Source: Faecalibacterium prausnitzii
Lineage (GTDB): Bacteria > Bacillota > Clostridia > Oscillospirales > Ruminococcaceae
Direction: 5' to 3'
Length of the DNA: 64,000 bases
NCBI RefSeq assembly: GCF_003287405.1
Contig: NZ_PRLD01000003.1
Coordinates: forward strand, 186,001-250,000
The notes under the pieces are model-generated. The model did no database searches. It was not told the origin of the DNA and saw nothing but the letters and a program-made list of their open reading frames with translations. The position numbers and the translations under genes are program-made. Of this stretch, positions 1 to 64,000 are shown in pieces (within the stretch, counting starts at the first letter, position 1; the number at the start of each line of letters is the position of its first letter).

Positions 1-2254
<2,254 letters not shown>

Positions 2255-2324
2255 AGGTCACACCTCATAAATCTTAAAAATCGGGCTGTGATGCGCCCGG
2301 GATCGCGCATAACAATACAAGTAT

Positions 2325-2353
2325 ATGATACACCAAAGCGGCAGACACGTCAA
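2325..2353 (-). promoter_or_regulatory. Promoter of secA
   Basis: On the minus strand TTGACG (2353-2348) and TATCAT (2330-2325) are separated by 17 bases. They lie about 70 bases upstream of the secA start, which fits a housekeeping sigma factor promoter. Confidence 0.6.
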
Positions 2354-2519
2354 ACCTGCAAGGCTATTTTAGCCCGCTTTTACATGAACTTTCTGTAAAA
2401 AGATGCTGCAGGCCGTTCACAGTTCCCCGATACCCCGGCAGTACGCTTTATTTTCGCCCTATCGCTTTTGGGGGAATCGTGGTAGAATAGGGCTATCATT
2501 GATAGGGAGGGCTGTACTT

Positions 2520-3356
2520 ATGCTCAAACGGCTGCGCACCGCGCACCCCATTCTTTATTGTATCCTGTCCGAGGTGCTGTTCCTTGGCAGCATGGTCGTG
2601 TTCAGCCTGCTGGCTACTATCGTGCTGGCAGCGGCAGGCGCGGACTTTGACACCATGGACGGCTATCTGTTTGGCTCTGTGCAGGAAGCTGTCGGGCTGG
2701 CGGTGGCACTTTTGCTGCTGACCCGCACCGGCAGGCTGGATCTGCTGCGCCGGCGCGGCTGCGGCTTTCTGAACGGGCTGCTGGTGGGGATGTACCCGCT
2801 GTTCTTCATCGGGTACACGGCCTTTGGGACGCTGGCCTTTGGCCGCCCGGACACGCCGCTGCTGCCGCTGCCCCGCATCCTGACCTTTTTGCTGAACATG
2901 ATCCTTGTGGGCGTGGCCGAGGAGCTGGTGTTCCGGGGCATCATTGCCCAGACCCTGCTGGAGCGCTACGGCACCGCCCGCGCCGGGGTGTGGAAAGCCT
3001 GCCTTGTGTCCGGCGTGCTGTTCGGCGCGGCGCACCTGAGCAACCTGCTCGGCTCGGCACCTTTTGGCGTGCTGATGCAGTGCGTGTTTGCGGCTTCGCT
3101 GGGCGTGATGCTGGCCGCCATCTACTTCCGCACCGGCAATTTGTGGGTGACGGTGTTCCTGCACAGCGCCATGGACATTGCCGCCATGCTCATCGGCGGG
3201 TTGTACGGCACCACCAGCGTGGCCGAGAGCGTAAGCGGCTACGATGCTTCGCGGCTGCTGTCGGTGGCGGTGTACCTGATCCCTACCGTGTTTCTGCTGC
3301 GCAAAAAGAAGCTGCCGGAGGTGCAGCTGTACTGGGGCGGCATTGTAAAAAATTAA
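2520..3356 (+). CDS. CPBP family intramembrane glutamic endopeptidase
   Basis: Polytopic membrane protein of 278 residues from the CPBP (CAAX protease / bacteriocin-processing) family. Motif 1 is EELVFRG at residues 134-140 (paired Glu plus Arg139), motif 2 is the His of FGAAH at about 172, and a third His lies in FLHSAMD at about 215; these are the family's metal or catalytic residues. The start is the ATG at 2520, preceded by GGGAGG with a 9-base spacer; the frame stays open further upstream but without a comparable site. In other bacteria members process peptides or give bacteriocin self-immunity; the substrate here is unknown. It is divergent from secA and monocistronic. Confidence 0.85.
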   Translation: MLKRLRTAHPILYCILSEVLFLGSMVVFSLLATIVLAAAGADFDTMDGYLFGSVQEAVGLAVALLLLTRTGRLDLLRRRGCGFLNGLLVGMYPLFFIGYTAFGTLAFGRPDTPLLPLPRILTFLLNMILVGVAEELVFRGIIAQTLLERYGTARAGVWKACLVSGVLFGAAHLSNLLGSAPFGVLMQCVFAASLGVMLAAIYFRTGNLWVTVFLHSAMDIAAMLIGGLYGTTSVAESVSGYDASRLLSVAVYLIPTVFLLRKKKLPEVQLYWGGIVKN

Positions 3357-3377
3357 GGCTTACGGACAAAAATCTTC

Positions 3378-3406
3378 TTGCAATCTGCTGTGCAATCTGG
3401 TATACT
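3378..3406 (+). promoter_or_regulatory. Promoter of rpsO
   Basis: TTGCAA (3378-3383), a 17-base spacer and TATACT (3401-3406), about 100 bases upstream of rpsO. Confidence 0.75.
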
Positions 3407-3512
3407 GTATCTGTTACCGTGGTACGGGGCTGGGAGTATGCCCGCTTTTGGGAGAACCGTTTCCCGCCGCTGTGCCATAGGCAGATAAATTACTTGAAAG
3501 AGGTACTGTATT

Positions 3513-3767
3513 ATGAATAAGCAGGAAGTTATGGCCAAAGTCGCTCTGACCGAGAAGGACACTGGCTCCCCCGAGGTTCAGGTCGCTCTGCTGACCGCTC
3601 ACATCAACGAGCTGAACGAGCACCTGAAGAAGAACCCTAACGATCACCACAGCCGCCGCGGTCTGCTGAAGATGGTTGGCCGTCGCCGCAATCTGCTGGC
3701 TTATCTCCAGAAGAAGGACATCGAGCGTTACCGTGCTCTGATCGCAACTCTGGGTCTGCGTAAGTAA
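3513..3767 (+). CDS. rpsO: 30S ribosomal protein S15
   Basis: Primary 16S rRNA binding protein of the small subunit platform. The 84 residues match S15 throughout, with the [12 protein letters not shown] and [15 protein letters not shown] blocks typical of the family; length is slightly below the common 88-89, mainly at the N-terminus. The ribosome binding site GAAAGAGG lies 9 bases before the ATG. It is followed by a terminator and then pnp, the conserved rpsO-pnp order. Confidence 0.97.
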
Positions 3768-3777
3768 TTTTAACGGA

Positions 3778-3812
3778 GGGCAGGTACCGCAATGGTACCT
3801 GCCCTTTGCTTT
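3778..3812 (+). terminator. Intrinsic terminator after rpsO
   Basis: A perfect 11-bp stem, GGGCAGGTACC (3778-3788) with GGTACCTGCCC (3794-3804), has a 5-base loop and is followed by TTTGCTTT. It separates rpsO from pnp, although readthrough or RNase processing is common at this junction in other bacteria. Confidence 0.8.
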
Positions 3813-3913
3813 ATGTATAGCTCCATGTATCCCATGCGCACAAAATAGCGGTGGCAGCGTATTGCAGCAGTAAATCGAACGCCCGTGCCTGCGGGCAGGG
3901 ACGCTGGATTTAT

Positions 3914-3922
3914 TGCTATAAT
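3914..3922 (+). promoter_or_regulatory. Extended -10 promoter of pnp
   Basis: TGCTATAAT at 3914-3922 is an ideal extended -10 element 56 bases upstream of the pnp ATG. There is no convincing -35 box, as expected for this class. Confidence 0.6.
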
Positions 3923-3977
3923 GCGCACGCCACGGCTTTTTGGATAGAACGATCCGAAAAACAAGGAGGCAGAAACA

Positions 3978-6119
3978 ATGGCAATCGAATTTGGTTCCCG
4001 CAAAGAGACCTTTGACAACTTCAAGGTCTACGAAACCATGCTGGCCGGCCGCCCGTTCAAGGTTGAAATGGGCAAGATGTGTGGCCTGTCCAATGCCAGC
4101 GCACTGATCCGCTACGGCGAGACCTGCGTGATGTGCAACGTGGTCATGAGCCCCAAGCCCCGCGAGGGCGTGGATTTCTTCCCGCTGAACGTGGAGTACG
4201 AGGAAAAGCTCTACGCCGCAGGCCGCATTCCCGGCAGCTTTATGCGCCGTGAGGGCCGCCCCGGCGAGCGCGCCATCCTGACCAGCCGCGTGGTGGACCG
4301 CCCCATGCGCCCGCTGTTCCCCAAGGAGATGCGCAACGACGTGTGCATCACCATGACCGTCATGAGCCTTGACCCAGATTGCAGCCCCGAGATCGCCGGC
4401 ATGATCGGCGCTTCTCTGGTGACCGCCGTGTCCGATATCCCGTGGAACGGCCCCATCGGCGGCGTGCAGGTGGGCTTGGTTGACGGCGAGATCGTGCTGA
4501 ACCCCACGCAGGAGCAGCGCAAGGTGAGCGACCTTGCTCTGACCGTTGCCGCCACCATGGACAAGATCGTGATGATCGAGGCCGGCGCCAACGAGGTGGA
4601 CGAGGACACTATGCTGACCGCCATCAAGACCGCACACGTTGAGATCAAGAAGATCATCGAGTTCATCAACAAGATCGTGGCCGAGCGCGGCAAGCCGAAG
4701 ATCGACTTCCAGGTTGTGGGTCTGGACATGGACGTGTTCCACGCCATCCAGAATAAGTACTTGGACGACTTCAAGGCCGCTATGGACACCGACGACAAGA
4801 ACGTGCGTGACGCAGCCCTGCTGCCCATCATGGACAAGATCGCCGAGGAATACCCCGACCTGTCCGCTGCCGATCTGGATCTGGTAAGCTACAAGATGCA
4901 GAAGTTTGTGGTGCGCCGCTGGCTGCTGGATGAGGGCAAGCGCGTGGACGGCCGCGGCATCAACGAGATCCGCCCGCTGGCCGCAGAGGTGGGCATTCTG
5001 CCCCGCGTGCACGGCTCCGGTATGTTCACCCGTGGCCAGACGCAGGTGCTTACCACCTGCACGCTGGGCGGCACCAAGGACAACCAGCTGATGGACGATC
5101 TGACCGACGAGCAGACCAAGCGCTATATCCACCACTATAACTTCCCGCCGTATTCCGTGGGCGAGGCACGCGCACCGCGCAGCCCCGGCCGCCGCGAGAT
5201 CGGTCACGGTGCACTGGCCGAGCGTGCTCTGGTGCCGGTGCTGCCCTCTCTGGAGGAGTTCCCCTACACCATCCGCTGCGTGTCCGAGGTGCTCAGCTCT
5301 AACGGCTCCACCTCTCAGGCTTCCATCTGCGGCTCTACGCTGGCACTGATGGACGCAGGCGTGCCCATCAAGGCTCCGGTTGCGGGCATTTCCTGCGGCC
5401 TGATCACCGAGGGCGAGCGCTGGATGACCATGCTGGACATTCAGGGCGTGGAGGACTTCCACGGCGATATGGACTTTAAGGTCGGTGGCACCCGCAAGGG
5501 CATTACCGCCATCCAGATGGACATCAAGATCGACGGCCTGACCTACGACATCATTGCCGAGGCCTTCGAGAAGTGCCGCAAGGGTCGGCTGTATATTCTG
5601 GACGAGATCATCAAGCCCGTGATCGCCCAGCCCCGTCAGGAGCTGAGCCGCTGGGCACCCAAGATGTTCAGCATGATGATCCCCACCGACAAGATCAAGG
5701 ACGTCATCGGTAAGGGCGGCAAGGTCATTCAGGACATCTGCGCCACCTGCAACTGCAAGATCGACGTGCAGGAGGATGGCCATGTGTTCGTCTCCGCCGT
5801 GGATCAGGAGGACGCAAAGCGCGCCATCTTTACCATCAAGACCATTGTGGAGGACCCCGAGATCGGTGCCATCTACAAGGGCAAGGTGACCCGCCTGATG
5901 AACTTTGGTGCCTTTGTGGAAATCGCTCCGGGCAAGGAAGGCCTTGTGCATATCTCCAAGCTGGACACCAAGCGCGTGGAGCGGGTAGAGGACGTGGTTG
6001 CCGTGGGCGATGCCATCGTGGTCAAGGTGACCGACATCGACCAGCAGGGCCGCATCAACCTGAGCCGCCGCGATGCCATTCTGGCACTGGAAGCCAAAAA
6101 GGCTGCCCAGCAGCAGTAA
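3978..6119 (+). CDS. pnp: Polyribonucleotide nucleotidyltransferase (PNPase)
   Basis: Phosphorolytic 3'-5' exoribonuclease that degrades mRNA to nucleoside diphosphates. The 713-residue protein has two RNase PH-like domains; the second carries the GVEDFHGDMDFKVGGT catalytic block near residue 490. A KH domain follows (VIGKGGK, about 575-580), then an S1 domain (about 629-700, FGAFVEIAPGKEGLVHIS). The start is supported by AAGGAGG 8-9 bases upstream. Length and domain order are normal. Confidence 0.97.
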   Translation: MAIEFGSRKETFDNFKVYETMLAGRPFKVEMGKMCGLSNASALIRYGETCVMCNVVMSPKPREGVDFFPLNVEYEEKLYAAGRIPGSFMRREGRPGERAILTSRVVDRPMRPLFPKEMRNDVCITMTVMSLDPDCSPEIAGMIGASLVTAVSDIPWNGPIGGVQVGLVDGEIVLNPTQEQRKVSDLALTVAATMDKIVMIEAGANEVDEDTMLTAIKTAHVEIKKIIEFINKIVAERGKPKIDFQVVGLDMDVFHAIQNKYLDDFKAAMDTDDKNVRDAALLPIMDKIAEEYPDLSAADLDLVSYKMQKFVVRRWLLDEGKRVDGRGINEIRPLAAEVGILPRVHGSGMFTRGQTQVLTTCTLGGTKDNQLMDDLTDEQTKRYIHHYNFPPYSVGEARAPRSPGRREIGHGALAERALVPVLPSLEEFPYTIRCVSEVLSSNGSTSQASICGSTLALMDAGVPIKAPVAGISCGLITEGERWMTMLDIQGVEDFHGDMDFKVGGTRKGITAIQMDIKIDGLTYDIIAEAFEKCRKGRLYILDEIIKPVIAQPRQELSRWAPKMFSMMIPTDKIKDVIGKGGKVIQDICATCNCKIDVQEDGHVFVSAVDQEDAKRAIFTIKTIVEDPEIGAIYKGKVTRLMNFGAFVEIAPGKEGLVHISKLDTKRVERVEDVVAVGDAIVVKVTDIDQQGRINLSRRDAILALEAKKAAQQQ

Positions 6120-6145
6120 AACATAATACGGACTGCATAAATCAA

Positions 6146-6178
6146 GAGCCGCTGTACTTTTTGTACAGCGGCTCTTTT
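6146..6178 (+). terminator. Intrinsic terminator after pnp
   Basis: A perfect 12-bp stem (GAGCCGCTGTAC, 6146-6157, with GTACAGCGGCTC, 6163-6174), a T5 loop and a following TTTT. Confidence 0.85.
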
Positions 6179-6235
6179 GCGTGGAGAACTCCCTCAGTCA
6201 AACCCTGCGGGTTTGCCAGCCATGCCGGGAACGGG

Positions 6236-6369
6236 CTCGCCCTCTCCGTCATCGCTGCGCGATGCCACCTCTCCCAAAGGGAGAGGCCTTGGCAGTACGG
6301 TAAAGTTTCTGGTTTTGCCAAGGGCTCCCCCTTTGGGGGAGCTGGCGCGTTAGCGCCTGAGAGGGCGAG
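6236..6369. repeat. Palindromic interspersed repeat A, copy 1
   Basis: A 134-bp element bounded by inverted CTCGCCCTCTC (6236-6246) and GAGAGGGCGAG (6359-6369). Inside are CTCTCCCAAAGGGAGAG, an inverted TTGGCA/TGCCAA pair and a GGCTCCCCCTTTGGGGGAGC hairpin. A second copy with the same boundaries and internal blocks lies at 28730-28871. It has no coding capacity and looks like a MITE-type or REP-like element. Confidence 0.75.
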
Positions 6370-6402
6370 CTCGCTTTGTGCTGTGGTACAGCCTTGCGGC
6401 AA

Positions 6403-6518
6403 CACCCCCTCCCGTGAAAAGGCAATGCTGGAAAATCCGCAGATTTTCCAGCATTGCAAATTTAAAAATATATTTCCGCTGATGATGCGCAGAGCAACGC
6501 GGAGCGCATTTTAAATCG
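6403..6518 (-). repeat. Repeat B, copy 1 (long form), at the end of the pilus operon
   Basis: Arms of 15 bases, GCAATGCTGGAAAAT (6422-6436) and ATTTTCCAGCATTGC (6443-6457), enclose the loop CCGCAG. In the minus direction the hairpin is followed by TTTTCACGGGAGGGGGTG (6420-6403), an 18-base sequence identical to that at 25540-25557. The other flank (6458-6518, ending in TTTAAATCG when read on plus) is shared with copy 3 at 31296-31406. Read on the minus strand it is a hairpin plus T-run just after the last pilus gene, so it probably acts as its terminator. Confidence 0.75.
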
Positions 6519-6605
6519 TGCCGTGCCCGGCAGGGAAGAGGGTACAAAAAAACTCCCCCTTGCGGGGGAGAGGGCACGGCGCGCCGTGCTGGAAGGGAGT
6601 AGGGT

Positions 6606-7427
6606 TCAGTGTTCCTTTTTGCCCTGACGGTTCAGCACCCAGCCGACGGCAAACAGCAGCACACCGCTGCAGGCCAGCACCGGCACAGGCCAGTTCAGCT
6701 GACCGGTCTGGGGCAGAACAGGCTTATCCGGGTTGGAAGGGGAGACCGGGTTATCCGGGTTCTCGGGGCTTACGGGATTGTCCGGGTTGCCGGGACTTAC
6801 CGGGTTATCCGGTGTGCCGGGGCTCACCGGCGTATCCGGGGTGTCCGGCTGCTCCGGAAGATCGGGGGTGTCCGGCGGGGTCTCCGGCGTATCCGGGATG
6901 GTAGCGCCTACCTTGGGGGTGGCGTCCACATCGTAGATCCAGCTGTCGCCATCCGGCAGGGGAATGGACACAAGGAAGGGCTTGATGGCTTCGTAGCCGT
7001 GGGAAGCCTCGGTCTGCATGACCAGATACAGCCCCTGCGGCAGCTTGGTAAAGTCGGCGTAGCCTTCCTCGTCAACGTTCTGCTGGGCGGCAACGGCGGG
7101 CACGGTGGGCAGATACTTTGCCAGTTGGTCAGCCAGCGTGCTGTCGGAAAGATCGCCCAGCGGCACGCCGCAGCCCGTAAAATCGCCGGTATAGGCGTAG
7201 GACAGGCTGCCGCCGGTGCGCTTGACGGCGGCAACCTGATACAAGGTCAGCTCGCCGCCGCGCAGGGGCACATCGTTGTGGGTGTCGTACAGACGGACGT
7301 GGAGCGAGCCCAGCCGCCCGGACACAAGGCTGGCACTGGTGGCAAACGCCGGCAGGGCGCAGCATACCACAAGGCACACAGCCAGCAGCACAGCTGCCAG
7401 ACGATGACGCAGATCAATGCTTTTCAT
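6606..7427 (-). CDS. LPXTG-anchored minor pilin / cell-wall protein with NPVSP repeats
   Basis: Secreted wall-anchored protein of 273 residues. A signal peptide ends near ALPAFA. A pilin-like beta domain of about 150 residues follows (LHVRLYDTHNDVPLRGGELTLY ... LPQGLYLVMQTE), resembling Cna_B/SpaA-type minor pilins. A Pro-rich stalk contains four 9-residue repeats of the form DxPVSPxxP. The end is LPQTG, a hydrophobic segment and a basic tail, the sortase sorting signal. The ATG at 7427 has AGAGG upstream; the GTG at 7436 overlaps that site and is less likely. The start overlaps the sortase gene by 14 bases, suggesting translational coupling. Last gene of the operon; probably the wall-anchoring base pilin. 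Confidence 0.8.
   Translation of the reverse strand: MKSIDLRHRLAAVLLAVCLVVCCALPAFATSASLVSGRLGSLHVRLYDTHNDVPLRGGELTLYQVAAVKRTGGSLSYAYTGDFTGCGVPLGDLSDSTLADQLAKYLPTVPAVAAQQNVDEEGYADFTKLPQGLYLVMQTEASHGYEAIKPFLVSIPLPDGDSWIYDVDATPKVGATIPDTPETPPDTPDLPEQPDTPDTPVSPGTPDNPVSPGNPDNPVSPENPDNPVSPSNPDKPVLPQTGQLNWPVPVLACSGVLLFAVGWVLNRQGKKEH
6724..6831 (-). repeat. Four tandem 27-bp repeats in the minor pilin stalk
   Basis: Units at 6724-6750, 6751-6777, 6778-6804 and 6805-6831 share a TTATCCGGGTT-like start and each encodes 9 residues of the NPVSP stalk. The reading frame is kept whatever the copy number. Confidence 0.8.
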
Positions 7428-8259
7428 GTTCTTCACCTCTTGTTTTCTTGCGTTTGCGTGTGGAAAGCAGCATACCGATCAGCAGGATCAGCAGCATGGG
7501 CAGCGCCATGACGGGCGCAACGATGATAGGCTCTATCTTGAGCGCTTCGGCAGTAACACGGATGTGCTTGTACTGATCCGGGGTCTCCACGCGGTGACCG
7601 CGTACCAGCAGGCGGTGGGTGTTGATGCCGTAGGGGGTGCAGGTCATCAGGGTGACGTAATCCTTGCCTTCGGCGATCTTCAGCTCGTCGGTCTCGGTGG
7701 GCAGCACGATGGAAATTTTGTCCACCTCGTAGGTGAGCACCCGGTCCAGCACGGTGATGGTAAAGGTATCGCCCACTTCCAGCTGGTCAAGGTTGGTAAA
7801 CAGCTTTGCGCTGGGCAGGCCGCGGTGCGCCGAGATGACCGCGTGGGTGGACGCGCCGCCCACCGGCAGGCTGGTGCCCTCCAAATGGCCTGCGGCGATC
7901 TGCAATACGCTGTCGCTGGTGCCGTGGTAGATGGGCAGCTCCACGCCTATTTTGGAGATGGTGATGTAACCCATAATGCCCGTGCCGGTAATATCCAGCG
8001 TGTCGGCGTAGCCAGTAAGCTGATCCGGGCGGTAGAGCGCGTACTCGTTGGCGGCTACCTGTGCGTTAAAGGCATCGGCGGCGTCAAAGTATCCGCTGTA
8101 ATCCGCATCGGTCATGTTGTCCACGTCCTGCGCGTAGCTTGCCACCGCGCGGGACTGGTTGCGCTGGTTGACGTAATCGCTGATGGTGGGGTATAACATC
8201 ACGGATAGACCCACGAAAAAGACGAGGATCAATATAATGGTGCTTTTGTTCTTTTTCAT
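7414..8259 (-). CDS. Class C sortase (pilin polymerase)
   Basis: Membrane transpeptidase that joins pilin subunits through LPXTG motifs. The 281 residues contain an N-terminal membrane segment (about 8-25), the sortase barrel with catalytic His145 (SAHRG), Cys207 (TLMTCTPYG) and Arg216 (THRLLVRG), and a second C-terminal membrane segment (about 243-265) before a basic tail, as in class C enzymes. The usual DPF/DPW lid motif is not obvious in the segment preceding the barrel (about residues 75-95). It lies between the backbone pilin and the minor pilin, overlapping the latter. Confidence 0.92.
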   Translation of the reverse strand: MKKNKSTIILILVFFVGLSVMLYPTISDYVNQRNQSRAVASYAQDVDNMTDADYSGYFDAADAFNAQVAANEYALYRPDQLTGYADTLDITGTGIMGYITISKIGVELPIYHGTSDSVLQIAAGHLEGTSLPVGGASTHAVISAHRGLPSAKLFTNLDQLEVGDTFTITVLDRVLTYEVDKISIVLPTETDELKIAEGKDYVTLMTCTPYGINTHRLLVRGHRVETPDQYKHIRVTAEALKIEPIIVAPVMALPMLLILLIGMLLSTRKRKKTRGEEHEKH

Positions 8260-8290
8260 GGGCTACTCCCTAACGTTATAGTTTCAGGAC

Positions 8291-8320
8291 CAGAGCAGGG
8301 GGCTTTACAGCCCCGCTCTG
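8291..8320 (-). promoter_or_regulatory. Intercistronic hairpin between backbone pilin and sortase genes
   Basis: CAGAGC (8291-8296) pairs with GCTCTG (8315-8320) around an inner GGGGCT/AGCCCC stem. There is no T-run, so it more likely stabilises or processes the pilin mRNA than terminates it. This would fit a need for more pilin than sortase. Confidence 0.45.
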
Positions 8321-8339
8321 TGCAGGGGAAAAGGAGAAG

Positions 8340-9854
8340 TTAGCGGTTCTCCATGCGCTTTTTGGTGATGAGCAGGATGGCTGCAGCAACCATCAGGCCG
8401 CCGCCGATCACGTAGAAGATGGTGGTGCCGATGCCGCCGGTGCCGGGCAGGGTAGTGCCGATATTATTGACGACATCTGTAGTCAGAGTGCCAGCTTTTT
8501 TATCAACATTAAAGGTGATTTCGCCAACCTTCTTCTCGCCGCTCAAAGAGGTCAGAACATTATCACGAGTGGAAATAGAATCCCAATCAATTTTATGATC
8601 AGCGGTGACAGTAAAGGTGATGGGGCTGATGGTGTTATAGTGGGCGGGGGTTACAGTCTCGGTCAGCGTGTACTCGCCGTCATCCAGACCGGACAGCGTA
8701 AACTGAGTCAAGGTAGTGTTAACGTCCATAGTCTTGACAACATCCGTGCCGTTCTTGGTCTTTTTGGTCAGAGTGAACTGTGCACCTTCCAGAGGATCAC
8801 CAGCCTGATCGATCTTGTTCACAACCACCTTATAGGTAAAGACGATGACGTTATCCCAAGGAGTTTCGCCCTTGCCGTCACCGCGCGGGTTGTTGGAGTA
8901 CTCCAACTGTGCCTTGTTGACGTTGCCGTGTTCGCCCAGAACAGCGTTCCCGTTCAGCTGAGACTTGTAGGTAACGGTAATGATAGAATTAGCAGTAACA
9001 CCGGAAACTTTTTTCAGATCATCAAATACGATCTCAAAGGTGCAGCCATCGGCCGGGCTGGTATCGACAGTATAATTGCTAGCATCAATCTTAGTACCGG
9101 TCTCTTCATCGCCAACAAAAACTTTCACAGAGCTGGGGTCAAAGGTCAGACCCTTTTCTTCCACATCGTGGAAAGCGTAGTAATACGTCTTATAGGAATC
9201 AAAGTCCTTGGAAACAGTGCCCTGCAGGCGGAAGGGGATGTCATCGCCGATATCATAGTCGGCAGAATCCTGCCAGCCGGAAATAGCGCCGGTAGTATCG
9301 TTGGTGTCCTTCAGCTTTTTGGTAAATTTAGGAACCTCATTGCTCTTCGGCTTGATGGTAATATCGCAAACAACGGAAACGATGTAAGGAGTATAAGTCT
9401 CAGAGGAAGGCACAGTACCATCCTGGTCCTTGATCAGGTAGTAACCGCCAACAACATCATTAGCAGTACCGCCATTTGTAATAGTCACTAGAGGAGCGGT
9501 GCTCAAATCAATATATTTTTCGATAACGGTAAGCTTATCATTGTCGCTTGTGTAGGAAGCAACCTTGGAAAGTGCGTCCAGAACAGTCTGCTCAACAGCA
9601 TCACCAGCCGTACCAGTGCCGTTTTTGCCCCACTTGATGTTGGCGAGCATGGACGGTTGGGATGCATCATAATCACCGGTAAAGATCTGGTAGATCTCGT
9701 AGGTGTGACCGTTTTTAGGTGCGGTGATCGTGTACCGGGTAACAGCAGCAGTGCTGGTAGAGCTGCTGCCATCTGCAAACGCCGGGATCGCCATGGCGCA
9801 AACCATAGCAACTGCCAGCAGCGCAGCCATGAGTTTCTTCATTGCTTTTTTCAT
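8340..9854 (-). CDS. LPGTG backbone (major) pilin with isopeptide-type domains
   Basis: Shaft subunit of a sortase-assembled pilus, 504 residues. A signal peptide ends at about residue 27 (AIPAFA-DG). The KPK at 168-170 in DITIKPKSNE sits where fimbrial backbone pilins carry the Lys used as sortase acceptor. Later Cna_B-like domains show VVVNKID (Lys) and YTLTETVTPAHY (E-box Glu), consistent with internal isopeptide bonds. The C-terminus is LPGTG, a hydrophobic helix and KKRMENR. The ATG at 9854 starts a proper signal peptide; the upstream site is a weak AGGGG preceded by A10. Second-to-last large subunit of the operon. Confidence 0.88.
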   Translation of the reverse strand: MKKAMKKLMAALLAVAMVCAMAIPAFADGSSSTSTAAVTRYTITAPKNGHTYEIYQIFTGDYDASQPSMLANIKWGKNGTGTAGDAVEQTVLDALSKVASYTSDNDKLTVIEKYIDLSTAPLVTITNGGTANDVVGGYYLIKDQDGTVPSSETYTPYIVSVVCDITIKPKSNEVPKFTKKLKDTNDTTGAISGWQDSADYDIGDDIPFRLQGTVSKDFDSYKTYYYAFHDVEEKGLTFDPSSVKVFVGDEETGTKIDASNYTVDTSPADGCTFEIVFDDLKKVSGVTANSIITVTYKSQLNGNAVLGEHGNVNKAQLEYSNNPRGDGKGETPWDNVIVFTYKVVVNKIDQAGDPLEGAQFTLTKKTKNGTDVVKTMDVNTTLTQFTLSGLDDGEYTLTETVTPAHYNTISPITFTVTADHKIDWDSISTRDNVLTSLSGEKKVGEITFNVDKKAGTLTTDVVNNIGTTLPGTGGIGTTIFYVIGGGLMVAAAILLITKKRMENR

Positions 9855-9889
9855 GGAAAAAGCCCCTTTTTTTTTTCTGCCCCTTGCCG

Positions 9890-9918
9890 CCCCCTGCATT
9901 TTGTGCAGGGGGGGGGGG
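9890..9918 (-). promoter_or_regulatory. Hairpin with an 11-base homopolymer in the backbone pilin leader
   Basis: Plus-strand CCCCCTGCA (9890-9898) and TGCAGGGGG (9904-9912) form a 9-bp stem. The G run continues from 9908 to 9918 (11 G), i.e. 11 C in the minus-strand transcript, 54-64 bases upstream of the pilin ATG. A T10 run (9867-9876) lies still closer to the gene. Homopolymers of this length are prone to slipped-strand change. Confidence 0.6.
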
Positions 9919-10007
9919 TAGGGGTGTGGTCTTGTTCGGATTATCGCGTAAACTTTGCGCTGGGCGGGCGGGGTTTAAGCTCCGGGCGTCCGGCAGGGAA
10001 GTGCAGT

Positions 10008-13000
10008 TTAGTCATCTGCCCTCCCTTCGCGTCTGCGCTTGCGGTGGATAAAGCTATATGCCAGCGCAGACAGCATCATTGTGCCGCCCACGGCTGTGTA
10101 CGGGAGTGTACCGGACCCGCCGGTAGAGGGGAGTTCGTAGTCGGCGTTTTCCTTTTCCTTGTTGGTCACAAGGATGGTGCCGGTGCCCTTTACATTGTTG
10201 TTGGTGTAGATCACATCATAGTTCGCGCCGGTGGAGGTCTCCTTCACATAGAAGTAGCATTCAAGGTATGCAAGAGGAACATCGTAGGAGCACTTCCAGC
10301 CATTACCAGCGTTAAGCGTGTAGGTGTCTACATACTCGCCTACACTGTTCGTGTCGGTACGCCTGTAAAGCTCCACTGTAATGTGATCTGGCAGCTTGGT
10401 GGTTTCGTCAATGGCGTTGCCGTCCTTGTCGTACCACAGCTTCTGGATGGTAAGGCGATTGCTTGTGTTCTTTACACGCAGGGTAATGCTTTCGTTGTGG
10501 TAATAGTAGTTGATCTTGTTTGTGTCAACACCAATCATGCTGGCTTTGTCGCCTACTGCATTACTGTATGCGGTTGCGGCACTGGCCGAATCCGTTGTCC
10601 AGATGAAGTAGTAGGGCGTTTCGTCCAGTGCGTAGCCATCGGGCGCCTTGGTTTCCACCAGCTTGTAGAGATAATTGTAAGGACGGATGATCTTACCGTT
10701 CGAATCAGTGCCGGGTTTTAAACCGGGAGCTTCAGAGAAGGTCAGTTCGATATTGCCATGATCATCGGTCGTTTCGGTCTGAATGTCCTTATACTGGCCA
10801 TCAGAAGGATCAAACCAACACAGCTTGAACTCTGCGCCGGGCAAGGCTTTGACGGAGTTCTGACTATCCACCTTGTGGATGGTCAGACTGTCTGTGTGAG
10901 CACTGCCGCCTGCACTATTATGCTGAACCTGAGTTGTAATAGTTTTGGTGACGTAGGAGGAAAGCTGAGCCTTATTTTCCATGGAATAATCGGTATTGCT
11001 GGTATTTGCATACTGGTATTCCAGCACATACGCAAAGCCGTTCGGCACTTCAACGGTAAGAGTGTAGGTGTGCGGATTGCTGCTGGTTTCTGCATAGTCC
11101 ACCCGATAGGAATCGGAGGGAAGCTCTGTACCCTTTTGGCCGGTGGCTGCATTATAAGAATACAGCTTGACCGTAGATTCAACCAGCGCTGCGCTATCTG
11201 TAGAAGCACCATTGATGACCATTGTGTCGGTCAGTTTGATCATTTCGGCATCGCCAAGCTTCAGCTTGTCGGGGTTGATAATAATGGAGTAGTTGACCTT
11301 ATTGCCACTCTTGTTGTAATCAGCACTCTTTTTCAGCAGGGCAGTGTTGTATTCCACTGTAGTATCAGTTTTGGAATCGCCTACGCCCTCCCACTTTGCG
11401 AAGTTGGAGAACACCTTGTGCTGGGTAGTAAGGCTCGGTATCCAGTTGCTCTTATCCACCTTGACCGCATAGCGGATGTAGAAAGCGTTGATTTCACTTG
11501 CGCTTGGATAGTGGAGATATTGAAGCCTGTCTTTTAATTTAAAAGTAAGCGTATTTGTTGTATCATCCAAGGTGCATTCGAAAAGATCGCTGCTGCTCAG
11601 ATCAACGCTGGGTTGATATCCTCCTTCACCCGCAGGGAATTGGAACTGAGCTGAAGTGTGGTGTTCATAAATTTGACTGTCAGTGCCGCGTGCAGCTACC
11701 AGATAAGCCGAATCGGGAACATAGGTCACGTAGTCGGGCAGCTTATCGGTAACGCTAATGGGGAAGCTGACGGCGGTGTTATGCGTGACCAGTTTGAGCT
11801 GGTAGTAGATATAGGTCTCGCCATCTGCGCCGTTGCCCGAGTAGACGGTAGTGCTGCCGGTCTTAAAGTCACCGGCTCCGTTGCGGGCAGGCTCAGTACC
11901 AGAGGACATCTTGATCAGTTCTTTGGTAGAGTTGCCCGGGATGGTGTACTCGTACTGATCGGAACTGCGTTTGGATTCGTTCTTGAAGTAGATGGTCTGT
12001 CCTGCGCCAAGTCCGCTGGCATCGCCCAGTGTGGTGTACTTTCTGATTTCAACAGATTCTACCGGATCCCTGTTGTCAAAGCTCACCTTATGGAACACCA
12101 ATTTGAAGGACTTGATCTTCTTATCTGCGTACTCAGCCGGAACAGTTTCAGTGCTGGAGTTATCGGTTCTTAACGTATGACCGAGCTTGGTATTTGTGTC
12201 AACGTTTCTGCCGGTATAGTACCGTACCTCAAGCCGCAGACCATTGCTTGCGAGATCTTTATACTGGATTTCTTTACCACTTTGAAGCGTAACAACAAGG
12301 CTATCTATGATCTCTGCCTGCAGGTCTTTCAGGATAGCATAGTGATCGTTGCTTTCATTCTTGCCAGAAGAAACCCAAGGATCATCGATGTAGTCCTTGA
12401 TCTCAAGGCGGTTATCCCGCACACCGTCTTTTTCGCCCCAAACAATGGGTGGAGTGACCTTCAGACTCCAATGCATCTTGAAGACATTATTGACGGCATC
12501 GTCTTTTTTGAGGGTGGTATCGTCCAGCGCTTTCTTCTCATGGATCTGATCACGGTCATCGTAGGTAGCTTCGCCGGAAGTCTCCCACTTTTTGTGACCA
12601 TCCAGCTCCAAAGAAGCGCTATTGGTAACGCTGTTGCCGATCGTGAAGTCTGCCGGAGCTTTGGTCTTGTAGGTGACGGTATACTCATAATCGGGATTAC
12701 TGGTATTGAACTTTGCGTCATCGAACTTATAGGTGAATTCGGTAGCGTCCTTAAATTTATTGGTTTCTTCCAAGATCGTACCAGAGGAGCCGCCGGAAAC
12801 CTTGAAGTAACCGGTCATCGTGTGGCCGGTAGGCAGGGTATCCTTGAGCACAAAGTTGTATATGGACGCACCGTTGGGTTTGATTTTGATTTCCCATGTA
12901 ATCTCGCCCGTATCAGGGTCATAACGGCCGTTCTTGTTCAGCTCATTTTGGAAATAGATATCGCAGTTACCCTTTTCGCCATTGGCATAGGCGCGGTTGG

Positions 13001-15590
13001 ACAGGTTTTCAGCATTCAAGCCGTCATGATCTACAACTACATCGTATTCAAGGACATAGCTCTCATTCTTGCCCAGTTCGGGCAGACCAGAAACACCGTC
13101 TGTAGCAGTGATCTTGATGCCCGGGTTTCCATCAGCAACGCCATCGCTGCCTAAACCGCTGCTGGTGTCGTCCTGAACGATGAAATCCGTATCTTTGGTT
13201 AGCGGTTGTTCTCCGGTTTGTGTTACTTTTTTGACTGTGACAGTATTTTTTTCATAGCTTGCATTCTTAAAGGAACTGCCCAGATTCAGATAGTCACTCA
13301 GCACAATGGGTTTGCCGCTGCCATTATCAGAACTGGCTGTGACGGTGTAGTGCATTTTGTATTTGCCGTCCTCCGTCCGGCCACTATGCACACCCGTTTT
13401 TCCCACAGTAAGGTCGGTTTCTTTCTGGAACTTGATAGTAGTGCCAGTGCCGGGGAAAGTGATTTCCTCTTGGCTGGTGGCAGTATTCTTGTCGACCTTG
13501 CAGTCAACATAGAAGTGACCGGTGGTCTGCTTGCGGTCCAGAGTTTTATCAAAGGTAAGGGTGACCTTGCCGTCCGTATCAACTGTTATCGTGCCGATTT
13601 TATTAAAGGAGTTATCCTGCATTTCAACATTAGTAATAGCAGTATCCAGTTTAAAGCCGGCCGGCAGCTGGTAAGTCAGCGTTGTAGTGCCCGTAGGCAG
13701 GCTGCTATCATGAGGAATCGTGAAGTGATAGGTAAGATTAACACTTCCGCCATTCTTGACCGTAAGGTCGGGGAAAGCAGTGGAATCATCTTTATCTTTT
13801 ACTGTATGCGAAGTGCCATCGACGGTAGCAATGATTTTGGTGATCCAGTCATCACTCAGATCAGCCGATGCTCCCGCCGCCAATGCGGGCGCACGGTTCG
13901 GGCGGCTGGTGGAGATGGTGGGCAGCTGGCCGCCGTATGTGTCGGCGTACTGAGCAGCGGCAACATCCACCACACCCACGACCTCGGTGTTGAACAGTGT
14001 TACCTCAGCCACCTTGCCGTCCACGTCGCCGGAAATAACGGTCAGCGTGTCGGCATCCTTGTCAACACTGCTCACGATGCCCACGGTCTCCACGGGCAAA
14101 GCGTCGGTCACGGTGGTGGTCTGCGGCTCAGCAGCGGGGGATACCACGCTGGGGGCAAGGGTGTCCGCGCCGGACACAGAGGTCACGGTGCTGGGTGCAG
14201 CGGTGTCAGCGCTGTCCACCGGCTTTTCGGCGGGCTGCTCCGGCTGCGGGTCAACGGGCTCGGGGGTAAGCACAGTGTCCTGCGTGCCGGAGGTGGCTGC
14301 GGTATCCTGTGCGCCGGTGCTGTCGTCAGCACTGGGGGCTGCATCCAGCGCAGAAACGCCGGAGTCCTCAAGCTCTGCGCTGTTTTCAAACTCTGTATCC
14401 ACGCTGAACAGGTCGTCCAGATCCGGCTCTGCACTGTCGGCGCTGCTGTCCACAGCCACGGTGCGGGTGACGTACTTATTATAAATAACGATGTCGCCGG
14501 GCTGGGCGGCGCTGCCGTCCTCTTCCAGCAGCCAGTCCATGCCGCTCATGGAGCTGCGCAGGGCAAGCACGCTGGCCTCCTGCGGGATGGCGCTTTGGGG
14601 AATCTCGGCGTACTTCAGGCAGTAGGCAAGGAACATCACGTCCCACTCGCCGTAGGCATTGCCATAGGACTGACCGTAGCGGGAGTAGTAGCGCAGGGTC
14701 ACGCCGTCCGCCGGGTCGATCTCGAAGTTTTTCTCGCTCTGCTCGTAGCCCAACTGGGTCTTTGCCACGCTGAGCAGATCCTCGTTCCACTCGCCGGTGA
14801 TCACGGCATCGGCGTTGGCGGCCTGCCACTCCTCGGGGGTCTCAAGGTCGGCAGAGGTATCGCTCAGGCAGCTTACGGTGTGGTGATGCTCCGGCAGGGG
14901 GCACACCAGCACTTCCTCGTAGCAGGCGTCGGTATGGTGGTGGTAGATGGGCTCCACAGTGTCCACCACCGGCTCCAGCGCCACAGGCTCTGCCACCGCC
15001 ATGGCCACCAGCTCGGCGCTCTGGGTGGGCTCTACCACCTGCTCCACAAGCTCGCCCTCTTCCAGGCCGCAGGTCAGCTCGTACTCGGTGGTGTAGCAGC
15101 TTTCATCGTGGGTATGCTCAAATTTTTCACAGATCAGGGTGCCGTCCTCGGGGTCGTAGCAGTCATCATCGTGGACGTGCTCTTCCTCCATGCAGGTCAG
15201 GGTCTGCACTTCGGTATAGCAGTCATCGGTGTGCTCGTGGGGCACAAACTCGATCTGCGGCTCCAGCTCCAGCGGCATGATCTCTTCCTCGGCGCTGCTC
15301 TGGGCAGCACTGGCGGCGGCAGCTTCGGCAGCGGCAACTTCGTCCGCATTTTCAAGCTGGCCTTCCGTGTAGCCGCAGATCAGCACCTTGTCGTAGCAAT
15401 CCGCCGTGTGGGCGTGCTCCACCTCGCCGCACTGGTACTGCGCGGTCATAGAGATGCCAACGCCGTGCAGCTGCCAGTTGACGAACAGGGTGGTGATCAT
15501 GGCAAGCGCCAGCACAAATGCGGTGTAGCGCCGCAGCGTGTGCCGGTTTTCGCGGAACTGCTCCTTGTAGGTTTTAAGGATGTCGTTCAT
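10008..15590 (-). CDS. Giant LPSTG surface adhesin / pilus tip protein
   Basis: Wall-anchored protein of 1860 residues, probably the pilus tip or a separate adhesin. A membrane segment (about 25-40) is followed by six HxH[TD]xxC units (about 57-250), a CHAP-like domain (about 275-375) with Asp317 and Cys324, and a Ser/Ala/Thr/Pro-rich linker. A long stretch of beta-rich adhesin repeats follows, then two Cna_B domains near the C-terminus (YKLVETKAPDGYAL E-box), LPSTG and an RKRRR tail. The ribosome binding site GGAGGAGG lies just before the ATG. It follows the operon's signal peptidase by 24 bases. Base composition in the middle is more AT-rich than its neighbours. The ligand cannot be told from sequence. 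Confidence 0.85.
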   Translation of the reverse strand: MNDILKTYKEQFRENRHTLRRYTAFVLALAMITTLFVNWQLHGVGISMTAQYQCGEVEHAHTADCYDKVLICGYTEGQLENADEVAAAEAAAASAAQSSAEEEIMPLELEPQIEFVPHEHTDDCYTEVQTLTCMEEEHVHDDDCYDPEDGTLICEKFEHTHDESCYTTEYELTCGLEEGELVEQVVEPTQSAELVAMAVAEPVALEPVVDTVEPIYHHHTDACYEEVLVCPLPEHHHTVSCLSDTSADLETPEEWQAANADAVITGEWNEDLLSVAKTQLGYEQSEKNFEIDPADGVTLRYYSRYGQSYGNAYGEWDVMFLAYCLKYAEIPQSAIPQEASVLALRSSMSGMDWLLEEDGSAAQPGDIVIYNKYVTRTVAVDSSADSAEPDLDDLFSVDTEFENSAELEDSGVSALDAAPSADDSTGAQDTAATSGTQDTVLTPEPVDPQPEQPAEKPVDSADTAAPSTVTSVSGADTLAPSVVSPAAEPQTTTVTDALPVETVGIVSSVDKDADTLTVISGDVDGKVAEVTLFNTEVVGVVDVAAAQYADTYGGQLPTISTSRPNRAPALAAGASADLSDDWITKIIATVDGTSHTVKDKDDSTAFPDLTVKNGGSVNLTYHFTIPHDSSLPTGTTTLTYQLPAGFKLDTAITNVEMQDNSFNKIGTITVDTDGKVTLTFDKTLDRKQTTGHFYVDCKVDKNTATSQEEITFPGTGTTIKFQKETDLTVGKTGVHSGRTEDGKYKMHYTVTASSDNGSGKPIVLSDYLNLGSSFKNASYEKNTVTVKKVTQTGEQPLTKDTDFIVQDDTSSGLGSDGVADGNPGIKITATDGVSGLPELGKNESYVLEYDVVVDHDGLNAENLSNRAYANGEKGNCDIYFQNELNKNGRYDPDTGEITWEIKIKPNGASIYNFVLKDTLPTGHTMTGYFKVSGGSSGTILEETNKFKDATEFTYKFDDAKFNTSNPDYEYTVTYKTKAPADFTIGNSVTNSASLELDGHKKWETSGEATYDDRDQIHEKKALDDTTLKKDDAVNNVFKMHWSLKVTPPIVWGEKDGVRDNRLEIKDYIDDPWVSSGKNESNDHYAILKDLQAEIIDSLVVTLQSGKEIQYKDLASNGLRLEVRYYTGRNVDTNTKLGHTLRTDNSSTETVPAEYADKKIKSFKLVFHKVSFDNRDPVESVEIRKYTTLGDASGLGAGQTIYFKNESKRSSDQYEYTIPGNSTKELIKMSSGTEPARNGAGDFKTGSTTVYSGNGADGETYIYYQLKLVTHNTAVSFPISVTDKLPDYVTYVPDSAYLVAARGTDSQIYEHHTSAQFQFPAGEGGYQPSVDLSSSDLFECTLDDTTNTLTFKLKDRLQYLHYPSASEINAFYIRYAVKVDKSNWIPSLTTQHKVFSNFAKWEGVGDSKTDTTVEYNTALLKKSADYNKSGNKVNYSIIINPDKLKLGDAEMIKLTDTMVINGASTDSAALVESTVKLYSYNAATGQKGTELPSDSYRVDYAETSSNPHTYTLTVEVPNGFAYVLEYQYANTSNTDYSMENKAQLSSYVTKTITTQVQHNSAGGSAHTDSLTIHKVDSQNSVKALPGAEFKLCWFDPSDGQYKDIQTETTDDHGNIELTFSEAPGLKPGTDSNGKIIRPYNYLYKLVETKAPDGYALDETPYYFIWTTDSASAATAYSNAVGDKASMIGVDTNKINYYYHNESITLRVKNTSNRLTIQKLWYDKDGNAIDETTKLPDHITVELYRRTDTNSVGEYVDTYTLNAGNGWKCSYDVPLAYLECYFYVKETSTGANYDVIYTNNNVKGTGTILVTNKEKENADYELPSTGGSGTLPYTAVGGTMMLSALAYSFIHRKRRREGRADD

Positions 15591-15614
15591 AACTTAGAGT
15601 ACCTCCTCCCGGGC

Positions 15615-16205
15615 TCAATGGATCAACGAGAAACTGGACAGGGGCCATACCCTTAAAAACACCCTGCCAATGATCTGACTTTTTTCCACGCAGCCTATCA
15701 CGCTGCTGCGGCTGTCGATGGATGTGGAGCGGTGGTCGCCCAGCACGAAGTAGCGGTTTTCCGGCACCTGATAGGGGAACCGGATGTCGCATTCGCCCAC
15801 GGTCAGCGCGTCCACATAGGGCTCGTCCAGCACCTCGCCGTTTACCGAGACCACGCCGTTCACGTCCATATCGATCACATCACCGGGCTGCCCGATGATG
15901 CGCTTGAGCAAAAGCTTGTTCTGCCAGTAAAAGCCGCATAACTCACCGTTTTCAATGTGGTTGGATTTTACCAGCAGAATAATGTCCTTATCCTTTAATG
16001 TAGGGTTCATGCTGTCGCCGGAGACCTGAAGCACCGGTAAAAACAGCGTAGCCAGCAGCACGGCCGCTGCGGCCACCACCACCAATATATAGACCGTACT
16101 GCGCAGCACCCGCTGGTAGCGGTTCTGGTACGCAAGACGTTCACGTTCTGCGGCCACTTCCTCGGTGGAGGGGATGGAAGCAAACCGGATATCGCGTTTT
16201 TTCAT
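15615..16205 (-). CDS. lepB: Signal peptidase I of the pilus operon
   Basis: Membrane serine protease that removes signal peptides. The 196 residues show one membrane segment (about 36-58), the catalytic Ser in SGDSMNPTL, the general-base Lys in LLLKRIIGQPGD and the GDHRSTSIDSR box D/E motif. The ATG overlaps the stop of the upstream coiled-coil gene (ATGA). The location inside a sortase-pilus operon is typical of dedicated signal peptidases (SipA-like) needed for pilin maturation. Confidence 0.92.
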   Translation of the reverse strand: MKKRDIRFASIPSTEEVAAERERLAYQNRYQRVLRSTVYILVVVAAAAVLLATLFLPVLQVSGDSMNPTLKDKDIILLVKSNHIENGELCGFYWQNKLLLKRIIGQPGDVIDMDVNGVVSVNGEVLDEPYVDALTVGECDIRFPYQVPENRYFVLGDHRSTSIDSRSSVIGCVEKSQIIGRVFLRVWPLSSFSLIH

Positions 16206-16687
16206 GTTTCCTCCGAAGGCTGGCTGTCGGCGCTGCGGTACTGGTCCAGCAGCGCGTTGGCCTTGCGGTCAAATGTCTGCCAGCGCTGCTGCACCTCCTG
16301 CTCGGCCTGCTCTACCATGGCGCTGCATTCCTGCCGGGTCTGCGCCTTCAGGCTGTCGGCGTCTGCCTGTGCCTGCTCCAGAATGCGTTTGGCCTCGCTG
16401 CGCGCCTGCGAAAGGGTGTTGGCAGCGGCGGCGTCGGTGTCTGCAAGGTTGGCCTGCACCGAGTGCAGATAGTCATCGGCGGCGGCCTGCGCGGCGGCGA
16501 ACACGTTGTTCAGCTCCAGCGCAGCCTGCGCGATGGAGCCGGCCTTTTCCAGCCGGAGCTGCCGGTCCTGCAGCTGCGCGGTAAGCGCGGCGTTCTGCGC
16601 CTTGAGCTGATCCTCGCTCTGCTTCAATGCATAAATAATCTCTATCAGTTCAGCGCGGTGCATCCGCCGCAGTTCACGATCTGCCAT
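16202..16687 (-). CDS. Coiled-coil protein heading the pilus operon, unknown function
   Basis: A 161-residue soluble protein without signal peptide, dominated by long Ala/Gln/Glu-rich heptads (about 20-150) such as QAQADADSLKAQTRQE. It recalls DivIVA- or SMC-like coiled coils, but no diagnostic motif is seen. The ATG at 16687 follows GGGAG; an in-frame TTG six codons earlier is less likely. It is translationally coupled to lepB by ATGA, so it is the first gene of the pilus operon. A role in placing the assembly machinery is possible but only inferred. Confidence 0.6.
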   Translation of the reverse strand: MADRELRRMHRAELIEIIYALKQSEDQLKAQNAALTAQLQDRQLRLEKAGSIAQAALELNNVFAAAQAAADDYLHSVQANLADTDAAAANTLSQARSEAKRILEQAQADADSLKAQTRQECSAMVEQAEQEVQQRWQTFDRKANALLDQYRSADSQPSEET

Positions 16688-16723
16688 GTATGTCCAAACT
16701 CCCAAACTATAAAGTACAAGCCA

Positions 16724-16764
16724 ACGAAAAGGTTTTCGTAAACTACGAAAATACTTAACGAAAA
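16724..16764. promoter_or_regulatory. Cluster of ACGAAAA repeats upstream of the pilus operon
   Basis: ACGAAAA occurs at 16724-16730, 16745-16751 and 16758-16764, with an inverted TTTTCGT at 16733-16739. Together 16733-16751 form the palindrome TTTTCGTA-AAC-TACGAAAA. They sit 37-77 bases upstream of the first pilus gene, where a regulator could bind. The rest of 16690-17040 is AT-rich with no gene seen. Confidence 0.45.
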
Positions 16765-17043
16765 CGGCTTAAAATGCGCTTGCCGCCATAGGATTTGCGG
16801 GGTGTAAAGGGTGCGGAAGCGCTCCTTTACAAGCTACCTTATTTTACCACATCCCATGTAACAACAATATAACAAAACAGACACAAAATCAAGAGATAAC
16901 GCCGAAAAAATATCGCATTTTTTTATATTTTGTGTGTATTTTTCCCCAAAAACGACTGAAAGACCCCAAAAACTTAAAAAGTTTGTTCATAATTTTGAGA
17001 TGTGAAGTTTTGTACACTACTGTACTGAACTGCTGCGCGCACG

Positions 17044-17088
17044 AAAAAACGGGAGCCGCACTTTTTCGAAAAAAAGCGCGGCTCCCGT
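17044..17088 (-). terminator. Terminator after the GG-leader peptide gene
   Basis: An 11-bp stem (17049-17059 with 17078-17088, ACGGGAGCCGC) followed on the minus strand by a run of T. It separates the peptide gene from the pilus operon. Confidence 0.8.
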
Positions 17089-17111
17089 ATGCAGACTTTG
17101 GGGTCAGCCTT

Positions 17112-17345
17112 TTACTTGCCAAAGCTGGTCAGCAGGCTGTTCAGCGAGACAAAGGACTGGTAGATGACGTTGACGTTGTTGATGATGGAGCTTGTACCGG
17201 AGAAGATGCGGGCGATGTAGTTGAACACCTTGCCAACGTCCAGGAAGGACTGGTAGGCGCTGCTTGCACCGCCGTCCAGATAGGTCATCTCCTCGGCGTC
17301 GATCACGGCGTAGCTGGCGGGCAGTTTCATGGTAGAAGTAGTCAT
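17112..17345 (-). CDS. Double-glycine-leader peptide precursor (bacteriocin-like)
   Basis: A 77-residue precursor. The first 26 residues look like a class II bacteriocin or peptidase-exporter leader: acidic, with EEMTYLDGG directly before the inferred cut. Cutting after GG would release a 51-residue hydrophobic peptide starting ASSAYQSF and ending SFGK, which holds two YQSF-containing halves and no Cys. The start is the ATG at 17345 with AGGGA upstream; the open frame extends further upstream but without support. The gene lies 47 bases after the InlB_B-type gene and before a terminator. No C39 exporter or immunity gene is visible in the window. I do not recognise the mature peptide. Confidence 0.6.
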   Translation of the reverse strand: MTTSTMKLPASYAVIDAEEMTYLDGGASSAYQSFLDVGKVFNYIARIFSGTSSIINNVNVIYQSFVSLNSLLTSFGK

Positions 17346-17392
17346 GGTAAGATCCCTTTCTTCATTGGTATCAATGCGTTTTACAACGTTGT

Positions 17393-17851
17393 TCAGAACA
17401 TGGTGGAGACCAGCAGGGTGGTAAGCAGGGCACCGGCTACCAGTGCGGGCCCTACATACTTCTGCCACTGAATCGCGGCGGGCTGGGTGGCGGGCTGCGG
17501 CACGGTGGAAGCACCGGCCTTGGCGATCCAGTGCGCGTAGATGGTAGCGTCGGAGGTGAACACGGTGGAAGTGGTCACCTTGCTGCCGCCTACCGGCTCG
17601 GTGTACCAGCCGTCAAAGGTGTAGCCCGTCATGGTAGGCTGCTCGGGCGTGCTCTCCAGTTTGCCGGACAGGTTCGTGTAGGTTACCACAGTAGAGCAGA
17701 TGCCGCCTTGGGCATCCATACCAATGGCGTACACGTTCTGTTCCTTTTTGCTCCCTGAAGTGTTGCCGGCAGCAAACGCAGCCGGCAGCGCACAGCACAG
17801 CAGGGTGAACAGGCAGATCCCGACCACCAGCGTTTTCAGGAATTTTTTCAT
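17393..17851 (-). CDS. Small exported protein with one InlB_B (Listeria-Bacteroides) repeat
   Basis: A 152-residue protein: signal peptide to about residue 28 (ALPAAFAAG), a single InlB_B/Flg_new repeat near 60-110 ending in GYTFDGWYTEPVGG ... ATIYAHW, a Pro/Ala linker and a C-terminal hydrophobic segment (about 132-150). It is probably held in the membrane with the repeat outside. InlB_B repeats are usually found in many copies in surface adhesins, so one copy on a small anchor is unusual. GAGGGA lies before the ATG. Probably cotranscribed with the GG-leader peptide. Confidence 0.7.
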   Translation of the reverse strand: MKKFLKTLVVGICLFTLLCCALPAAFAAGNTSGSKKEQNVYAIGMDAQGGICSTVVTYTNLSGKLESTPEQPTMTGYTFDGWYTEPVGGSKVTTSTVFTSDATIYAHWIAKAGASTVPQPATQPAAIQWQKYVGPALVAGALLTTLLVSTMF

Positions 17852-17938
17852 GAGATCCCTCGCTTTCCTTTACAAAGATGGAGACCCTGCCCCACCCGGG
17901 CGCAGCCCGGACAGCGGAGAAGTTTCTTCAATCTATAT

Positions 17939-17967
17939 TTATCACATCCAGTGTACCAGAACCGCAA
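17939..17967 (-). promoter_or_regulatory. Promoter of the InlB_B / GG-peptide pair
   Basis: Minus strand TTGCGG (17967-17962), a 17-base spacer and TGATAA (17944-17939), about 90 bases upstream of the InlB_B gene. From here to 18219 the sequence is AT-rich and I see no gene. Confidence 0.5.
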
Positions 17968-18219
17968 CAAAAAATACAGCTTTTGGCTGAAAAAATAATA
18001 AAAATTATGAAAAAATGATTTTTACCCTTGCAAGATGAATTTTATGCCCAGATAGACCGCATTTTTTGAAAATTGCATCCTTTAAAACTTGTCTTTCGTA
18101 AAAACATGGCAGGAAATGGAAAGCATAAAAACAGCGTCTAAAAGCCCAAAAAATGACAAAAAACGCCGCAAACGCTCTGGGTACTGCGGGGAAAAGGCTG
18201 CAAAAATGCAGCGTCCCTC

Positions 18220-18248
18220 TTGTGGAACGGCAGAAAATATGCTATACT
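18220..18248 (+). promoter_or_regulatory. Promoter of tRNA-Gln
   Basis: TTGTGG (18220-18225), a 17-base spacer and TATACT (18243-18248), ending 11 bases before the tRNA. Confidence 0.7.
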
Positions 18249-18259
18249 TAGCTGCATGA

Positions 18260-18333
18260 TGCGCCATCGCCAAGCGGTAAGGCAGGGGACTTTGACTCCC
18301 CCATCGTAGGTTCGACTCCTGCTGGCGCAACCA
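18260..18333 (+). tRNA. tRNA-Gln (anticodon TTG)
   Basis: Acceptor arms TGCGCCA and TGGCGCA pair. The anticodon stem GGGGA/TCCCC holds loop CTTTGAC (anticodon TTG). The T-loop TTCGACT is present, and discriminator A plus CCA are encoded. It has its own promoter and terminator. Confidence 0.93.
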
Positions 18334-18334
18334 G

Positions 18335-18373
18335 AATGCCCCGGCGGCCTTTGCGGCTGCCGGGGCATTTTTG
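18335..18373. terminator. Bidirectional terminator between tRNA-Gln and the DacA-like gene
   Basis: An 11-bp stem (AATGCCCCGGC, 18335-18345, with GCCGGGGCATT, 18359-18369) followed by T5 on the plus strand. It can serve the convergent DacA-like gene too. Confidence 0.8.
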
Positions 18374-18380
18374 CGTCTGT

Positions 18381-19724
18381 TCAATAGCGGCGGTGGATCT
18401 TTTTAGTGGGCTTGCGGCGGTTCCAGTTGGCACACAGCAGCCACAGCCCGTAGATCAGGGCGGCGATCAGGCTGAGCACCAGCACCACCTTCAGGTACAG
18501 GCTGGTGAAGAACTCCTTCACCTTGTCCACCCCGAACAGCAGCGGGTTGCGGGCTACGTCCTGCCCGGCGATCAGATCCACCACGCCGATGGTCTCGCCC
18601 GCCAGCTTCAGCTCCACCGTGCCCACCACATCGCCCTGCTGGATGGGGGCGCAGATATAGTCCGGCAGGTGGAAGTATTTCTGGGTGACGGTGCCGTCGC
18701 TGGTGGAGGGCAGCAGGGTCATCATGCTGTCGTTGGGGTACAGCTGCAAGGTGTCGGTGTCGGAAGAATACTTTACCGGGATCTCCGCAATGGTCAGGTC
18801 GGTGTCCAGCGCAGCCTGAATGGAAAAGCTGTCGAACACCCAGTCCATCAGTTTGACTGTCTCGAACAGGGCAGGGCGGCGGTTGGCGTAGCCAAGGGTA
18901 TCGCAGCTGTCGGGGCTGTCCATCACGCAGAAGATATAGGTGGCACCGTCCTTGTTGCCCCACGAAACATAGCTCTGGGTGCCGGTATCATTTTTAAAGG
19001 CGGTCACATTGCACATACCGCCCTGCATGGCGCTGCGGTAGTAGCTGCCGCCGCTGGCTTTGCTCAGTGCGGCATTCTGGCTGACCAGCACCGAGGAGGA
19101 GCGGTGCTTCTCCTTGGCGGGCATGGTAAAGCTGGGCGCACCGGACACCTCTACAAAGGCGTCAAAGCTCATCAGGTAGCGCAGAATCAGGTACATATCC
19201 ACCGCGCAGGTAGTGTTGCCGCTGTCGATGCCGCAGGCGTCCGTCCAGCTGCTGGCGGTGGTGCCGATGCGCTTGGATAAGGTGTTCATCTGCGCCACCC
19301 AGCCGTCCAGATCGCCGCCGGAAAGGGCGTATGCCACACCCATGGCGGCCTCGTTGGCGTTGCGGGTAAGCATGGCGTACATGGCTTCGCGGTAGGTGAA
19401 AGTCTCGTTGGAGCGCATATCTGCGTTATTGGTATTATAAACATAGTCCGAGATGGCAAAGGGCATCTGGAAGGTGTTGTCCAGCTGGTCGGCGTAGTTG
19501 GTCAGCAGCACGGCAAGGGTCATATATTTGGTCAGACCGCCGGCAGACACCTGCTTCGTGCTGTCTTTATCGTAGACGATGATGTTGGTATCGGTGTTCA
19601 CGATGTAGGCGCTTGCAGCCTGCACCTGATACACCGGGCTGGGGTCGAACATGGCCCCGGCGGGCAGCACAAGGCAGCTGAGCAGAAATACAAGCGAGAG
19701 AACCAGTGCAAAAATACGTTTCAT
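18381..19724 (-). CDS. D-alanyl-D-alanine carboxypeptidase-like protein lacking the catalytic motifs
   Basis: Exported membrane-anchored homologue of PBP5/DacA, 447 residues: signal peptide (1-24), serine-peptidase S11-like fold (about 30-310), a C-terminal beta domain and a membrane helix (about 413-432) with a basic tail. The overall fold is clear, but the SxxK nucleophile is replaced by Gly63-Leu-Thr-Lys66. The SxN motif reads N122-A-N124 and the KTG motif reads Q234-G-G. All three beta-lactamase-type motifs are therefore changed, so an enzymatic role is unlikely; a structural or peptidoglycan-binding role is inferred. AAGGAATT lies before the ATG. Confidence 0.8.
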   Translation of the reverse strand: MKRIFALVLSLVFLLSCLVLPAGAMFDPSPVYQVQAASAYIVNTDTNIIVYDKDSTKQVSAGGLTKYMTLAVLLTNYADQLDNTFQMPFAISDYVYNTNNADMRSNETFTYREAMYAMLTRNANEAAMGVAYALSGGDLDGWVAQMNTLSKRIGTTASSWTDACGIDSGNTTCAVDMYLILRYLMSFDAFVEVSGAPSFTMPAKEKHRSSSVLVSQNAALSKASGGSYYRSAMQGGMCNVTAFKNDTGTQSYVSWGNKDGATYIFCVMDSPDSCDTLGYANRRPALFETVKLMDWVFDSFSIQAALDTDLTIAEIPVKYSSDTDTLQLYPNDSMMTLLPSTSDGTVTQKYFHLPDYICAPIQQGDVVGTVELKLAGETIGVVDLIAGQDVARNPLLFGVDKVKEFFTSLYLKVVLVLSLIAALIYGLWLLCANWNRRKPTKKIHRRY

Positions 19725-19798
19725 GTGGACAATTCCTTTAAAAAGCGATAAAATATACTAAATAAGGCTGCGCGGTGCAGCGCGCCGGAGGATCAATT

Positions 19799-19826
19799 TT
19801 GCAGCAAAAGTGCTGTGTTCTATAAT
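19799..19826 (+). promoter_or_regulatory. Promoter of the phosphoesterase-glycosyltransferase-acyltransferase operon
   Basis: TTGCAG (19799-19804), a 16-base spacer and TATAAT (19821-19826), about 80 bases upstream of the first gene. Confidence 0.7.
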
Positions 19827-19904
19827 AATAACAGGTTTGCCGGGGTGTTACAAGAGCCTTGCGGTGTTTTACACCGTTCTTTCGCTCCGGCAGGGAGGGC
19901 AGGA

Positions 19905-20594
19905 ATGGTATATCTTACAGGGGACACCCACGGCGATATCCAGCGCTTCAAGCAGGGCAAACTGCGCTGGCTGGGCAAAAAGGACACCGTGGTGGTGCTG
20001 GGGGATTTTGGCTTTGTATGGGACGGCAGCGCCGCAGAGCGCAAGCGGCTGGACTGGCTGCGCAAGCGCCCTTACACGGTGCTGTTTCTGGACGGCAGCC
20101 ACGAAAACTACGACCTGCTGGCACAGTACCCGGAGACCGAGCTGTTCGGCGGCAGGGTGCAGAGCCTTGGCGGCAACGTGTACCATGTGTGCCGGGGCAG
20201 CGTGCTGGAGCTGGAGGGCAAGACCTATCTCTGCTTCGGCGGCGCGGAAAGTCAGGATAAGGACGACCGGGAGCCGGGCGTGAACTGGTGGAAGCAGGAG
20301 ATGCCCAGTGACGAGGAGTACGACACCTGCCGCCGCAACTTAGAGAAAATAGACTACAAGGTAGATTATGTGCTGACCCACGATGCACCAAGCAGATTTT
20401 TGGATTTTACCGCCCTTGCCCTTGGCGCGAGCAACCGTCTGCACCTGTTTCTGGACGAAATATTGCTCAAGCTGACCTACGAAAAATGGTTTTTCGGCTG
20501 CTACCACAAGGATGTGCAGCTTTCCACCAAGAGCCGGTGTGTGTTCTGTGATGTCATCCCTATGGGCGAGCGGCGCACCAGGCTGTTCCGCTGA
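19905..20594 (+). CDS. Metallophosphoesterase
   Basis: Calcineurin-like phosphoesterase of 229 residues with the metal-binding series GDTHGD (near the N-terminus), GDFG, GSHEN (in place of GNHE) and THDAPS. The start is the ATG at 19905 behind GGGAGG; the frame is open upstream but lacks a site. First gene of a three-gene plus-strand set. The substrate is unknown; families of this type act on nucleotides, nucleic acids or phosphoproteins. Confidence 0.85.
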   Translation: MVYLTGDTHGDIQRFKQGKLRWLGKKDTVVVLGDFGFVWDGSAAERKRLDWLRKRPYTVLFLDGSHENYDLLAQYPETELFGGRVQSLGGNVYHVCRGSVLELEGKTYLCFGGAESQDKDDREPGVNWWKQEMPSDEEYDTCRRNLEKIDYKVDYVLTHDAPSRFLDFTALALGASNRLHLFLDEILLKLTYEKWFFGCYHKDVQLSTKSRCVFCDVIPMGERRTRLFR

Positions 20595-20605
20595 CAGGAG
20601 GGAGT

Positions 20606-21640
20606 ATGGAAGTTGCGGTAAAACTTGCCACCCGGGAGGGTGCGGCGCACGTCAGCGGCATTCTGGCGGGCTTTACCCTGCTGGCAAAGCGCGGGGAACT
20701 GACTTTGCGGGTACAGGACGAGCGGCAGGGCAGTCCCATTGCACGGGAGGCGCTGCTGGAAACGGAAATTGACGGCCGCACGGTGGTGTTTGACCTGATG
20801 GACGGCTACTTCTACAACGACCCTGCGGCGGTGCTGGCGCTGTTCCGCCGGGCAGATGTGGTGTTCAAACGCAGCTTTTCGGCGGAGAAGAACCGGCAGT
20901 TCCCGGGCGGTATTCCCGCAAAGCTGCGGCCATTGGGGCTGAACTACTACGTTACCTGCCCGGGCTCGCCGCTGGAAGCGGAGCGCAGCGCAAAGAGCCG
21001 CCTGAAGCAGTGGGCGCTTTCCACCCGCTGCTACCCGCAGGACTTTGAAGCCTGCCTGACCCGGGTGCGCAAAAAGCCGCGCATCCTCTTTCTGACCCGT
21101 CTGTGGGACCCGGAGGAGCCGGCGGTGCAGCAATACCCGGAACTGCAGGCAGAGTGGCGGCAGGTGAACGCCGACCGCATTGAGCTGCTGCACCGGCTGC
21201 AAAGCGCCTTCCCGGAGCAGTTCACCGGCGGCGTATCCGACAACGCCTGTGCCCGGCAGCTGTGCCCGGAGCTGATCGTGCCGGACAAGCTGACCGGCAA
21301 GCGGGCGTATCTGCACCGGATGCAGCACACGGAAATTTGTGTAGCTTCTACCGGACTGCACGGCTCTACCGGCTGGAAGCTGGCCGAGTATGTGGCGGCG
21401 GGGCGCGCTATCGTCACCGAGCCGCTGCGGTACACCCTGCCGGGCGGCTTTGAAGAAGGCAAAAACTATAAAATGTATACCTCCCCGGCGGAGTGTGAGA
21501 CGCAGCTGCGGCAGCTGCTGACAGACCCGGCGGCGATCTTGGCTATGGCGCAGCACAATGCGGCGTACTATCAAGCATGGCTGCGGCCGGAGCAGCAGGT
21601 GCGGCAGGCCTTGCGGCAGCTGGAAACAGGGGAGAGATAA
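20606..21640 (+). CDS. Glycosyltransferase-like protein
   Basis: A 344-residue soluble protein. The C-terminal half reads like the donor-binding half of a GT-B glycosyltransferase: STGLHGSTGWKLAEYVAAGRAIVTEPL, with an E-Y-VAAGRAIV helix-loop and a following C-terminal helix array. The N-terminal half is poorly matched to known families. It starts 12 bases after the phosphoesterase (GGAGGGAGT upstream) and lies 16 bases before an acyltransferase gene. A role in making or decorating a surface glycan is inferred from that neighbour. Confidence 0.55.
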   Translation: MEVAVKLATREGAAHVSGILAGFTLLAKRGELTLRVQDERQGSPIAREALLETEIDGRTVVFDLMDGYFYNDPAAVLALFRRADVVFKRSFSAEKNRQFPGGIPAKLRPLGLNYYVTCPGSPLEAERSAKSRLKQWALSTRCYPQDFEACLTRVRKKPRILFLTRLWDPEEPAVQQYPELQAEWRQVNADRIELLHRLQSAFPEQFTGGVSDNACARQLCPELIVPDKLTGKRAYLHRMQHTEICVASTGLHGSTGWKLAEYVAAGRAIVTEPLRYTLPGGFEEGKNYKMYTSPAECETQLRQLLTDPAAILAMAQHNAAYYQAWLRPEQQVRQALRQLETGER

Positions 21641-21655
21641 GGGGGAAAACGGGGT

Positions 21656-22768
21656 ATGGAAGAGCAGAAACGGCACAGCGGCTTTGAGACGATGCGTATC
21701 CTCAGTATGGTGATGATCGTGCTGATGCACGGCATCGGGCACGGCGGGCTGGGCAGTGCGGCACCGCAGGGGACAGCGGCATTCTGGATATACTGGCTGC
21801 TGTTTATTCTGGCGCGTGTATCCACCAACTGTTTTGTAATGCTTTCCGGCTATTACCTGTCGGAGCGCAAGGGGCCTGTTCATGCCGGGCGGCTGTTCCG
21901 CATTGGGGCACAGGTGTGGTTTTATTCCATGCTAACTTTCTGTGTTGCGGTGAAAGCGGGGGCGGTCCCACTTTCGGCTGTTGCACTGCTCCGGGCACTT
22001 TTACCTCTTACCTCCAACGGCTACTGGTTCGCCTCGGCTTATTTTCTGATGTACCTCTCGGTGCCGGTGCTGAACGCGGTGGTGCAAAGCCTTGACAGGC
22101 GGCAGTACAAAACACTGCTGCTGGTGGCGCTGTTGCTGCAAAGCGTGTGGGGCACGCTGTTCTACTGGGCAACGGATGCGACCTTTGTGAATAACGGATA
22201 CAGCTTTATCTGGTTCTATACCTTGTATTTTATGGCTGCCTATTTCCGCAAATACCGGGTGACCGTGTCCAGCGGGCTGTGCCTAGTGGCGTATCTGGCG
22301 GCTTCGGCGGCGGGGCTTTTCAACCGGATGCTGGCACTGCGGGTGGAAAACGCTCTGCACCTAAACGGCTTTGTAAATACCGTCAACGGCTATCAGGCAC
22401 TGGCTACGGTTATCGCTTCGGCAGCGATATTTCTGCTGTTCCAGAATATCCGTATCCGCTCAGACTACTGGCGGCGCTGGGTCTTTCGGCTGGCACCGCT
22501 GTCCTTTGGGGTGTATCTGCTGCACGACAGCGATTTTACCCGGGCGCTGCTGTGGCAGCTGGTCGACCTGCCCCGGTTCGGCGGGGCACTGCTGCCCTCA
22601 CTGGCTTACCTGACCGGTGCGGTGCTGCTGGTTGCCGCTGCGGGCTACGCGGTGGATGCCGTGTATCAGCGGCTCTACCGCCTGCTGCGTCTGTCCGCAC
22701 TGGAGGAAAAGGTGGACGCGCTGACCGCCCGCATCCTGCAAAGGATTGTCGGGAGCAAGGAAACGTAA
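21656..22768 (+). CDS. Acyltransferase family 3 membrane protein
   Basis: Polytopic membrane protein of 370 residues with about ten hydrophobic segments. It has the acyltransferase-3 (OafA/WecH-like) N-terminal signature RILSMVMIVLMHG, with the conserved Arg in the first helix and His at its end. Such proteins O-acetylate or acylate cell-surface sugars, or modify secondary metabolites. The position 16 bases after the glycosyltransferase-like gene suggests a common glycan substrate. Confidence 0.8.
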   Translation: MEEQKRHSGFETMRILSMVMIVLMHGIGHGGLGSAAPQGTAAFWIYWLLFILARVSTNCFVMLSGYYLSERKGPVHAGRLFRIGAQVWFYSMLTFCVAVKAGAVPLSAVALLRALLPLTSNGYWFASAYFLMYLSVPVLNAVVQSLDRRQYKTLLLVALLLQSVWGTLFYWATDATFVNNGYSFIWFYTLYFMAAYFRKYRVTVSSGLCLVAYLAASAAGLFNRMLALRVENALHLNGFVNTVNGYQALATVIASAAIFLLFQNIRIRSDYWRRWVFRLAPLSFGVYLLHDSDFTRALLWQLVDLPRFGGALLPSLAYLTGAVLLVAAAGYAVDAVYQRLYRLLRLSALEEKVDALTARILQRIVGSKET

Positions 22769-22770
22769 AG

Positions 22771-22813
22771 AAAAGCGCTGTCGCACGAGTTTTTCGTGTG
22801 ACAGCGCTTTTTT
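22771..22813. terminator. Bidirectional terminator between the acyltransferase gene and recG
   Basis: A long stem AAAAGCGCTGTC.CACGA with TCGTG.GACAGCGCTTTT has T-runs on both strands. It can end both convergent units and overlaps the recG stop codon. Confidence 0.85.
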
Positions 22814-24872
22814 AGTTCATCGGCCCGGCCTTGTCGAACATCTGCTGCACCTGCGCAGCCAGCAAAGCGTGCGCAGGGCTTTCCAGCAGCGGGTCGGCGG
22901 CCAGCAGGGCGGCGGCTTCGCTCTGGGCGGCGTGCAGGGTGCGGGTGTCGTTCATCAAATCGGCGATCTGTAAGGTGGGCAGGCCGTGCTGGCGGCTGCC
23001 GAAAAAGTCGCCGGGGCCGCGGGTCTCCAAGTCGTACTGCGCCACGGCAAAGCCATCGGTGGTGGAACAGAGGAATTTCAGCCGCTTCTGCACGGCTTCG
23101 CTGGTGTTGTCGCTGACAAGAAAGCACCAGCTCTCGGCGGCACCGCGTCCTACACGGCCGCGCAGCTGGTGCAGGGCACTCAGACCGTAGCGCTCGGCGT
23201 TTTCGATCACCATCACGCTGGCGTTGGGCACGTCCACGCCCACCTCAATGACGGTGGTGGACACCAATGCATCCAGCCGCCCGGCCTTGAAATCCTCCAT
23301 GACGGCGGCTTTTTCCTTGGGTTTCAGCTTGCCGTGCATCAGCCCCACCCGGCGGTCGGGCAGCAGCGCCTTGGCAATGTCCTCGTAGTAGGTCTTGACG
23401 GCGTTCAGCCCGCCGTCCGGCACATCCTCGATGGCGGGGCAGACCAGATACACCTGCCGCCCTTTGTCGATCTCGCTGTCCAGAAAGCGGTACAAGTCCT
23501 GCCGCCGCTTGCCGGTGATGCACCGGGTCTTGACCGGGGTGCGTCCGGGGGGCAGCTCGTCCAGAATGGAGATGTCCAAATCACCGTAGATCAAAAGCCC
23601 CAGCGTGCGGGGGATGGGGGTGGCGCTCATGACCAGCAGGTGCGGGTTTGCGGCCTTTTCGGCCAGCGCGCCGCGCTGACGCACCCCAAAGCGGTGCTGC
23701 TCGTCAATGACCGCCAGACCCAGCCGGGCAAACTCCACCCCTTCGCTCATCAGGGCGTGGGTGCCCACCACAAGGTCGGCTTCGTCACTGCGGATAGCGG
23801 CCAGCGTGGTGCGGCGGGCAGCGGCTTTCATGCCGCCGGTCAGCAGGGCGACCCGCATCCCGAAGGGGGCAAGCAGCCGGTTGAGCCCCTCGGCGTGCTG
23901 CGCGGCCAGAATTTCGGTAGGGGCCAGCAGCGCAGCCTGATACCCCGCCCGGATGCACGCCCAGATGGCGGCAGCAGCTACCAGCGTTTTGCCGCTGCCC
24001 ACATCGCCCTGCAACAGGCGGTTCATGGCGGTATCGCCCGCCATATCGTTTAAAATTTCCTCCACTGCGCGGCGCTGCGCCCCGGTGGGGGCAAAGGGCA
24101 GACTCTGCCAGAAAGGAGCTGGGTCGGCGCGGCGCATGGGTGCGCCGGTGGCCGCAGCGCCACGGCTGCGCATCCGCCCGATACCCAATTGCAGCACCAG
24201 CAATTCCTCGTAAATGAGCCGCCGCCGCGCCGCTGCAGCCTGCTCCTCGGTGGCAGGGCAGTGGATGGCGCACACCGCTTCGGCCTTGGGGAGCAGACGG
24301 TATTTTTGCAGCATCTCCGGCGGCAGCGGATCTGGCAGCAGCTCTGCATGGGGCAAAAGCTGCCGGATGCAGCGGGAGATGGCGCTGCTGGTAAGCCCCT
24401 CCGTCTGGGGGTAAACGGCTTCAAAGGGCGCGGCTTGTATCTGCTCGGCGGTGCGCACCTGCGGGTTGACCATCTGACGGCGCAGCATTCCGCCGGTGAC
24501 GATGCCCTGAAAATAGTATTCCTGCCCCAGCTGCAATTTCTGGGTGGCGTAGGGGTTATTGAACCATGTGATCTCCAGACTGGCTACAGCGTCCCCGGCG
24601 GTGATGCGCTCCATCCGCCGCCCGCCTGGCAGGATGCGTCCGCCGGGCTTTGCGAATACCTCGGCCTTCACCACACATTCGGTGTCGGCGGGGGCTTCTG
24701 CGATGGAGTAGGGCTTGGAAAAGTCGATATACCGCCGGGGGTAGTGGCACAGCAGATCTGCCAGCGTTACGATGCCCAGCTTCTCGAACCGTTCTGCGGT
24801 CTTGGGACCCACCCCTTTCAGGTAGCGCACCGGGGTGTCCGGCGTTAAGGTGGTGCGGTTTTCGGTGGGCAT
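22812..24872 (-). CDS. recG: ATP-dependent DNA helicase RecG
   Basis: Branch-migration helicase for stalled forks and recombination intermediates. The 686-residue protein has the N-terminal wedge (OB) domain with VRYLKGVGPKTAERFEKLGI, Walker A GDVGSGKT, the DEQHRFGVRQR motif II block, SATPIPRTL motif III and LRGRVGRG motif VI. Length and layout are normal. The start is the first ATG of the frame. Confidence 0.96.
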   Translation of the reverse strand: MPTENRTTLTPDTPVRYLKGVGPKTAERFEKLGIVTLADLLCHYPRRYIDFSKPYSIAEAPADTECVVKAEVFAKPGGRILPGGRRMERITAGDAVASLEITWFNNPYATQKLQLGQEYYFQGIVTGGMLRRQMVNPQVRTAEQIQAAPFEAVYPQTEGLTSSAISRCIRQLLPHAELLPDPLPPEMLQKYRLLPKAEAVCAIHCPATEEQAAAARRRLIYEELLVLQLGIGRMRSRGAAATGAPMRRADPAPFWQSLPFAPTGAQRRAVEEILNDMAGDTAMNRLLQGDVGSGKTLVAAAAIWACIRAGYQAALLAPTEILAAQHAEGLNRLLAPFGMRVALLTGGMKAAARRTTLAAIRSDEADLVVGTHALMSEGVEFARLGLAVIDEQHRFGVRQRGALAEKAANPHLLVMSATPIPRTLGLLIYGDLDISILDELPPGRTPVKTRCITGKRRQDLYRFLDSEIDKGRQVYLVCPAIEDVPDGGLNAVKTYYEDIAKALLPDRRVGLMHGKLKPKEKAAVMEDFKAGRLDALVSTTVIEVGVDVPNASVMVIENAERYGLSALHQLRGRVGRGAAESWCFLVSDNTSEAVQKRLKFLCSTTDGFAVAQYDLETRGPGDFFGSRQHGLPTLQIADLMNDTRTLHAAQSEAAALLAADPLLESPAHALLAAQVQQMFDKAGPMN

Positions 24873-24940
24873 GGCGTTTCAACTCCCTTCCAAGCGTAGT
24901 ATAGCCATTGTAACACGGACGGAGAACAGATGCAAACACT

Positions 24941-24969
24941 TTGCCTTTGCGCGGCAGCTGTGGTACACT
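24941..24969 (+). promoter_or_regulatory. Promoter of the GNAT gene
   Basis: TTGCCT (24941-24946), a 17-base spacer and TACACT (24964-24969), 30 bases upstream of the start. Confidence 0.65.
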
Positions 24970-24998
24970 GAATAGAAAAAAGAGAAGGGGGAGATACC

Positions 24999-25481
24999 AT
25001 GGAGATACGCAACGCAACTACAGAGGATCTGCACGCTATTGCCGCCGTGGAGGCAGCCTGTTTTCCGGCAGCAGAGGCTGCCACGGCCGAGGAATTTGCC
25101 GGACGGCTGGCACACTATGCCAGTCATTTCTGGCTGTTGTTTGAGCATGGGAAACTGGTGGCCTTTGTGGACGGCTTTTGCACCGACACGCCCGACCTGA
25201 CCGATGAGATGTACGCGGACGCCGCCCTGCATGATGAAAACGGCGCATGGCAGATGATCTTTGGGGTGAACACCCTCCCGGGCTGCCGCCGCCGTGGCTA
25301 TGCCGGGCTGCTGCTGCAAAGAGCTATCGCAGATGCCCGCGCACAGGGGCGCAAGGGGCTGGTGCTGACCTGCAAGGAGAAGCTTTTGCGCTATTACGCA
25401 AAGTTCGGCTTTGTGAACGAGGGTGTTTCCGCTTCCACCCACGGCGGGGTGGTGTGGTATCAGATGCGGCTGCGGTTCTGA
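24999..25481 (+). CDS. GNAT family N-acetyltransferase
   Basis: A 160-residue acetyl-CoA-dependent acetyltransferase. Motif A reads VNTLPGCRRRGYAGLLLQRAI, holding the RRxGYA pyrophosphate loop, followed by the beta5-alpha4 block LVLTCKEKLLRYYAKFGFVNEGVS. The AANAT-like N-terminus (EAACFPAAEAAT) suggests an amine acceptor, but the substrate is not predictable. A strong AGGGGGAG precedes the ATG. Monocistronic, ending at a repeat B hairpin. Confidence 0.88.
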   Translation: MEIRNATTEDLHAIAAVEAACFPAAEAATAEEFAGRLAHYASHFWLLFEHGKLVAFVDGFCTDTPDLTDEMYADAALHDENGAWQMIFGVNTLPGCRRRGYAGLLLQRAIADARAQGRKGLVLTCKEKLLRYYAKFGFVNEGVSASTHGGVVWYQMRLRF

Positions 25482-25502
25482 GGTAGCGTTACTTTTATTA
25501 TA

Positions 25503-25557
25503 GCAATGCCGGAGCGTCTGCGGACGCTCCGGCATTGCATTTTCACGGGAGGGGGTG
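25503..25557 (+). repeat. Repeat B, copy 2 (terminator-like hairpin)
   Basis: Perfect 15-base arms GCAATGCCGGAGCGT (25503-25517) and ACGCTCCGGCATTGC (25524-25538) flank loop CTGCGG, the complement of CCGCAG. They are followed by TTTTCACGGGAGGGGGTG (25540-25557), the same 18 bases as in copy 1 in the opposite orientation. It lies 22 bases after the GNAT stop. The stretch to 25720 has a degenerate repeat (CTCTCCCTTTGAGG, CTTCCCCCGGCCGGGGGAAG) and no gene. Confidence 0.75.
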
Positions 25558-25724
25558 CTGCGGCAGACTTTTTGGTTTAACCGCAAAGTGACCGGTTTCG
25601 CCAGAGGCTCTCCCTTTGAGGAAAGACTTCCCCCGGCCGGGGGAAGATGTCGCGTAGCGACAAAAAGGGGAATCAGTCACCGCAGCTGACTGAGAAGGCG
25701 AGGACGCCGGCAGGGGACAGTGAA

Positions 25725-25758
25725 AAACAAAAAATCCCGGAAGCCGAAGCTTCCGGGA
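25725..25758 (-). terminator. Terminator of the tRNA operon
   Basis: A 10-bp stem (TCCCGGAAGC, 25735-25744, with GCTTCCGGGA, 25749-25758) and CGAA loop, followed on the minus strand by a T-rich run. Confidence 0.85.
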
Positions 25759-25764
25759 ATCTTT

Positions 25765-25839
25765 TGGAGGTGACGACCAGATTTGAACTGGTGGATGAGG
25801 GTTTTGCAGACCCTTGCCTTACCACTTGGCCACGTCACC
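25765..25839 (-). tRNA. tRNA-Cys (anticodon GCA)
   Basis: Minus-strand cloverleaf with acceptor GGTGACG/CGTCACC, anticodon loop CTGCAAA (GCA), T-loop TTCAAAT, discriminator T and encoded CCA. Last gene of the tRNA operon. Confidence 0.93.
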
Positions 25840-25867
25840 ATATAGGGAGTGATGAATACCACTCCAA

Positions 25868-25943
25868 TGGAGCGGCCGACGAGGCTCGAACTCGCTACCT
25901 CCACCTTGGCAAGGTGGCGCTCTACCAGATGAGCTACGGCCGC
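25868..25943 (-). tRNA. tRNA-Gly (anticodon GCC), copy 1
   Basis: Acceptor GCGGCCG/CGGCCGC, anticodon loop TTGCCAA (GCC), T-loop TTCGAGC, and CCA encoded. Identical to the copy at 26208-26283. Confidence 0.94.
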
Positions 25944-26044
25944 ATATTCGGTGCATTTATCCCTGCACCCTCCCGTTCTTTTTAACGGGGTCCCCGCAAA
26001 AATTTGCGAAGCAAAGTTTTGTGGGGAAGAGGAGAAAGTCTGGC

Positions 26045-26085
26045 GTTCATCACAGCAGTCTTGCTTGCAAGACTGCACGATGAAC
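26045..26085 (-). promoter_or_regulatory. Long hairpin in the tRNA operon spacer
   Basis: GTTCATC (26045-26051) and GATGAAC (26079-26085) enclose GCAGTCTTGC (26055-26064) and GCAAGACTGC (26067-26076). This hairpin in the 161-base spacer between tRNA-Asp and tRNA-Gly has no T-run and may be a processing site. Confidence 0.5.
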
Positions 26086-26104
26086 AGCAGGACTTTCGAC
26101 GAAG

Positions 26105-26178
26105 CGACCCGGATCGGGCTCGAACCGACGACCCCCAGCGTGACAGGCTGGTGCTCTAACCAACTGAGCTACCGGGCC
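26105..26178 (-). tRNA. tRNA-Asp (anticodon GTC)
   Basis: Acceptor GGCCCGG with CCGGGTC (one G-U pair), anticodon loop CTGTCAC (GTC), T-loop TTCGAGC and discriminator G. CCA is not encoded here, unlike the other tRNAs of the operon. Confidence 0.92.
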
Positions 26179-26207
26179 ATACCGGAGCAACTGTTGCTGC
26201 TCCTTAA

Positions 26208-26283
26208 TGGAGCGGCCGACGAGGCTCGAACTCGCTACCTCCACCTTGGCAAGGTGGCGCTCTACCAGATGAGCTACGGCCGC
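26208..26283 (-). tRNA. tRNA-Gly (anticodon GCC), copy 2
   Basis: Same sequence as the copy at 25868-25943, with CCA encoded. The spacing suggests duplication within the operon. Confidence 0.94.
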
Positions 26284-26314
26284 ATATTGGGAAACCCGAA
26301 TGGGTTTCCTTTGC

Positions 26315-26390
26315 TGGTGCCTCCGATCGGAATCGAACCAATGACACGGGGATTTTCAGTCCCCTGCTCTACCGACTGAGCTACAGAGGC
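26315..26390 (-). tRNA. tRNA-Phe (anticodon GAA)
   Basis: Acceptor GCCTCTG/CGGAGGC, anticodon loop CTGAAAA (GAA), T-loop TTCGATT, and CCA encoded. First gene of the operon. Confidence 0.93.
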
Positions 26391-26407
26391 GCACCGGACG
26401 ATGATTA

Positions 26408-26435
26408 TTATACCTGAAATTTCGATTTTGTAAAG
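26408..26435 (-). promoter_or_regulatory. Promoter of the tRNA operon
   Basis: Minus strand TTTACA (26435-26430), a 16-base spacer and TATAAT (26413-26408), about 18 bases upstream of tRNA-Phe. Confidence 0.7.
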
Positions 26436-26564
26436 GGGTAAATGCAAACTTTTTTGAAAAAATTGAAAAGTTTTTGTTTTCCAGCGTCCCTGCGCACAAA
26501 ATAAGAACGACTTTTTTCGCGGTTTTCGTACCGGAGCGCTGCGCGGGAAAGATAGAAAGAACAT

Positions 26565-26593
26565 TTGACAAGTTTTACAACCTATGGTTTAAT
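26565..26593 (+). promoter_or_regulatory. Promoter of the topoisomerase pair
   Basis: TTGACA (26565-26570), a 17-base spacer and TTTAAT (26588-26593). The leader of about 125 bases contains TTATATTTCTTATATAATAGC, which is weakly palindromic. Confidence 0.65.
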
Positions 26594-26725
26594 AAAAGAA
26601 AAGAACACAGGCGCTTATGTCCGCAGAGATGCTATTATATTTCTTATATAATAGCAAGGGCAGGCGCTTGCTTTGATTACAGAACGGCCTGCCCAGCACA
26701 GCTGCGGCGGGACGGGAGGAGCAGC

Positions 26726-28717
26726 ATGGCAAAAAAACAGGAATATGGCAACGAGAGCATTACCTCGTTAAAGGGTGCCGACCGTGTGCGCAAGCGCCCG
26801 GCGGTCATCTTTGGCTCGGACGGCGTGGAGGGCTGTGCCCACTCGATCTTTGAGATCGTGTCCAACTCCATTGATGAAGCCCGCGACGGCCACGGCGATA
26901 CCATCAACGTGACCCGCTGCAAGGACGGCAGCGTCATCGTGGAGGATTTTGGCCGCGGTATGCCCGTGGACTGGAACAACGGCGAAGGTCGCTTCAACTG
27001 GGAGCTGCTGTTCTGCGAGATGTACGCGGGCGGCAAGTACGGCGAGGGCGAGGATAACTACGAGTTCAGCCTTGGCCTGAACGGTCTGGGTCTGTGCGCT
27101 ACCCAGTATGCATCGGCGTGGATGACAGCCGACATCTACCGCGACAGTTACCACTACCATCTGGACTTTAAAAAGGGCGAGAACGTAGGCGGCCTGCAAA
27201 AGGAGCCCTACAAGGGACGCCGCACCGGCAGTATCATCCACTGGAAGCCGGACGATGAGGTGTTTACCGATATCGATGTGCCCGGCAGCTACTATAAGGA
27301 TGTGCTGCGCCGTCAGGCTGTGGTCAACGCCGGGCTTACCCTCAACTTTACCGATGAAAAGGAAAAAGACCCCGCCACCGGCAAGCCGTGGCACGAGAGC
27401 TGGTGCTACCAGAACGGCATTGCGGACTATGTGGCAGAAGTAGCAGGGGAGGACACCCTGACCCCGGTGTTCAGCTGCGAGAGCGAGGCCGTGGGCCGCG
27501 ACCGCGAGGATCAGCCGGACTACAAGGTGCGCATGGGTGCGGCTTTTTGCTTCTCTAATAAGGTACAGCTGCTGGAATACTACCACAACTCCTCGTGGCT
27601 GGAGCACGGCGGCAGCCCGGAACACGCGGTGCGCACCGCCTTTGTCTACCAGATCAACAAGTACCTGAAGGAAAAGAATCTGTACAAAAAGGGCGAGAGC
27701 GCCATCAGCTTTCAGGACGTGCAGGACTGTCTGGTGTATGTATCCTCCAGCTTTTCCACCCGCACCAGCTACGAGAACCAGACAAAAAAGGCCATCACCA
27801 ATAAATTTGTCTCGCAGGCCATGACCGACTTCCTCAAGCATTATCTGGAAGTGTATTTTCTGGAAAAGCCGGAGGAAGCCCAGAAGATCTGCCAGCAGGT
27901 GCTGGTGAACAAGCAGAGCCGCGAGCACGCGGAAAAAACGCGTCAGAGCATCAAAAAGACGCTCTCTACGCAAATCGACTTAGCCAACCGCGTGCAGAAG
28001 TTTGTGGACTGCCGCACCCGGGACGCCGCCCGCCGCGAGCTGTATATCGTGGAGGGCGACTCGGCTATGGGCGCGGTCAAGTCCAGCCGGGACAGTGAAT
28101 ATCAGGCCATCATGCCTATCCGCGGCAAGATTTTGAACTGCCTGAAGGCGGATTATGCCCGCATCTTCAAGTCGGACGTCATCGTAGACCTGATCAAGGT
28201 GATGGGCTGCGGCGTGGAGCTGGGCGGCAAGCACAACAAGGAACTGGCTACCTTTAACCTCGAAAACCTGCGGTTCAACAAGATCGTCATCTGTACCGAT
28301 GCCGATGTGGACGGCTACCAGATCCGCACCCTTGTGCTGACCATGCTCTACCGCCTTACCCCCACCCTGATCAATAAGGGCTATGTGTATATCGCGGAGT
28401 CGCCTTTGTACGAGATCACCACGAAGGACCGCACTTATTTTGCTTATACCGAGCCGGAAAAGGCCGCTTTTCTGGAAAAGATCGGGGACAAAAAATACAC
28501 CATCCAGCGCTCCAAAGGCTTGGGCGAGAACGACCCCGAGATGATGTGGCTGACCACCATGAACCCGGAAAGCCGCCGTCTTATCAAAGTAATGCCCACC
28601 GATGTGATGCAGACCGCGCAGGTGTTCGATATCCTGCTGGGCGACAATCTGGCAGGCCGCAAGGAGCATATCGCTCAGCACGGCGCAGAGTATCTGGATG
28701 ATCTGGACGTGAGCTGA
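26726..28717 (+). CDS. Divergent type IIA DNA topoisomerase ATPase subunit (GyrB/ParE family)
   Basis: ATP-hydrolysing subunit, 663 residues: GHKL ATPase with IFEIVSNSIDEA and VEDFGRGMPV, a transducer domain, TOPRIM with EGDSAMGA and DADVDGYQIR (metal-binding Glu and Asp-x-Asp kept), and a C-terminal PRGLGE-like block (RSKGLGENDPEMMW). Several normally fixed blocks differ, e.g. SLGLNGLGLCATQYAS where GyrB has GGLHGVGASVVNALS. This suggests a second, topoisomerase IV-like pair rather than the housekeeping gyrase. The ATG at 26726 follows GGGAGGA. Confidence 0.85.
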   Translation: MAKKQEYGNESITSLKGADRVRKRPAVIFGSDGVEGCAHSIFEIVSNSIDEARDGHGDTINVTRCKDGSVIVEDFGRGMPVDWNNGEGRFNWELLFCEMYAGGKYGEGEDNYEFSLGLNGLGLCATQYASAWMTADIYRDSYHYHLDFKKGENVGGLQKEPYKGRRTGSIIHWKPDDEVFTDIDVPGSYYKDVLRRQAVVNAGLTLNFTDEKEKDPATGKPWHESWCYQNGIADYVAEVAGEDTLTPVFSCESEAVGRDREDQPDYKVRMGAAFCFSNKVQLLEYYHNSSWLEHGGSPEHAVRTAFVYQINKYLKEKNLYKKGESAISFQDVQDCLVYVSSSFSTRTSYENQTKKAITNKFVSQAMTDFLKHYLEVYFLEKPEEAQKICQQVLVNKQSREHAEKTRQSIKKTLSTQIDLANRVQKFVDCRTRDAARRELYIVEGDSAMGAVKSSRDSEYQAIMPIRGKILNCLKADYARIFKSDVIVDLIKVMGCGVELGGKHNKELATFNLENLRFNKIVICTDADVDGYQIRTLVLTMLYRLTPTLINKGYVYIAESPLYEITTKDRTYFAYTEPEKAAFLEKIGDKKYTIQRSKGLGENDPEMMWLTTMNPESRRLIKVMPTDVMQTAQVFDILLGDNLAGRKEHIAQHGAEYLDDLDVS

Positions 28718-28729
28718 GAGATCGACGGC

Positions 28730-28871
28730 CTCGCCCTCTCCGTCTGCTCACTTTGTTCGCATCCACCTCTCCCAAAGGGAGAGGCCTTGGCAAAAAGATG
28801 AACTTTGCGTGGACTGCCAAGGGCTCCCCCTTTGGGGGAGCTGCCGAGCAAAGCGAGGCTGAGAGGGCGAG
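28730..28871. repeat. Palindromic interspersed repeat A, copy 2
   Basis: Same element as 6236-6369: CTCGCCCTCTC (28730-28740) and GAGAGGGCGAG (28861-28871) ends, with internal CTCTCCCAAAGGGAGAG and GGCTCCCCCTTTGGGGGAGC. Here it lies between the two topoisomerase genes, separating their reading frames by 200 bases. Confidence 0.75.
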
Positions 28872-28917
28872 CTTGTTTGCCGAAAAAGAACAGGCGTAAT
28901 AAACAAGAGGAACTGTA

Positions 28918-31167
28918 ATGGCAAAAAAATCGACCAAGAAAACCTTAAAGCCGGTGCGCCCGCAGCTGGGCGACGGCGTTGAAATTTTAAATGCAGGCAG
29001 TGTGCTGGAAGATCCCATTACCCGCACGCTGGAAACCAACTATATGCCCTATGCCATGAGCGTCATCGTCAGCCGCGCGCTGCCGGAGATCGACGGCTTC
29101 AAGCCGGCGCACCGCAAGCTGCTGTACACCATGTACGAGATGGGTCTGCTCAAGGGCGCACGCACAAAGTCCGCCAACATCGTGGGCAGCACCATGCACC
29201 TGAACCCCCACGGCGATGCCGCCATCTACGACACTATGGTGCGCATGGGCCGCGGCAACGAGAGCCTGCTGGTGCCCTTTGTGGACAGCAAGGGCAACTT
29301 TGGCAAGGCGTACAGCCGCGATATGTCCTGCGCTGCTGCCCGTTACACCGAAGCAAAGCTGGAAGGCGTGTGCGAGGAGCTGTTCCGGGATATCGACAAA
29401 GAAACCGTGGACTTTGTGCCCAACTACGACAGCACCACCACCGAACCCACCCTGCTGCCGGTCACTTTCCCCACCATTCTGGCAAACAATACGCTGGGCA
29501 TCGCGGTGGGCATGGCCTGCAATATCTGTTCCTTCAATCTGGCAGAGCTGTGCGCCACCACCGTGGCGCTGATGAAGGACGAGCACCACGATATCGGCAC
29601 CACCATGCCCGCCCCGGACTTTGTGGGCGGCGGCCAGATTTTGTATGATGAAGCGCAGATGCGTGAAATTTACGAGAACGGCCGCGGCAGCGTAAAGGTG
29701 CGCGCCCGCTACAATGCAGTGCCGGGCGAAAATATGATCGAGGTCACCCAGATCCCGCCCACCACCACGGTGGAAGCCATCATGGACAAGATCGCAGAGC
29801 TGGTCAAGACCGGCAAGGTCAAGGAGATCAGCGATATGCGCGATGAGACCGACCTGAACGGCCTGAAGCTGACGCTGGATCTCAAGCGCGGCGTGGATGC
29901 CGACAAGCTGATGGCAAAGCTGTTCAAGGCCACCCCGCTGGAGGACAGCTTCAGCTGCAACTTCAACATTCTGGTGTCCGGTCAGCCCCGGGTCATGGGC
30001 GTGCGGGAGATTTTGAAGGAGTGGACGGCCTTCCGCGTTGAGTGCGTGCGCCGCCGCACCTACTATGATCTGCACGGCAAGGAAAAGCGGCTGCACCTGC
30101 TGCAGGGTCTTGCCGCCATTTTGCTGGATATCGACAAGGCCATCCGCATCATCCGCACTACCGAGGAGGAGACCGAGGTGGTGCCCAACCTGATGATCGG
30201 CTTTGGCATTGATGAAGTGCAGGCAGACTATGTGGCAGAAATCAAACTGCGCCATTTGAACCGGGAATACATCCTCAAGCGCACCGGTGAGATCGAGCAG
30301 CTGGAAAAGGATATTGCCGACCTGAACGATGTGCTGGCAAAACCTGCCCGCATCCGCCGCATCATCATCAATGAACTGAACGATGTAGCGAAAAAATACG
30401 GCAAGCCCCGCTGCAGTGAGATCTTGTACGACCTGCCCGAGGAGGACGCTGCCGCCGAGGAAGAAGCTGTGCCGGACTACCCGGTGACCGTGTTCTTTAC
30501 CCGGGAGGGCTACTTTAAAAAGATCCCGCCCCAGAGCCTGCGCACCGCCGGTGCGCACAAGCTGAAGGAGGGTGACGAGATCATCCAGCAGCTGGAGACC
30601 CGAAACAACGTAGAAGCGCTGTTCTTCACCGACAAGCAGCAGGTGTACAAGGTGCGTCTGGCAGAATTGGAGGACGGCAAGGTAGCGCAGATGGGCATCT
30701 TCATCCCGGGACGGCTGGGCATGGACGAGGGCGAAAACGTGCTGAGCATGGTCATTACCGGCGATTACAGCGGTTTTATGCTGTTCTTCTTTGCCAGCGG
30801 TAAGTGCGCAAAGATCCCCCTCAGCTCCTACGCCACCAAGCAGAACCGCCGCAAGCTGCTGAAGGCTTACAGCGATAAGGAACCGCTTGCCTTGATGCTC
30901 TACCTGCCGGAGGAGACCGAACTTGCCATCCGCACCAGCGCCAGCCGGATGCTGCTGGTGGGCACGGCGCAAATCGCCGCCAAGACCACCCGCGACAGTC
31001 AGGGCGTGGCAGTGGTCACCCTGAAAAAGAACCAGACCATCGCCTCGGTGGTGCCGGCAGATACCTTGGAGCTGGCAAATCCCCACCGCTACCGCGTGCG
31101 CAGCCTGCCCGCCACCGGTGCGCTGATCCGCGCCGAGGACGAGGGCGAGCAGATGAGCCTGCTGTGA
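28918..31167 (+). CDS. Divergent type IIA DNA topoisomerase cleavage subunit (GyrA/ParC family)
   Basis: DNA breakage-reunion subunit, 749 residues. The winged-helix domain holds the catalytic Tyr in AAARYTEAKL. The quinolone-determining stretch reads NPHGDAAIYDTMVRM, so the residue equivalent to E. coli GyrA Ser83 is Ala. The coiled-coil region (about 440-480) is followed by a beta-pinwheel-like C-terminal domain lacking a clear GyrA box. That points to a ParC/topoisomerase IV type or divergent paralogue. It starts 200 bases after the partner gene, behind AAGAGGA. Confidence 0.85.
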   Translation: MAKKSTKKTLKPVRPQLGDGVEILNAGSVLEDPITRTLETNYMPYAMSVIVSRALPEIDGFKPAHRKLLYTMYEMGLLKGARTKSANIVGSTMHLNPHGDAAIYDTMVRMGRGNESLLVPFVDSKGNFGKAYSRDMSCAAARYTEAKLEGVCEELFRDIDKETVDFVPNYDSTTTEPTLLPVTFPTILANNTLGIAVGMACNICSFNLAELCATTVALMKDEHHDIGTTMPAPDFVGGGQILYDEAQMREIYENGRGSVKVRARYNAVPGENMIEVTQIPPTTTVEAIMDKIAELVKTGKVKEISDMRDETDLNGLKLTLDLKRGVDADKLMAKLFKATPLEDSFSCNFNILVSGQPRVMGVREILKEWTAFRVECVRRRTYYDLHGKEKRLHLLQGLAAILLDIDKAIRIIRTTEEETEVVPNLMIGFGIDEVQADYVAEIKLRHLNREYILKRTGEIEQLEKDIADLNDVLAKPARIRRIIINELNDVAKKYGKPRCSEILYDLPEEDAAAEEEAVPDYPVTVFFTREGYFKKIPPQSLRTAGAHKLKEGDEIIQQLETRNNVEALFFTDKQQVYKVRLAELEDGKVAQMGIFIPGRLGMDEGENVLSMVITGDYSGFMLFFFASGKCAKIPLSSYATKQNRRKLLKAYSDKEPLALMLYLPEETELAIRTSASRMLLVGTAQIAAKTTRDSQGVAVVTLKKNQTIASVVPADTLELANPHRYRVRSLPATGALIRAEDEGEQMSLL

Positions 31168-31172
31168 TGGCA

Positions 31173-31283
31173 GGCGGCGGAGAGCTTTCCTTCGCAAATG
31201 AGTCCGGAACCCCCTGTTCCGCCCCAGTGCTGCGCACCGGGGCCCCACTTCGCCGGAATTTGCGCAGGAAACTCCCCGCCGCC
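31173..31283. repeat. Long imperfect inverted repeat
   Basis: The left arm from 31173 (GGCGGCGGAGAGCTTTCC, then CGCAAAT) pairs with the right arm ending at 31283 (ATTTGCG, GGAAACTCCCCGCCGCC). The centre contains another hairpin, CCCCAGTGC/GCGCACCGGGG. The element is 111 bp, with no coding content, just after the topoisomerase operon. Confidence 0.65.
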
Positions 31284-31295
31284 TTTCCGAAAAGT

Positions 31296-31406
31296 CCTCT
31301 CCCATGAAAAAGTAACTCCGAAACGACCGCAGTCGTTTCGGAGTTACAAATTATAAAAAATTTTCCGCTGTTATTGTCAGAGCGAAGCGGAGACAAGTTT
31401 AAATCG
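31296..31406 (-). repeat. Repeat B, copy 3 (long form)
   Basis: Perfect arms GTAACTCCGAAACGA (31312-31326) and TCGTTTCGGAGTTAC (31333-31347) with loop CCGCAG. Upstream lies CCTCTCCCATGAAAA; downstream is the same conserved flank as copy 1 (AATTTTCCGCTG ... GCGGAG ... TTTAAATCG). Here it lies in the reverse orientation to both neighbouring genes. Confidence 0.7.
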
Positions 31407-31432
31407 TTTAAGCCTGAAAAGAGGAAGCTGTT

Positions 31433-31918
31433 ATGCAAAATATCGACCTGATCTGTGTGGGCAAGCTGAACGCCAAATATTTTGCCGAGGGCGTGGCAGA
31501 GTACCAGAAGCGTCTGGCGGCTTTTGCCGCCTTTCGCATCATTGAACTGCCGGAGGAAAAGATCGAGGAGAAAAACGCCTCGGACGCGGTGGTAAAAAAG
31601 GCGTTGGATAAGGAGGGAAAAGCCATCCTTTCCAATGTGCGCAAGGGGGCTGCCATTGTAGCCATGTGCATCGAGGGCAAACAGATCTCCTCCGACGAGC
31701 TGGCGCAGTTTCTGGCACAGCGTGCCGGCAGCGGGGCAGGGGACGTGGCCTTTGTTATCGGCTCGTCCCATGGCCTGTCCGAAGAGGTGAAAAAGGCCGC
31801 TGCCCTCAAGTTCAGCATGGGGCGCATCACCATGCCCCATCAGCTGGCGCGACTGGTGCTCACGGAGCAGATCTACCGCGCCTGCACCATCAATGCGGGC
31901 ATGAAGTACCACAAGTAA
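31433..31918 (+). CDS. rlmH: 23S rRNA (pseudouridine-1915 N3) methyltransferase RlmH
   Basis: SPOUT-class methyltransferase acting on helix 69 of assembled ribosomes. The 161 residues keep the SAM-binding knot FVIGSSHGLSEE and the C-terminal HQLARLVLTEQIYRACTINAGMKYHK-type block (shown in part, about residues 136-161). Length is typical. AAGAGGAAG precedes the ATG. Confidence 0.95.
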   Translation: MQNIDLICVGKLNAKYFAEGVAEYQKRLAAFAAFRIIELPEEKIEEKNASDAVVKKALDKEGKAILSNVRKGAAIVAMCIEGKQISSDELAQFLAQRAGSGAGDVAFVIGSSHGLSEEVKKAAALKFSMGRITMPHQLARLVLTEQIYRACTINAGMKYHK

Positions 31919-31930
31919 AATGGCTTTTTC

Positions 31931-31971
31931 GGCTCCCGGAGCGTTCGCAGGCGCTCCGGGAGCCCTTTTTG
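31931..31971 (+). terminator. Terminator after rlmH, related to repeat B
   Basis: Arms of 14 bases (GGCTCCCGGAGCGT, 31931-31944, and GCGCTCCGGGAGCC, 31951-31964) with loop TCGCAG, then CTTTTT. The design matches repeat B apart from one loop base. Confidence 0.8.
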
Positions 31972-32095
31972 CGGAAAAGTGTAGAATCTGCCGGAAAAGT
32001 AATTTTCTTCTTTTCTTTTGGAACAGTTTTTATTATACTGATAGCGTGGAGCATTCTATTACAAAAAGCAGCAAAAAACACAGGATGGAAGAACC

Positions 32096-32932
32096 ATGAA
32101 AAAACACAGAAGAGGACTGCGGCTGGCGGCCTGTTTGCTGACGCTGGCGATGTGCGTGGCGCTGCTTTGCAGCTGCGGGCGTACCGAAAAAACGGATGAC
32201 TATACGGCTGCAATGCCGGTCATTGTGGTGGGCAGCGATAACTACCCGCCCTTCAACTATATGGGCACGGACGGTGCGCCCACCGGCATTGACGTGGAAC
32301 TGGCCACCGAGGCGTTCGGGCGGCTGGGCTACCGGGCAAAATTTGTGACCATCGACTGGGAAAAGAAGAAGGAACTGGTGGAAAACGACACCATCGACTG
32401 CATCTGGGGCAGCTTTTCCATGGATGGCCGCGAGGAAGAATACCAATGGGCAGGGCCGTATCTGCACAGCCGTCAGGTGGTGGCGGTGCGCTCCGATAGC
32501 GACATCCGCACCCTGCAGGATCTGGCCGGTAAGGTGGTGGCGGTGCAGTCCACCACAAAGCCGGAGGAACTGTTTTTGAATGCGGAGCAGAATGGTCTGC
32601 CCCGGCTGCGCAGGCTGTATTCCCTGCAGAACCGGGATCTGCTCTACACCACCCTGCTCAAAGGCTACGCGGACGCCTTAGCCGCCCACGAAAGCGCCAT
32701 CCGGCAGTTCATGAAGGATTACAGCGTTGAATACCGCATTCTGGACGAGCCGTTGATGACGGCGCGGCTGGGCGTTGCCTTTGCCAAAGAGCGCGGCGAT
32801 GACCTGCCGCAGCAGCTGACGGAGGTTTTTCAGGAGATGCTGACAGATGGCACCGTCCGGCAGATCGTGAGCCGCTATCTGGACGACCCCGAGCACTATC
32901 TGGATGGACTGGAGGACAGTACCCATGCATGA
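32096..32932 (+). CDS. Family 3 solute-binding lipoprotein, likely a sensor partner
   Basis: Extracytoplasmic solute-binding protein (amino-acid type, SBP_bac_3), 278 residues. A lipoprotein signal with Cys in ALLCSCG, then VIVVGSDNYPPFNYMGTDGAPTGIDVELA and IDCIWGSFSMDGREEEYQWAGPY, the usual ligand-pocket blocks of the family. No permease or ATPase gene is nearby. Instead its last 8 bases overlap a hybrid histidine kinase gene, so it more likely presents a ligand to the kinase than feeds a transporter. Confidence 0.82.
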   Translation: MKKHRRGLRLAACLLTLAMCVALLCSCGRTEKTDDYTAAMPVIVVGSDNYPPFNYMGTDGAPTGIDVELATEAFGRLGYRAKFVTIDWEKKKELVENDTIDCIWGSFSMDGREEEYQWAGPYLHSRQVVAVRSDSDIRTLQDLAGKVVAVQSTTKPEELFLNAEQNGLPRLRRLYSLQNRDLLYTTLLKGYADALAAHESAIRQFMKDYSVEYRILDEPLMTARLGVAFAKERGDDLPQQLTEVFQEMLTDGTVRQIVSRYLDDPEHYLDGLEDSTHA

Positions 32933-35129
32933 CGGAATGGAAAAGAGCCAGAGTATTTTCAACCGGAAGCAGTTCATCATGGTGTGTGCACTTGCGGGAC
33001 TGTTGCTGCTGGGCGGCGTGCTGGGGGTCTCGGCGCACAGCGACCTGCAAAATGCAGAAAAGCAGTTTGAGGATACCATCAGCTATGTTAAGGAGCAGTG
33101 CACCGGTTACGACAACCTGAACCTTGCCACGGAGACCAAAAGCCTGATGCGGATGATGGAAAACGCCCAGCATCTGTGCAGAGAGATCGCGCACGACCGG
33201 CAGGATGACCCCGCGCGGGTACTGGACGATGCCGCTATGGTGGAATATCTGCGGGACTATACCCTCAGCGGCGCACTGGTGCTTTCAACAGAGGGCAAAA
33301 TTTTGTGCGCAGCCTCACAGGATGGCCGGACGGCTGACCTGCAGGTCCGGGAACAGATGGAAGCGCAGCTGGCCGGTTCTATCGTGCTGAAGGTGGCCGA
33401 CCACCCGGAGCAGGTCTACGCCGGGCGGTCGGAAAATGAGGATGGCTCCTATGTAGACACCGCAGCCTGCGCCCGGAAGGACGGGGACGGGGTGCTTGTG
33501 GTGTACTACCGCACCACGGCAGAATATGTACGCAATTACAACCTTTCCTACCAGAACTGCGTGCAGGGCTATAACCCCGCCGTGGACGGCACCATCGTGG
33601 TGACCCGGGGCGACCGCATCGTGGCCAGCAACGACACCTCTTTGCTGGATACCACCGTGGACGATAACCCCACCCTTTCTGCCTTAAAAGCGCGCAGCAC
33701 CGACGGCGGCATGATCCATGTGCACAGCACCACCGGGCAGCAGTACGCTTACGGCATCGTGGGGCAGGGGCGCAGTTTTTACATCTATGTCTACCGCCCG
33801 GAGCGAGAAGTATATGTTTCCACCATGCGCAATGTGAGCATGGCTGCCTTTACCTACATGGTTCTCCTGTTTTTGCTGCAATTGCTGCGCGGCAAGACCG
33901 ACCAGCGCTACCGGGAGCAGCAGCTGCGCCAGGAGCAGGAGTACCAAAAGACCCTCAAGGCGGCTGCGCTGAAGGCGGAGAGCGCAAACCTTGCCAAGAC
34001 CGAGTTTTTGCAGCGCATGAGCCACGATATCCGCACCCCCATCAACGGCATCCGGGGCATGGTGGAGATCGGTGACCGCTGCCCGGAGGATATGGCACGG
34101 CAGGCCGACTGCCGCAAAAAGATCTGGGAGGCATCCACCCTGCTGCTGGAGCTGGTGAACGAGGTGCTGGACATGGGCAAGCTGGAGTCCGGCGAGGTGG
34201 TGCTGGAAAGCGTGCCCTTTGATCTGCCCGAGCTGATGCACGAGATCACGGACGTGCTGGAAAAACAGGCGGCAGAGCGCGGCATCGTGCTGCACCGGGA
34301 ATACGGAAAGCTGCCGCATCCCCGGCTGGTGGGCAGCCCGCTGCACGTCAAGCGGCTGCTGATGAATGTGCTCAGCAACGCCATCAAGTATAACCGGGAC
34401 AAGGGTCGTGTGATGCTGGACTGCTTTGAGTTGAGCTGCACCGGGGACAAGGTGCAGATCTGCTTTGTCTGCGCGGACACCGGCATCGGCATGAGCGAAG
34501 AGTTCCAGAAGCGGATGTTCGAACCCTTCACGCAGGAGAATGCCGGGGCGCGTTCGGTATACGGCGGCACCGGCCTTGGAATGTCCATTACCAAAAGCCT
34601 TGTGGATAAAATGGGCGGCACCATCGGGGTGGAAAGCCGGCAGGGCGTGGGCACCACCTACACCATCACCCTGCCCTTTGTCATCGACAGCACCGAAGCC
34701 GCAGAGCCGGAGCAGCAGCAGACAGACCTTGCCGTGCTGCAGGGACAGCGGGTGCTGCTGGCCGAGGACAACGCCCTGAACATGGAGATCATGGAGTTTT
34801 TGCTGAACGAGGTGGGCATAAAGGTGACCAAAGCCGCCGACGGACAGCAGGCGGTGGAAGCCTTTGCAGCCTCGCCGGTGGGCGGCTTTGACGCCATCCT
34901 GATGGACGTGATGATGCCGGTGCGGGACGGCCACGAGGCTACCCGCGCTATCCGCGCCATGGACCGCCCGGACGCAAAGACCATCCCCATTTTTGCCATG
35001 ACGGCAAACGCCTTTACAGAGGACCGCCGCAAGGCGCTGGAATCCGGCATGAACGAGCACCTGCCTAAACCAATCGACCCGGATGCCCTGTACCGCCTGC
35101 TGGTAAAATACCTGACAGAGCGCGGCTGA
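32925..35129 (+). CDS. Hybrid histidine kinase with receiver domain
   Basis: Membrane sensor kinase, 734 residues: membrane segment at about 20-40, an extracytoplasmic sensor region (about 41-300), a second membrane segment (about 303-322), HisKA with His367 in RMSHDIRTP, HATPase_c with [10 protein letters not shown] and GGTGLGMSI, and a C-terminal receiver with Asp661 in ILMDVMMP and Lys in LPKPI. There is no HPt or DNA-binding output domain and no response regulator beside it. The ATG at 32925 has GGAGG 9 bases upstream and overlaps the lipoprotein stop. Confidence 0.9.
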
Positions 35130-35143
35130 ACTGTTTGCCGGGC

Positions 35144-35172
35144 TTTACAAGCGGGGCAAAACATGGTACAGT
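35144..35172 (+). promoter_or_regulatory. Promoter of glyS
   Basis: TTTACA (35144-35149), a 17-base spacer and TACAGT (35167-35172). The leader of about 110 bases has a GCTTGCG/CGCAAGC hairpin but no T-box motif. Confidence 0.6.
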
Positions 35173-35284
35173 AAATATACTGTGCTTGCGCAAGCCGCAA
35201 GCACGCCCGGCGGTGGGGAAAGCCGCCGGAACACAACACGATACGACACGGCAAACCAGCCGCGGACGGAAAGGATGTACTACA

Positions 35285-36706
35285 ATGGAACAGAGCGAAA
35301 AGACCCTTGACATGATCGTCAATCTCTGCAAGAACCGTGGTTATGTGTTCCCCGGTTCCGAGATCTACGGCGGTCTGGCCAACAGCTGGGACTACGGCCC
35401 CCTTGGTGTGGAGTTCAAGAACAACGTCAAAAAGGCATGGCTGAAAAAGTTTGTGCAGGAAAGCCCCTATAACGTGGGTTTGGATGCTGCCATCATCATG
35501 AACCCCCAGACATGGGTGACCACCGGCCATGTGTCCAGCTTCTCGGACCCCCTGCTGGACTGCCGCGCCTGCAAGGCACGCCACCGCGCCGACAAGCTGA
35601 TCGGGGAAGAGCACCCCGAGGTGAATGTGGATGCCATGAGCTTTGACGAGATGGACGCTTTCATCGCAGAGCACGAGGATATCGTCTGCCCCGTGTGCGG
35701 CAAGCACGATTTTACCCCCATCCGCAAGTTCAACCTGATGTTCAAGACCGCTATCGGTGTGACCGAGGATAGCTCTTCCACCTGCTATCTGCGTCCCGAG
35801 ACCGCACAGGGCATCTTTGTCAACTTTGCCAACATCCAGCGCACCACCCGCCGCAAGCTGCCCTTCGGTGTGTGTCAGGTGGGCAAGGCCTTCCGCAACG
35901 AGATCACCCCGGGCAACTTCACCTTCCGCACCCGCGAATTCGAGCAGATGGAGTGTGAGTTCTTCTGCAAGCCCGGCACCGATCTGGACTGGTTCGCTTA
36001 CTGGAAGGACTACTGCGAGAACTGGCTGCTGAGCCTTGGCATCAAGAAGGAGCACCTGCGCCTGCGTGACCACGAGCCTGCAGAGCTGGCCTTCTACAGC
36101 CGTGCTACCACTGATATCGAGTATGCCTTCCCGTTCACCGACTGGGGCGAGCTGTGGGGCATTGCAGACCGTACCAACTACGACCTGACCCGCCATCAGG
36201 AGGCTTCCGGCAAGAGTCTGGAGTACTTCGACAGCGAGACCAACGAGCACTACATCCCCTACGTCATCGAGCCTTCTCTGGGCTGCGACCGCGTGGCGCT
36301 GGCCTTCCTGTGCGAGGCCTACGACGAGGAGCACCTGACCGACAGCAAGGGCAAGGAGGATGTCCGCACCGTGCTGCGTCTGCATCCTGCTCTGGCTCCC
36401 TACAAGTGCGCCGTGCTGCCCCTGAGCAAGAAATTGGGCGAGAAGGCCATGGAGATCCGCAACGAGCTGAGCAAGTACTTCATGGTGGATTACGACGATA
36501 CCGGTTCTATCGGCAAGCGTTACCGCCGCGAGGACGAGATCGGCACTCCGTTCTGCGTCACTGTGGACTTTGACACTGTGGGCGACGAGGCCAAGGGCAT
36601 TGCTGCCGACAACTGCGTCACCGTCCGTGACCGCGACACCATGGAGCAGGTGCGTATGCCCATCAGCGAGCTGAAGAGCTACATCGAGAGCAAGATCGAG
36701 TTCTAA
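35285..36706 (+). CDS. glyS: Glycine-tRNA ligase (alpha2 type)
   Basis: Class II synthetase of 473 residues, the homodimeric bacterial/eukaryotic-type GlyRS rather than the alpha2beta2 GlyQ/GlyS form. Seen: [20 protein letters not shown] at the N-terminus, motif 2 with [20 protein letters not shown], motif 3 with [12 protein letters not shown] and a C-terminal anticodon-binding domain ([13 protein letters not shown]). CxxC pairs (CRAC, CPVC) are present in the insertion. The ATG at 35285 follows GGAAAGGA. Confidence 0.95.
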
Positions 36707-36728
36707 AAAATACACTGTTACGCAAAAA

Positions 36729-36764
36729 GCAGCCCCGCCGGAGCACCGGCGGGGCTGCTTTTTT
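36729..36764 (+). terminator. Terminator after glyS
   Basis: A perfect 13-bp stem GCAGCCCCGCCGG (36729-36741) with its complement (36746-36758), loop AGCA, then T6. Confidence 0.9.
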
Positions 36765-36780
36765 GCGTTGTGACGCCTGA

Positions 36781-36822
36781 AAAAAGTGGCCCGGAAACAT
36801 CCGCAGACGTTTCTGAGCCACA
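36781..36822 (-). repeat. Repeat B, copy 4 (hisS terminator position)
   Basis: Arms GTGGCCCGGAAACAT (36787-36801) and ACGTTTCTGAGCCAC (36808-36822), loop CCGCAG. On the minus strand it is followed by T6, 27 bases after the hisS stop. The arms have two mismatches and one wobble pair. Confidence 0.7.
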
Positions 36823-36848
36823 AAATTAAAAATCGTCAGGCGGGCAGC

Positions 36849-38090
36849 TTACTGCTGGGCGAAGATCTTTACCTCGTCCTTGTCCATAAAGGCTGCGCCT
36901 GCAAAGCCTGCGGCTTCCAGCTGACCCAGCTGCTTGCCCAGCTTTTTGCCCTGCGGCAGTACGGTGACGTTGTACTGCTCGCGTAGCGCGGCAGCCTTGC
37001 GCAGCACGGCAGGGAAGTCGGTGTCCTTGCCGTACAGCAGGGCGATCTTCTGCTTTGCGCCGGGGATCTGGTAGCCCTGCTCCAGCAGAATGCCGCACAC
37101 CCGCTCGAAGCCGATGGAGAAGCCCACGGCGGGCACCTGCACGCCAAGGAACTTGCCCACCATGTTGTCGTAGCGTCCACCGCCGGCCACAGCACCGCTG
37201 AACTGCGGGCAGGTCACCTCGAACACCATGCCGGTGTAGTAGCCCTGACCGCGTACCAGACTGGGGCAGTAGGCTACCTGATAACGGCCTGCAGCCAGCG
37301 TGTTGGCGGTGGCCAGCACATACTTCAGGTCATCGGCGATGGCGGGGTCGGCGCAGCGGGCAGCTACGGCGTCCAGCGTCACGTCCCCGGCGGCAATGAA
37401 GTCTGCCAGTGCGTGGATGGCGCTTTCCGGCAGCTGCTTCTCGGTCAGCTCAGCCTTCACGCCCTCGGCACCGATCTTGTCCATCTTGTCAAAGGTGATG
37501 CAGACGGAGTCCAGCGTGTCGGCGGCAAAGCCCATGCTCTCCAGCATCCCGCGCAGGATGCGGCGGTCGTTGATGTTGACGGTAAAGCCGGTAAAGCCGA
37601 TGTTCAGCAAGGCGCGGGTGGTCACATCGATCAGCTCCACCTCGGCGTTGGGGGAAGCATCGCCCAGAATGTCGATATCACACTGTACAAACTCACGCAG
37701 ACGGCCCTTCTGCGGGCGCTCGGCGCGGAACACCCGGTCGGTCTGGATGACCTTGAAGGGGCTGGGCAGCTTATCCTTGTTGGCAGCGTAGTAGCGGCTC
37801 AGCGGCAGGGTGAGGTCGTAGCGCAGACCCATGTCGGACAGCTGCTTGGGGTCACCGGTGTTCAGGGCAGCGGTCAGCTTGTCGCCGCGCTTGAGCACCT
37901 TGAAGATCAGGTTCAGGTTGTCGCCGCCCTCGGACTTGTCCAGATTTTCCATATCCTCCAGCATGGGGGTGGAGATACGCTCGAAACCGGCAGAGCGGTA
38001 GGTCTCCAGAATCTTGCCCTGAATGTAGTCGCGCAGGGTCTGTTCGGCGGGCAGCAGATCCCGCATACCCTTCAAAGCCTGTGTTTTCAT
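36849..38090 (-). CDS. hisS: Histidine-tRNA ligase
   Basis: Class II synthetase of 413 residues. Motif 1/2 block QTDRVFRAERPQKGRLREFVQCDIDILG, the histidine loop LVRGQGYYTGMVFEV (usually RGLDYYTG), GGGRYDNM and motif 3 VGFSIGFERV, followed by an anticodon-binding domain. The Leu-Asp to Gln-Gly change in the histidine loop is unusual but the rest is orthodox. A short leader without T-box features. Confidence 0.94.
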   Translation of the reverse strand: MKTQALKGMRDLLPAEQTLRDYIQGKILETYRSAGFERISTPMLEDMENLDKSEGGDNLNLIFKVLKRGDKLTAALNTGDPKQLSDMGLRYDLTLPLSRYYAANKDKLPSPFKVIQTDRVFRAERPQKGRLREFVQCDIDILGDASPNAEVELIDVTTRALLNIGFTGFTVNINDRRILRGMLESMGFAADTLDSVCITFDKMDKIGAEGVKAELTEKQLPESAIHALADFIAAGDVTLDAVAARCADPAIADDLKYVLATANTLAAGRYQVAYCPSLVRGQGYYTGMVFEVTCPQFSGAVAGGGRYDNMVGKFLGVQVPAVGFSIGFERVCGILLEQGYQIPGAKQKIALLYGKDTDFPAVLRKAAALREQYNVTVLPQGKKLGKQLGQLEAAGFAGAAFMDKDEVKIFAQQ

Positions 38091-38175
38091 AACAGTAATT
38101 CCTCTCTATCTGTAAATTGTACCCGCCCTCGATGCCTGAAAAGGGGCGGGAGCGTTTTTAACTCAGTACTTTACC

Positions 38176-38203
38176 ATTATAAAGGATAATGCCGGATTGT
38201 CAA
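38176..38203 (-). promoter_or_regulatory. Promoter of hisS
   Basis: Minus strand TTGACA (38203-38198), a 16-base spacer and TATAAT (38181-38176): consensus in both boxes. Confidence 0.85.
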
Positions 38204-38252
38204 TCCAAATGGGCACACTATCGCAAATTGCACAAATCTTTGAGGTGAAGGT

Positions 38253-39446
38253 ATGAAACAGCAGTTTGCAGCAAAACACCCGTGGAGCATTCTGGCTGCG
38301 GGGGCAGCCATTCAGGTGCTTACCGGCTTACCGGCGGCGTGGGGCGTCTTTCAGAAGCCGGTCATGGAGGAATACGGCCTTTCGGAGCAGGGGGCGGGCT
38401 ACGCCTTTGCCCTGCTCATCGCCGCCTTTGGGGTGGGGTGTGTGCTGGGCGGCTTTTTACAGGATAAAAAGGGTCCGCGCTGCGCGGCGTTGTGGGGCAC
38501 AGCCCTGCTCTGCGGCGGCTTTTTTGCAGCGGCCTTTCTGCCGGGCAGGGCAGGGTGGGGGTTCTTTCTGGCTTTCAGCATCCCGGCGGGGCTGGGCACG
38601 GCCTTTTTGTACCCCTCTATCCAGTCCTGCGCCCAAAAGTGGTACGCAGGGCGCAAGGGACTGGCGACCGGGGTCATCGGCGGTGCAGTGGGACTTTCCG
38701 GCGCGTTCCTTACCCTGTTCGTCCGGGCGGCGCTGCGGGGCTTTGGCCCGGTGCAGGGCATCCGGGGTGCGTTCTGGGCGCTGGGGGCGCTCACCCTGCC
38801 GGTGTGCCTTGCGGGCAGTGCGGTACTCAGCGACCCACCGCAGAAAAAGCAGCAGCCAAGCGGCAAAAACACCCTCGACCTTTCCCCGGGGCAGATGCTG
38901 CGCACAAAGCAGTACTGGCTGTGTGCGGGCGCGGTGTGCTTTTCAACACCGGCGGTGCTGCTGTTCAGCCCCATCATCCTAAAGCTGGGCATGGAGCGCG
39001 GGTTGGACGAGACTGCTGCGCTGTGGAGCATCGTACTGGGCAGCGTGGGCAGCGCTGCGGGACGGATGCTGATGCCCATGCTCAGCGACCACATTGGCCG
39101 CCGCGCCACCGACCTTGGACTGTTTGCAGCTTCGCTTGCGCTGTCGGCGGCGTTCTGGGCAGCGCAAGGCTGGTGGGTGGTGGTGTGCTACGCCGGGCTC
39201 ACCTTCTGCTACTCGGCGTTGGCGGCGGTGCTGCCTGCCCTTTCCACCGACCTGTTCGGTCTGCCCCATGCGGGGGTGAACTACGGCTTTCTGGCCTTGG
39301 GGCAGAGCGTGGGCAGCCTTGCGTTCCCCTTTGCAGCCAATCTGCTGGCGCTGGAAAACGGGCGGCACCTGCTTGCTATGGCCGGTGCGGCGGCGGGCTT
39401 TGCGGCCATCTGGGCGCTGCATCCGGTGCAGAAAGACCCGCGCTGA
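38253..39446 (+). CDS. MFS transporter, oxalate/formate-antiporter-like
   Basis: Twelve-helix major facilitator protein of 397 residues. The N-terminal helix GLPAAWGVFQKPVMEEYGLS resembles the OxlT/OFA branch, and the cytoplasmic loop SDHIGRRATDLG matches the inter-domain DxxGRR motif. The substrate is probably a small organic anion, but this rests on family only. GAGGTGAAGG precedes the ATG. Monocistronic. Confidence 0.82.
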   Translation: MKQQFAAKHPWSILAAGAAIQVLTGLPAAWGVFQKPVMEEYGLSEQGAGYAFALLIAAFGVGCVLGGFLQDKKGPRCAALWGTALLCGGFFAAAFLPGRAGWGFFLAFSIPAGLGTAFLYPSIQSCAQKWYAGRKGLATGVIGGAVGLSGAFLTLFVRAALRGFGPVQGIRGAFWALGALTLPVCLAGSAVLSDPPQKKQQPSGKNTLDLSPGQMLRTKQYWLCAGAVCFSTPAVLLFSPIILKLGMERGLDETAALWSIVLGSVGSAAGRMLMPMLSDHIGRRATDLGLFAASLALSAAFWAAQGWWVVVCYAGLTFCYSALAAVLPALSTDLFGLPHAGVNYGFLALGQSVGSLAFPFAANLLALENGRHLLAMAGAAAGFAAIWALHPVQKDPR

Positions 39447-39595
39447 AACGCGCAAAAAGTAAAGGCTGCAAAAAGTTTGCCGGTGCTTACGGCAGAATTG
39501 ACAAAAACTTGACGATTGTTTTGTATAAAGCGGTGGAAATGACAGTTAGCGATGGATGACCGTAAAACCCGGCTGTACTTTTTGCAGGAAATGAC

Positions 39596-39624
39596 TTGCA
39601 AAATTCGTCCGTTTTCTCTATAAT
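39596..39624 (+). promoter_or_regulatory. Promoter of the scaffold/GGGtGRT operon
   Basis: TTGCAA (39596-39601), a 17-base spacer and TATAAT (39619-39624). It leaves a leader of about 145 bases before the first gene. Another possible -35/-10 set lies near 39500-39530 (TTGACA, TATAAA), with poor spacing. Confidence 0.75.
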
Positions 39625-39775
39625 AAAACCATGCGTGGTAGTACCGGTGCAGGCGCTGAAAGAGAGCAGCGCACCCGGTTCGGATGCAAGCAGTATGGAG
39701 CAGCAGCTGTGCCGGCAGGGCGCGGCGGCGGTTTTATGCTGCCAAAGCGACATTTGTCAAAAGGAGAGTATGATT

Positions 39776-40477
39776 ATGACCTATTCGCAGCAAGTACAGA
39801 ATATGTGCCCGATCACCAAAGGTCCTAAGCATGGTCCGGCTCCCATCCCCGAAGAGGGTGCATGGGTCAAGGCCTATGAGATCAAGGACATCAGCGGCTA
39901 CACCCATGGTGTGGGCTGGTGTGCACCCCAGCAGGGCACCTGCAAGCTGTCCCTGAACATCAAGAACGGCGTCATCGAAGAGGCTCTGGTGGAGACCATC
40001 GGCTGCTCCGGCATGACCCACTCTGCTGCTATGGCAGGCGAGATCCTGCCCGGCAAGACCATTCTGGAAGCTCTGAACACCGACCTGGTGTGCGACGCCA
40101 TCAACGTGGCTATGCGCGAGCTGTTCCTGCAGATCGTCTACGGCCGCAGCCAGACCGCTTTCTCTGAGGACGGTCTGCCCATCGGCGCAGGTCTGGATGA
40201 TTTGGGCAAGGGTCTGCGCTCCATGACCGGCACCATTTTCTCCACCAAGGAGAAGGGCGTGCGCTATCTGGAGCTGACCGAGGGCTACATCAACAAGCTG
40301 GCAGTGGACGCTAACGATGAGGTCATCGGCTATCAGTTCGTCAAGCTGGGCAAGATGATGGAGGATATCCGTCACGGCAAGACCCCCAACGAGGCTTACG
40401 AGAAGAACGTGGGTACTTACGGCCGCTTCAGCAAGGAGCAGGGCGCTGTGAAGTACATCGACCCGCGTGAGGAATAA
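39776..40477 (+). CDS. IscU/NifU-like iron-sulfur scaffold protein paired with GGGtGRT protein
   Basis: A 233-residue protein with an IscU-type core: GVGWCAPQQGTCKLSLNI, then VETIGCSGMTHSAAMAGEI, GKTILEALN and LVCDAIN, giving Cys at positions comparable to the three IscU ligands. The remaining C-terminal part is not recognised. The ATG at 39776 has AAGGAGAG 7 bases upstream; an ATG six bases earlier is too close to that site. It lies 18 bases before a GGGtGRT gene, a pairing recurrent in anaerobic Firmicutes. The physiological role is not established. Confidence 0.75.
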   Translation: MTYSQQVQNMCPITKGPKHGPAPIPEEGAWVKAYEIKDISGYTHGVGWCAPQQGTCKLSLNIKNGVIEEALVETIGCSGMTHSAAMAGEILPGKTILEALNTDLVCDAINVAMRELFLQIVYGRSQTAFSEDGLPIGAGLDDLGKGLRSMTGTIFSTKEKGVRYLELTEGYINKLAVDANDEVIGYQFVKLGKMMEDIRHGKTPNEAYEKNVGTYGRFSKEQGAVKYIDPREE

Positions 40478-40495
40478 GAGAGGAGGAACAACTCA

Positions 40496-41494
40496 ATGGC
40501 AACTTTTGAATCTATGGATCGCCGTATGCCTAAAATCGAGGCATGCCTGAAGGCTAACGGTCTGGAGTCTCTGGACGCTTGCAACGAGATGCTCCTCGCT
40601 AAGGGCATCGACTGCGACAAGATCGTCCGCGGCGTGCAGCCCATCTGCTTTGATAACGCTGTCTGGGCTTACACTTTGGGCACCGCTATCGCTGTGAAGC
40701 GCGGCCTGACCGACGCTGCCGAGTGCGCAGCTGCTATCGGTGAGGGTCTGGAAGCTTTCACCATCCCCGGCTCTGTTGCTGAGCAGCGTCAGGTCGGTCT
40801 GGGTCACGGCAACCTGGGCGCTCGTCTGCTGAGCGAGGACACCACCTGCTTCGCTTTCCTGGCAGGCCACGAGTCCTTTGCTGCTGCTGAGGGTGCTATC
40901 GGCATCGCCCGCACCGCAAACAAGGTCCGCAAGACCCCCCTGCGCGTCATCCTGAACGGTCTGGGCAAGGACGCAGCTTACATCATTTCCCGTATCAACG
41001 GCTTCACCTATGTGCAGACCGAGTACGACATCCCCACCCAGACCCTGACTGTGGTCAAGGAGATCCCCTTCTCCGAGGGTGAGCGCGCAGCCGTTAAGTG
41101 CTACGGCGCTAACGACGTTATGGAAGGCGTTGCCATCATGAAGAAGGAGGACGTGCAGTGCTCCATCACCGGCAACTCCACCAACCCCGTCCGCTTCCAG
41201 CATCTGGTTGCCGGTACCTACAAGAAGTGGGCTATCGAGAACGGCAAGAAGTACTTCTCCGTTGCTTCCGGCGGCGGCACCGGCCGTACCCTGCACCCCG
41301 ATAACGTGGCTGCAGGCCCCGCAAGCTACGGCCTGACCGACTCTCTGGGCCGCGTGCACGGCGATGCTCAGTTCGCAGGCTCCTCTTCTGTGCCCGCACA
41401 CGTTGAGATGATGGGTCTGATCGGCATGGGCAACAACCCCATGGTCGGCGCTACCGTTGCCTGCGCTGTTGCTGCAGCTCAGGCTAACGCCTAA
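40496..41494 (+). CDS. GGGtGRT protein of unknown function
   Basis: A 332-residue soluble protein named after its SVASGGGTGRTLHPDN block (about residues 255-271). Other conserved-looking parts are LGHGNLGARLLSEDT and a Gly/Ala-rich C-terminus (MGLIGMGNNPMVGA). The Gly-rich loop suggests phosphate or nucleotide binding, but that is inference. Codon use is highly biased towards preferred codons in both this gene and the scaffold gene, suggesting high expression. AGAGGAGG lies before the ATG. Confidence 0.75.
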   Translation: MATFESMDRRMPKIEACLKANGLESLDACNEMLLAKGIDCDKIVRGVQPICFDNAVWAYTLGTAIAVKRGLTDAAECAAAIGEGLEAFTIPGSVAEQRQVGLGHGNLGARLLSEDTTCFAFLAGHESFAAAEGAIGIARTANKVRKTPLRVILNGLGKDAAYIISRINGFTYVQTEYDIPTQTLTVVKEIPFSEGERAAVKCYGANDVMEGVAIMKKEDVQCSITGNSTNPVRFQHLVAGTYKKWAIENGKKYFSVASGGGTGRTLHPDNVAAGPASYGLTDSLGRVHGDAQFAGSSSVPAHVEMMGLIGMGNNPMVGATVACAVAAAQANA

Positions 41495-41515
41495 TCTTTT
41501 CCTAAGTTTCAGCGA

Positions 41516-41554
41516 GGGGAAGCTGCTCTCCGAATGAGCAGCTCCCCCTTTTTT
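41516..41554 (+). terminator. Terminator after the GGGtGRT gene
   Basis: Stem GGGGAAGCTGCTC (41516-41528) with GAGCAGCTCCCC (41536-41547), followed by CTTTTTTT. Confidence 0.8.
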
Positions 41555-41603
41555 GCTGATAGATATCCGAACACAAGCAACCCAAAATAAGAAGGATGAA
41601 ACA

Positions 41604-43520
41604 ATGAAAAAGAATCAGATCCGCAAGAGCGTGGCTGCGCTGGCCATGGCGGCTGTTGTAAGCGTCAGCCTGCTGGGCTACGGCTGCGGCAGCAAGCCTG
41701 CCTCCTCCACCGCAGGCGTGTCCGGCGAGTTCACCGGCACCGCCAAGGGTATGGGCGGCGATGTTACCGTCACTCTGACTTTGACCGATGGCAAGATCAC
41801 CGGCTGCACCGCCGAGGGCAAGGACGAGACCCCCGGCATCGGCACTATGGCTCTGGAGCAGCTGCCCGGCGCGATTGCCGAGAGCGGCAGCATTGCCGTG
41901 GACGGTGTGGCCACCGCAACCATCACCTCTGACGCCATCAAGGAAGCTGCTGCTGCCGCTCTGGTCGCAGCCGGCCTGAACGCTGACGACTACAAGACCG
42001 AGGTCAAGGCTGAGGAGAACAAGGCCGAGGACTCCACCATTGACGCAGACATTGCCATCGTGGGTGCAGGCGGTGCAGGTATGACTGCTGCCATCACAGC
42101 TGCTGCCGAGGGCAAGAGCGTGGTCATTCTGGAGAGCCAGCCCATGGTGGGCGGCAACTCTGTGCGCGCTACCGGCGGCATGAACGCTGGTGACACCGTG
42201 TATCAGGACGAGAACGAGTTCGGCGAGTCCGCAGGCGTGGAAAAGACCCTGAAGACCGCTGCTGAAAAGTACGCTGACAACGCTACCATCACCGCTCTGG
42301 CTAAGACCGTCTCTGAGCAGTGGGCAGCTTATCAGGCAGACCCCAAGGGCTACTTCGACTCTGTGGAGCTGATGGAGCTGGACACCATGATCGGCGGCAA
42401 GGGCATCAACGACCCCGCTCTGGTGGAGACTCTGTGCTCTAACAGCGCTGACGCCATCGACTGGCTGGACGAGCACGGCATCACCCTGCACAGCGTTTCC
42501 AGCTTCGGCGGCGCATCCGTCAAGCGTATCCACCGCCCCGTGGATGCTGAGGGCAAGACCCTTTCTGTGGGCTCCTACATGATCCCCCTGCTGCAGGAGA
42601 ACTGCGACAAGGCCGGCGTGCAGACCCTGCTGAACACCACCGCTACCGAGCTGCTGACCGATGCAAACGGTGCCGTTGTGGGCGTGAAGGCTACCGGCTC
42701 CACCGGTGAGACCATCACCGTGAATGCCAAGTCTGTGGTGCTGACCACCGGCGGCTTCGGCGCAAATCTGGACATGGTCACCGAGTACAAGCCCGAGCTG
42801 AAGGGCTTTATGACCACCAACGCCGCAGGCGCACAGGGTCAGGGCATTGAGATGGCTACCGCTGTGGGCGCTGACACTGTGGACATGGATCAGATCCAGA
42901 TCCACCCCACCGTGGAGGCTAACACCGCCGCTCTGATCACCGAGGGTCTGCGCGGCGACGGCGCTGTGCTGATCAATGCCGAGGGCAAGCGCTTTATCGA
43001 CGAAGTGGGCACCCGTGACGTGGTTTCCGCTGCCGAGATCGCTCAGACCGGCAGCTACAGCTGGCTGGTGGTGGATCAGGCTATGGTCGATGCTTCCAGC
43101 GTCATTCAGGGCTACATCAAGAAGGGCTACACCGTGACCGGCCAGACCTACGAGGAACTGGCAAAGGCTATGGGCGTGGACGAGGCTGCTTTTGCCGAGA
43201 CCATGAAGACCTGGAACGGCTACGTTGAGGCCAAGAACGATCCCGACTTTGGCCGTACCAGCTTTGCAAAGGCTCTGGATACTGCTCCCTACTACGCCAT
43301 CAAGGTCACCGCAGGTGTGCACCACACCATGGGCGGCCTGAAGATCAACACCAACACCGAGGTGCTGAAGGCTGACGGTTCTGTGATCCCCGGCCTGTTC
43401 GCGGCAGGTGAGGTGACCGGCGGTGTGCACGGTGCAAACCGTCTGGGCGGCAACGCTGTGGCCGACTTTACCGTCTTTGGCCGCATTGCCGGTGCAGCTG
43501 CCAGCAAGTATGCTGCATGA
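41604..43520 (+). CDS. Exported FMN-binding flavoprotein reductase (fumarate reductase-like)
   Basis: Cell-surface flavoenzyme of 638 residues. An N-terminal export signal with a Cys (LLGYGCGS) suggests a lipoprotein, though the lipobox is weak. An FMN-binding domain (about 35-130) contains DGVATATITS at the usual flavinylation position. FAD-binding domain: ADIAIVGAGGAGMTAAITAA (dinucleotide fold) and GGLKINTNTEVL ... GLFAAGEVTGGVHGANRLGGN near the C-terminus, as in FrdA, urocanate reductase and related quinone-independent reductases. A terminal electron acceptor reductase is likely; substrate unknown. GAAGGATG precedes the ATG; codon bias suggests high expression. Confidence 0.85.
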   Translation: MKKNQIRKSVAALAMAAVVSVSLLGYGCGSKPASSTAGVSGEFTGTAKGMGGDVTVTLTLTDGKITGCTAEGKDETPGIGTMALEQLPGAIAESGSIAVDGVATATITSDAIKEAAAAALVAAGLNADDYKTEVKAEENKAEDSTIDADIAIVGAGGAGMTAAITAAAEGKSVVILESQPMVGGNSVRATGGMNAGDTVYQDENEFGESAGVEKTLKTAAEKYADNATITALAKTVSEQWAAYQADPKGYFDSVELMELDTMIGGKGINDPALVETLCSNSADAIDWLDEHGITLHSVSSFGGASVKRIHRPVDAEGKTLSVGSYMIPLLQENCDKAGVQTLLNTTATELLTDANGAVVGVKATGSTGETITVNAKSVVLTTGGFGANLDMVTEYKPELKGFMTTNAAGAQGQGIEMATAVGADTVDMDQIQIHPTVEANTAALITEGLRGDGAVLINAEGKRFIDEVGTRDVVSAAEIAQTGSYSWLVVDQAMVDASSVIQGYIKKGYTVTGQTYEELAKAMGVDEAAFAETMKTWNGYVEAKNDPDFGRTSFAKALDTAPYYAIKVTAGVHHTMGGLKINTNTEVLKADGSVIPGLFAAGEVTGGVHGANRLGGNAVADFTVFGRIAGAAASKYAA

Positions 43521-43924
43521 GCATAAAGCAAAAAAACTCTGACACCGCCGCCCCCAAGGGCAGCGCGTGGAAGAAAAATGTGATCTTTGCACTGGTGGTG
43601 CTGGCGCTGGCCGCAGGTGTTTTTCTTGCGGTGCGGGCGCAGCATCCCGCCAAGGGCAGCGGCCTGCAGGCCGTTGTAGATTTCGGTGACGGCGTTACCG
43701 AGACTTTGACCCTTGCGCAGGATCACGATTATCTGTACGAGGTAGGAGACTACGTTGTGCACCTGCAGGTGAAGGATGGTGTCATCGCGTTTTTGGACAG
43801 TCAGTGCCCGGACCATGTCTGTGAGCAATTCGGCTGGCTGGATAAGGACGGCGCATGGGCCGCCTGTGTGCCCGCAGGCGTGTATGTGGTGGTAGAGCCC
43901 ACCGCAGACGCAGATTCAAAATGA
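43517..43924 (+). CDS. NusG domain II-containing membrane-anchored protein
   Basis: A 135-residue protein with one N-terminal membrane segment (about 22-41) and an extracytoplasmic NusG domain II. It has the typical CPDHVCEQFGW and a later ACVPAGVYVVVE, i.e. three Cys where the family has them. It overlaps the reductase gene by ATGA, so the two are coupled. In other Firmicutes such domains accompany flavin-based extracellular electron transfer proteins. Confidence 0.85.
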   Translation: MSIKQKNSDTAAPKGSAWKKNVIFALVVLALAAGVFLAVRAQHPAKGSGLQAVVDFGDGVTETLTLAQDHDYLYEVGDYVVHLQVKDGVIAFLDSQCPDHVCEQFGWLDKDGAWAACVPAGVYVVVEPTADADSK

Positions 43925-43942
43925 AGTGATCAGGCTTCCATG

Positions 43943-43987
43943 ATGGATGTCTCCCTGAATACAAAGGGGAGACATCCATTTTGTTTT
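43943..43987 (+). terminator. Terminator after the reductase operon
   Basis: A perfect 13-bp stem ATGGATGTCTCCC (43943-43955) and GGGAGACATCCAT (43967-43979), followed by TTTTGTTTT. Confidence 0.85.
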
Positions 43988-44061
43988 ACGGAAACAGGTG
44001 TTGCCCGCGCACCAAAATGCGGGCAGACGATGCTTTGCCTGCGCGATTCTGCATCTTTTTG

Positions 44062-44090
44062 TTGACAAACCCGCACTTTTTGCGTATGAT
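44062..44090 (+). promoter_or_regulatory. Promoter of the metG operon
   Basis: TTGACA (44062-44067), a 17-base spacer and TATGAT (44085-44090). Confidence 0.8.
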
Positions 44091-44099
44091 AGAAGCAAC

Positions 44100-44390
44100 A
44101 CTGAAAATTGTGTCAAATTGGCTGTGAAGAGAAGAGTACGCACCGTCTGCGCCTGACAGAAAGCCCGAAGGATGGAACCGGGCAGGCCGCGCGGTGCCGA
44201 AGATGGTCTTGGAGCTGCGCAGGTGAACAATGAGCCTGCGACGGGGTGCGCCCGTTACCGCGCAAAGGCCGGTTTTTGCCGGCTAAAGGCTGCGTCCGCA
44301 AGGGCACAGCGAAGCAAGGTGGTACCACGAAGGTTCAGCGCTCTCGTCCTTGTCCGGTTATACCCGGCAGGGCGGGAGCGCTTTTTGCTT
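44100..44390 (+). promoter_or_regulatory. T-box riboswitch controlling metG
   Basis: tRNA-sensing leader. The T-box motif AAGGTGGTACCACG is at 44316-44329. It is followed by a terminator whose arms are 44337-44349 and 44370-44382, with a T5 run. In stem I, AGTA (44134-44137) faces CGAAGATGG (44198-44206), the loop E-type specifier arrangement, with ATG at 44203-44205 as probable Met specifier. Uncharged tRNA-Met would favour the antiterminator and metG expression. The exact specifier register is one base off the simplest model, so that part is less sure. Confidence 0.85.
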
Positions 44391-44421
44391 GCAGAACCAA
44401 AAGAAAGGAAGATAGAACCCC

Positions 44422-46419
44422 ATGAGCGAACACAAAACATTTTATATCACCACCCCTATCTATTACCCCAGCGATAAGCTGCATATCGGCCACAGCTACA
44501 CCACCGTGGCCTGCGATGCGCTGGCCCGCTTTAAGCGGATGCAGGGCTACGACGTCATGTTCCTGACCGGCACCGATGAGCACGGCCAGAAGATCCAGGA
44601 TAAGGCCGCCGATGCCGGCGTCACCCCCAAGGAGTATGTGGACAAGATCGTTGCTACCGTCAAGGATCTGTGGAAGCTGCTGGACGTCAGCTACGATCGC
44701 TTTATCCGTACCACCGACGACTACCACATGGAAAGCTGCCAGAAGATCTTCACCAAGCTGTACGAGCAGGGCGATATCTACAAGGGCGAGTACATCGGCC
44801 ACTACTGCAAGCCCTGTGAGAGCTTCTGGACCGACAGCCAGTTGGTGGACGGCAAGTGCCCGGACTGCGGCCGCGAGGTCTACGATGCCCACGAGGAGGC
44901 CTACTTCTTCAAGACCAGTAAGTACGCTGACCGCCTGCTGAAGCTCTATGAGGAGAACCCCCAGTTCATCCAGCCCGAGAGCCGCAAGAATGAGATGATC
45001 GCCTTTATCAAGCAGGGCCTGCAGGACACCTGCGTATCCCGTACCTCGGTCAAGTGGGGCATCCCCGTGCCCTTCGACCCCAAGCACACCATGTACGTCT
45101 GGGTCGATGCTCTGAGCAACTATATCTCCGCACTGGGCTACGGCAACGAGACTTATCATGATTACGATAAGTTCTGGCCGGCCGACCTGCACATGGTGGG
45201 CAAGGAAATCCTGCGCTTCCACACCATCTTGTGGCCTGCCATGCTGATGGCACTGGATCTGCCCCTGCCTAAGCGGGTGTTCGGCCACGGTTGGCTGCTG
45301 ATGAACGGCGGCAAGATGTCCAAGTCTGTGGGCAACGTGGTGGATCCCGTCATCCTGTGCGACCGCTACGGCGTGGACGCCATCCGCTACTTCCTGCTGC
45401 GCGAGATTCCCTTCGGCAACGACGGTATGTTCACCAACGAGGCACTGATCAACCGCATCAACAGCGATCTGGCCAACGACTTGGGCAACCTGCTCAGCCG
45501 TACCGTGGCCATGTGCGAAAAGTACTTCGGCGGCACTGTGCATAACGTGGCCGGTACCGAGGCCATCGACACCGAGCTGGAGACCATGGTCAGCGCGCTG
45601 ACCGCCAAGGTCACTGCCGATATGGATGACCTGACCATCCCGCAGGCGCTGATGGAGATCTTTGCGGTCATCCAGCGCGCCAACAAGTATATCGATGAGA
45701 CCGCACCCTGGGCACTGGCAAAGGACGAAGCCAACAAGCAGCGTCTGGAGAGCGTGCTGTACCACCTGTGCGAGGCACTGCGCGTGTGCGGCATCCTGCT
45801 GAACGCCTACCTGCCCACCACCGCCCCCAAGATGATGGAGCAGCTGGGTCTGGATGCTTCCGCACTGGATCTGACCAAGACCACCTACGGCGCACAGCAG
45901 ACCTACACCGTGCACAAGGGCGAGGCACTGTTCCCCCGCATTGACGTGGCTAAGGAGATCGCCCACCTGAAAGAAGAGGACGAGAAGCGCAAGGCCGCTG
46001 CCGCTGCTGCCAACAAGGCCAAGGAGGAAGCCGAGAAGAAGGCTGCCGCCCCCGCAGAGGAGAGCACCGTGGACTTTACCCACGAGGAAGAGATCGACTT
46101 TGACACCTTCTGCAAGGTGGAACTGCGTGTGGCTGAGGTGCGCGCCTGCGAGAACCTGAAGGAGAGCAAGAAGCTGCTGCACCTCACCGTCTTTGACGGT
46201 GAGCGGGAGCGCTGCATCCTGTCCGGCATTGCCAAGTGGTTTAAGCCGGAGGATCTCATTGGCAAAAAGCTGGGCATCGTGTGCAATCTGGCACCCCGTC
46301 CCATGCTCAAGGGCAAGTACGTCAGCGAGGGCATGATCTTTGCTGCCGACACCGCCGACGGTGGCTGCTCCATTGCCTTCTACGGCGACGATACCCCCGT
46401 GGGCAGCCGCATCCATTAA
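44422..46419 (+). CDS. metG: Methionine-tRNA ligase with C-terminal tRNA-binding domain
   Basis: Class I synthetase, 665 residues: HIGHSYTT (HIGH motif, near residue 21), one CxxC knuckle pair (CKPC ... CPDC), GKMSKSVGN (KMSKS) near 300, a helical anticodon-binding domain, a charged Ala/Lys/Glu linker (about 510-550) and a C-terminal tRNA_bind (Arc1p-like) domain (about 560-665). A complete, typical enzyme. It starts 32 bases after the T-box terminator and heads an operon with an EamA transporter and tatD. Confidence 0.97.
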   Translation: MSEHKTFYITTPIYYPSDKLHIGHSYTTVACDALARFKRMQGYDVMFLTGTDEHGQKIQDKAADAGVTPKEYVDKIVATVKDLWKLLDVSYDRFIRTTDDYHMESCQKIFTKLYEQGDIYKGEYIGHYCKPCESFWTDSQLVDGKCPDCGREVYDAHEEAYFFKTSKYADRLLKLYEENPQFIQPESRKNEMIAFIKQGLQDTCVSRTSVKWGIPVPFDPKHTMYVWVDALSNYISALGYGNETYHDYDKFWPADLHMVGKEILRFHTILWPAMLMALDLPLPKRVFGHGWLLMNGGKMSKSVGNVVDPVILCDRYGVDAIRYFLLREIPFGNDGMFTNEALINRINSDLANDLGNLLSRTVAMCEKYFGGTVHNVAGTEAIDTELETMVSALTAKVTADMDDLTIPQALMEIFAVIQRANKYIDETAPWALAKDEANKQRLESVLYHLCEALRVCGILLNAYLPTTAPKMMEQLGLDASALDLTKTTYGAQQTYTVHKGEALFPRIDVAKEIAHLKEEDEKRKAAAAAANKAKEEAEKKAAAPAEESTVDFTHEEEIDFDTFCKVELRVAEVRACENLKESKKLLHLTVFDGERERCILSGIAKWFKPEDLIGKKLGIVCNLAPRPMLKGKYVSEGMIFAADTADGGCSIAFYGDDTPVGSRIH

Positions 46420-46431
46420 GTGAGGAGCACC

Positions 46432-47391
46432 ATGTCTGATAATACAGCCGTCCGTGCGGCAAAGCTGGATAAGATCTTCGGTACGCCGGTGTGTGCCGTG
46501 CTGCTGGCTATTTTCTGCAATGTCCTGTGGGGCTCGGCCTTTCCGTTCATCAAGCTGGGCTACCGCCTGTTCTCCATCGACTCCGGCAACACGGCCTCCA
46601 TCTTCTGCTTTGCAGGGGTGCGGTTCATGCTGGGCAGCGTGCTGGTGCTGCTGGGCAGCATCCTGCTGCAGGGAAAAGCACCCCGCCTGCCCCGGGGCAG
46701 GGTGGCAGCCGAGTGCTGCGCGCTGGGTCTGTGGCAGACCACGGCGCAGTATGCGTTCTACTATATCGCCGTGGCCATGCTCACCGGCGCGTTTGGCGGC
46801 ATTCTGAACAGCACCCAGAGCTTTCTGGGCGTCATCTTTGCCCACTTTATTTATGGCAATGCGGACCGCATGACCCCGGCAAAAACGCTGGGCTGTGCTG
46901 TGGGCTTTGCGGGTGTGCTCATCGGCACCCTTGGCAACCACGGCAGCGGCAGCGGCTGGGGCGTGTTCTGCATGATGGCGGCGACCGTCATCTTCACTCT
47001 GTCCGGCCCGTGGAACAAGTCGGTCACCAAAAAGGCCGACAGCTTTGCCGTCTGCTTTCTGAACCTGTTTGTGGGCGGGTTGGCGCTGTTTGTGCTGGGT
47101 ACCGTTATGGGCGGGCGTCTCCATGTGCAAAGCGCTCTGGCTGCGGTGGTCATGCTGTATCTGGCCTTCATCTGCGGTGCAGGCTATATCCTGTGGGCAC
47201 TGCTGATGAAAAACAACCCGGTCAGCCGCATCGCCATCTTTGGTTTTGTCAACCCGGTGGTCAACGTGCTGCTGAGCGCCGTGCTCAACGGCGAGCCGCT
47301 GTTCCGCTGGCAGTATCTGGCGGCGCTGGTGTTCGTGTGCGTGGGCATCTGGCTGGTGAATAAAGCCCCTGCCCAAAAGGAGAAGGTATGA
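46432..47391 (+). CDS. EamA/DMT family transporter
   Basis: Ten-helix drug/metabolite transporter of 319 residues, built as two EamA repeats: FCNVLWGSAFPFIKLGY in the first and NNPVSRIAIFGFVNPVVNVLLS in the second. The ATG at 46432 has GAGGAG upstream. Being in the T-box metG operon, it could move methionine or a related metabolite, an inference from context only. Its stop overlaps the tatD start (ATGA). Confidence 0.85.
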   Translation: MSDNTAVRAAKLDKIFGTPVCAVLLAIFCNVLWGSAFPFIKLGYRLFSIDSGNTASIFCFAGVRFMLGSVLVLLGSILLQGKAPRLPRGRVAAECCALGLWQTTAQYAFYYIAVAMLTGAFGGILNSTQSFLGVIFAHFIYGNADRMTPAKTLGCAVGFAGVLIGTLGNHGSGSGWGVFCMMAATVIFTLSGPWNKSVTKKADSFAVCFLNLFVGGLALFVLGTVMGGRLHVQSALAAVVMLYLAFICGAGYILWALLMKNNPVSRIAIFGFVNPVVNVLLSAVLNGEPLFRWQYLAALVFVCVGIWLVNKAPAQKEKV

Positions 47392-48203
47392 CCGGACCTA
47401 TTTTTGACACCCACGCTCATTACAGTTCCCGCGCCTTTGACGCCGACCGCTTTGCTCTGCTAGACAGCCTGCCCGGCAAAGGTGTGGTAGGTGTGTGCGA
47501 GCAGGCCACCCACTCCGGGGATGCGCCCCGGGTGCTGGAGCTGGCACACCGCTACCCGTGGGTGGTGGCAGCCATTGGCATCCACCCGGAAAGCCTGCTG
47601 CCCGCTGCCGATTGCGGCGAGGACGGCCCCGCGCCCACGGTGTCGGTGTACGGCGGCGATTGGGCTGCTGAGATGCAGGCGCTGATGCCCTACTACAACG
47701 ACCCCAAGGTGGTGGCGGTAGGGGAGTGCGGGCTGGACTACCACTGGCCTGTGCCCAAGGACGCCCAGCTGGCGCTGTTTGAAGCCGAGATCCGGCTGGC
47801 GCTGGAACTGGATAAGCCCATCATCGTGCACGACCGGCAGGCGCACGCAGACGTCTACGCGCTGCTCAAAAAGTACCGTCCCAAGGGCATCGTACACTGC
47901 TATTCCGGCAGCGCCGAGGATGCTGTGCAGCTGGCGGCGCAGGGGCTGTATATCGGCTTTGGCGGTGCCTGCACCTTCAATGGTGCCAAGCGCGCAGCCA
48001 AGGCCATCGAAGCCCTGCCGCTGGACGCCATCGTGCTGGAGACCGACTGCCCCTACATGGCACCGGAGCCGGTGCGCGGCACCCGCTGCGACAGCTCCCT
48101 CATCCGCTATGTGGGTGCATACATCGCCCAGCGCAAGGCGCTGGAGCCGGAAGAGGTGTTCCGCACCACCGCCGCAAACGCCCGCCGGGTGTTCGGGCTG
48201 TAA
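47388..48203 (+). CDS. tatD: TatD family metal-dependent hydrolase
   Basis: A 271-residue TIM-barrel DNase/amidohydrolase: DTHAHYSS (metal-binding His pair), GIHPES, GECGLDYHW, PIIVHDRQAHAD, HCYSGSAEDA and LETDCPYMAPEP, all catalytic signature stretches of the TatD family. The metG-tatD association is common in Firmicutes. A short Ala/Pro-rich insertion is seen around residues 70-90. Confidence 0.92.
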   Translation: MTGPIFDTHAHYSSRAFDADRFALLDSLPGKGVVGVCEQATHSGDAPRVLELAHRYPWVVAAIGIHPESLLPAADCGEDGPAPTVSVYGGDWAAEMQALMPYYNDPKVVAVGECGLDYHWPVPKDAQLALFEAEIRLALELDKPIIVHDRQAHADVYALLKKYRPKGIVHCYSGSAEDAVQLAAQGLYIGFGGACTFNGAKRAAKAIEALPLDAIVLETDCPYMAPEPVRGTRCDSSLIRYVGAYIAQRKALEPEEVFRTTAANARRVFGL

Positions 48204-48292
48204 CTGTTTTCCGCAGGTCGCGGGGCAAAGCGCTCCGCTTCTGAATAAAAAGCTGATATTTTTAAACCGATAAGAATAAGGAGATCACTATT

Positions 48293-48526
48293 ATGAAGGC
48301 ACGCATTCCCAAACACCGCGAGTTCATCATCAACTTCCCTGACAGCATCGACCAGAACAAGGCCAACGAGGGCTGGGCAAAGCTGCAGCAGATCGTGGAG
48401 GACTACAAGAAGGCACACAACGGCGCTTCTGTTTACGCTCCCACCTTCATCGAGGACTGCGAGCCCGAGGTCAAGAAGCTGCAGGAAGAGTACGGCTTTG
48501 AGTACACCGTGGAGTTCGTTCAGTAA
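48293..48526 (+). CDS. Small conserved-looking protein, unknown function
   Basis: A 77-residue acidic soluble protein with balanced composition, IPKHREFIINFPDSIDQNKA at the start and a helical middle. Codon bias is strong (preferred codons throughout), AAGGAG lies upstream, and a perfect terminator follows, so it is very probably real and well expressed. I do not recognise a family. Confidence 0.7.
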   Translation: MKARIPKHREFIINFPDSIDQNKANEGWAKLQQIVEDYKKAHNGASVYAPTFIEDCEPEVKKLQEEYGFEYTVEFVQ

Positions 48527-48549
48527 GTTCAGTATTGCCTGATAGTAAA

Positions 48550-48585
48550 AGGGTCATTGCACAAACCGTGCAATGACCCTTTTTG
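48550..48585 (+). terminator. Terminator after the 77-residue protein gene
   Basis: A perfect 13-bp stem (48550-48562 with 48568-48580, AGGGTCATTGCAC), loop AAACC, then a T-run. Confidence 0.9.
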
Positions 48586-48607
48586 CGTAAGTTCATCCCA
48601 TAAAATA

Positions 48608-48639
48608 GCATACCGGAGCGTCCGCAGACGTCCCGTATT
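48608..48639 (-). repeat. Repeat B, degenerate copy (after the Dabb gene)
   Basis: Loop CCGCAG (48622-48627) with left arm GCATACCGGAGCGT (48608-48621). The right arm ACGTCCCGTATT has lost bases so pairing is broken in the middle. It overlaps the 3' end of the minus-strand Dabb gene. Confidence 0.5.
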
Positions 48640-48940
48640 AAACCTCGTAGTCCAGACAGACGCGGTTTTTGTAGTAGGGGCGCACCTTGCTGTTTGCCAC
48701 TGCCACATGCGCCGGGTGGGTGGAGTAGCCCTTGAGCGCCTCGGCGCTCTCAAAGGTGGTATCCAGCATCAGGTCGGCGTTGGAGGAGGGGAGCGCATCA
48801 ATGTTGACATGGATGTCCACAAGCCCCGGAATCTTGCCGGAAAGGTTTTCCAGCCCCTCTTTGATGCCAGCCTTGACGGCGGATTTTTCCTCGGCGGACA
48901 GCTCGTCCTTCAGCTGCCAGAGAATAACGTGCTTGACCAT
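48638..48940 (-). CDS. Dabb family stress-response alpha/beta-barrel protein
   Basis: A 100-residue dimeric ferredoxin-like barrel protein: MVKHVILWQLKDELSAEEK, IPGLVDIHVNIDALPSSNADLMLDTTFES and HPAHVAVANSKVRPYYKNRVCLDYEV regions are typical of the family (Pfam Dabb), e.g. the YxxHPxH-like TH-P-AH segment. The biochemical role is unclear in most members. The ATG at 48940 has GGAGG 9 bases upstream. Confidence 0.88.
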   Translation of the reverse strand: MVKHVILWQLKDELSAEEKSAVKAGIKEGLENLSGKIPGLVDIHVNIDALPSSNADLMLDTTFESAEALKGYSTHPAHVAVANSKVRPYYKNRVCLDYEV

Positions 48941-49013
48941 AACAAAAAACCTCCTGCGTTTTTTCTCATTGTAACAGGGCGAGAAAGAATCCGCAAGAGG
49001 AAACAGGAAAGTC

Positions 49014-49235
49014 TTATGTGGGCGCGAACAGCAGCACCACCAAAAGCACAGCACAGAGCACTGAAACTACGATGCCCTCCAACCGGGTCAGCCGGATGTA
49101 CTCCTCCGTAGGTTCGGGCACCTGCGTATACCGCCCACGGGAACGCAAGGCAATGGCATCCTCCGGCTGCAGCGCCATAAAAATACCGAACCCGATGCCG
49201 AAAAGCGCGACCAAGATCGATAAGATGACTTCCAT
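49014..49235 (-). CDS. Small membrane protein
   Basis: A 73-residue protein with two hydrophobic segments (about 4-22 and 52-71) joined by a polar loop (RSRGRYTQVPEPTEEYIRLT). The hairpin topology is clear, but the family is not recognised with confidence. Last of three adjacent minus-strand membrane protein genes, 9 bases after the previous stop. Confidence 0.6.
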   Translation of the reverse strand: MEVILSILVALFGIGFGIFMALQPEDAIALRSRGRYTQVPEPTEEYIRLTRLEGIVVSVLCAVLLVVLLFAPT

Positions 49236-49244
49236 GGAAAACCC

Positions 49245-49556
49245 TCACTTTTTGTTTTTGTCGTCCCTGCTCAGGGTATAGCACAGATGTGAGATCAGCA
49301 GAGCAGCACTGAACACGAGCGCCGCCACCATCAAAATAGAGCGTAGCGGCTCTACTCTAGGTAGAAAAATGTTGACCAGATAGAGTGCACCGCAAAGGAG
49401 CGACAGGATGCCGAAGGGTCTGTGGAAGTGGTTCTTTTCGTCCTCACTGCTCCAGCCAGTGCCGGTGCCATTGTAAAGGTCCCGGATGCCGCGGTATAAA
49501 AACAATACGCCCAGTGCTGCGTTCAGCCAGGCTGAAGTGGAAAGGTTCAGGTTCAT
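49245..49556 (-). CDS. Small membrane protein, three hydrophobic segments
   Basis: A 103-residue protein with hydrophobic stretches near 8-25, 47-66 and 74-95, and a charged first loop (GWSSEDEKNHFHRP). The ATG at 49556 follows GGGAGG with a long spacer; an upstream ATG (49610) would overlap the preceding gene by 29 bases. Function unknown. Confidence 0.55.
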   Translation of the reverse strand: MNLNLSTSAWLNAALGVLFLYRGIRDLYNGTGTGWSSEDEKNHFHRPFGILSLLCGALYLVNIFLPRVEPLRSILMVAALVFSAALLISHLCYTLSRDDKNKK

Positions 49557-49581
49557 ATAGTTGTACTTGCCTCCCGGCGGC

Positions 49582-49899
49582 TCAATCCGCGCTGTGCTCC
49601 CAGATTTCATACAGGATCAGGTAGATCACATCAACGATGACTGTAATGGTGCGTACCCCGTTGCTCAGGGTAGGGAAGTTGCCCAGAAACTGCGAAGAAG
49701 CAAGAACCATTGCGTTGAAGATCTCCCACACGCCGTTTTTCTTCTGCCACATGGCGCGGTATTCCGGGTCGCGGTCATATTGGTTGAAAAAGGTGTGGAT
49801 CAGCGGGTCTTTGCCCTGCAAGTCGCGGATGCCCATCCACAGTGCCACAAGGCAGAACAAAAGCTCGATAATGTTGTACCAGCCAAACGCCAGCTGCAT
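49582..49899 (-). CDS. Small membrane protein, unknown function
   Basis: A 105-residue protein with membrane segments near 8-24 and 75-98 flanking a soluble helical region (PLIHTFFNQYDRDPEYRAMWQKKNG). The ATG at 49899 has GGGAGG 8 bases upstream; a GTG three codons earlier overlaps this site. First of the three-gene minus-strand set. Not recognised. Confidence 0.6.
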   Translation of the reverse strand: MQLAFGWYNIIELLFCLVALWMGIRDLQGKDPLIHTFFNQYDRDPEYRAMWQKKNGVWEIFNAMVLASSQFLGNFPTLSNGVRTITVIVDVIYLILYEIWEHSAD

Positions 49900-50020
49900 A
49901 AAATGCACCTCCCATCTTTTACCATATTATAACATAGGGGGACGAAAACACAAGGACGCTATTCAACCTTCCTGCGCAAATTTTGCATAAATTGCGCATC
50001 AACTATTTGTTGAAACAACA

Positions 50021-50069
50021 TAAAATAAAACCAGCCGGACGAGGCGGTTGCAAGCCCTCGTCCGGCTGG
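50021..50069 (-). terminator. Terminator of the minus-strand mini-ORF transcription unit
   Basis: A perfect 14-bp stem (CCAGCCGGACGAGG, 50031-50044, with its complement 50056-50069), followed on the minus strand by TTTTATTTTA. The upstream sequence on that strand (50074-50590) has no full-length gene. Confidence 0.8.
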
Positions 50070-50073
50070 ATAC

Positions 50074-50589
50074 TTACTTCTTCGGAGTCATAAGCCTCTT
50101 CTCCTTGGTGACCTCATTTTCGGAATACGGGTTTCATAGGGTGACTCTCCTTAGAAACGTTTCTTCAGAATTTAGGTGCTTTACAAGGGGATGAAAATCA
50201 ACTGTACATTGGACTGACCCTTTTCTCAACTGTTGGACTGCGGCAAACGGTTCATGAGGATGAATTTCATATTACCACATTCTTTCGAGTTAGATTTGCA
50301 AGGGAAGCGTCTTACTTAGTACATTGGTAGAACTCCTTTTCAGCTATTCAAATAAGGTTCTCCGGATCATTGATACTTTCATAAGAATCATCTCCAGCGG
50401 ATCTATCTGAACGCTCTGGGGAAGAATTGAATCGACAGGTTGTCGTGTTATCGCATTATTGATGCTCAAGACCGGCTCTGTTTTTGTGTTTTTATACGGG
50501 GGAAACATCCCGTTTGTGGTGAGCCTCTATTTTGCTTCTCAGCGAACCCCGACAGCCTGTCCCTGCTGTGCGGGTTCCATATCAACCAT
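50074..50589 (-). other. Gene-poor transcribed region with several tiny ORFs
   Basis: Between a good minus-strand promoter and a strong terminator lie only very short ORFs, each with an SD site 8-9 bases before ATG: MVDMEPAQQGQAVGVR (50589-50539), MY (50324-50316), MYS (50209-50198), MKPVFRK (50137-50114) and MTPKK (50091-50074). Protein-like stretches without starts occur at 50455-50348 (ending SINDPENLI) and 50271-50134 (EIHPHEPFAAVQQLRKG ...). The region has lower GC than its surroundings. It is either a decayed small operon, perhaps from a mobile element, or a regulatory RNA with leader peptides. Confidence 0.45.
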
Positions 50590-50671
50590 CGGTCTTCGCT
50601 CCTTTCTTCTTAAAGTCAGCGGGAGTAACTCTCTTTTGAGCTTCTGCTGTACTTCTCTGGTTTCTGGCTTA

Positions 50672-50700
50672 ATTATACAGGAAGATGCACGTTTTGTCTA
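50672..50700 (-). promoter_or_regulatory. Promoter of the mini-ORF unit
   Basis: Minus strand TAGACA (50700-50695), a 17-base spacer and TATAAT (50677-50672), 83 bases upstream of the first small ORF. Confidence 0.7.
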
Positions 50701-50835
50701 TTGGCAGACCGCACAAAGAAAAGATTTTGTTTTTGTGCAATGTTAAAACCTGCAGCGGTGCGGAAAAATTGCCCAGAAGTTCCGGGCCGTTCGTGAAGGA
50801 TTTTTCACAAAAGGGGAGAAAGTGCCCGCAAGGTA

Positions 50836-50864
50836 TTATGCACCAGTTCTATTTGTGCTAAAAT
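50836..50864 (+). promoter_or_regulatory. Promoter of the DUF2798 gene
   Basis: TTATGC (50836-50841), a 17-base spacer and TAAAAT (50859-50864) with a TG extension (TGCTAAAAT). Confidence 0.6.
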
Positions 50865-50887
50865 AGCGTCAATGAATGGTAGTCGCC

Positions 50888-50927
50888 GCCGCCCCGCGAG
50901 ATGAAAGTTTCGCGGGGCGGCTTTTTT
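50888..50927 (+). terminator. Leader terminator upstream of the DUF2798 gene
   Basis: A perfect 12-bp stem GCCGCCCCGCGA (50888-50899) with TCGCGGGGCGGC (50910-50921) and T6. It lies between the promoter and the start codon at 50971, so transcription would stop after about 55 bases unless relieved: attenuation or a small RNA. Confidence 0.7.
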
Positions 50928-50970
50928 GCGGCAAAAATTTGCATAAAAAAGAAACGGAGAATCAATCAAA

Positions 50971-51435
50971 ATGCCTAAAACTTTACCGGAACGCATCTTC
51001 TTTACCATTGTCATGGCCGCTATCATGGTCTATGGCATGATCGTCTACAATGTGGCGTTGAACACAAACGGCGTGACCAATGCTACTTTTGTTATGGCTC
51101 TGCACGAAATGCCGATCATGGTGCCGGTGGCCTTTGTGCTGGAATTTTTTGTGGTGGAAAAGCTGGCCACAAAGCTGGCATTCCTGTTTATGCGCCCCAC
51201 AGACCGCCCGCAGTTCATCACCTACGCCATCTCGCTGATGATCGTGTGCATCATGTGCCCGGTGATGAGCCTGGTCGCAACGCTGCTGTTCAAAGAGCCG
51301 AGCTTTGGGATGTGGGTACATACTTGGGGCTGCAATATGCCCATGGCGCTGTGCTGGCAGATGCTATACTGCGGCCCGCTTGCCCGTGCCATCTTCCGGC
51401 TGGTGTTCCGCCACGGGGAAAAGCAGACCGCGTAA
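50971..51435 (+). CDS. DUF2798 family membrane protein
   Basis: A 154-residue four-helix membrane protein built of two similar halves: RIFFTIVMAAIMVYGMIVYN ... FVLEFFVVEKLATKLAF and AISLMIVCIMCPVMSLVATLLF ... LVFRHGEK, the DUF2798 pattern with polar ends. The role of the family is unknown. The start is the ATG at 50971. It sits behind a leader terminator. The 51440-51738 stretch that follows is AT-rich with no supported gene. Confidence 0.75.
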   Translation: MPKTLPERIFFTIVMAAIMVYGMIVYNVALNTNGVTNATFVMALHEMPIMVPVAFVLEFFVVEKLATKLAFLFMRPTDRPQFITYAISLMIVCIMCPVMSLVATLLFKEPSFGMWVHTWGCNMPMALCWQMLYCGPLARAIFRLVFRHGEKQTA

Positions 51436-51738
51436 GGTGGTTGCCTGCGATTCTATAATAAATATGTATAAGGAATATACATAAGATGCTGCCCAAACAT
51501 ACCGGGGAAGATACCTATACGTTTTTTATATACCTGATATATAAAAGCTATACGGTACGGCTATTTTTGCGGAAATATTTCCAAAAACCGGCAGAATGCG
51601 CCTGCAAAGCACTGGAAAGATCCAAGAAAGTTGTACAGATTATATGCTTTTTTAACTTGCAATTGTGCACCCTGTACAACAGTTTTGTTTTGTCGGTGCA
51701 ATGCTACCGGGTAAAATGTAGAATGTGCACAAATACCC

Positions 51739-51767
51739 TTGCCAATTTTGTGCAATCGTACTATTAT
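51739..51767 (+). promoter_or_regulatory. Promoter of the ATP synthase operon
   Basis: TTGCCA (51739-51744), a 17-base spacer and TATTAT (51762-51767), leaving a 5' leader of about 220 bases. Confidence 0.65.
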
Positions 51768-51802
51768 ACACAACGAAAAAAGACGAAACCGACAAAGAAA
51801 GG

Positions 51803-51846
51803 GGAGGGCGCAGACAGCATTCAGGCAGCGCCTTCCTTGCTTTTTT
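51803..51846 (+). terminator. Leader terminator in front of atpB
   Basis: Stem GGAGGGCGC (51803-51811) with GCGCCTTCC (51828-51836), one G-U pair, followed by TTGCTTTTTT. It lies about 70 bases after the predicted transcription start and 145 bases before atpB, so it is placed as an attenuator. Confidence 0.6.
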
Positions 51847-51991
51847 CACGGTGCACAGTCTTTTCTTCGCGCGATAAGAAGGTGTGAAGGGGCGCGGAGC
51901 AAAGGTGTGCGGCAGATCCTTGACCGTGGGACTGCCGCAGACCCGGCTCCCGCCCGCAAGCCCCTATCCCTGCAGGAAGGAGGAAAAGCAA

Positions 51992-52675
51992 ATGAATAAA
52001 TTGACGCAGGCTCTGATGGAAGAGCTTACCGTGGAGTATGTCAAGGTCGGCTCGCTGCAGATCCCGGAATCGGTGGTCATCAGCTGGGTGATCATGTTGC
52101 TGCTGGTGGTGGGCTCCATCCTGCTTACCCGCAACCTGAAGGTGGATCACATCAGCAAGCGTCAGGCAGCACTGGAAGCGCTGTACTCCCTTGGCAAAAA
52201 CTTCTTTGAAGGGTTGCTGGGCAAGGAGGGCAGCCGCTATGTGCCCTACCTGATGACCGTGGCGCTGTACATTGCCTGCTCCAACGTGATCGGTGTGTTC
52301 GGCGTAAAGCCCCCCACAAAGGATCTGGACGTGACCGCTGCGCTGGCGCTGATGAGCATCGTGCTCATCGAGTATGCAGGCGTTCGCGCCCGGGGCGGCG
52401 CGGGCTTTCTCAAGAGCCTTGCAGCCCCTACCCCCATCATGACCCCTATGAACATCCTCGAGATCGCCATTCGCCCCACCAGTCTGTGTATGCGACTGTT
52501 CGGCAACGTGCTGGGCGCGTTCGTTATTATGGAACTGCTCAAGCTGGTGGTGCCGGTGTTCGTCCCGGCGGTGTTCAGCTTGTATTTTGACCTGTTCGAT
52601 GGTCTGATCCAGACCTATGTTTTCGTGTTCCTGACCGCACTGTTCATGAAAGAGAGCATCGGCGGCGAGGAATAA
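51992..52675 (+). CDS. atpB: ATP synthase subunit a
   Basis: Membrane stator channel of the Fo sector, 227 residues. Shows PTPIMTPMNILEIAIRP, then SLCMRLFGNVLGAF with the essential Arg (residue about 170) facing the c-ring, and a final hydrophobic hairpin QTYVFVFLTALFMKESIGGEE. The ATG at 51992 has AAGGAGGAAAAG upstream; an open frame further upstream has no support. First gene of the operon; no atpI is visible. Confidence 0.95.
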   Translation: MNKLTQALMEELTVEYVKVGSLQIPESVVISWVIMLLLVVGSILLTRNLKVDHISKRQAALEALYSLGKNFFEGLLGKEGSRYVPYLMTVALYIACSNVIGVFGVKPPTKDLDVTAALALMSIVLIEYAGVRARGGAGFLKSLAAPTPIMTPMNILEIAIRPTSLCMRLFGNVLGAFVIMELLKLVVPVFVPAVFSLYFDLFDGLIQTYVFVFLTALFMKESIGGEE

Positions 52676-52716
52676 ACAACAAATTTTAAAACTGTAATTA
52701 CAAAGGAGATAGAACT

Positions 52717-52944
52717 ATGAGTGGTTTGGTAGCTCTGGGCGCTGGCATTGCAGCGCTGACCGGCATTGGCGGCGGTATTGGCATTGGTATTGCAACGGGT
52801 AAGGCAACGGAGGCTATCTCCCGCCAGCCGGAAGCTTCCGGTAAGATCCAGACGAACCTGCTGCTGGGCGCTGCTCTGGCAGAAGGTACCGCAATTTTCG
52901 GCTTCGTCGTTGCACTGCTGATCATCCTGTTCCTGGGCCAGTAA
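52717..52944 (+). CDS. atpE: ATP synthase subunit c
   Basis: A 75-residue helical hairpin proteolipid forming the rotor ring. Gly-rich first helix ([15 protein letters not shown]), polar loop RQPE, second helix with the ion-carrying Glu in [11 protein letters not shown]. The Gly after that Glu and the absence of a Gln in helix 1 argue for proton rather than sodium coupling (inference from ion-site motifs). AAGGAGAT precedes the ATG. Confidence 0.96.
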
Positions 52945-52959
52945 CGGAGGCGTGGACGA

Positions 52960-53451
52960 ATGCTGAAGTTGGATTTGAACCTGCTGTGGACCGTGGTGGA
53001 TGTCCTGATCCTGTATGTGCTGCTGCGCAAGTTTTTGTTCAAGCCCATCCAGAACGTGCTGGATCAGCGCCAGAAGACGATCGAGGCAGACATTGCAGCG
53101 GCACAGACCTCCAAGACCGAGGCCGCCGCAGCACTTACGACTGCGCAGGACAAGCTGCGTAATGTGGACAACGAAGCCGCAGCCCGCCGCGAAGCCTACG
53201 AAAAGCAGGCCGAGGTGGAGAAGCAGCAGCTGCTGGCCGATGCGCAGAAGCAGGCCGACGAGATCGTGGCTGCCGGTAAGGCTGCTGTGGAGATCGAGCG
53301 CCAGAACAAGCTGCGGGAAGCAGATGCACAGGCTACGGCACTGGCACGCTCCATGTGCGAAAAGCTTTTGAAACATAATTTGACCGCCCAGGATGATGAT
53401 CAGCTGCTGGACGATCTGCTGCAGAAAGCAGGTGCAGGCAATGGCAACTGA
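52960..53451 (+). CDS. atpF: ATP synthase subunit b
   Basis: Peripheral stalk subunit, 163 residues: one N-terminal membrane segment (LLWTVVDVLILYVLLRKFLF) and a long charged coiled coil (about 35-150) rich in Ala/Glu/Lys/Gln. The C-terminal end should bind the delta C-terminal domain, which here is part of the next protein. Its last 11 bases overlap the start of the delta-alpha gene. Confidence 0.95.
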   Translation: MLKLDLNLLWTVVDVLILYVLLRKFLFKPIQNVLDQRQKTIEADIAAAQTSKTEAAAALTTAQDKLRNVDNEAAARREAYEKQAEVEKQQLLADAQKQADEIVAAGKAAVEIERQNKLREADAQATALARSMCEKLLKHNLTAQDDDQLLDDLLQKAGAGNGN

Positions 53452-55195
53452 ATTCAGTCGTGAATTTTTTGCGGATAACCGCATCGTCAAGGCCAGCCTG
53501 CGCTGCGCCCATAAACTCCGCGAAAAAGATCTGGACCGCATCAAGTCGGAGATCAAAAAGCTGTATGACGCCACGGAAGTCATCCTGAACATCACCGTGG
53601 ACGAGAGCCTGCTTTCCGGCTATGTCCTGCAGGTGGGCGACCGCGTGTTCGACAATTCCGGCCGTCATCAGCTGGACAAAATGATGGAGGGCAAGCCCTC
53701 GCTGGCTACCCTCAAGACCCGCATCGAGGACTACAAGCCCGCCGAGACCTCTGCAGAGGGCGGCGTGGTCATCTCCTCTGCCGATGGCATCGTGCACATT
53801 GACGGCATGAACCGCGCTGTGTACGGCGAGATCGTCACCTTTGAAAACGGTGCCAAGGGCATGGTGGAAAGCGTGGAGCCCGAGCAGCTGGGCGTTATGC
53901 TGTTCGATGGTGCCGAGACTGTTGGTGTGGGCACCATGGTCACCCGCAGCGGCAAGCGCGCCGGTATCCCGGTGGGTGATGCTTTTCTGGGGCGTGTCAT
54001 CAGCCCGCTGGGCGAGCCCATCGACGGCAAAGGCCCCATCGAGGCCGAGGGCTACAACCCCATTGAGAAGCAGGCACCCAGTATTCTGGAGCGCCAGAGC
54101 GTGGACACCCCGCTGCACACCGGTATTCTGGCCATCGACTCTATGTTCCCCATCGGCCGCGGTCAGCGTGAGCTGATCATCGGCGACCGCCAGACCGGTA
54201 AGACTTCTATTGCCACTGATGCCATCCTGAACCAGAAGGACAAGGATGTGCTGTGCATCTATGTTGCCATCGGTCAGAAGGCTTCCTCCATCGCCCGCGT
54301 GGCAGAGGATCTGAAAAAGCATGGCGCTATGAGCTATACCACCATCGTGGCAGCTACTGCGTCGGATTCTGCCCCGCTGCAGTACATTGCCCCCTATGCA
54401 GGCACTGCACTGGCCGAGTACTTCATGGCCAAGGGCAAGAGCGTGCTCATCGTTTACGATGACCTGTCCAAGCACGCGGTGGCCTACCGTGCCATCTCGC
54501 TGCTGCTGCGCCGCTCTCCGGGTCGTGAAGCTTACCCCGGCGATGTGTTCTATCTGCACTCCCGTCTGCTGGAGCGCTCCTGCCGTATGCGGGATGATCT
54601 GGGCGGCGGCTCTATCACCGCACTGCCCATCGTAGAGACGCAGGCCGGCGATGTTTCGGCTTACATCCCCACCAACGTCATCTCCATCACCGATGGTCAG
54701 ATCTTCCTGGAGAGCGCCCTGTTCAACGCCGGCAACCGCCCGGCTGTCAACGTGGGTCTGTCGGTTTCCCGTGTGGGTGGCGCTGCCCAGACCAAGGCTA
54801 TGAAAAAGGCCAACGCAAACCTGCGTATCGAGCTGGCGCAGTATAAGGAGATGGAATCCTTTGCACAGTTCAGCTCCGATCTGGACGCTGAGACCCGCCG
54901 CCAGCTGGAGCACGGCAAGGCACTGATGGAAATGCTCAAGCAGCCGCTGTGCCAGCCCAAGTCTGATGCCGAGCAGGTGGTCATTCTGGTGCTGGCCTCT
55001 CATGGCCTGCTGGACACTCTGCCCACCGCAGAGCAGCGGGAAAAGACCGCTGCCTTTGTGCGGCAGTTCCGTGCAGACGTCTCCGGCACCATGCAGAAGA
55101 TCGATGCCGACGGCAAGCTGGAGCCCGACCGGGTGGACGCCATCCTGAACGCTTGGAAAGCTTATGCGGGAGGCAATGACCATGTCGTCCAGTAA
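53441..55195 (+). CDS. atpA: ATP synthase delta C-terminal domain fused to alpha subunit
   Basis: A single 584-residue frame. Residues 1-80 match the C-terminal domain of delta/OSCP (ATEVILNITVDESLLSGYVLQVGDRVFDNSGRHQL-type region, about 43-78). From about 81 it is a complete alpha subunit: SLATLKTRIEDY, GVVISSADGIVHIDGM, P-loop GDRQTGKT, the SRVGGAAQ region with the catalytic Arg, and a normal C-terminus. The N-terminal six-helix domain of delta is absent, and no separate atpH is present in the operon. Met-Met at 81-82 (53681-53686) would start an ordinary 503-504-residue alpha, so internal initiation is possible. Confidence 0.9.
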   Translation: MATEFSREFFADNRIVKASLRCAHKLREKDLDRIKSEIKKLYDATEVILNITVDESLLSGYVLQVGDRVFDNSGRHQLDKMMEGKPSLATLKTRIEDYKPAETSAEGGVVISSADGIVHIDGMNRAVYGEIVTFENGAKGMVESVEPEQLGVMLFDGAETVGVGTMVTRSGKRAGIPVGDAFLGRVISPLGEPIDGKGPIEAEGYNPIEKQAPSILERQSVDTPLHTGILAIDSMFPIGRGQRELIIGDRQTGKTSIATDAILNQKDKDVLCIYVAIGQKASSIARVAEDLKKHGAMSYTTIVAATASDSAPLQYIAPYAGTALAEYFMAKGKSVLIVYDDLSKHAVAYRAISLLLRRSPGREAYPGDVFYLHSRLLERSCRMRDDLGGGSITALPIVETQAGDVSAYIPTNVISITDGQIFLESALFNAGNRPAVNVGLSVSRVGGAAQTKAMKKANANLRIELAQYKEMESFAQFSSDLDAETRRQLEHGKALMEMLKQPLCQPKSDAEQVVILVLASHGLLDTLPTAEQREKTAAFVRQFRADVSGTMQKIDADGKLEPDRVDAILNAWKAYAGGNDHVVQ

Positions 55196-56060
55196 GCTGC
55201 TGAAGGAGCGCATCGAGAGCATTCAGGATACCATGAAGATCACCAATGCCATGTACCTGATCTCTTCGTCCAAGCTGCGCAAGGCACGGCAGAACTACCA
55301 GAATGTGTCCCCTTACTTTAACCGTATGCGGGATACCATCTCCCGTGTTGTGCCGCATCTGCCGGAGGAGCCGGAGCACCCCTTCTTCCACGAGCGGAAT
55401 CTGGAAAACCCCCGGCGGGCGTATCTGGTGCTTACTGCCGATAAGGGCATGGCAGGTGCTTATAACCAGAACCTGCTCAAGTTTTTGCGGGAGCACGCAG
55501 ACCCCAACGACCGCTTTTATGTCATCGGTCAGGTGGGCTACCGCGCTCTGCGCCACCGGGACCCCCGCCTTGTGGAGGAGTTCCGTTACAGCGCTACCGC
55601 ACCTACCCTGCAGCGTGCCCGCGACATCACGGTGGACGCCATTGATGACTTCAAGTCCGGCAAGCTGGACGAGATCTACATCGTTTACACCAAGATCCAG
55701 AACGCCCTTACCAGCGAGCCTGTCATGGAGCGTCTGCTGCCGCTGGATCGGCGGTTTTTGCAGCCTGCTCCCAAGGGTCTGGGCGACCCCAAGGGCGAGG
55801 TGGAACTGGTGCCGGACGCATGGACGGTGTTCGAGCAGATCGCACCCATCTATATGCACGGCATGATCTTTGGTGCCATGACCGAGAGCTTCTGCGCCGA
55901 GCAGAGCGCCCGCATGACCGCCATGGATTCTGCTACCAAGAGCGCCAATGACATGATCCGGGATCTGCAGCTGGAATACAACCGCACCCGTCAGGGCTCC
56001 ATTACACAGGAGATCACCGAGATCATCGGCGGCGCGGCTGCCGTGCAGGATCGGACATAA
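55182..56060 (+). CDS. atpG: ATP synthase subunit gamma
   Basis: Rotor shaft, 292 residues, coiled-coil N- and C-terminal helices (LKERIESIQDTMKITNAM ... TESFCAEQSARMTAMDSATKSANDMI) around a Rossmann-like domain with LTADKGMAGAYNQNLLK, a divergent form of the usual SDRGLCGGFN block. The ATG at 55182 has GGGAGG 8 bases upstream and overlaps the alpha gene by 14 bases. Confidence 0.93.
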   Translation: MSSSKLLKERIESIQDTMKITNAMYLISSSKLRKARQNYQNVSPYFNRMRDTISRVVPHLPEEPEHPFFHERNLENPRRAYLVLTADKGMAGAYNQNLLKFLREHADPNDRFYVIGQVGYRALRHRDPRLVEEFRYSATAPTLQRARDITVDAIDDFKSGKLDEIYIVYTKIQNALTSEPVMERLLPLDRRFLQPAPKGLGDPKGEVELVPDAWTVFEQIAPIYMHGMIFGAMTESFCAEQSARMTAMDSATKSANDMIRDLQLEYNRTRQGSITQEITEIIGGAAAVQDRT

Positions 56061-56126
56061 TAAAGGAACTTTCTCTGGCATCGCGCAGCGATGGCTAAGA
56101 GGGTTCGTTGGATAAACAAGATTTGA

Positions 56127-57553
<1,427 letters not shown>

Positions 57554-57554
<1 letters not shown>

Positions 57555-57961
57555 TGAACAAGTTCATGCTGAGCATCACAGCGTCCAGCGGCGAGTTCTA
57601 TCAGGGGGACTGCGAGGATCTGACCCTGCCCATCAGCGATGGCATCTACGGCGTACAGGCCGGGCATAACCCGGTGCTGGTGGCGCTGCACATGGGCATC
57701 CTCCACTTTGTGGTGGACGGCAAAGCCCGGGATGTGCTGGTGGGTGACGGCATTGCCGAGGTGACCCCCGCCTATGTGATGGTGCTGGTGGACAGCGCCG
57801 AGAACCCGGAGGACATCGACAAGAATCGTGCCGAAGCCGCCCGCATCCGCGCCGAGGAACGCTTGCAGCATAAGCAGAGTATGCACGAGTATTACCAGAG
57901 CAAGATCGCACTGGATCGTGCCATGCAGCGTTTGCAGACCGCTGCAAAGTATAAGCGCTAA
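57554..57961 (+). CDS. atpC: ATP synthase subunit epsilon
   Basis: A 135-residue subunit: N-terminal beta-sandwich (FMLSITASSGEFYQGDCEDLTLP, with GIYGVQAGHNPVLVAL) and a C-terminal helical hairpin (EARIRAEERL-like, about 90-135) that can inhibit ATP hydrolysis. It overlaps the beta stop by one base (TGATG). Last gene of the operon. Confidence 0.95.
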
Positions 57962-57996
57962 GGCAGTATCCCTTTTACCTTATAGGATAGGAAAAA

Positions 57997-58047
57997 ATCC
58001 CCCGTTTGCCCGTGGCAGCAGTGCCCGGGCAGGCGGGGATTTTTTTG
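57997..58047 (+). terminator. Terminator of the ATP synthase operon
   Basis: ATCCCCCG (57997-58004) pairs with CGGGGAT (58034-58040), with an inner GCCCG/CGGGC stem, followed by T7. Confidence 0.8.
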
Positions 58048-58057
58048 TTGGAAGCAC

Positions 58058-58086
58058 TTGACAGCTTCTTTTTAAAGTGATATGAT
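58058..58086 (+). promoter_or_regulatory. Promoter of the SPFH/RHH pair
   Basis: TTGACA (58058-58063), a 17-base spacer and TATGAT (58081-58086), immediately after the ATP synthase terminator. Confidence 0.8.
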
Positions 58087-58135
58087 TTTGATATCAGAAA
58101 GAAATGCTTCCGACCCTGATAAGGAGGGACTTGTT

Positions 58136-59173
58136 ATGGAAGAGAAAATTTTGAATACCCGCAAAAACGGTATGGCCATGCTGCTGCTCACCTTGCTGGG
58201 CTATGTGGCATCCATCGCCCTGTTCATTTACAGCATCACCCTGCTGAATGCAGACCGGATGCTTCTGGGCGTGCCGCTGCTGATTTTGTCCATTGCGTAT
58301 TGGATTGCGGGCATTTTCCTGTTCTGTGGCCTTAAAGTGTTAAAGCCGCAGGAGGCGCTGGTACTCACCCTGTTTGGTGATTACATCGGCACCCTGAAGG
58401 GACAGGGCTTTTACTGGGTAAACCCCTTCTGTACCGCCGTCAACCCCGCCGCCGGTACCCGCCTGAGCCAGAGCGGAGACGTGAACAGCAAGGAAAACAG
58501 CGTGGCTGCGCTGTTTGGCAATAACGGCCAGAATGCTCAGATGAGCATCGAGTCCATGAGCAAGAAGATCTCGCTCAAGATGATGACCCTGAACAACTCC
58601 CGCCAGAAGATCAACGATTGTCTGGGCAACCCGGTGGAGATCGGCATTGCGGTCATCTGGCGCGTGACCGATACCGCCAAGGCTGTGTTCAATGTGGATA
58701 ACTACAAGGAATATCTCTCCCTGCAATGCGACAGCGCCCTGCGCAACGTGGTGCGGGTGTACCCCTATGATGTTTCTCCCAACGTGGACACCACCGGCGA
58801 CGGCGTAGCCGACGAGGGCAGTCTGCGCGGCTCCTCTGAGGTGGTGGCTGCCCGCATCCGGGACGAGATCCAGAAGAATGTGGCCGAGGCAGGCATCGAG
58901 GTAGTGGAGGCCCGCATTACCTATCTGGCCTATGCGCCGGAAATCGCAGCGGTCATGCTGCAGCGCCAGCAGGCCAGTGCCATCATTGACGCCCGCAAGA
59001 TGATCGTGGACGGCGCTGTGGGCATGGTGGAAATGGCGCTGGATCGTCTGAACGAGAACAAGGTAGTGGAGCTGGACGATGAACGCAAGGCGGCAATGGT
59101 GTCCAATCTGCTGGTGGTGCTGTGCGGCAACCGGGATGCCCAGCCCATCGTGAACAGCGGCAGCCTGTACTGA
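58136..59173 (+). CDS. SPFH/band 7 domain membrane protein
   Basis: A 345-residue protein with two N-terminal membrane segments (about 13-33 and 44-65), then an SPFH domain: [66 protein letters not shown] and an [30 protein letters not shown] region with a coiled-coil tail. Such proteins form membrane microdomain assemblies. The ATG at 58136 has AAGGAGG 8 bases upstream. Coupled to the next gene by TGATG. Confidence 0.88.
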
Positions 59174-59373
59174 TGGCCGAGCCGAAAAAACAGGTGCCCC
59201 TGCGCCTGAACGCCAAACTCTACGATGCCCTTGCCGCTTGGGCAGAGGATGACTTCCGCTCGGTGAACGGACAGATCGAATATCTGCTTACCGAGTGTGT
59301 GCGTCAGCGCAAAAAGAACGGGAAATATATCTCAGACCAGTTGGACGTCCCGCCGGAACTGGATCTCCATTGA
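59173..59373 (+). CDS. Ribbon-helix-helix (Arc-like) protein
   Basis: A 66-residue protein, [39 protein letters not shown], an Arc/MetJ-type ribbon-helix-helix: a short beta strand (VPLRL) followed by two helices. DNA binding is expected from the fold. Start and stop codons overlap the SPFH gene by one base. The SPFH-RHH pairing is common in Firmicutes; its purpose is unknown. Confidence 0.75.
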
Positions 59374-59405
59374 AGCACCCGTGACAAACGCAAATTATTA
59401 AAACA

Positions 59406-59442
59406 GGCTGCTGCACAAGACCGGTGCAGCGGCCTTTTGTTT
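59406..59442 (+). terminator. Terminator after the SPFH/RHH pair
   Basis: GGCTGCTGCAC (59406-59416) with GTGCAGCGGCC (59424-59434, one G-U), followed by TTTTGTTTG. The stretch 59443-59677 that follows is AT-rich and shows no gene; it presumably carries the regulator's promoter. Confidence 0.8.
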
Positions 59443-59677
59443 GTTATGAGAAAGCTGCGCTTTCCAAGGAGCAGAGAGGACAAACGAAGAGAGAATTGAT
59501 ATACCAATTTGTTGCATAATGCTCCGGTATTTCGTCGAAAAAGCAATCGATGAACTGGAATTTTGGCGAAAACGCTTCTTTTTTGGATTTTTCCAGAAAA
59601 TAACTTGCCTAAAAGTTTGCGGCGTGCTAAACTAACAGCGGGGAAATGCTTTACGTAAGCAGACAGGGGGTGAAGCT

Positions 59678-60523
59678 ATGAAAATACTGGTCGTGGATGA
59701 CGGTCAGCTTGCGATCAATTCGCTGATCCGCATCCTGTGCCGGGTCGCGCCGGACTGTGACTATATCAGTGCCATGACGACCGACGATGCTTTGACGTGG
59801 ATGCGGCAGGGACCGATGGATGCAGCCTTTCTGAACTTGGAAATGCCGGGGATGAACGGCCTTGCCCTTGCCCGTATGATCCAGAAGCTGCAACCCCGCT
59901 GCAACCTCATCGTGGTCACCGAGCACCCGGAGTATGCGCTGGAAGCATTGCAGATCTTTGTCAGCGGCTTTCTGCTCAAGCCCGCCAACGAGTCCGATGT
60001 GCGCAATGTGCTGGAAAATCTGCGCTACCCGCCGGAAACGGCGCCTGTGGGCATCAAGATCCAGTGCTTCGGCAACTTCGAGATCTTTGTGGGCGGACGT
60101 CCGCTCTCCTTCAAGCGCAGCAAGAGCAAGGAGCTGCTGGCTTACCTTGTGGACCGCAACGGTGCCACCTGCACCAACGGCGAGATGCTGGCTGTCCTGT
60201 GGGAGGATAAGCCCGATACCGCTTCGCTGCACAGCCACCTGCGCAATTTGATCTTCGACCTCAGCCATACGCTGGAGGATGCAGGGGTCAACGGGCTGCT
60301 GGTACGCGGCCGCAGCACATTGGCGCTGGATACCAGCAAGGTGGACTGCGATTATTATAATTTCCTGCGGGGAGACCGCTCGGCGTTCAATTCCTACCGG
60401 GGCGAGTATATGACCCAGTATTCTTGGGCAGAGGTCACCCGTTCGGCGCTGCGCCAGCAGGCCGCAGCTACGCCCAAAAGCGGGTCTATCCCAAGCTATT
60501 ACGTCCCGCCCACGGGCTTTTAA
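59678..60523 (+). CDS. Response regulator with SARP-like winged-helix output, Asn at the phosphorylation site
   Basis: A 281-residue protein. Receiver domain (1-115) keeps Asp7-Asp8, Thr81 and Lys101, but the acceptor position reads FLN53LEMPGMNG instead of FLD. The output domain (about 128-225) is an OmpR/SARP-type winged helix: CFGNFEIFVGGRPLSFKRSKSKELLAYLVDRNG. A C-terminal region resembling the start of a BTAD domain follows. No kinase is adjacent. Probably signal-independent or regulated by binding rather than phosphorylation (inference). Confidence 0.85.
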   Translation: MKILVVDDGQLAINSLIRILCRVAPDCDYISAMTTDDALTWMRQGPMDAAFLNLEMPGMNGLALARMIQKLQPRCNLIVVTEHPEYALEALQIFVSGFLLKPANESDVRNVLENLRYPPETAPVGIKIQCFGNFEIFVGGRPLSFKRSKSKELLAYLVDRNGATCTNGEMLAVLWEDKPDTASLHSHLRNLIFDLSHTLEDAGVNGLLVRGRSTLALDTSKVDCDYYNFLRGDRSAFNSYRGEYMTQYSWAEVTRSALRQQAAATPKSGSIPSYYVPPTGF

Positions 60524-60540
60524 AACTGCATAAAACACCA

Positions 60541-60576
60541 AAGGCTGCTGTGCATTGTTGCGCAGCAGCCTTTTTT
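60541..60576 (+). terminator. Terminator after the regulator gene
   Basis: AAGGCTGCTG (from 60541) pairs with CAGCAGCCTT (to about 60572) through a GC-rich stem with one mismatch, and ends in T6. Confidence 0.8.
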
Positions 60577-60630
60577 GACTGACTTTATAACTTGCAGGCC
60601 GGGAAAATATGCGTCTCTTTCTGTGAAAAT

Positions 60631-60666
60631 GGGATAACGGAACGCCCGCAGGCGTTCCGTCATCCC
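60631..60666 (-). repeat. Repeat B, copy 5 (ogt terminator position)
   Basis: Arms GGGATAACGGAACGC (60631-60645) and GCGTTCCGTCATCCC (60652-60666) with one mismatch, loop CCGCAG. The minus-strand hairpin is followed by ATTTTCACAG, like the TTTTCACGGG of copies 1 and 2. It lies 12 bases after the ogt stop. Confidence 0.7.
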
Positions 60667-60678
60667 GAAATAAATTTT

Positions 60679-61149
60679 TCAAAACCTTTCCAGTTCCAGC
60701 AGATATTCCTTGATATCCAGCCCCTCGGCGTAGCCGGTCAGGCTGCCATCTGCGCCAATGACCCGGTGGCAGGGCACCACGATGCACAGCGGGTTGCGGT
60801 GGCAGGCGCTGCCTACGGCGCGGCTTGCCTTGGGGTTGCCCAGCGCCGCCGCCAGCTGTCCGTAGGTGCGTACCTCCCCGTAGGGAATTTTGCGCAGCTG
60901 CGCCCATACCGCCTGCTGAAAGGCCGTGCCTTTTGCCGCCAGCGGCAGGTCGAACTCCCGGCGCACCCCGGCAAAATATTCGTTCAGCTGCTCCTCGGCC
61001 TCCTGTAACAGGGGCGTTTCCACCACCCTGCGGGGCAGCGGTTCCAGCTCCGGCGCACCGTCCGGGCAGAAATGTACCCCGCACAGCGCGTCGTTCTCCT
61101 CCTCCAAGCAGATGGCTCCAAGGATGCTGTTGATGTACCAGACGTTCAA
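60679..61149 (-). CDS. ogt: Methylated-DNA-[protein]-cysteine S-methyltransferase
   Basis: Suicide DNA repair protein that takes methyl groups from O6-methylguanine. The 156 residues contain the helix-turn-helix and active site VGSACHRNPLCIVVPCHRVIG, with the acceptor Cys in PCHR, and the AVWAQLRKIPYGEVRTYGQLA block. The likely start is TTG at 61149 with AGGAAGAGG upstream; an in-frame TTG at 61173 is a less likely alternative. Confidence 0.92.
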   Translation of the reverse strand: MNVWYINSILGAICLEEENDALCGVHFCPDGAPELEPLPRRVVETPLLQEAEEQLNEYFAGVRREFDLPLAAKGTAFQQAVWAQLRKIPYGEVRTYGQLAAALGNPKASRAVGSACHRNPLCIVVPCHRVIGADGSLTGYAEGLDIKEYLLELERF

Positions 61150-61181
61150 AACCGGCCTCTTCCTTTCCTGCAAGAATGTGC

Positions 61182-61187
61182 TATACT
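61182..61187 (+). promoter_or_regulatory. -10 element of the sirtuin gene
   Basis: TATACT with an upstream TGC (extended -10), 50 bases before the ATG. There is no clear -35. Confidence 0.5.
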
Positions 61188-61236
61188 GGTACTATCTTAA
61201 CACAAAAGCTTCCGTGAGGAAAGGGGCGTTTCAACT

Positions 61237-61959
61237 ATGGTCAAGGCACTGGAAGACATCATTGCAAAAAGCAGCAGCATTGTCTTTTTCGGCGGCGCGG
61301 GTGTTTCTACAGAAAGTGGCATCCCGGATTTCCGCAGCGTGGACGGGCTGTACCACCAGAAATACGACTACCCGCCCGAAACCATCCTCAGCCATACCTT
61401 CTGGGAGGAAAACCCGGAGGAGTTCTACCGTTTTTACCGCGATAAGCTGATTGTAAAGGGTGCAAAGCCCAATGCCGCCCATCTGCGGCTGGCAAAGCTG
61501 GAGCAGCAGGGCAAGCTGCGGGCGGTGGTCACCCAGAACATTGACGGTCTGCATCAGGCGGCGGGCAGCAAAACCGTGTACGAACTGCACGGCAGCACCC
61601 TGCGCAACTACTGCACCCGCTGCGGCAAGTTCTACGATGTGGATTTTATCGCAAACAGCACCGGCGTGCCCCGCTGCACCGAGTGCGGCGGTATCGTAAA
61701 GCCGGACGTGGTGCTCTACGAGGAGGGCTTGGACGAGGAGGTGCTGTCCGGCGCGGTGGATGCCATCCGCCATGCCGATACCCTTATCATCGGCGGTACC
61801 AGTCTGGTGGTGTATCCCGCCGCCGGGCTCATCCGGTACTTCCGGGGCGATAACCTGGTGGTCATCAATATGCAGCCCACCGGGGCTGATGCATCCGCCG
61901 ACTTGTGCATTGCAAAGCCCATCGGGCAGGTGCTGAGCGAGGACATCTCGCTGGACTGA
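61237..61959 (+). CDS. cobB: NAD-dependent protein deacylase (Sir2 family)
   Basis: A 240-residue sirtuin that removes acyl groups from lysine using NAD+. GAGVSTESGIPDFRS (NAD loop), TQNIDGLH, catalytic His in ELHGS, four zinc-binding Cys (CTRC ... CTEC), PDVVLYEEGLDE and GTSLVVYPAAGL. Typical bacterial single-domain length. AGGAAAGG lies upstream. No partner acetyltransferase next to it. Confidence 0.94.
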   Translation: MVKALEDIIAKSSSIVFFGGAGVSTESGIPDFRSVDGLYHQKYDYPPETILSHTFWEENPEEFYRFYRDKLIVKGAKPNAAHLRLAKLEQQGKLRAVVTQNIDGLHQAAGSKTVYELHGSTLRNYCTRCGKFYDVDFIANSTGVPRCTECGGIVKPDVVLYEEGLDEEVLSGAVDAIRHADTLIIGGTSLVVYPAAGLIRYFRGDNLVVINMQPTGADASADLCIAKPIGQVLSEDISLD

Positions 61960-62049
61960 TTTTTGCGCTTCAGGCGCGCTGTTTCGCGCCGGTTCGCACG
62001 CAGTTTTCCGTATGCTGTTTGACAGAACAACAGAACGGAGGAACTGCAA

Positions 62050-62679
62050 ATGATCCAGGTATGCGACCTGCCGCGTCAGCGGCAGGTACGGCGGCTTTCC
62101 GCCGAGGAATTTTTTACATTGGTGCGCTGCGGCGGGGCGGGGTTTTACCGTCCCTGCTCCGAGGTGCTGCGGATGCTGACCGTAGGCGAGGCGTGGGGCA
62201 CAGCCGGGGCGGCGCTGCTGGTGCTGCCCCTCGCCGCCGATACTGCCGCCGCAGCGGCACTGCGCAGCTGGCTGGGACGTAGGCAGCTGGAAGGCGGTTG
62301 TCTGCTTACACCGCCGGTGAGTACCGGTACAGAGCTGCCCGCCCGGCTGGTGGAAATTGCCGCCGCCCGGGCAGACCGGCTGCGCCGCAAGGGCACGGCA
62401 TGGGCAGTGGTGGAGTGCACCGAAACGGCGGCAGCGCTGTTGCCGCTGTATTTCCGGCAGGGCTTCGGGCTGCGGGCGCTGCGCCCGCTGGAAAGCCTTG
62501 CGCCCTGTTTTTTGCTGCGCACCGGCTGCGTGCCCGCCCGCACTGCGCCGGTGTGGGTGCCGCTGGAAGATAGGGTACAGCTGGCATTGCTGCTGGCAAA
62601 AGGCTATGCCGCGCTGGACAGCCGCCCCTACGGCGGCAGCCTTGCGCTGGCGCTTTATCCGCTGAAAGAAACGGAATAA
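62050..62679 (+). CDS. Uncharacterised protein, possibly GNAT-like
   Basis: A 209-residue Ala/Leu/Arg-rich soluble protein. The middle part (AWAVVECTETAAALLPLYFRQGFGLRALRPLE) resembles the strand-helix-strand end of a GNAT acetyltransferase, where LPLYFRQGFG would be the LYxxxGF motif, but no acetyl-CoA loop (RxxGxG/A) is found. ACGGAGGA precedes the ATG; 28 bases separate it from the dehydrogenase. Family not assigned. Confidence 0.5.
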   Translation: MIQVCDLPRQRQVRRLSAEEFFTLVRCGGAGFYRPCSEVLRMLTVGEAWGTAGAALLVLPLAADTAAAAALRSWLGRRQLEGGCLLTPPVSTGTELPARLVEIAAARADRLRRKGTAWAVVECTETAAALLPLYFRQGFGLRALRPLESLAPCFLLRTGCVPARTAPVWVPLEDRVQLALLLAKGYAALDSRPYGGSLALALYPLKETE

Positions 62680-62707
62680 CGTAAACCAGAGAGGGAATGA
62701 GAAAGCT

Positions 62708-63670
62708 ATGAAGGCAGTGATCCTTGAAAGCTATGTGATGGAAGAAGGAGACTTGGACTGGTCCGGGGTAAAGGCACTGGTGCCGGACACCACCAGCTAT
62801 GTGCACACCGACTACGCCGACATTGCGCCCCGCATCGGGGATGCAGAGCTGGTGCTCATCAACAAATGCCGCATTGACGAAGCAGTATTGGCACAGTGCC
62901 CGAACCTTAAATGGGTGGGCATCATCGCCACCGGCACAGATAATATCGACCTTGAAGCCTGCCGCCGCCATGGGGTGGCAGTGGCCAACGTGCCGGGCTA
63001 TTCTACTTACAGCGTGGCGCAGATGACCTTCAGCCTGCTGCTGGCCATCTGCCAGTGCGCCCAGCGGTACGACCGGGCGGTAAAGGCCGGGTACTGGCAG
63101 CTGGGCATCCCGGCAGAGTACGGTCTGCTGCCGCAGGTGGAGCTGCTGGGCAAGACCTTTGGCATCTACGGCTACGGCAGCATCGGCCGTCAGACCGCAC
63201 GCATTGCAAAGGCCTTTGGCATGGAGGTGCTGGTGTGCACCCGCACGGTGCGCCCGGAGTACGCCGCCGACGGGGTGGAGTTCGTGGACTTTGACACCCT
63301 GCTTACCCGCAGCGATGTGCTCAGCCTGCACTGCCCGGCCACCCCGGAAACCCGCGGGTTGGTCAGCCGGGAAGCCCTTGCCCAAATGAAGCCCGGTGCC
63401 ATTCTGCTGAACACTGCCCGGGGCGCACTGGTGGACGAGGAAGCCGTAGCCGATGCACTGGAAAGCGGCAAGCTTGCCTTTTACGGCGCAGACGCCTTTG
63501 CCACCGAGCCGCTGCCGCCCCAAAGCCGCCTGCGCGGCCTGCCGGGCGCGGTGCTCACCCCGCACATTGCATGGACCACCAAGGAAGCCTTGCAGCGGCT
63601 GATGGATATTACCACCGGCAACCTGCGCAGCTTTCTGGCCGGTAAGGGCGAGAATATCGTCAACTCTTGA
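62708..63670 (+). CDS. D-2-hydroxyacid dehydrogenase (glycerate dehydrogenase-like)
   Basis: A 320-residue NAD(P)-dependent oxidoreductase. Rossmann motif YGYGSIGRQTARIAKAFGM; active-site Arg in LNTARGALVDEEAVADAL; Glu in the FATEPLPPQ region; His in LTPHIAWTT. The closest named group is hydroxypyruvate reductase/glycerate dehydrogenase. The exact substrate cannot be fixed from sequence. GAGAGGGA lies before the start. Confidence 0.88.
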   Translation: MKAVILESYVMEEGDLDWSGVKALVPDTTSYVHTDYADIAPRIGDAELVLINKCRIDEAVLAQCPNLKWVGIIATGTDNIDLEACRRHGVAVANVPGYSTYSVAQMTFSLLLAICQCAQRYDRAVKAGYWQLGIPAEYGLLPQVELLGKTFGIYGYGSIGRQTARIAKAFGMEVLVCTRTVRPEYAADGVEFVDFDTLLTRSDVLSLHCPATPETRGLVSREALAQMKPGAILLNTARGALVDEEAVADALESGKLAFYGADAFATEPLPPQSRLRGLPGAVLTPHIAWTTKEALQRLMDITTGNLRSFLAGKGENIVNS

Positions 63671-63751
63671 TTTTGGCAGAAGAAACTGCCGTAAAATAAC
63701 GTATGCACAAGAGCAGCCGGCAGCTTTGCCGCTGCTCTGAGGGAGGTAAAA

Positions 63752-64000
63752 ATGAGTTACGCTATCGTATTCAGCAGCAAAACCGGCAACACCGCACTGC
63801 TGGCACAGACCCTGCAGGAGCAGCTGCCGCAGGCAGACTGCTGCTATTTCGGCGCACCGGACACTGCCGCGCTGGCAGCAGATACCCTATATGTGGGCTT
63901 TTGGACGGACAAGGGCAAGGCCGACGCCGACACGCTGGATTTTTTGAAACAGCTGCGCGGCAAGCGGGTATTCCTGTTTGGCACGGCAGGCTTTGGCGGC
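63752..64000 (+). CDS. Flavodoxin-like protein (5' part, cut by the window edge)
   Basis: The first 83 residues of a flavodoxin-like FMN protein: YAIVFSSKTGNTALLAQTL with the S/T-x-T-G-N-T phosphate loop, then LYVGFWTDKGKADADTLDFL and VFLFGTAGFGG. This style of short flavodoxin is seen in anaerobic gut Firmicutes, including proteins annotated BilS that accompany bilirubin reductase; that link is only a suggestion here. GGGAGG precedes the ATG. Confidence 0.8.
   Translation, partial: MSYAIVFSSKTGNTALLAQTLQEQLPQADCCYFGAPDTAALAADTLYVGFWTDKGKADADTLDFLKQLRGKRVFLFGTAGFGG

What the first reader, a model, noticed from the sequence alone, without database searches (positions are those of the whole stretch)
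53441..55195. Delta C-terminal domain fused to the ATP synthase alpha subunit, no separate delta gene
The sequence shows one continuous frame: 80 residues matching the C-terminal domain of delta (OSCP), followed by a complete alpha subunit. The operon is otherwise complete (a, c, b, alpha, gamma, beta, epsilon) with no atpH. F1 normally holds three alpha and one delta, so a plain fusion would give three delta domains per complex. An internal start at Met81/82 would make a normal-length alpha, so one gene could supply both a fused and an unfused form. Loss of the N-terminal delta domain, which normally grips the top of alpha, also makes sense if it is covalently attached.
Basis: partly seen in the sequence, partly recalled or inferred. 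Interest (0 to 1): 0.85.

Follow-up and report, generated by a model that had tools for sequence, protein, structure and literature searches.

The report
Natural delta–alpha fused ATP synthase
A gut bacterium carries, beside an ordinary ATP synthase, a second one in which half of the delta subunit is built onto the front of alpha, an arrangement that in an engineered enzyme gives up to three side stalks and more protons per ATP, so nature may already use such multi-stalk machines.

Summary
The fusion is real. [quoted passage not shown] It occurs in 22 of 30 same-genus (Faecalibacterium) genomes (names) and is under purifying selection. Two corrections. The genome does have a full atpH, in a second, ordinary F-type operon. 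The proposed internal start Met81/82 has no Shine-Dalgarno and is missing in 2 of the 14 genomes of its type; across 88 fusions junction start signals are no commoner than background (27 of 88 against 204 of 528; unfused alpha 31 of 42). In 36 of 41 fused genomes that I tested the fused gene is the only alpha. So three delta domains per F1 is the likely state. Ueno et al. 2025 built this very fusion, saw up to three stalks and a subunits and a doubled H+/ATP ratio, and named a natural case, Acidaminococcus. New here: repeated origin in the phylum, and b-delta-alpha triple fusions that would tie one stalk part to each alpha. Stalk number is untested.

The parts
51992..52675 (+). atpB, subunit a (227 aa)
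   Evidence: PF00119 E 4.2e-41; NF004486 over its cut-off
52717..52944 (+). atpE, subunit c (75 aa); lacks the ligand pattern of the genome's other c (H+-type by recalled motif)
   Evidence: PF00137 E 2.9e-18; TIGR01260 over its cut-off; sequence
52960..53451 (+). atpF, subunit b (163 aa); stop overlaps the fusion start by 11 nt
   Evidence: PF00430 E 1e-20
53441..55195 (+). fused delta-CTD/alpha gene (584 aa)
53441..53686 (+). delta (OSCP) C-terminal domain, residues 1-82
   Evidence: PF00213 profile 89-169/172, E 3.1e-15; PDB delta chain 5t4o_L 112-172
53687..53761 (+). junction, residues 83-107: end of the delta domain and shortened alpha N-terminal helix; 36 residues lie between the last delta strand (VFD) and the alpha barrel
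   Evidence: alignments; linker count
53681..53686 (+).
53705..55144 (+). complete alpha subunit (residues 89-568)
   Evidence: TIGR00962 E 3.2e-213
55182..56060 (+). atpG, gamma
   Evidence: TIGR01146 from residue 7 of the ORF that begins at 55164
56142..57554 (+). atpD, beta (470 aa)
   Evidence: TIGR01039
57554..57961 (+). atpC, epsilon with C-terminal domain (135 aa)
   Evidence: PF02823 and PF00401

Best explanation
The gene makes a delta-CTD/alpha subunit that fills all three alpha places of F1. The delta N-terminal cap, which sits on the threefold axis and limits ordinary enzymes to one peripheral stalk, is gone. Each alpha therefore carries its own docking site for a b dimer, and each b dimer can bring an a subunit, so the enzyme can form up to three stalks and three proton channels on one c-ring and moves more protons per ATP. 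That favours ATP synthesis at low proton-motive force. Shown here: the fusion, its conservation, the missing N-terminal domain, the absence of an internal-start signal above background, and the fused gene as sole alpha in most of the relatives tested. Shown by others in an engineered homologue: up to three stalks and a subunits, doubled H+/ATP. Inferred: that the Faecalibacterium enzyme does the same.
For: Same architecture as the engineered PS3 deltaDeltaN-alpha enzyme, which formed up to three stalks and a subunits (H+/ATP 5.8 against 3.0; PMC12229609, abstract, passages and two sections). The window protein aligns in one stretch (17-535 on 5-534) to the 580-aa delta/alpha chain of PDB 9jc1. 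Junction start signals: fused 27 of 88, interior background 204 of 528, unfused alpha 31 of 42; no start codon at all in 19 of 88 (background 43 of 528). The fused gene is the only alpha in 36 of 41 fused genomes tested, and G370 has two, both fused. Triple fusions b'-deltaCTD-alpha: 14 distinct ORFs of 735-767 aa; Pfam finds OSCP over its gathering score in 14 of 14 and subunit b at E 0.01 or better in 13 of 14, over the gathering score in 8. They tie one b' to each alpha. Purifying selection on the delta part, dN/dS 0.20 over 36 pairs.
Against: No protein, structure or flux data on any natural fusion. Type A fusions (10 distinct ORFs) keep most of the delta N-terminal domain (Pfam OSCP from profile position 3-27 to the end), which by the symmetry argument should not fit three times; so fusion alone need not mean multi-stalk. 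Codon tests cannot exclude cleavage or rare start codons. 12 of 88 junctions do have an ATG with at least a 4-nt SD match, and the window has two Met codons there. In the engineered enzyme particles with three stalks were rare on the grid, which its authors put down to loss in preparation. My structure prediction never ran. G000 also has an unfused alpha and a delta that could in principle mix.
Confidence: 0.55

Rival explanations
1. All three alphas carry the delta domain, but only one holds a b dimer and one a subunit; the other two domains are idle. The fusion is a cheap tether that made the N-terminal domain dispensable.
For: Fusions that keep most of the delta N-terminal domain exist (type A), and free delta-CTD genes of 72-74 aa exist in three genomes, so fusion and loss of the N-terminal domain come apart. 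In PS3 cryo-EM particles with three stalks were rare (PMC12229609; the authors blame sample preparation).
Against: The engineered counterpart holds about twice the a and b per gamma by SDS-PAGE. b'-deltaCTD-alpha fusions put a b' on every alpha.
Confidence: 0.28
2. The gene supplies both fused and unfused alpha, by internal initiation at Met81/82 or by cleavage, giving one fused alpha and a normal single stalk.
For: Two adjacent Met codons at a suitable place (53681, 53684), kept in 12 of 14 genomes of the window's type. Gamma-beta fused ORFs in three other genomes keep an SD-like sequence and a start codon for beta (read by eye), so such a device can exist.
Against: No SD at either Met; absent in G009 and G028; junction starts not above background in 88 fusions and no start codon in 19.
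Confidence: 0.12
3. The full delta of the second operon serves this enzyme too, and the fused domain is a remnant.
For: A full atpH is in the genome.
Against: 36 of 41 fused genomes tested have only one alpha gene. The fused domain is under purifying selection. The two alphas of this genome fall in separate clades.
Confidence: 0.03
4. Assembly error or decayed gene.
For: None found.
Against: Identical in three other genomes and, for the delta part, in a complete chromosome; dN/dS 0.20 in the delta part and 0.095 in alpha; Walker A pattern in 101 of 102 fused alphas and the S(V/A)SRVG motif in 102 of 102.
Confidence: 0.01

Closest known systems
Engineered Bacillus PS3 deltaDeltaN-alpha FoF1 (Ueno et al. 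2025, PMC12229609; PDB 9jc1 by inference from its chain title)
   Same: Delta N-terminal domain removed, delta CTD joined to the alpha N-terminus; about the same length (580 against 584 aa).
   Different: Man-made, with the epsilon C-terminal domain removed as well; the natural operon keeps epsilon whole, and its protein aligns with 11 fewer residues over delta CTD, junction and barrel (query 17-200 on chain 5-199).
Natural deltaDeltaN-alpha fusion of Acidaminococcus fermentans and UniProt G4Q3K6, A0A1I2C5T3 (one passage in the same paper's discussion)
   Same: Same two features by the authors' account: delta fused to alpha, delta N-terminal domain missing.
   Different: Other organism. I did not fetch those sequences. 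The parts of the paper that I saw report no experiment on them.
Mycobacterium/Gordonia b-delta fusion (PMC5709465, passages seen)
   Same: Delta is part of a fusion within the stator.
   Different: There b and delta are joined and alpha is separate, so alpha's threefold copy number is not involved.
N-ATPases (PMC5706428, passages seen)
   Same: No separate delta gene.
   Different: Described there as lacking delta, with a longer b. The window alpha stays under the N-ATPase alpha cut-off (TIGR03324 579.6 against 750.5) and passes atpA.

Membership tests
F-type ATP synthase alpha (TIGR00962) | Score over curated cut-off | tested here: met
   709 against 484.45
Delta/OSCP C-terminal domain (PF00213) | Match over gathering score confined to the C-terminal half | tested here: met
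   57.1 bits against 22.3, profile 89-169/172
Delta/OSCP, whole subunit | N-terminal helical domain present | tested here: not met
   Match begins at residue 2 of the protein and profile position 89
deltaDeltaN-alpha fused F-ATPase (kind of Ueno et al. 2025) | Delta CTD fused N-terminally to alpha; delta NTD and separate delta absent from that operon | tested here: met
deltaDeltaN-alpha fused F-ATPase (kind of Ueno et al. 2025) | More than one peripheral stalk and a subunit per complex; raised H+/ATP | not testable with these tools
   needs purified enzyme
N-ATPase | alpha over TIGR03324 cut-off | tested here: not met
   579.6 against 750.5
b/delta fusion (PRK13428) | b and delta in one chain, over cut-off | tested here: not met
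   26.2 bits for b and 16.3 for the delta part, cut-off 328

The most novel reading that the evidence does not exclude
F-type ATPases with three peripheral stalks and three a subunits are a natural class that arose several times in this phylum, in its extreme form with the stalk covalently continuous from membrane to alpha (b'-deltaCTD-alpha). Faecalibacterium keeps two ATP synthases of different ion type and different gearing, a one-stalk enzyme and a multi-stalk, high-H+/ATP one for low proton-motive force.
Probability: 0.45. Interest if true: 0.92.

Novelty: new member of a known kind. Interest (0 to 1): 0.74.

Why it matters
One stalk and one a subunit per F-ATPase is taken as a constant that sets the H+/ATP ratio to c/3. 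A 2025 engineering paper broke it on purpose and proposed that nature may do so too. This operon, in a culturable human gut commensal, with fused relatives in 73 of 396 order genomes (own genome included) and at least 23 of 398 phylum genomes, turns that proposal into a direct test. The b'-deltaCTD-alpha fusions make the sharpest prediction. If true, energy budgets of many anaerobes need a different ATP gear ratio.

Tried and rejected
Internal start as the general explanation: not supported by codon and SD statistics. N-ATPase and b/delta fusion membership: rejected on model scores. Assembly artefact: rejected. 'No atpH in the genome': rejected. Open frames near 690 aa in G034-G036 hold a TAA between full delta and alpha; they are separate genes. 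G051 (779) is likewise unfused, and the 781-aa frame of G055 proved to be a triple fusion. A one-clade AU test on 144 alphas did not finish; a 47-row careful tree was used instead. The arginine motif that I tried for subunit a was too strict (51 of 108) and is not used. Paper searches listed one work on a delta-alpha fusion.

Full report
WHAT IS THERE. ORF 53441-55195 is 584 codons with no stop inside. Residues 2-82 match the C-terminal part of the Pfam OSCP/delta profile (89-169 of 172; E 3.1e-15, 57 bits against a gathering score of 22.3), and residues 89-568 match the atpA model (709 bits against 484). The first 85 residues find 14 distinct solved delta/OSCP chains at E 0.01 or better, best 3e-6, always in the C-terminal part of the chain. 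The gene starts inside the end of b (11-nt overlap) with AGGTG ending 6 nt upstream. Around it lie a, c, b, gamma, beta and epsilon in the usual order and no separate atpH.

CORRECTION ON ATPH. The genome (G000, 3.03 Mb, 99.64% complete) has a second OSCP match, full length, E 6.7e-41, on contig C50. It lies in a second complete operon: a 167-aa ORF, then a, c, b, delta (179 aa), alpha (513), gamma, beta, epsilon. The two alphas are 55% identical. The c subunit of that operon reads GPGIGEG...SETTGIYG, the window's GGGIGIG...AEGTAIFG. By the recalled Ilyobacter ligand pattern the first is Na+-type and the second H+-type; this is not tested. The genome also has RnfC (E 6.8e-120).

WHOSE IT IS. 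The delta part (105 residues) is 100% identical in Faecalibacterium prausnitzii ATCC 27768 and in the complete chromosome of Faecalibacterium sp. I4-1-79, and 83%, 78%, 52% and 30% in four further Faecalibacterium records. Of the 22 named loci, 20 carry the fusion (three cut by contig ends); L183 and L193 do not. Of 30 same-genus genomes, 22 carry a fusion: 13 of the window's type and 9 of a second type, 55-57% identical over the aligned part. Two more have contig-end fragments that begin in the delta part, and the remaining 6 show none in the listing. In the alpha tree the two types are not sisters.

SELECTION. Over 36 pairs of nine sequences of the window's type, dN/dS is 0.196 for codons 1-80, 0.208 for 81-105 and 0.095 for 106-580. 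The delta part is constrained, less tightly than alpha.

HOW WIDE. A profile of the junction was run on 396 order genomes and 398 phylum genomes (two overlapping samples; G000 and G054 are among the fused of both). Counting listed genomes with a row that runs from model position 18 or lower to 139 or higher with no stop, 73 of 396 and 23 of 398 carry a fusion (my count; both listings are cut at low scores, so these are lower bounds; one phylum row, G608, sits in a short frame, probably a contig end). I read 20 loci, 60 (two of them free delta-CTD operons) and those that searches returned, and typed them with profiles built here: 87 distinct fused ORFs. Type B, delta CTD-alpha like the window: 62. 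Type A, delta with most of its N-terminal domain, then alpha: 10; Pfam OSCP starts at profile position 3 in one, 18-19 in two and 24-27 in seven, so the very start of delta is gone in most. Type C, two delta CTDs in tandem then alpha: 1 (L133; two OSCP stretches). Type D, b'-delta CTD-alpha, 735-767 aa: 14. Pfam finds OSCP over its gathering score in 14 of 14 D proteins; subunit b at E 0.01 or better in 13 of 14 (not L148), over the gathering score in 8. A separate b of 138-152 aa stands before them in the 12 D loci whose upstream genes were printed. Besides these, three genomes have a free delta-CTD gene of 72-74 aa before an unfused alpha (L045, L155, L156). One locus (L169) has an N-terminal extension without a delta match in my profiles and was left out of the 87.

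ORIGINS. A 144-row alpha-core tree (N-terminal part left out) needs 6 changes between fused and unfused (quick tree, 49 of 141 inner branches open; L169 counted as fused). The one-clade test did not finish. A careful 47-row tree, rows chosen by me, needs 5, 4-6 in bootstraps, at least 3 forced by well-supported branches. Gain and loss cannot be told apart. The 14 D rows are one side of a branch (support 100). One well-supported pair joins a type A fusion (L150) to an unfused full-delta operon (L049).

IS THERE AN INTERNAL START? The window's Met81 and Met82 codons have no useful SD (0 and 3 nt), against 5 nt for the gene's own start. The pair is kept in 12 of 14 genomes of the window's type (window included) and missing in G009 and G028. 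For 88 of 102 distinct fusions (14 dropped because the barrel motif was not found), a start codon with at least 4 nt of SD at a spacing of 4-10 occurs within 40 codons before the alpha barrel in 27 (12 with ATG). The same test gives 31 of 42 for unfused alphas (1 of 43 dropped), and 204 of 528 for interior alpha zones of the same fusions. Fused against unfused p = 5e-6; fused against interior p = 0.19. No start codon at all: 19 of 88, against 43 of 528 interior zones. An earlier pass with a zone tied to the delta end gave 19 of 87 without any start codon and 12 with an ATG plus SD. As a contrast, three genomes with a gamma-beta fused ORF keep AAGGA(G) before a start codon of beta (read by eye). 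So internal initiation is not the general solution, though it cannot be excluded in a minority, nor can cleavage.

IS THERE ANOTHER ALPHA? I searched 44 genomes of my choice with the alpha core at E 1e-60; 41 carry a fusion. In 36 the fused gene is the only alpha; G370 has two, both fused; G364, G121, G797 and G197 have a further alpha. The other three are the free delta-CTD genomes. Among 15 D genomes 12 have only the fused alpha (one of the 15, G363, was typed by frame length alone). The genomes are 85-100% complete, so a missed gene is possible.

HOW IT MOST LIKELY WORKS. F1 has three alphas. If the only alpha is fused, F1 carries three delta CTDs, each a docking site for a b dimer. Ueno et al. 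2025 (PMC12229609; abstract, passages, sections 10 and 13 seen) argued that the delta N-terminal domain, on the threefold axis, restricts the enzyme to one stalk. They deleted it in Bacillus PS3 and fused the CTD to alpha. The enzyme formed up to three stalks with up to three a subunits (cryo-EM; three-stalk particles were rare), about twice the a and b per gamma by SDS-PAGE, and an H+/ATP ratio of 5.8 against 3.0, with synthesis at half the pmf. The window protein has the same domain order, the same missing domain and nearly the same length, and aligns in one stretch to the 580-aa delta/alpha chain of PDB 9jc1 (that this entry is theirs is my inference). I therefore hold the multi-stalk reading as the likeliest, at 0.55. 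The steps that are inference: that three b dimers do bind in the natural enzyme, and that three a subunits do work. The single-stalk reading with idle delta domains remains a serious rival, above all because type A fusions keep an N-terminal delta domain. In a fermenter with low proton-motive force a high H+/ATP ratio would permit synthesis where an ordinary enzyme stalls; this role is not shown.

WHAT IS KNOWN AND WHAT IS NEW. The kind is in print: the engineered enzyme, and a passage on Acidaminococcus fermentans and two UniProt entries. I found no other paper on a delta-alpha fusion (listings from an open-access library that lacks most subscription papers). New here, as far as those searches go: its presence in Faecalibacterium beside an ordinary ATP synthase, its breadth and repeated origin, the b'-delta CTD-alpha, tandem-CTD and N-domain-keeping forms, the free delta-CTD genes, and the codon evidence that fused alpha is usually the only product.

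LIMITS. Type B calls rest mostly on profiles built from these loci; Pfam was run on the window, on five other type B proteins and on every type A, C and D ORF. The structure job was never accepted because the machine was busy, so fold evidence is by sequence only.

Noticed in passing
L141:1178-3586 (-), L144:1188-3548 (-), L149:5444-7804 (+): Gamma and beta form one open frame of 786-802 aa in three genomes (G328, G156, G106), confirmed by Pfam: a rotor subunit fused to a catalytic stator subunit. Each keeps an SD-like AAGGA(G) and a GTG or ATG near the beta start. In L138 gamma runs into part of beta, then the frame breaks.
   Followed up: partly
L040, L041, L076, L086, L117, L118, L121, L126, L127, L129, L135, L136, L143, L148: Triple fusions b'-delta CTD-alpha, 735-767 aa; in the six printed an (L/I)TPGD(M/I)xYL motif precedes the delta domain. 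No start codon in the junction zone of L117 and L041.
   Followed up: yes
L117, L118, L121, L126, L127, L136, L143, L148: In these b'-delta CTD-alpha operons epsilon ORFs are 83-119 aa, most of them probably without the C-terminal helix, as in the engineered enzyme.
   Followed up: no
L008:4611-11571: Second, ordinary F-type operon of the same genome, with a c subunit of Na+-type look by recalled motif.
   Followed up: partly
L045:4508-4726 (+), L155:5277-5501 (-), L156:5172-5390 (-): Free delta genes that consist of the C-terminal domain only (72-74 aa), before an unfused alpha.
   Followed up: partly
L133:4041-6068 (+): Two delta C-terminal domains in tandem before alpha in one frame (675 aa).
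   Followed up: partly
L119, L120, L124, L125, L128, L130 and other type B operons: c-subunit ORFs of 119-155 aa with about 40 or more extra N-terminal residues, perhaps a signal peptide; a is often long too. ORF starts are mechanical and were not checked.
   Followed up: no
L153:6485-6961 (-): Two c genes in tandem in G216.
   Followed up: no
L193:3684-5231 (+): In a Thermoanaerobaculales MAG delta lies at the end of a 515-aa frame with a long N-terminal part, alpha following separately; perhaps a b-delta fusion.
   Followed up: no
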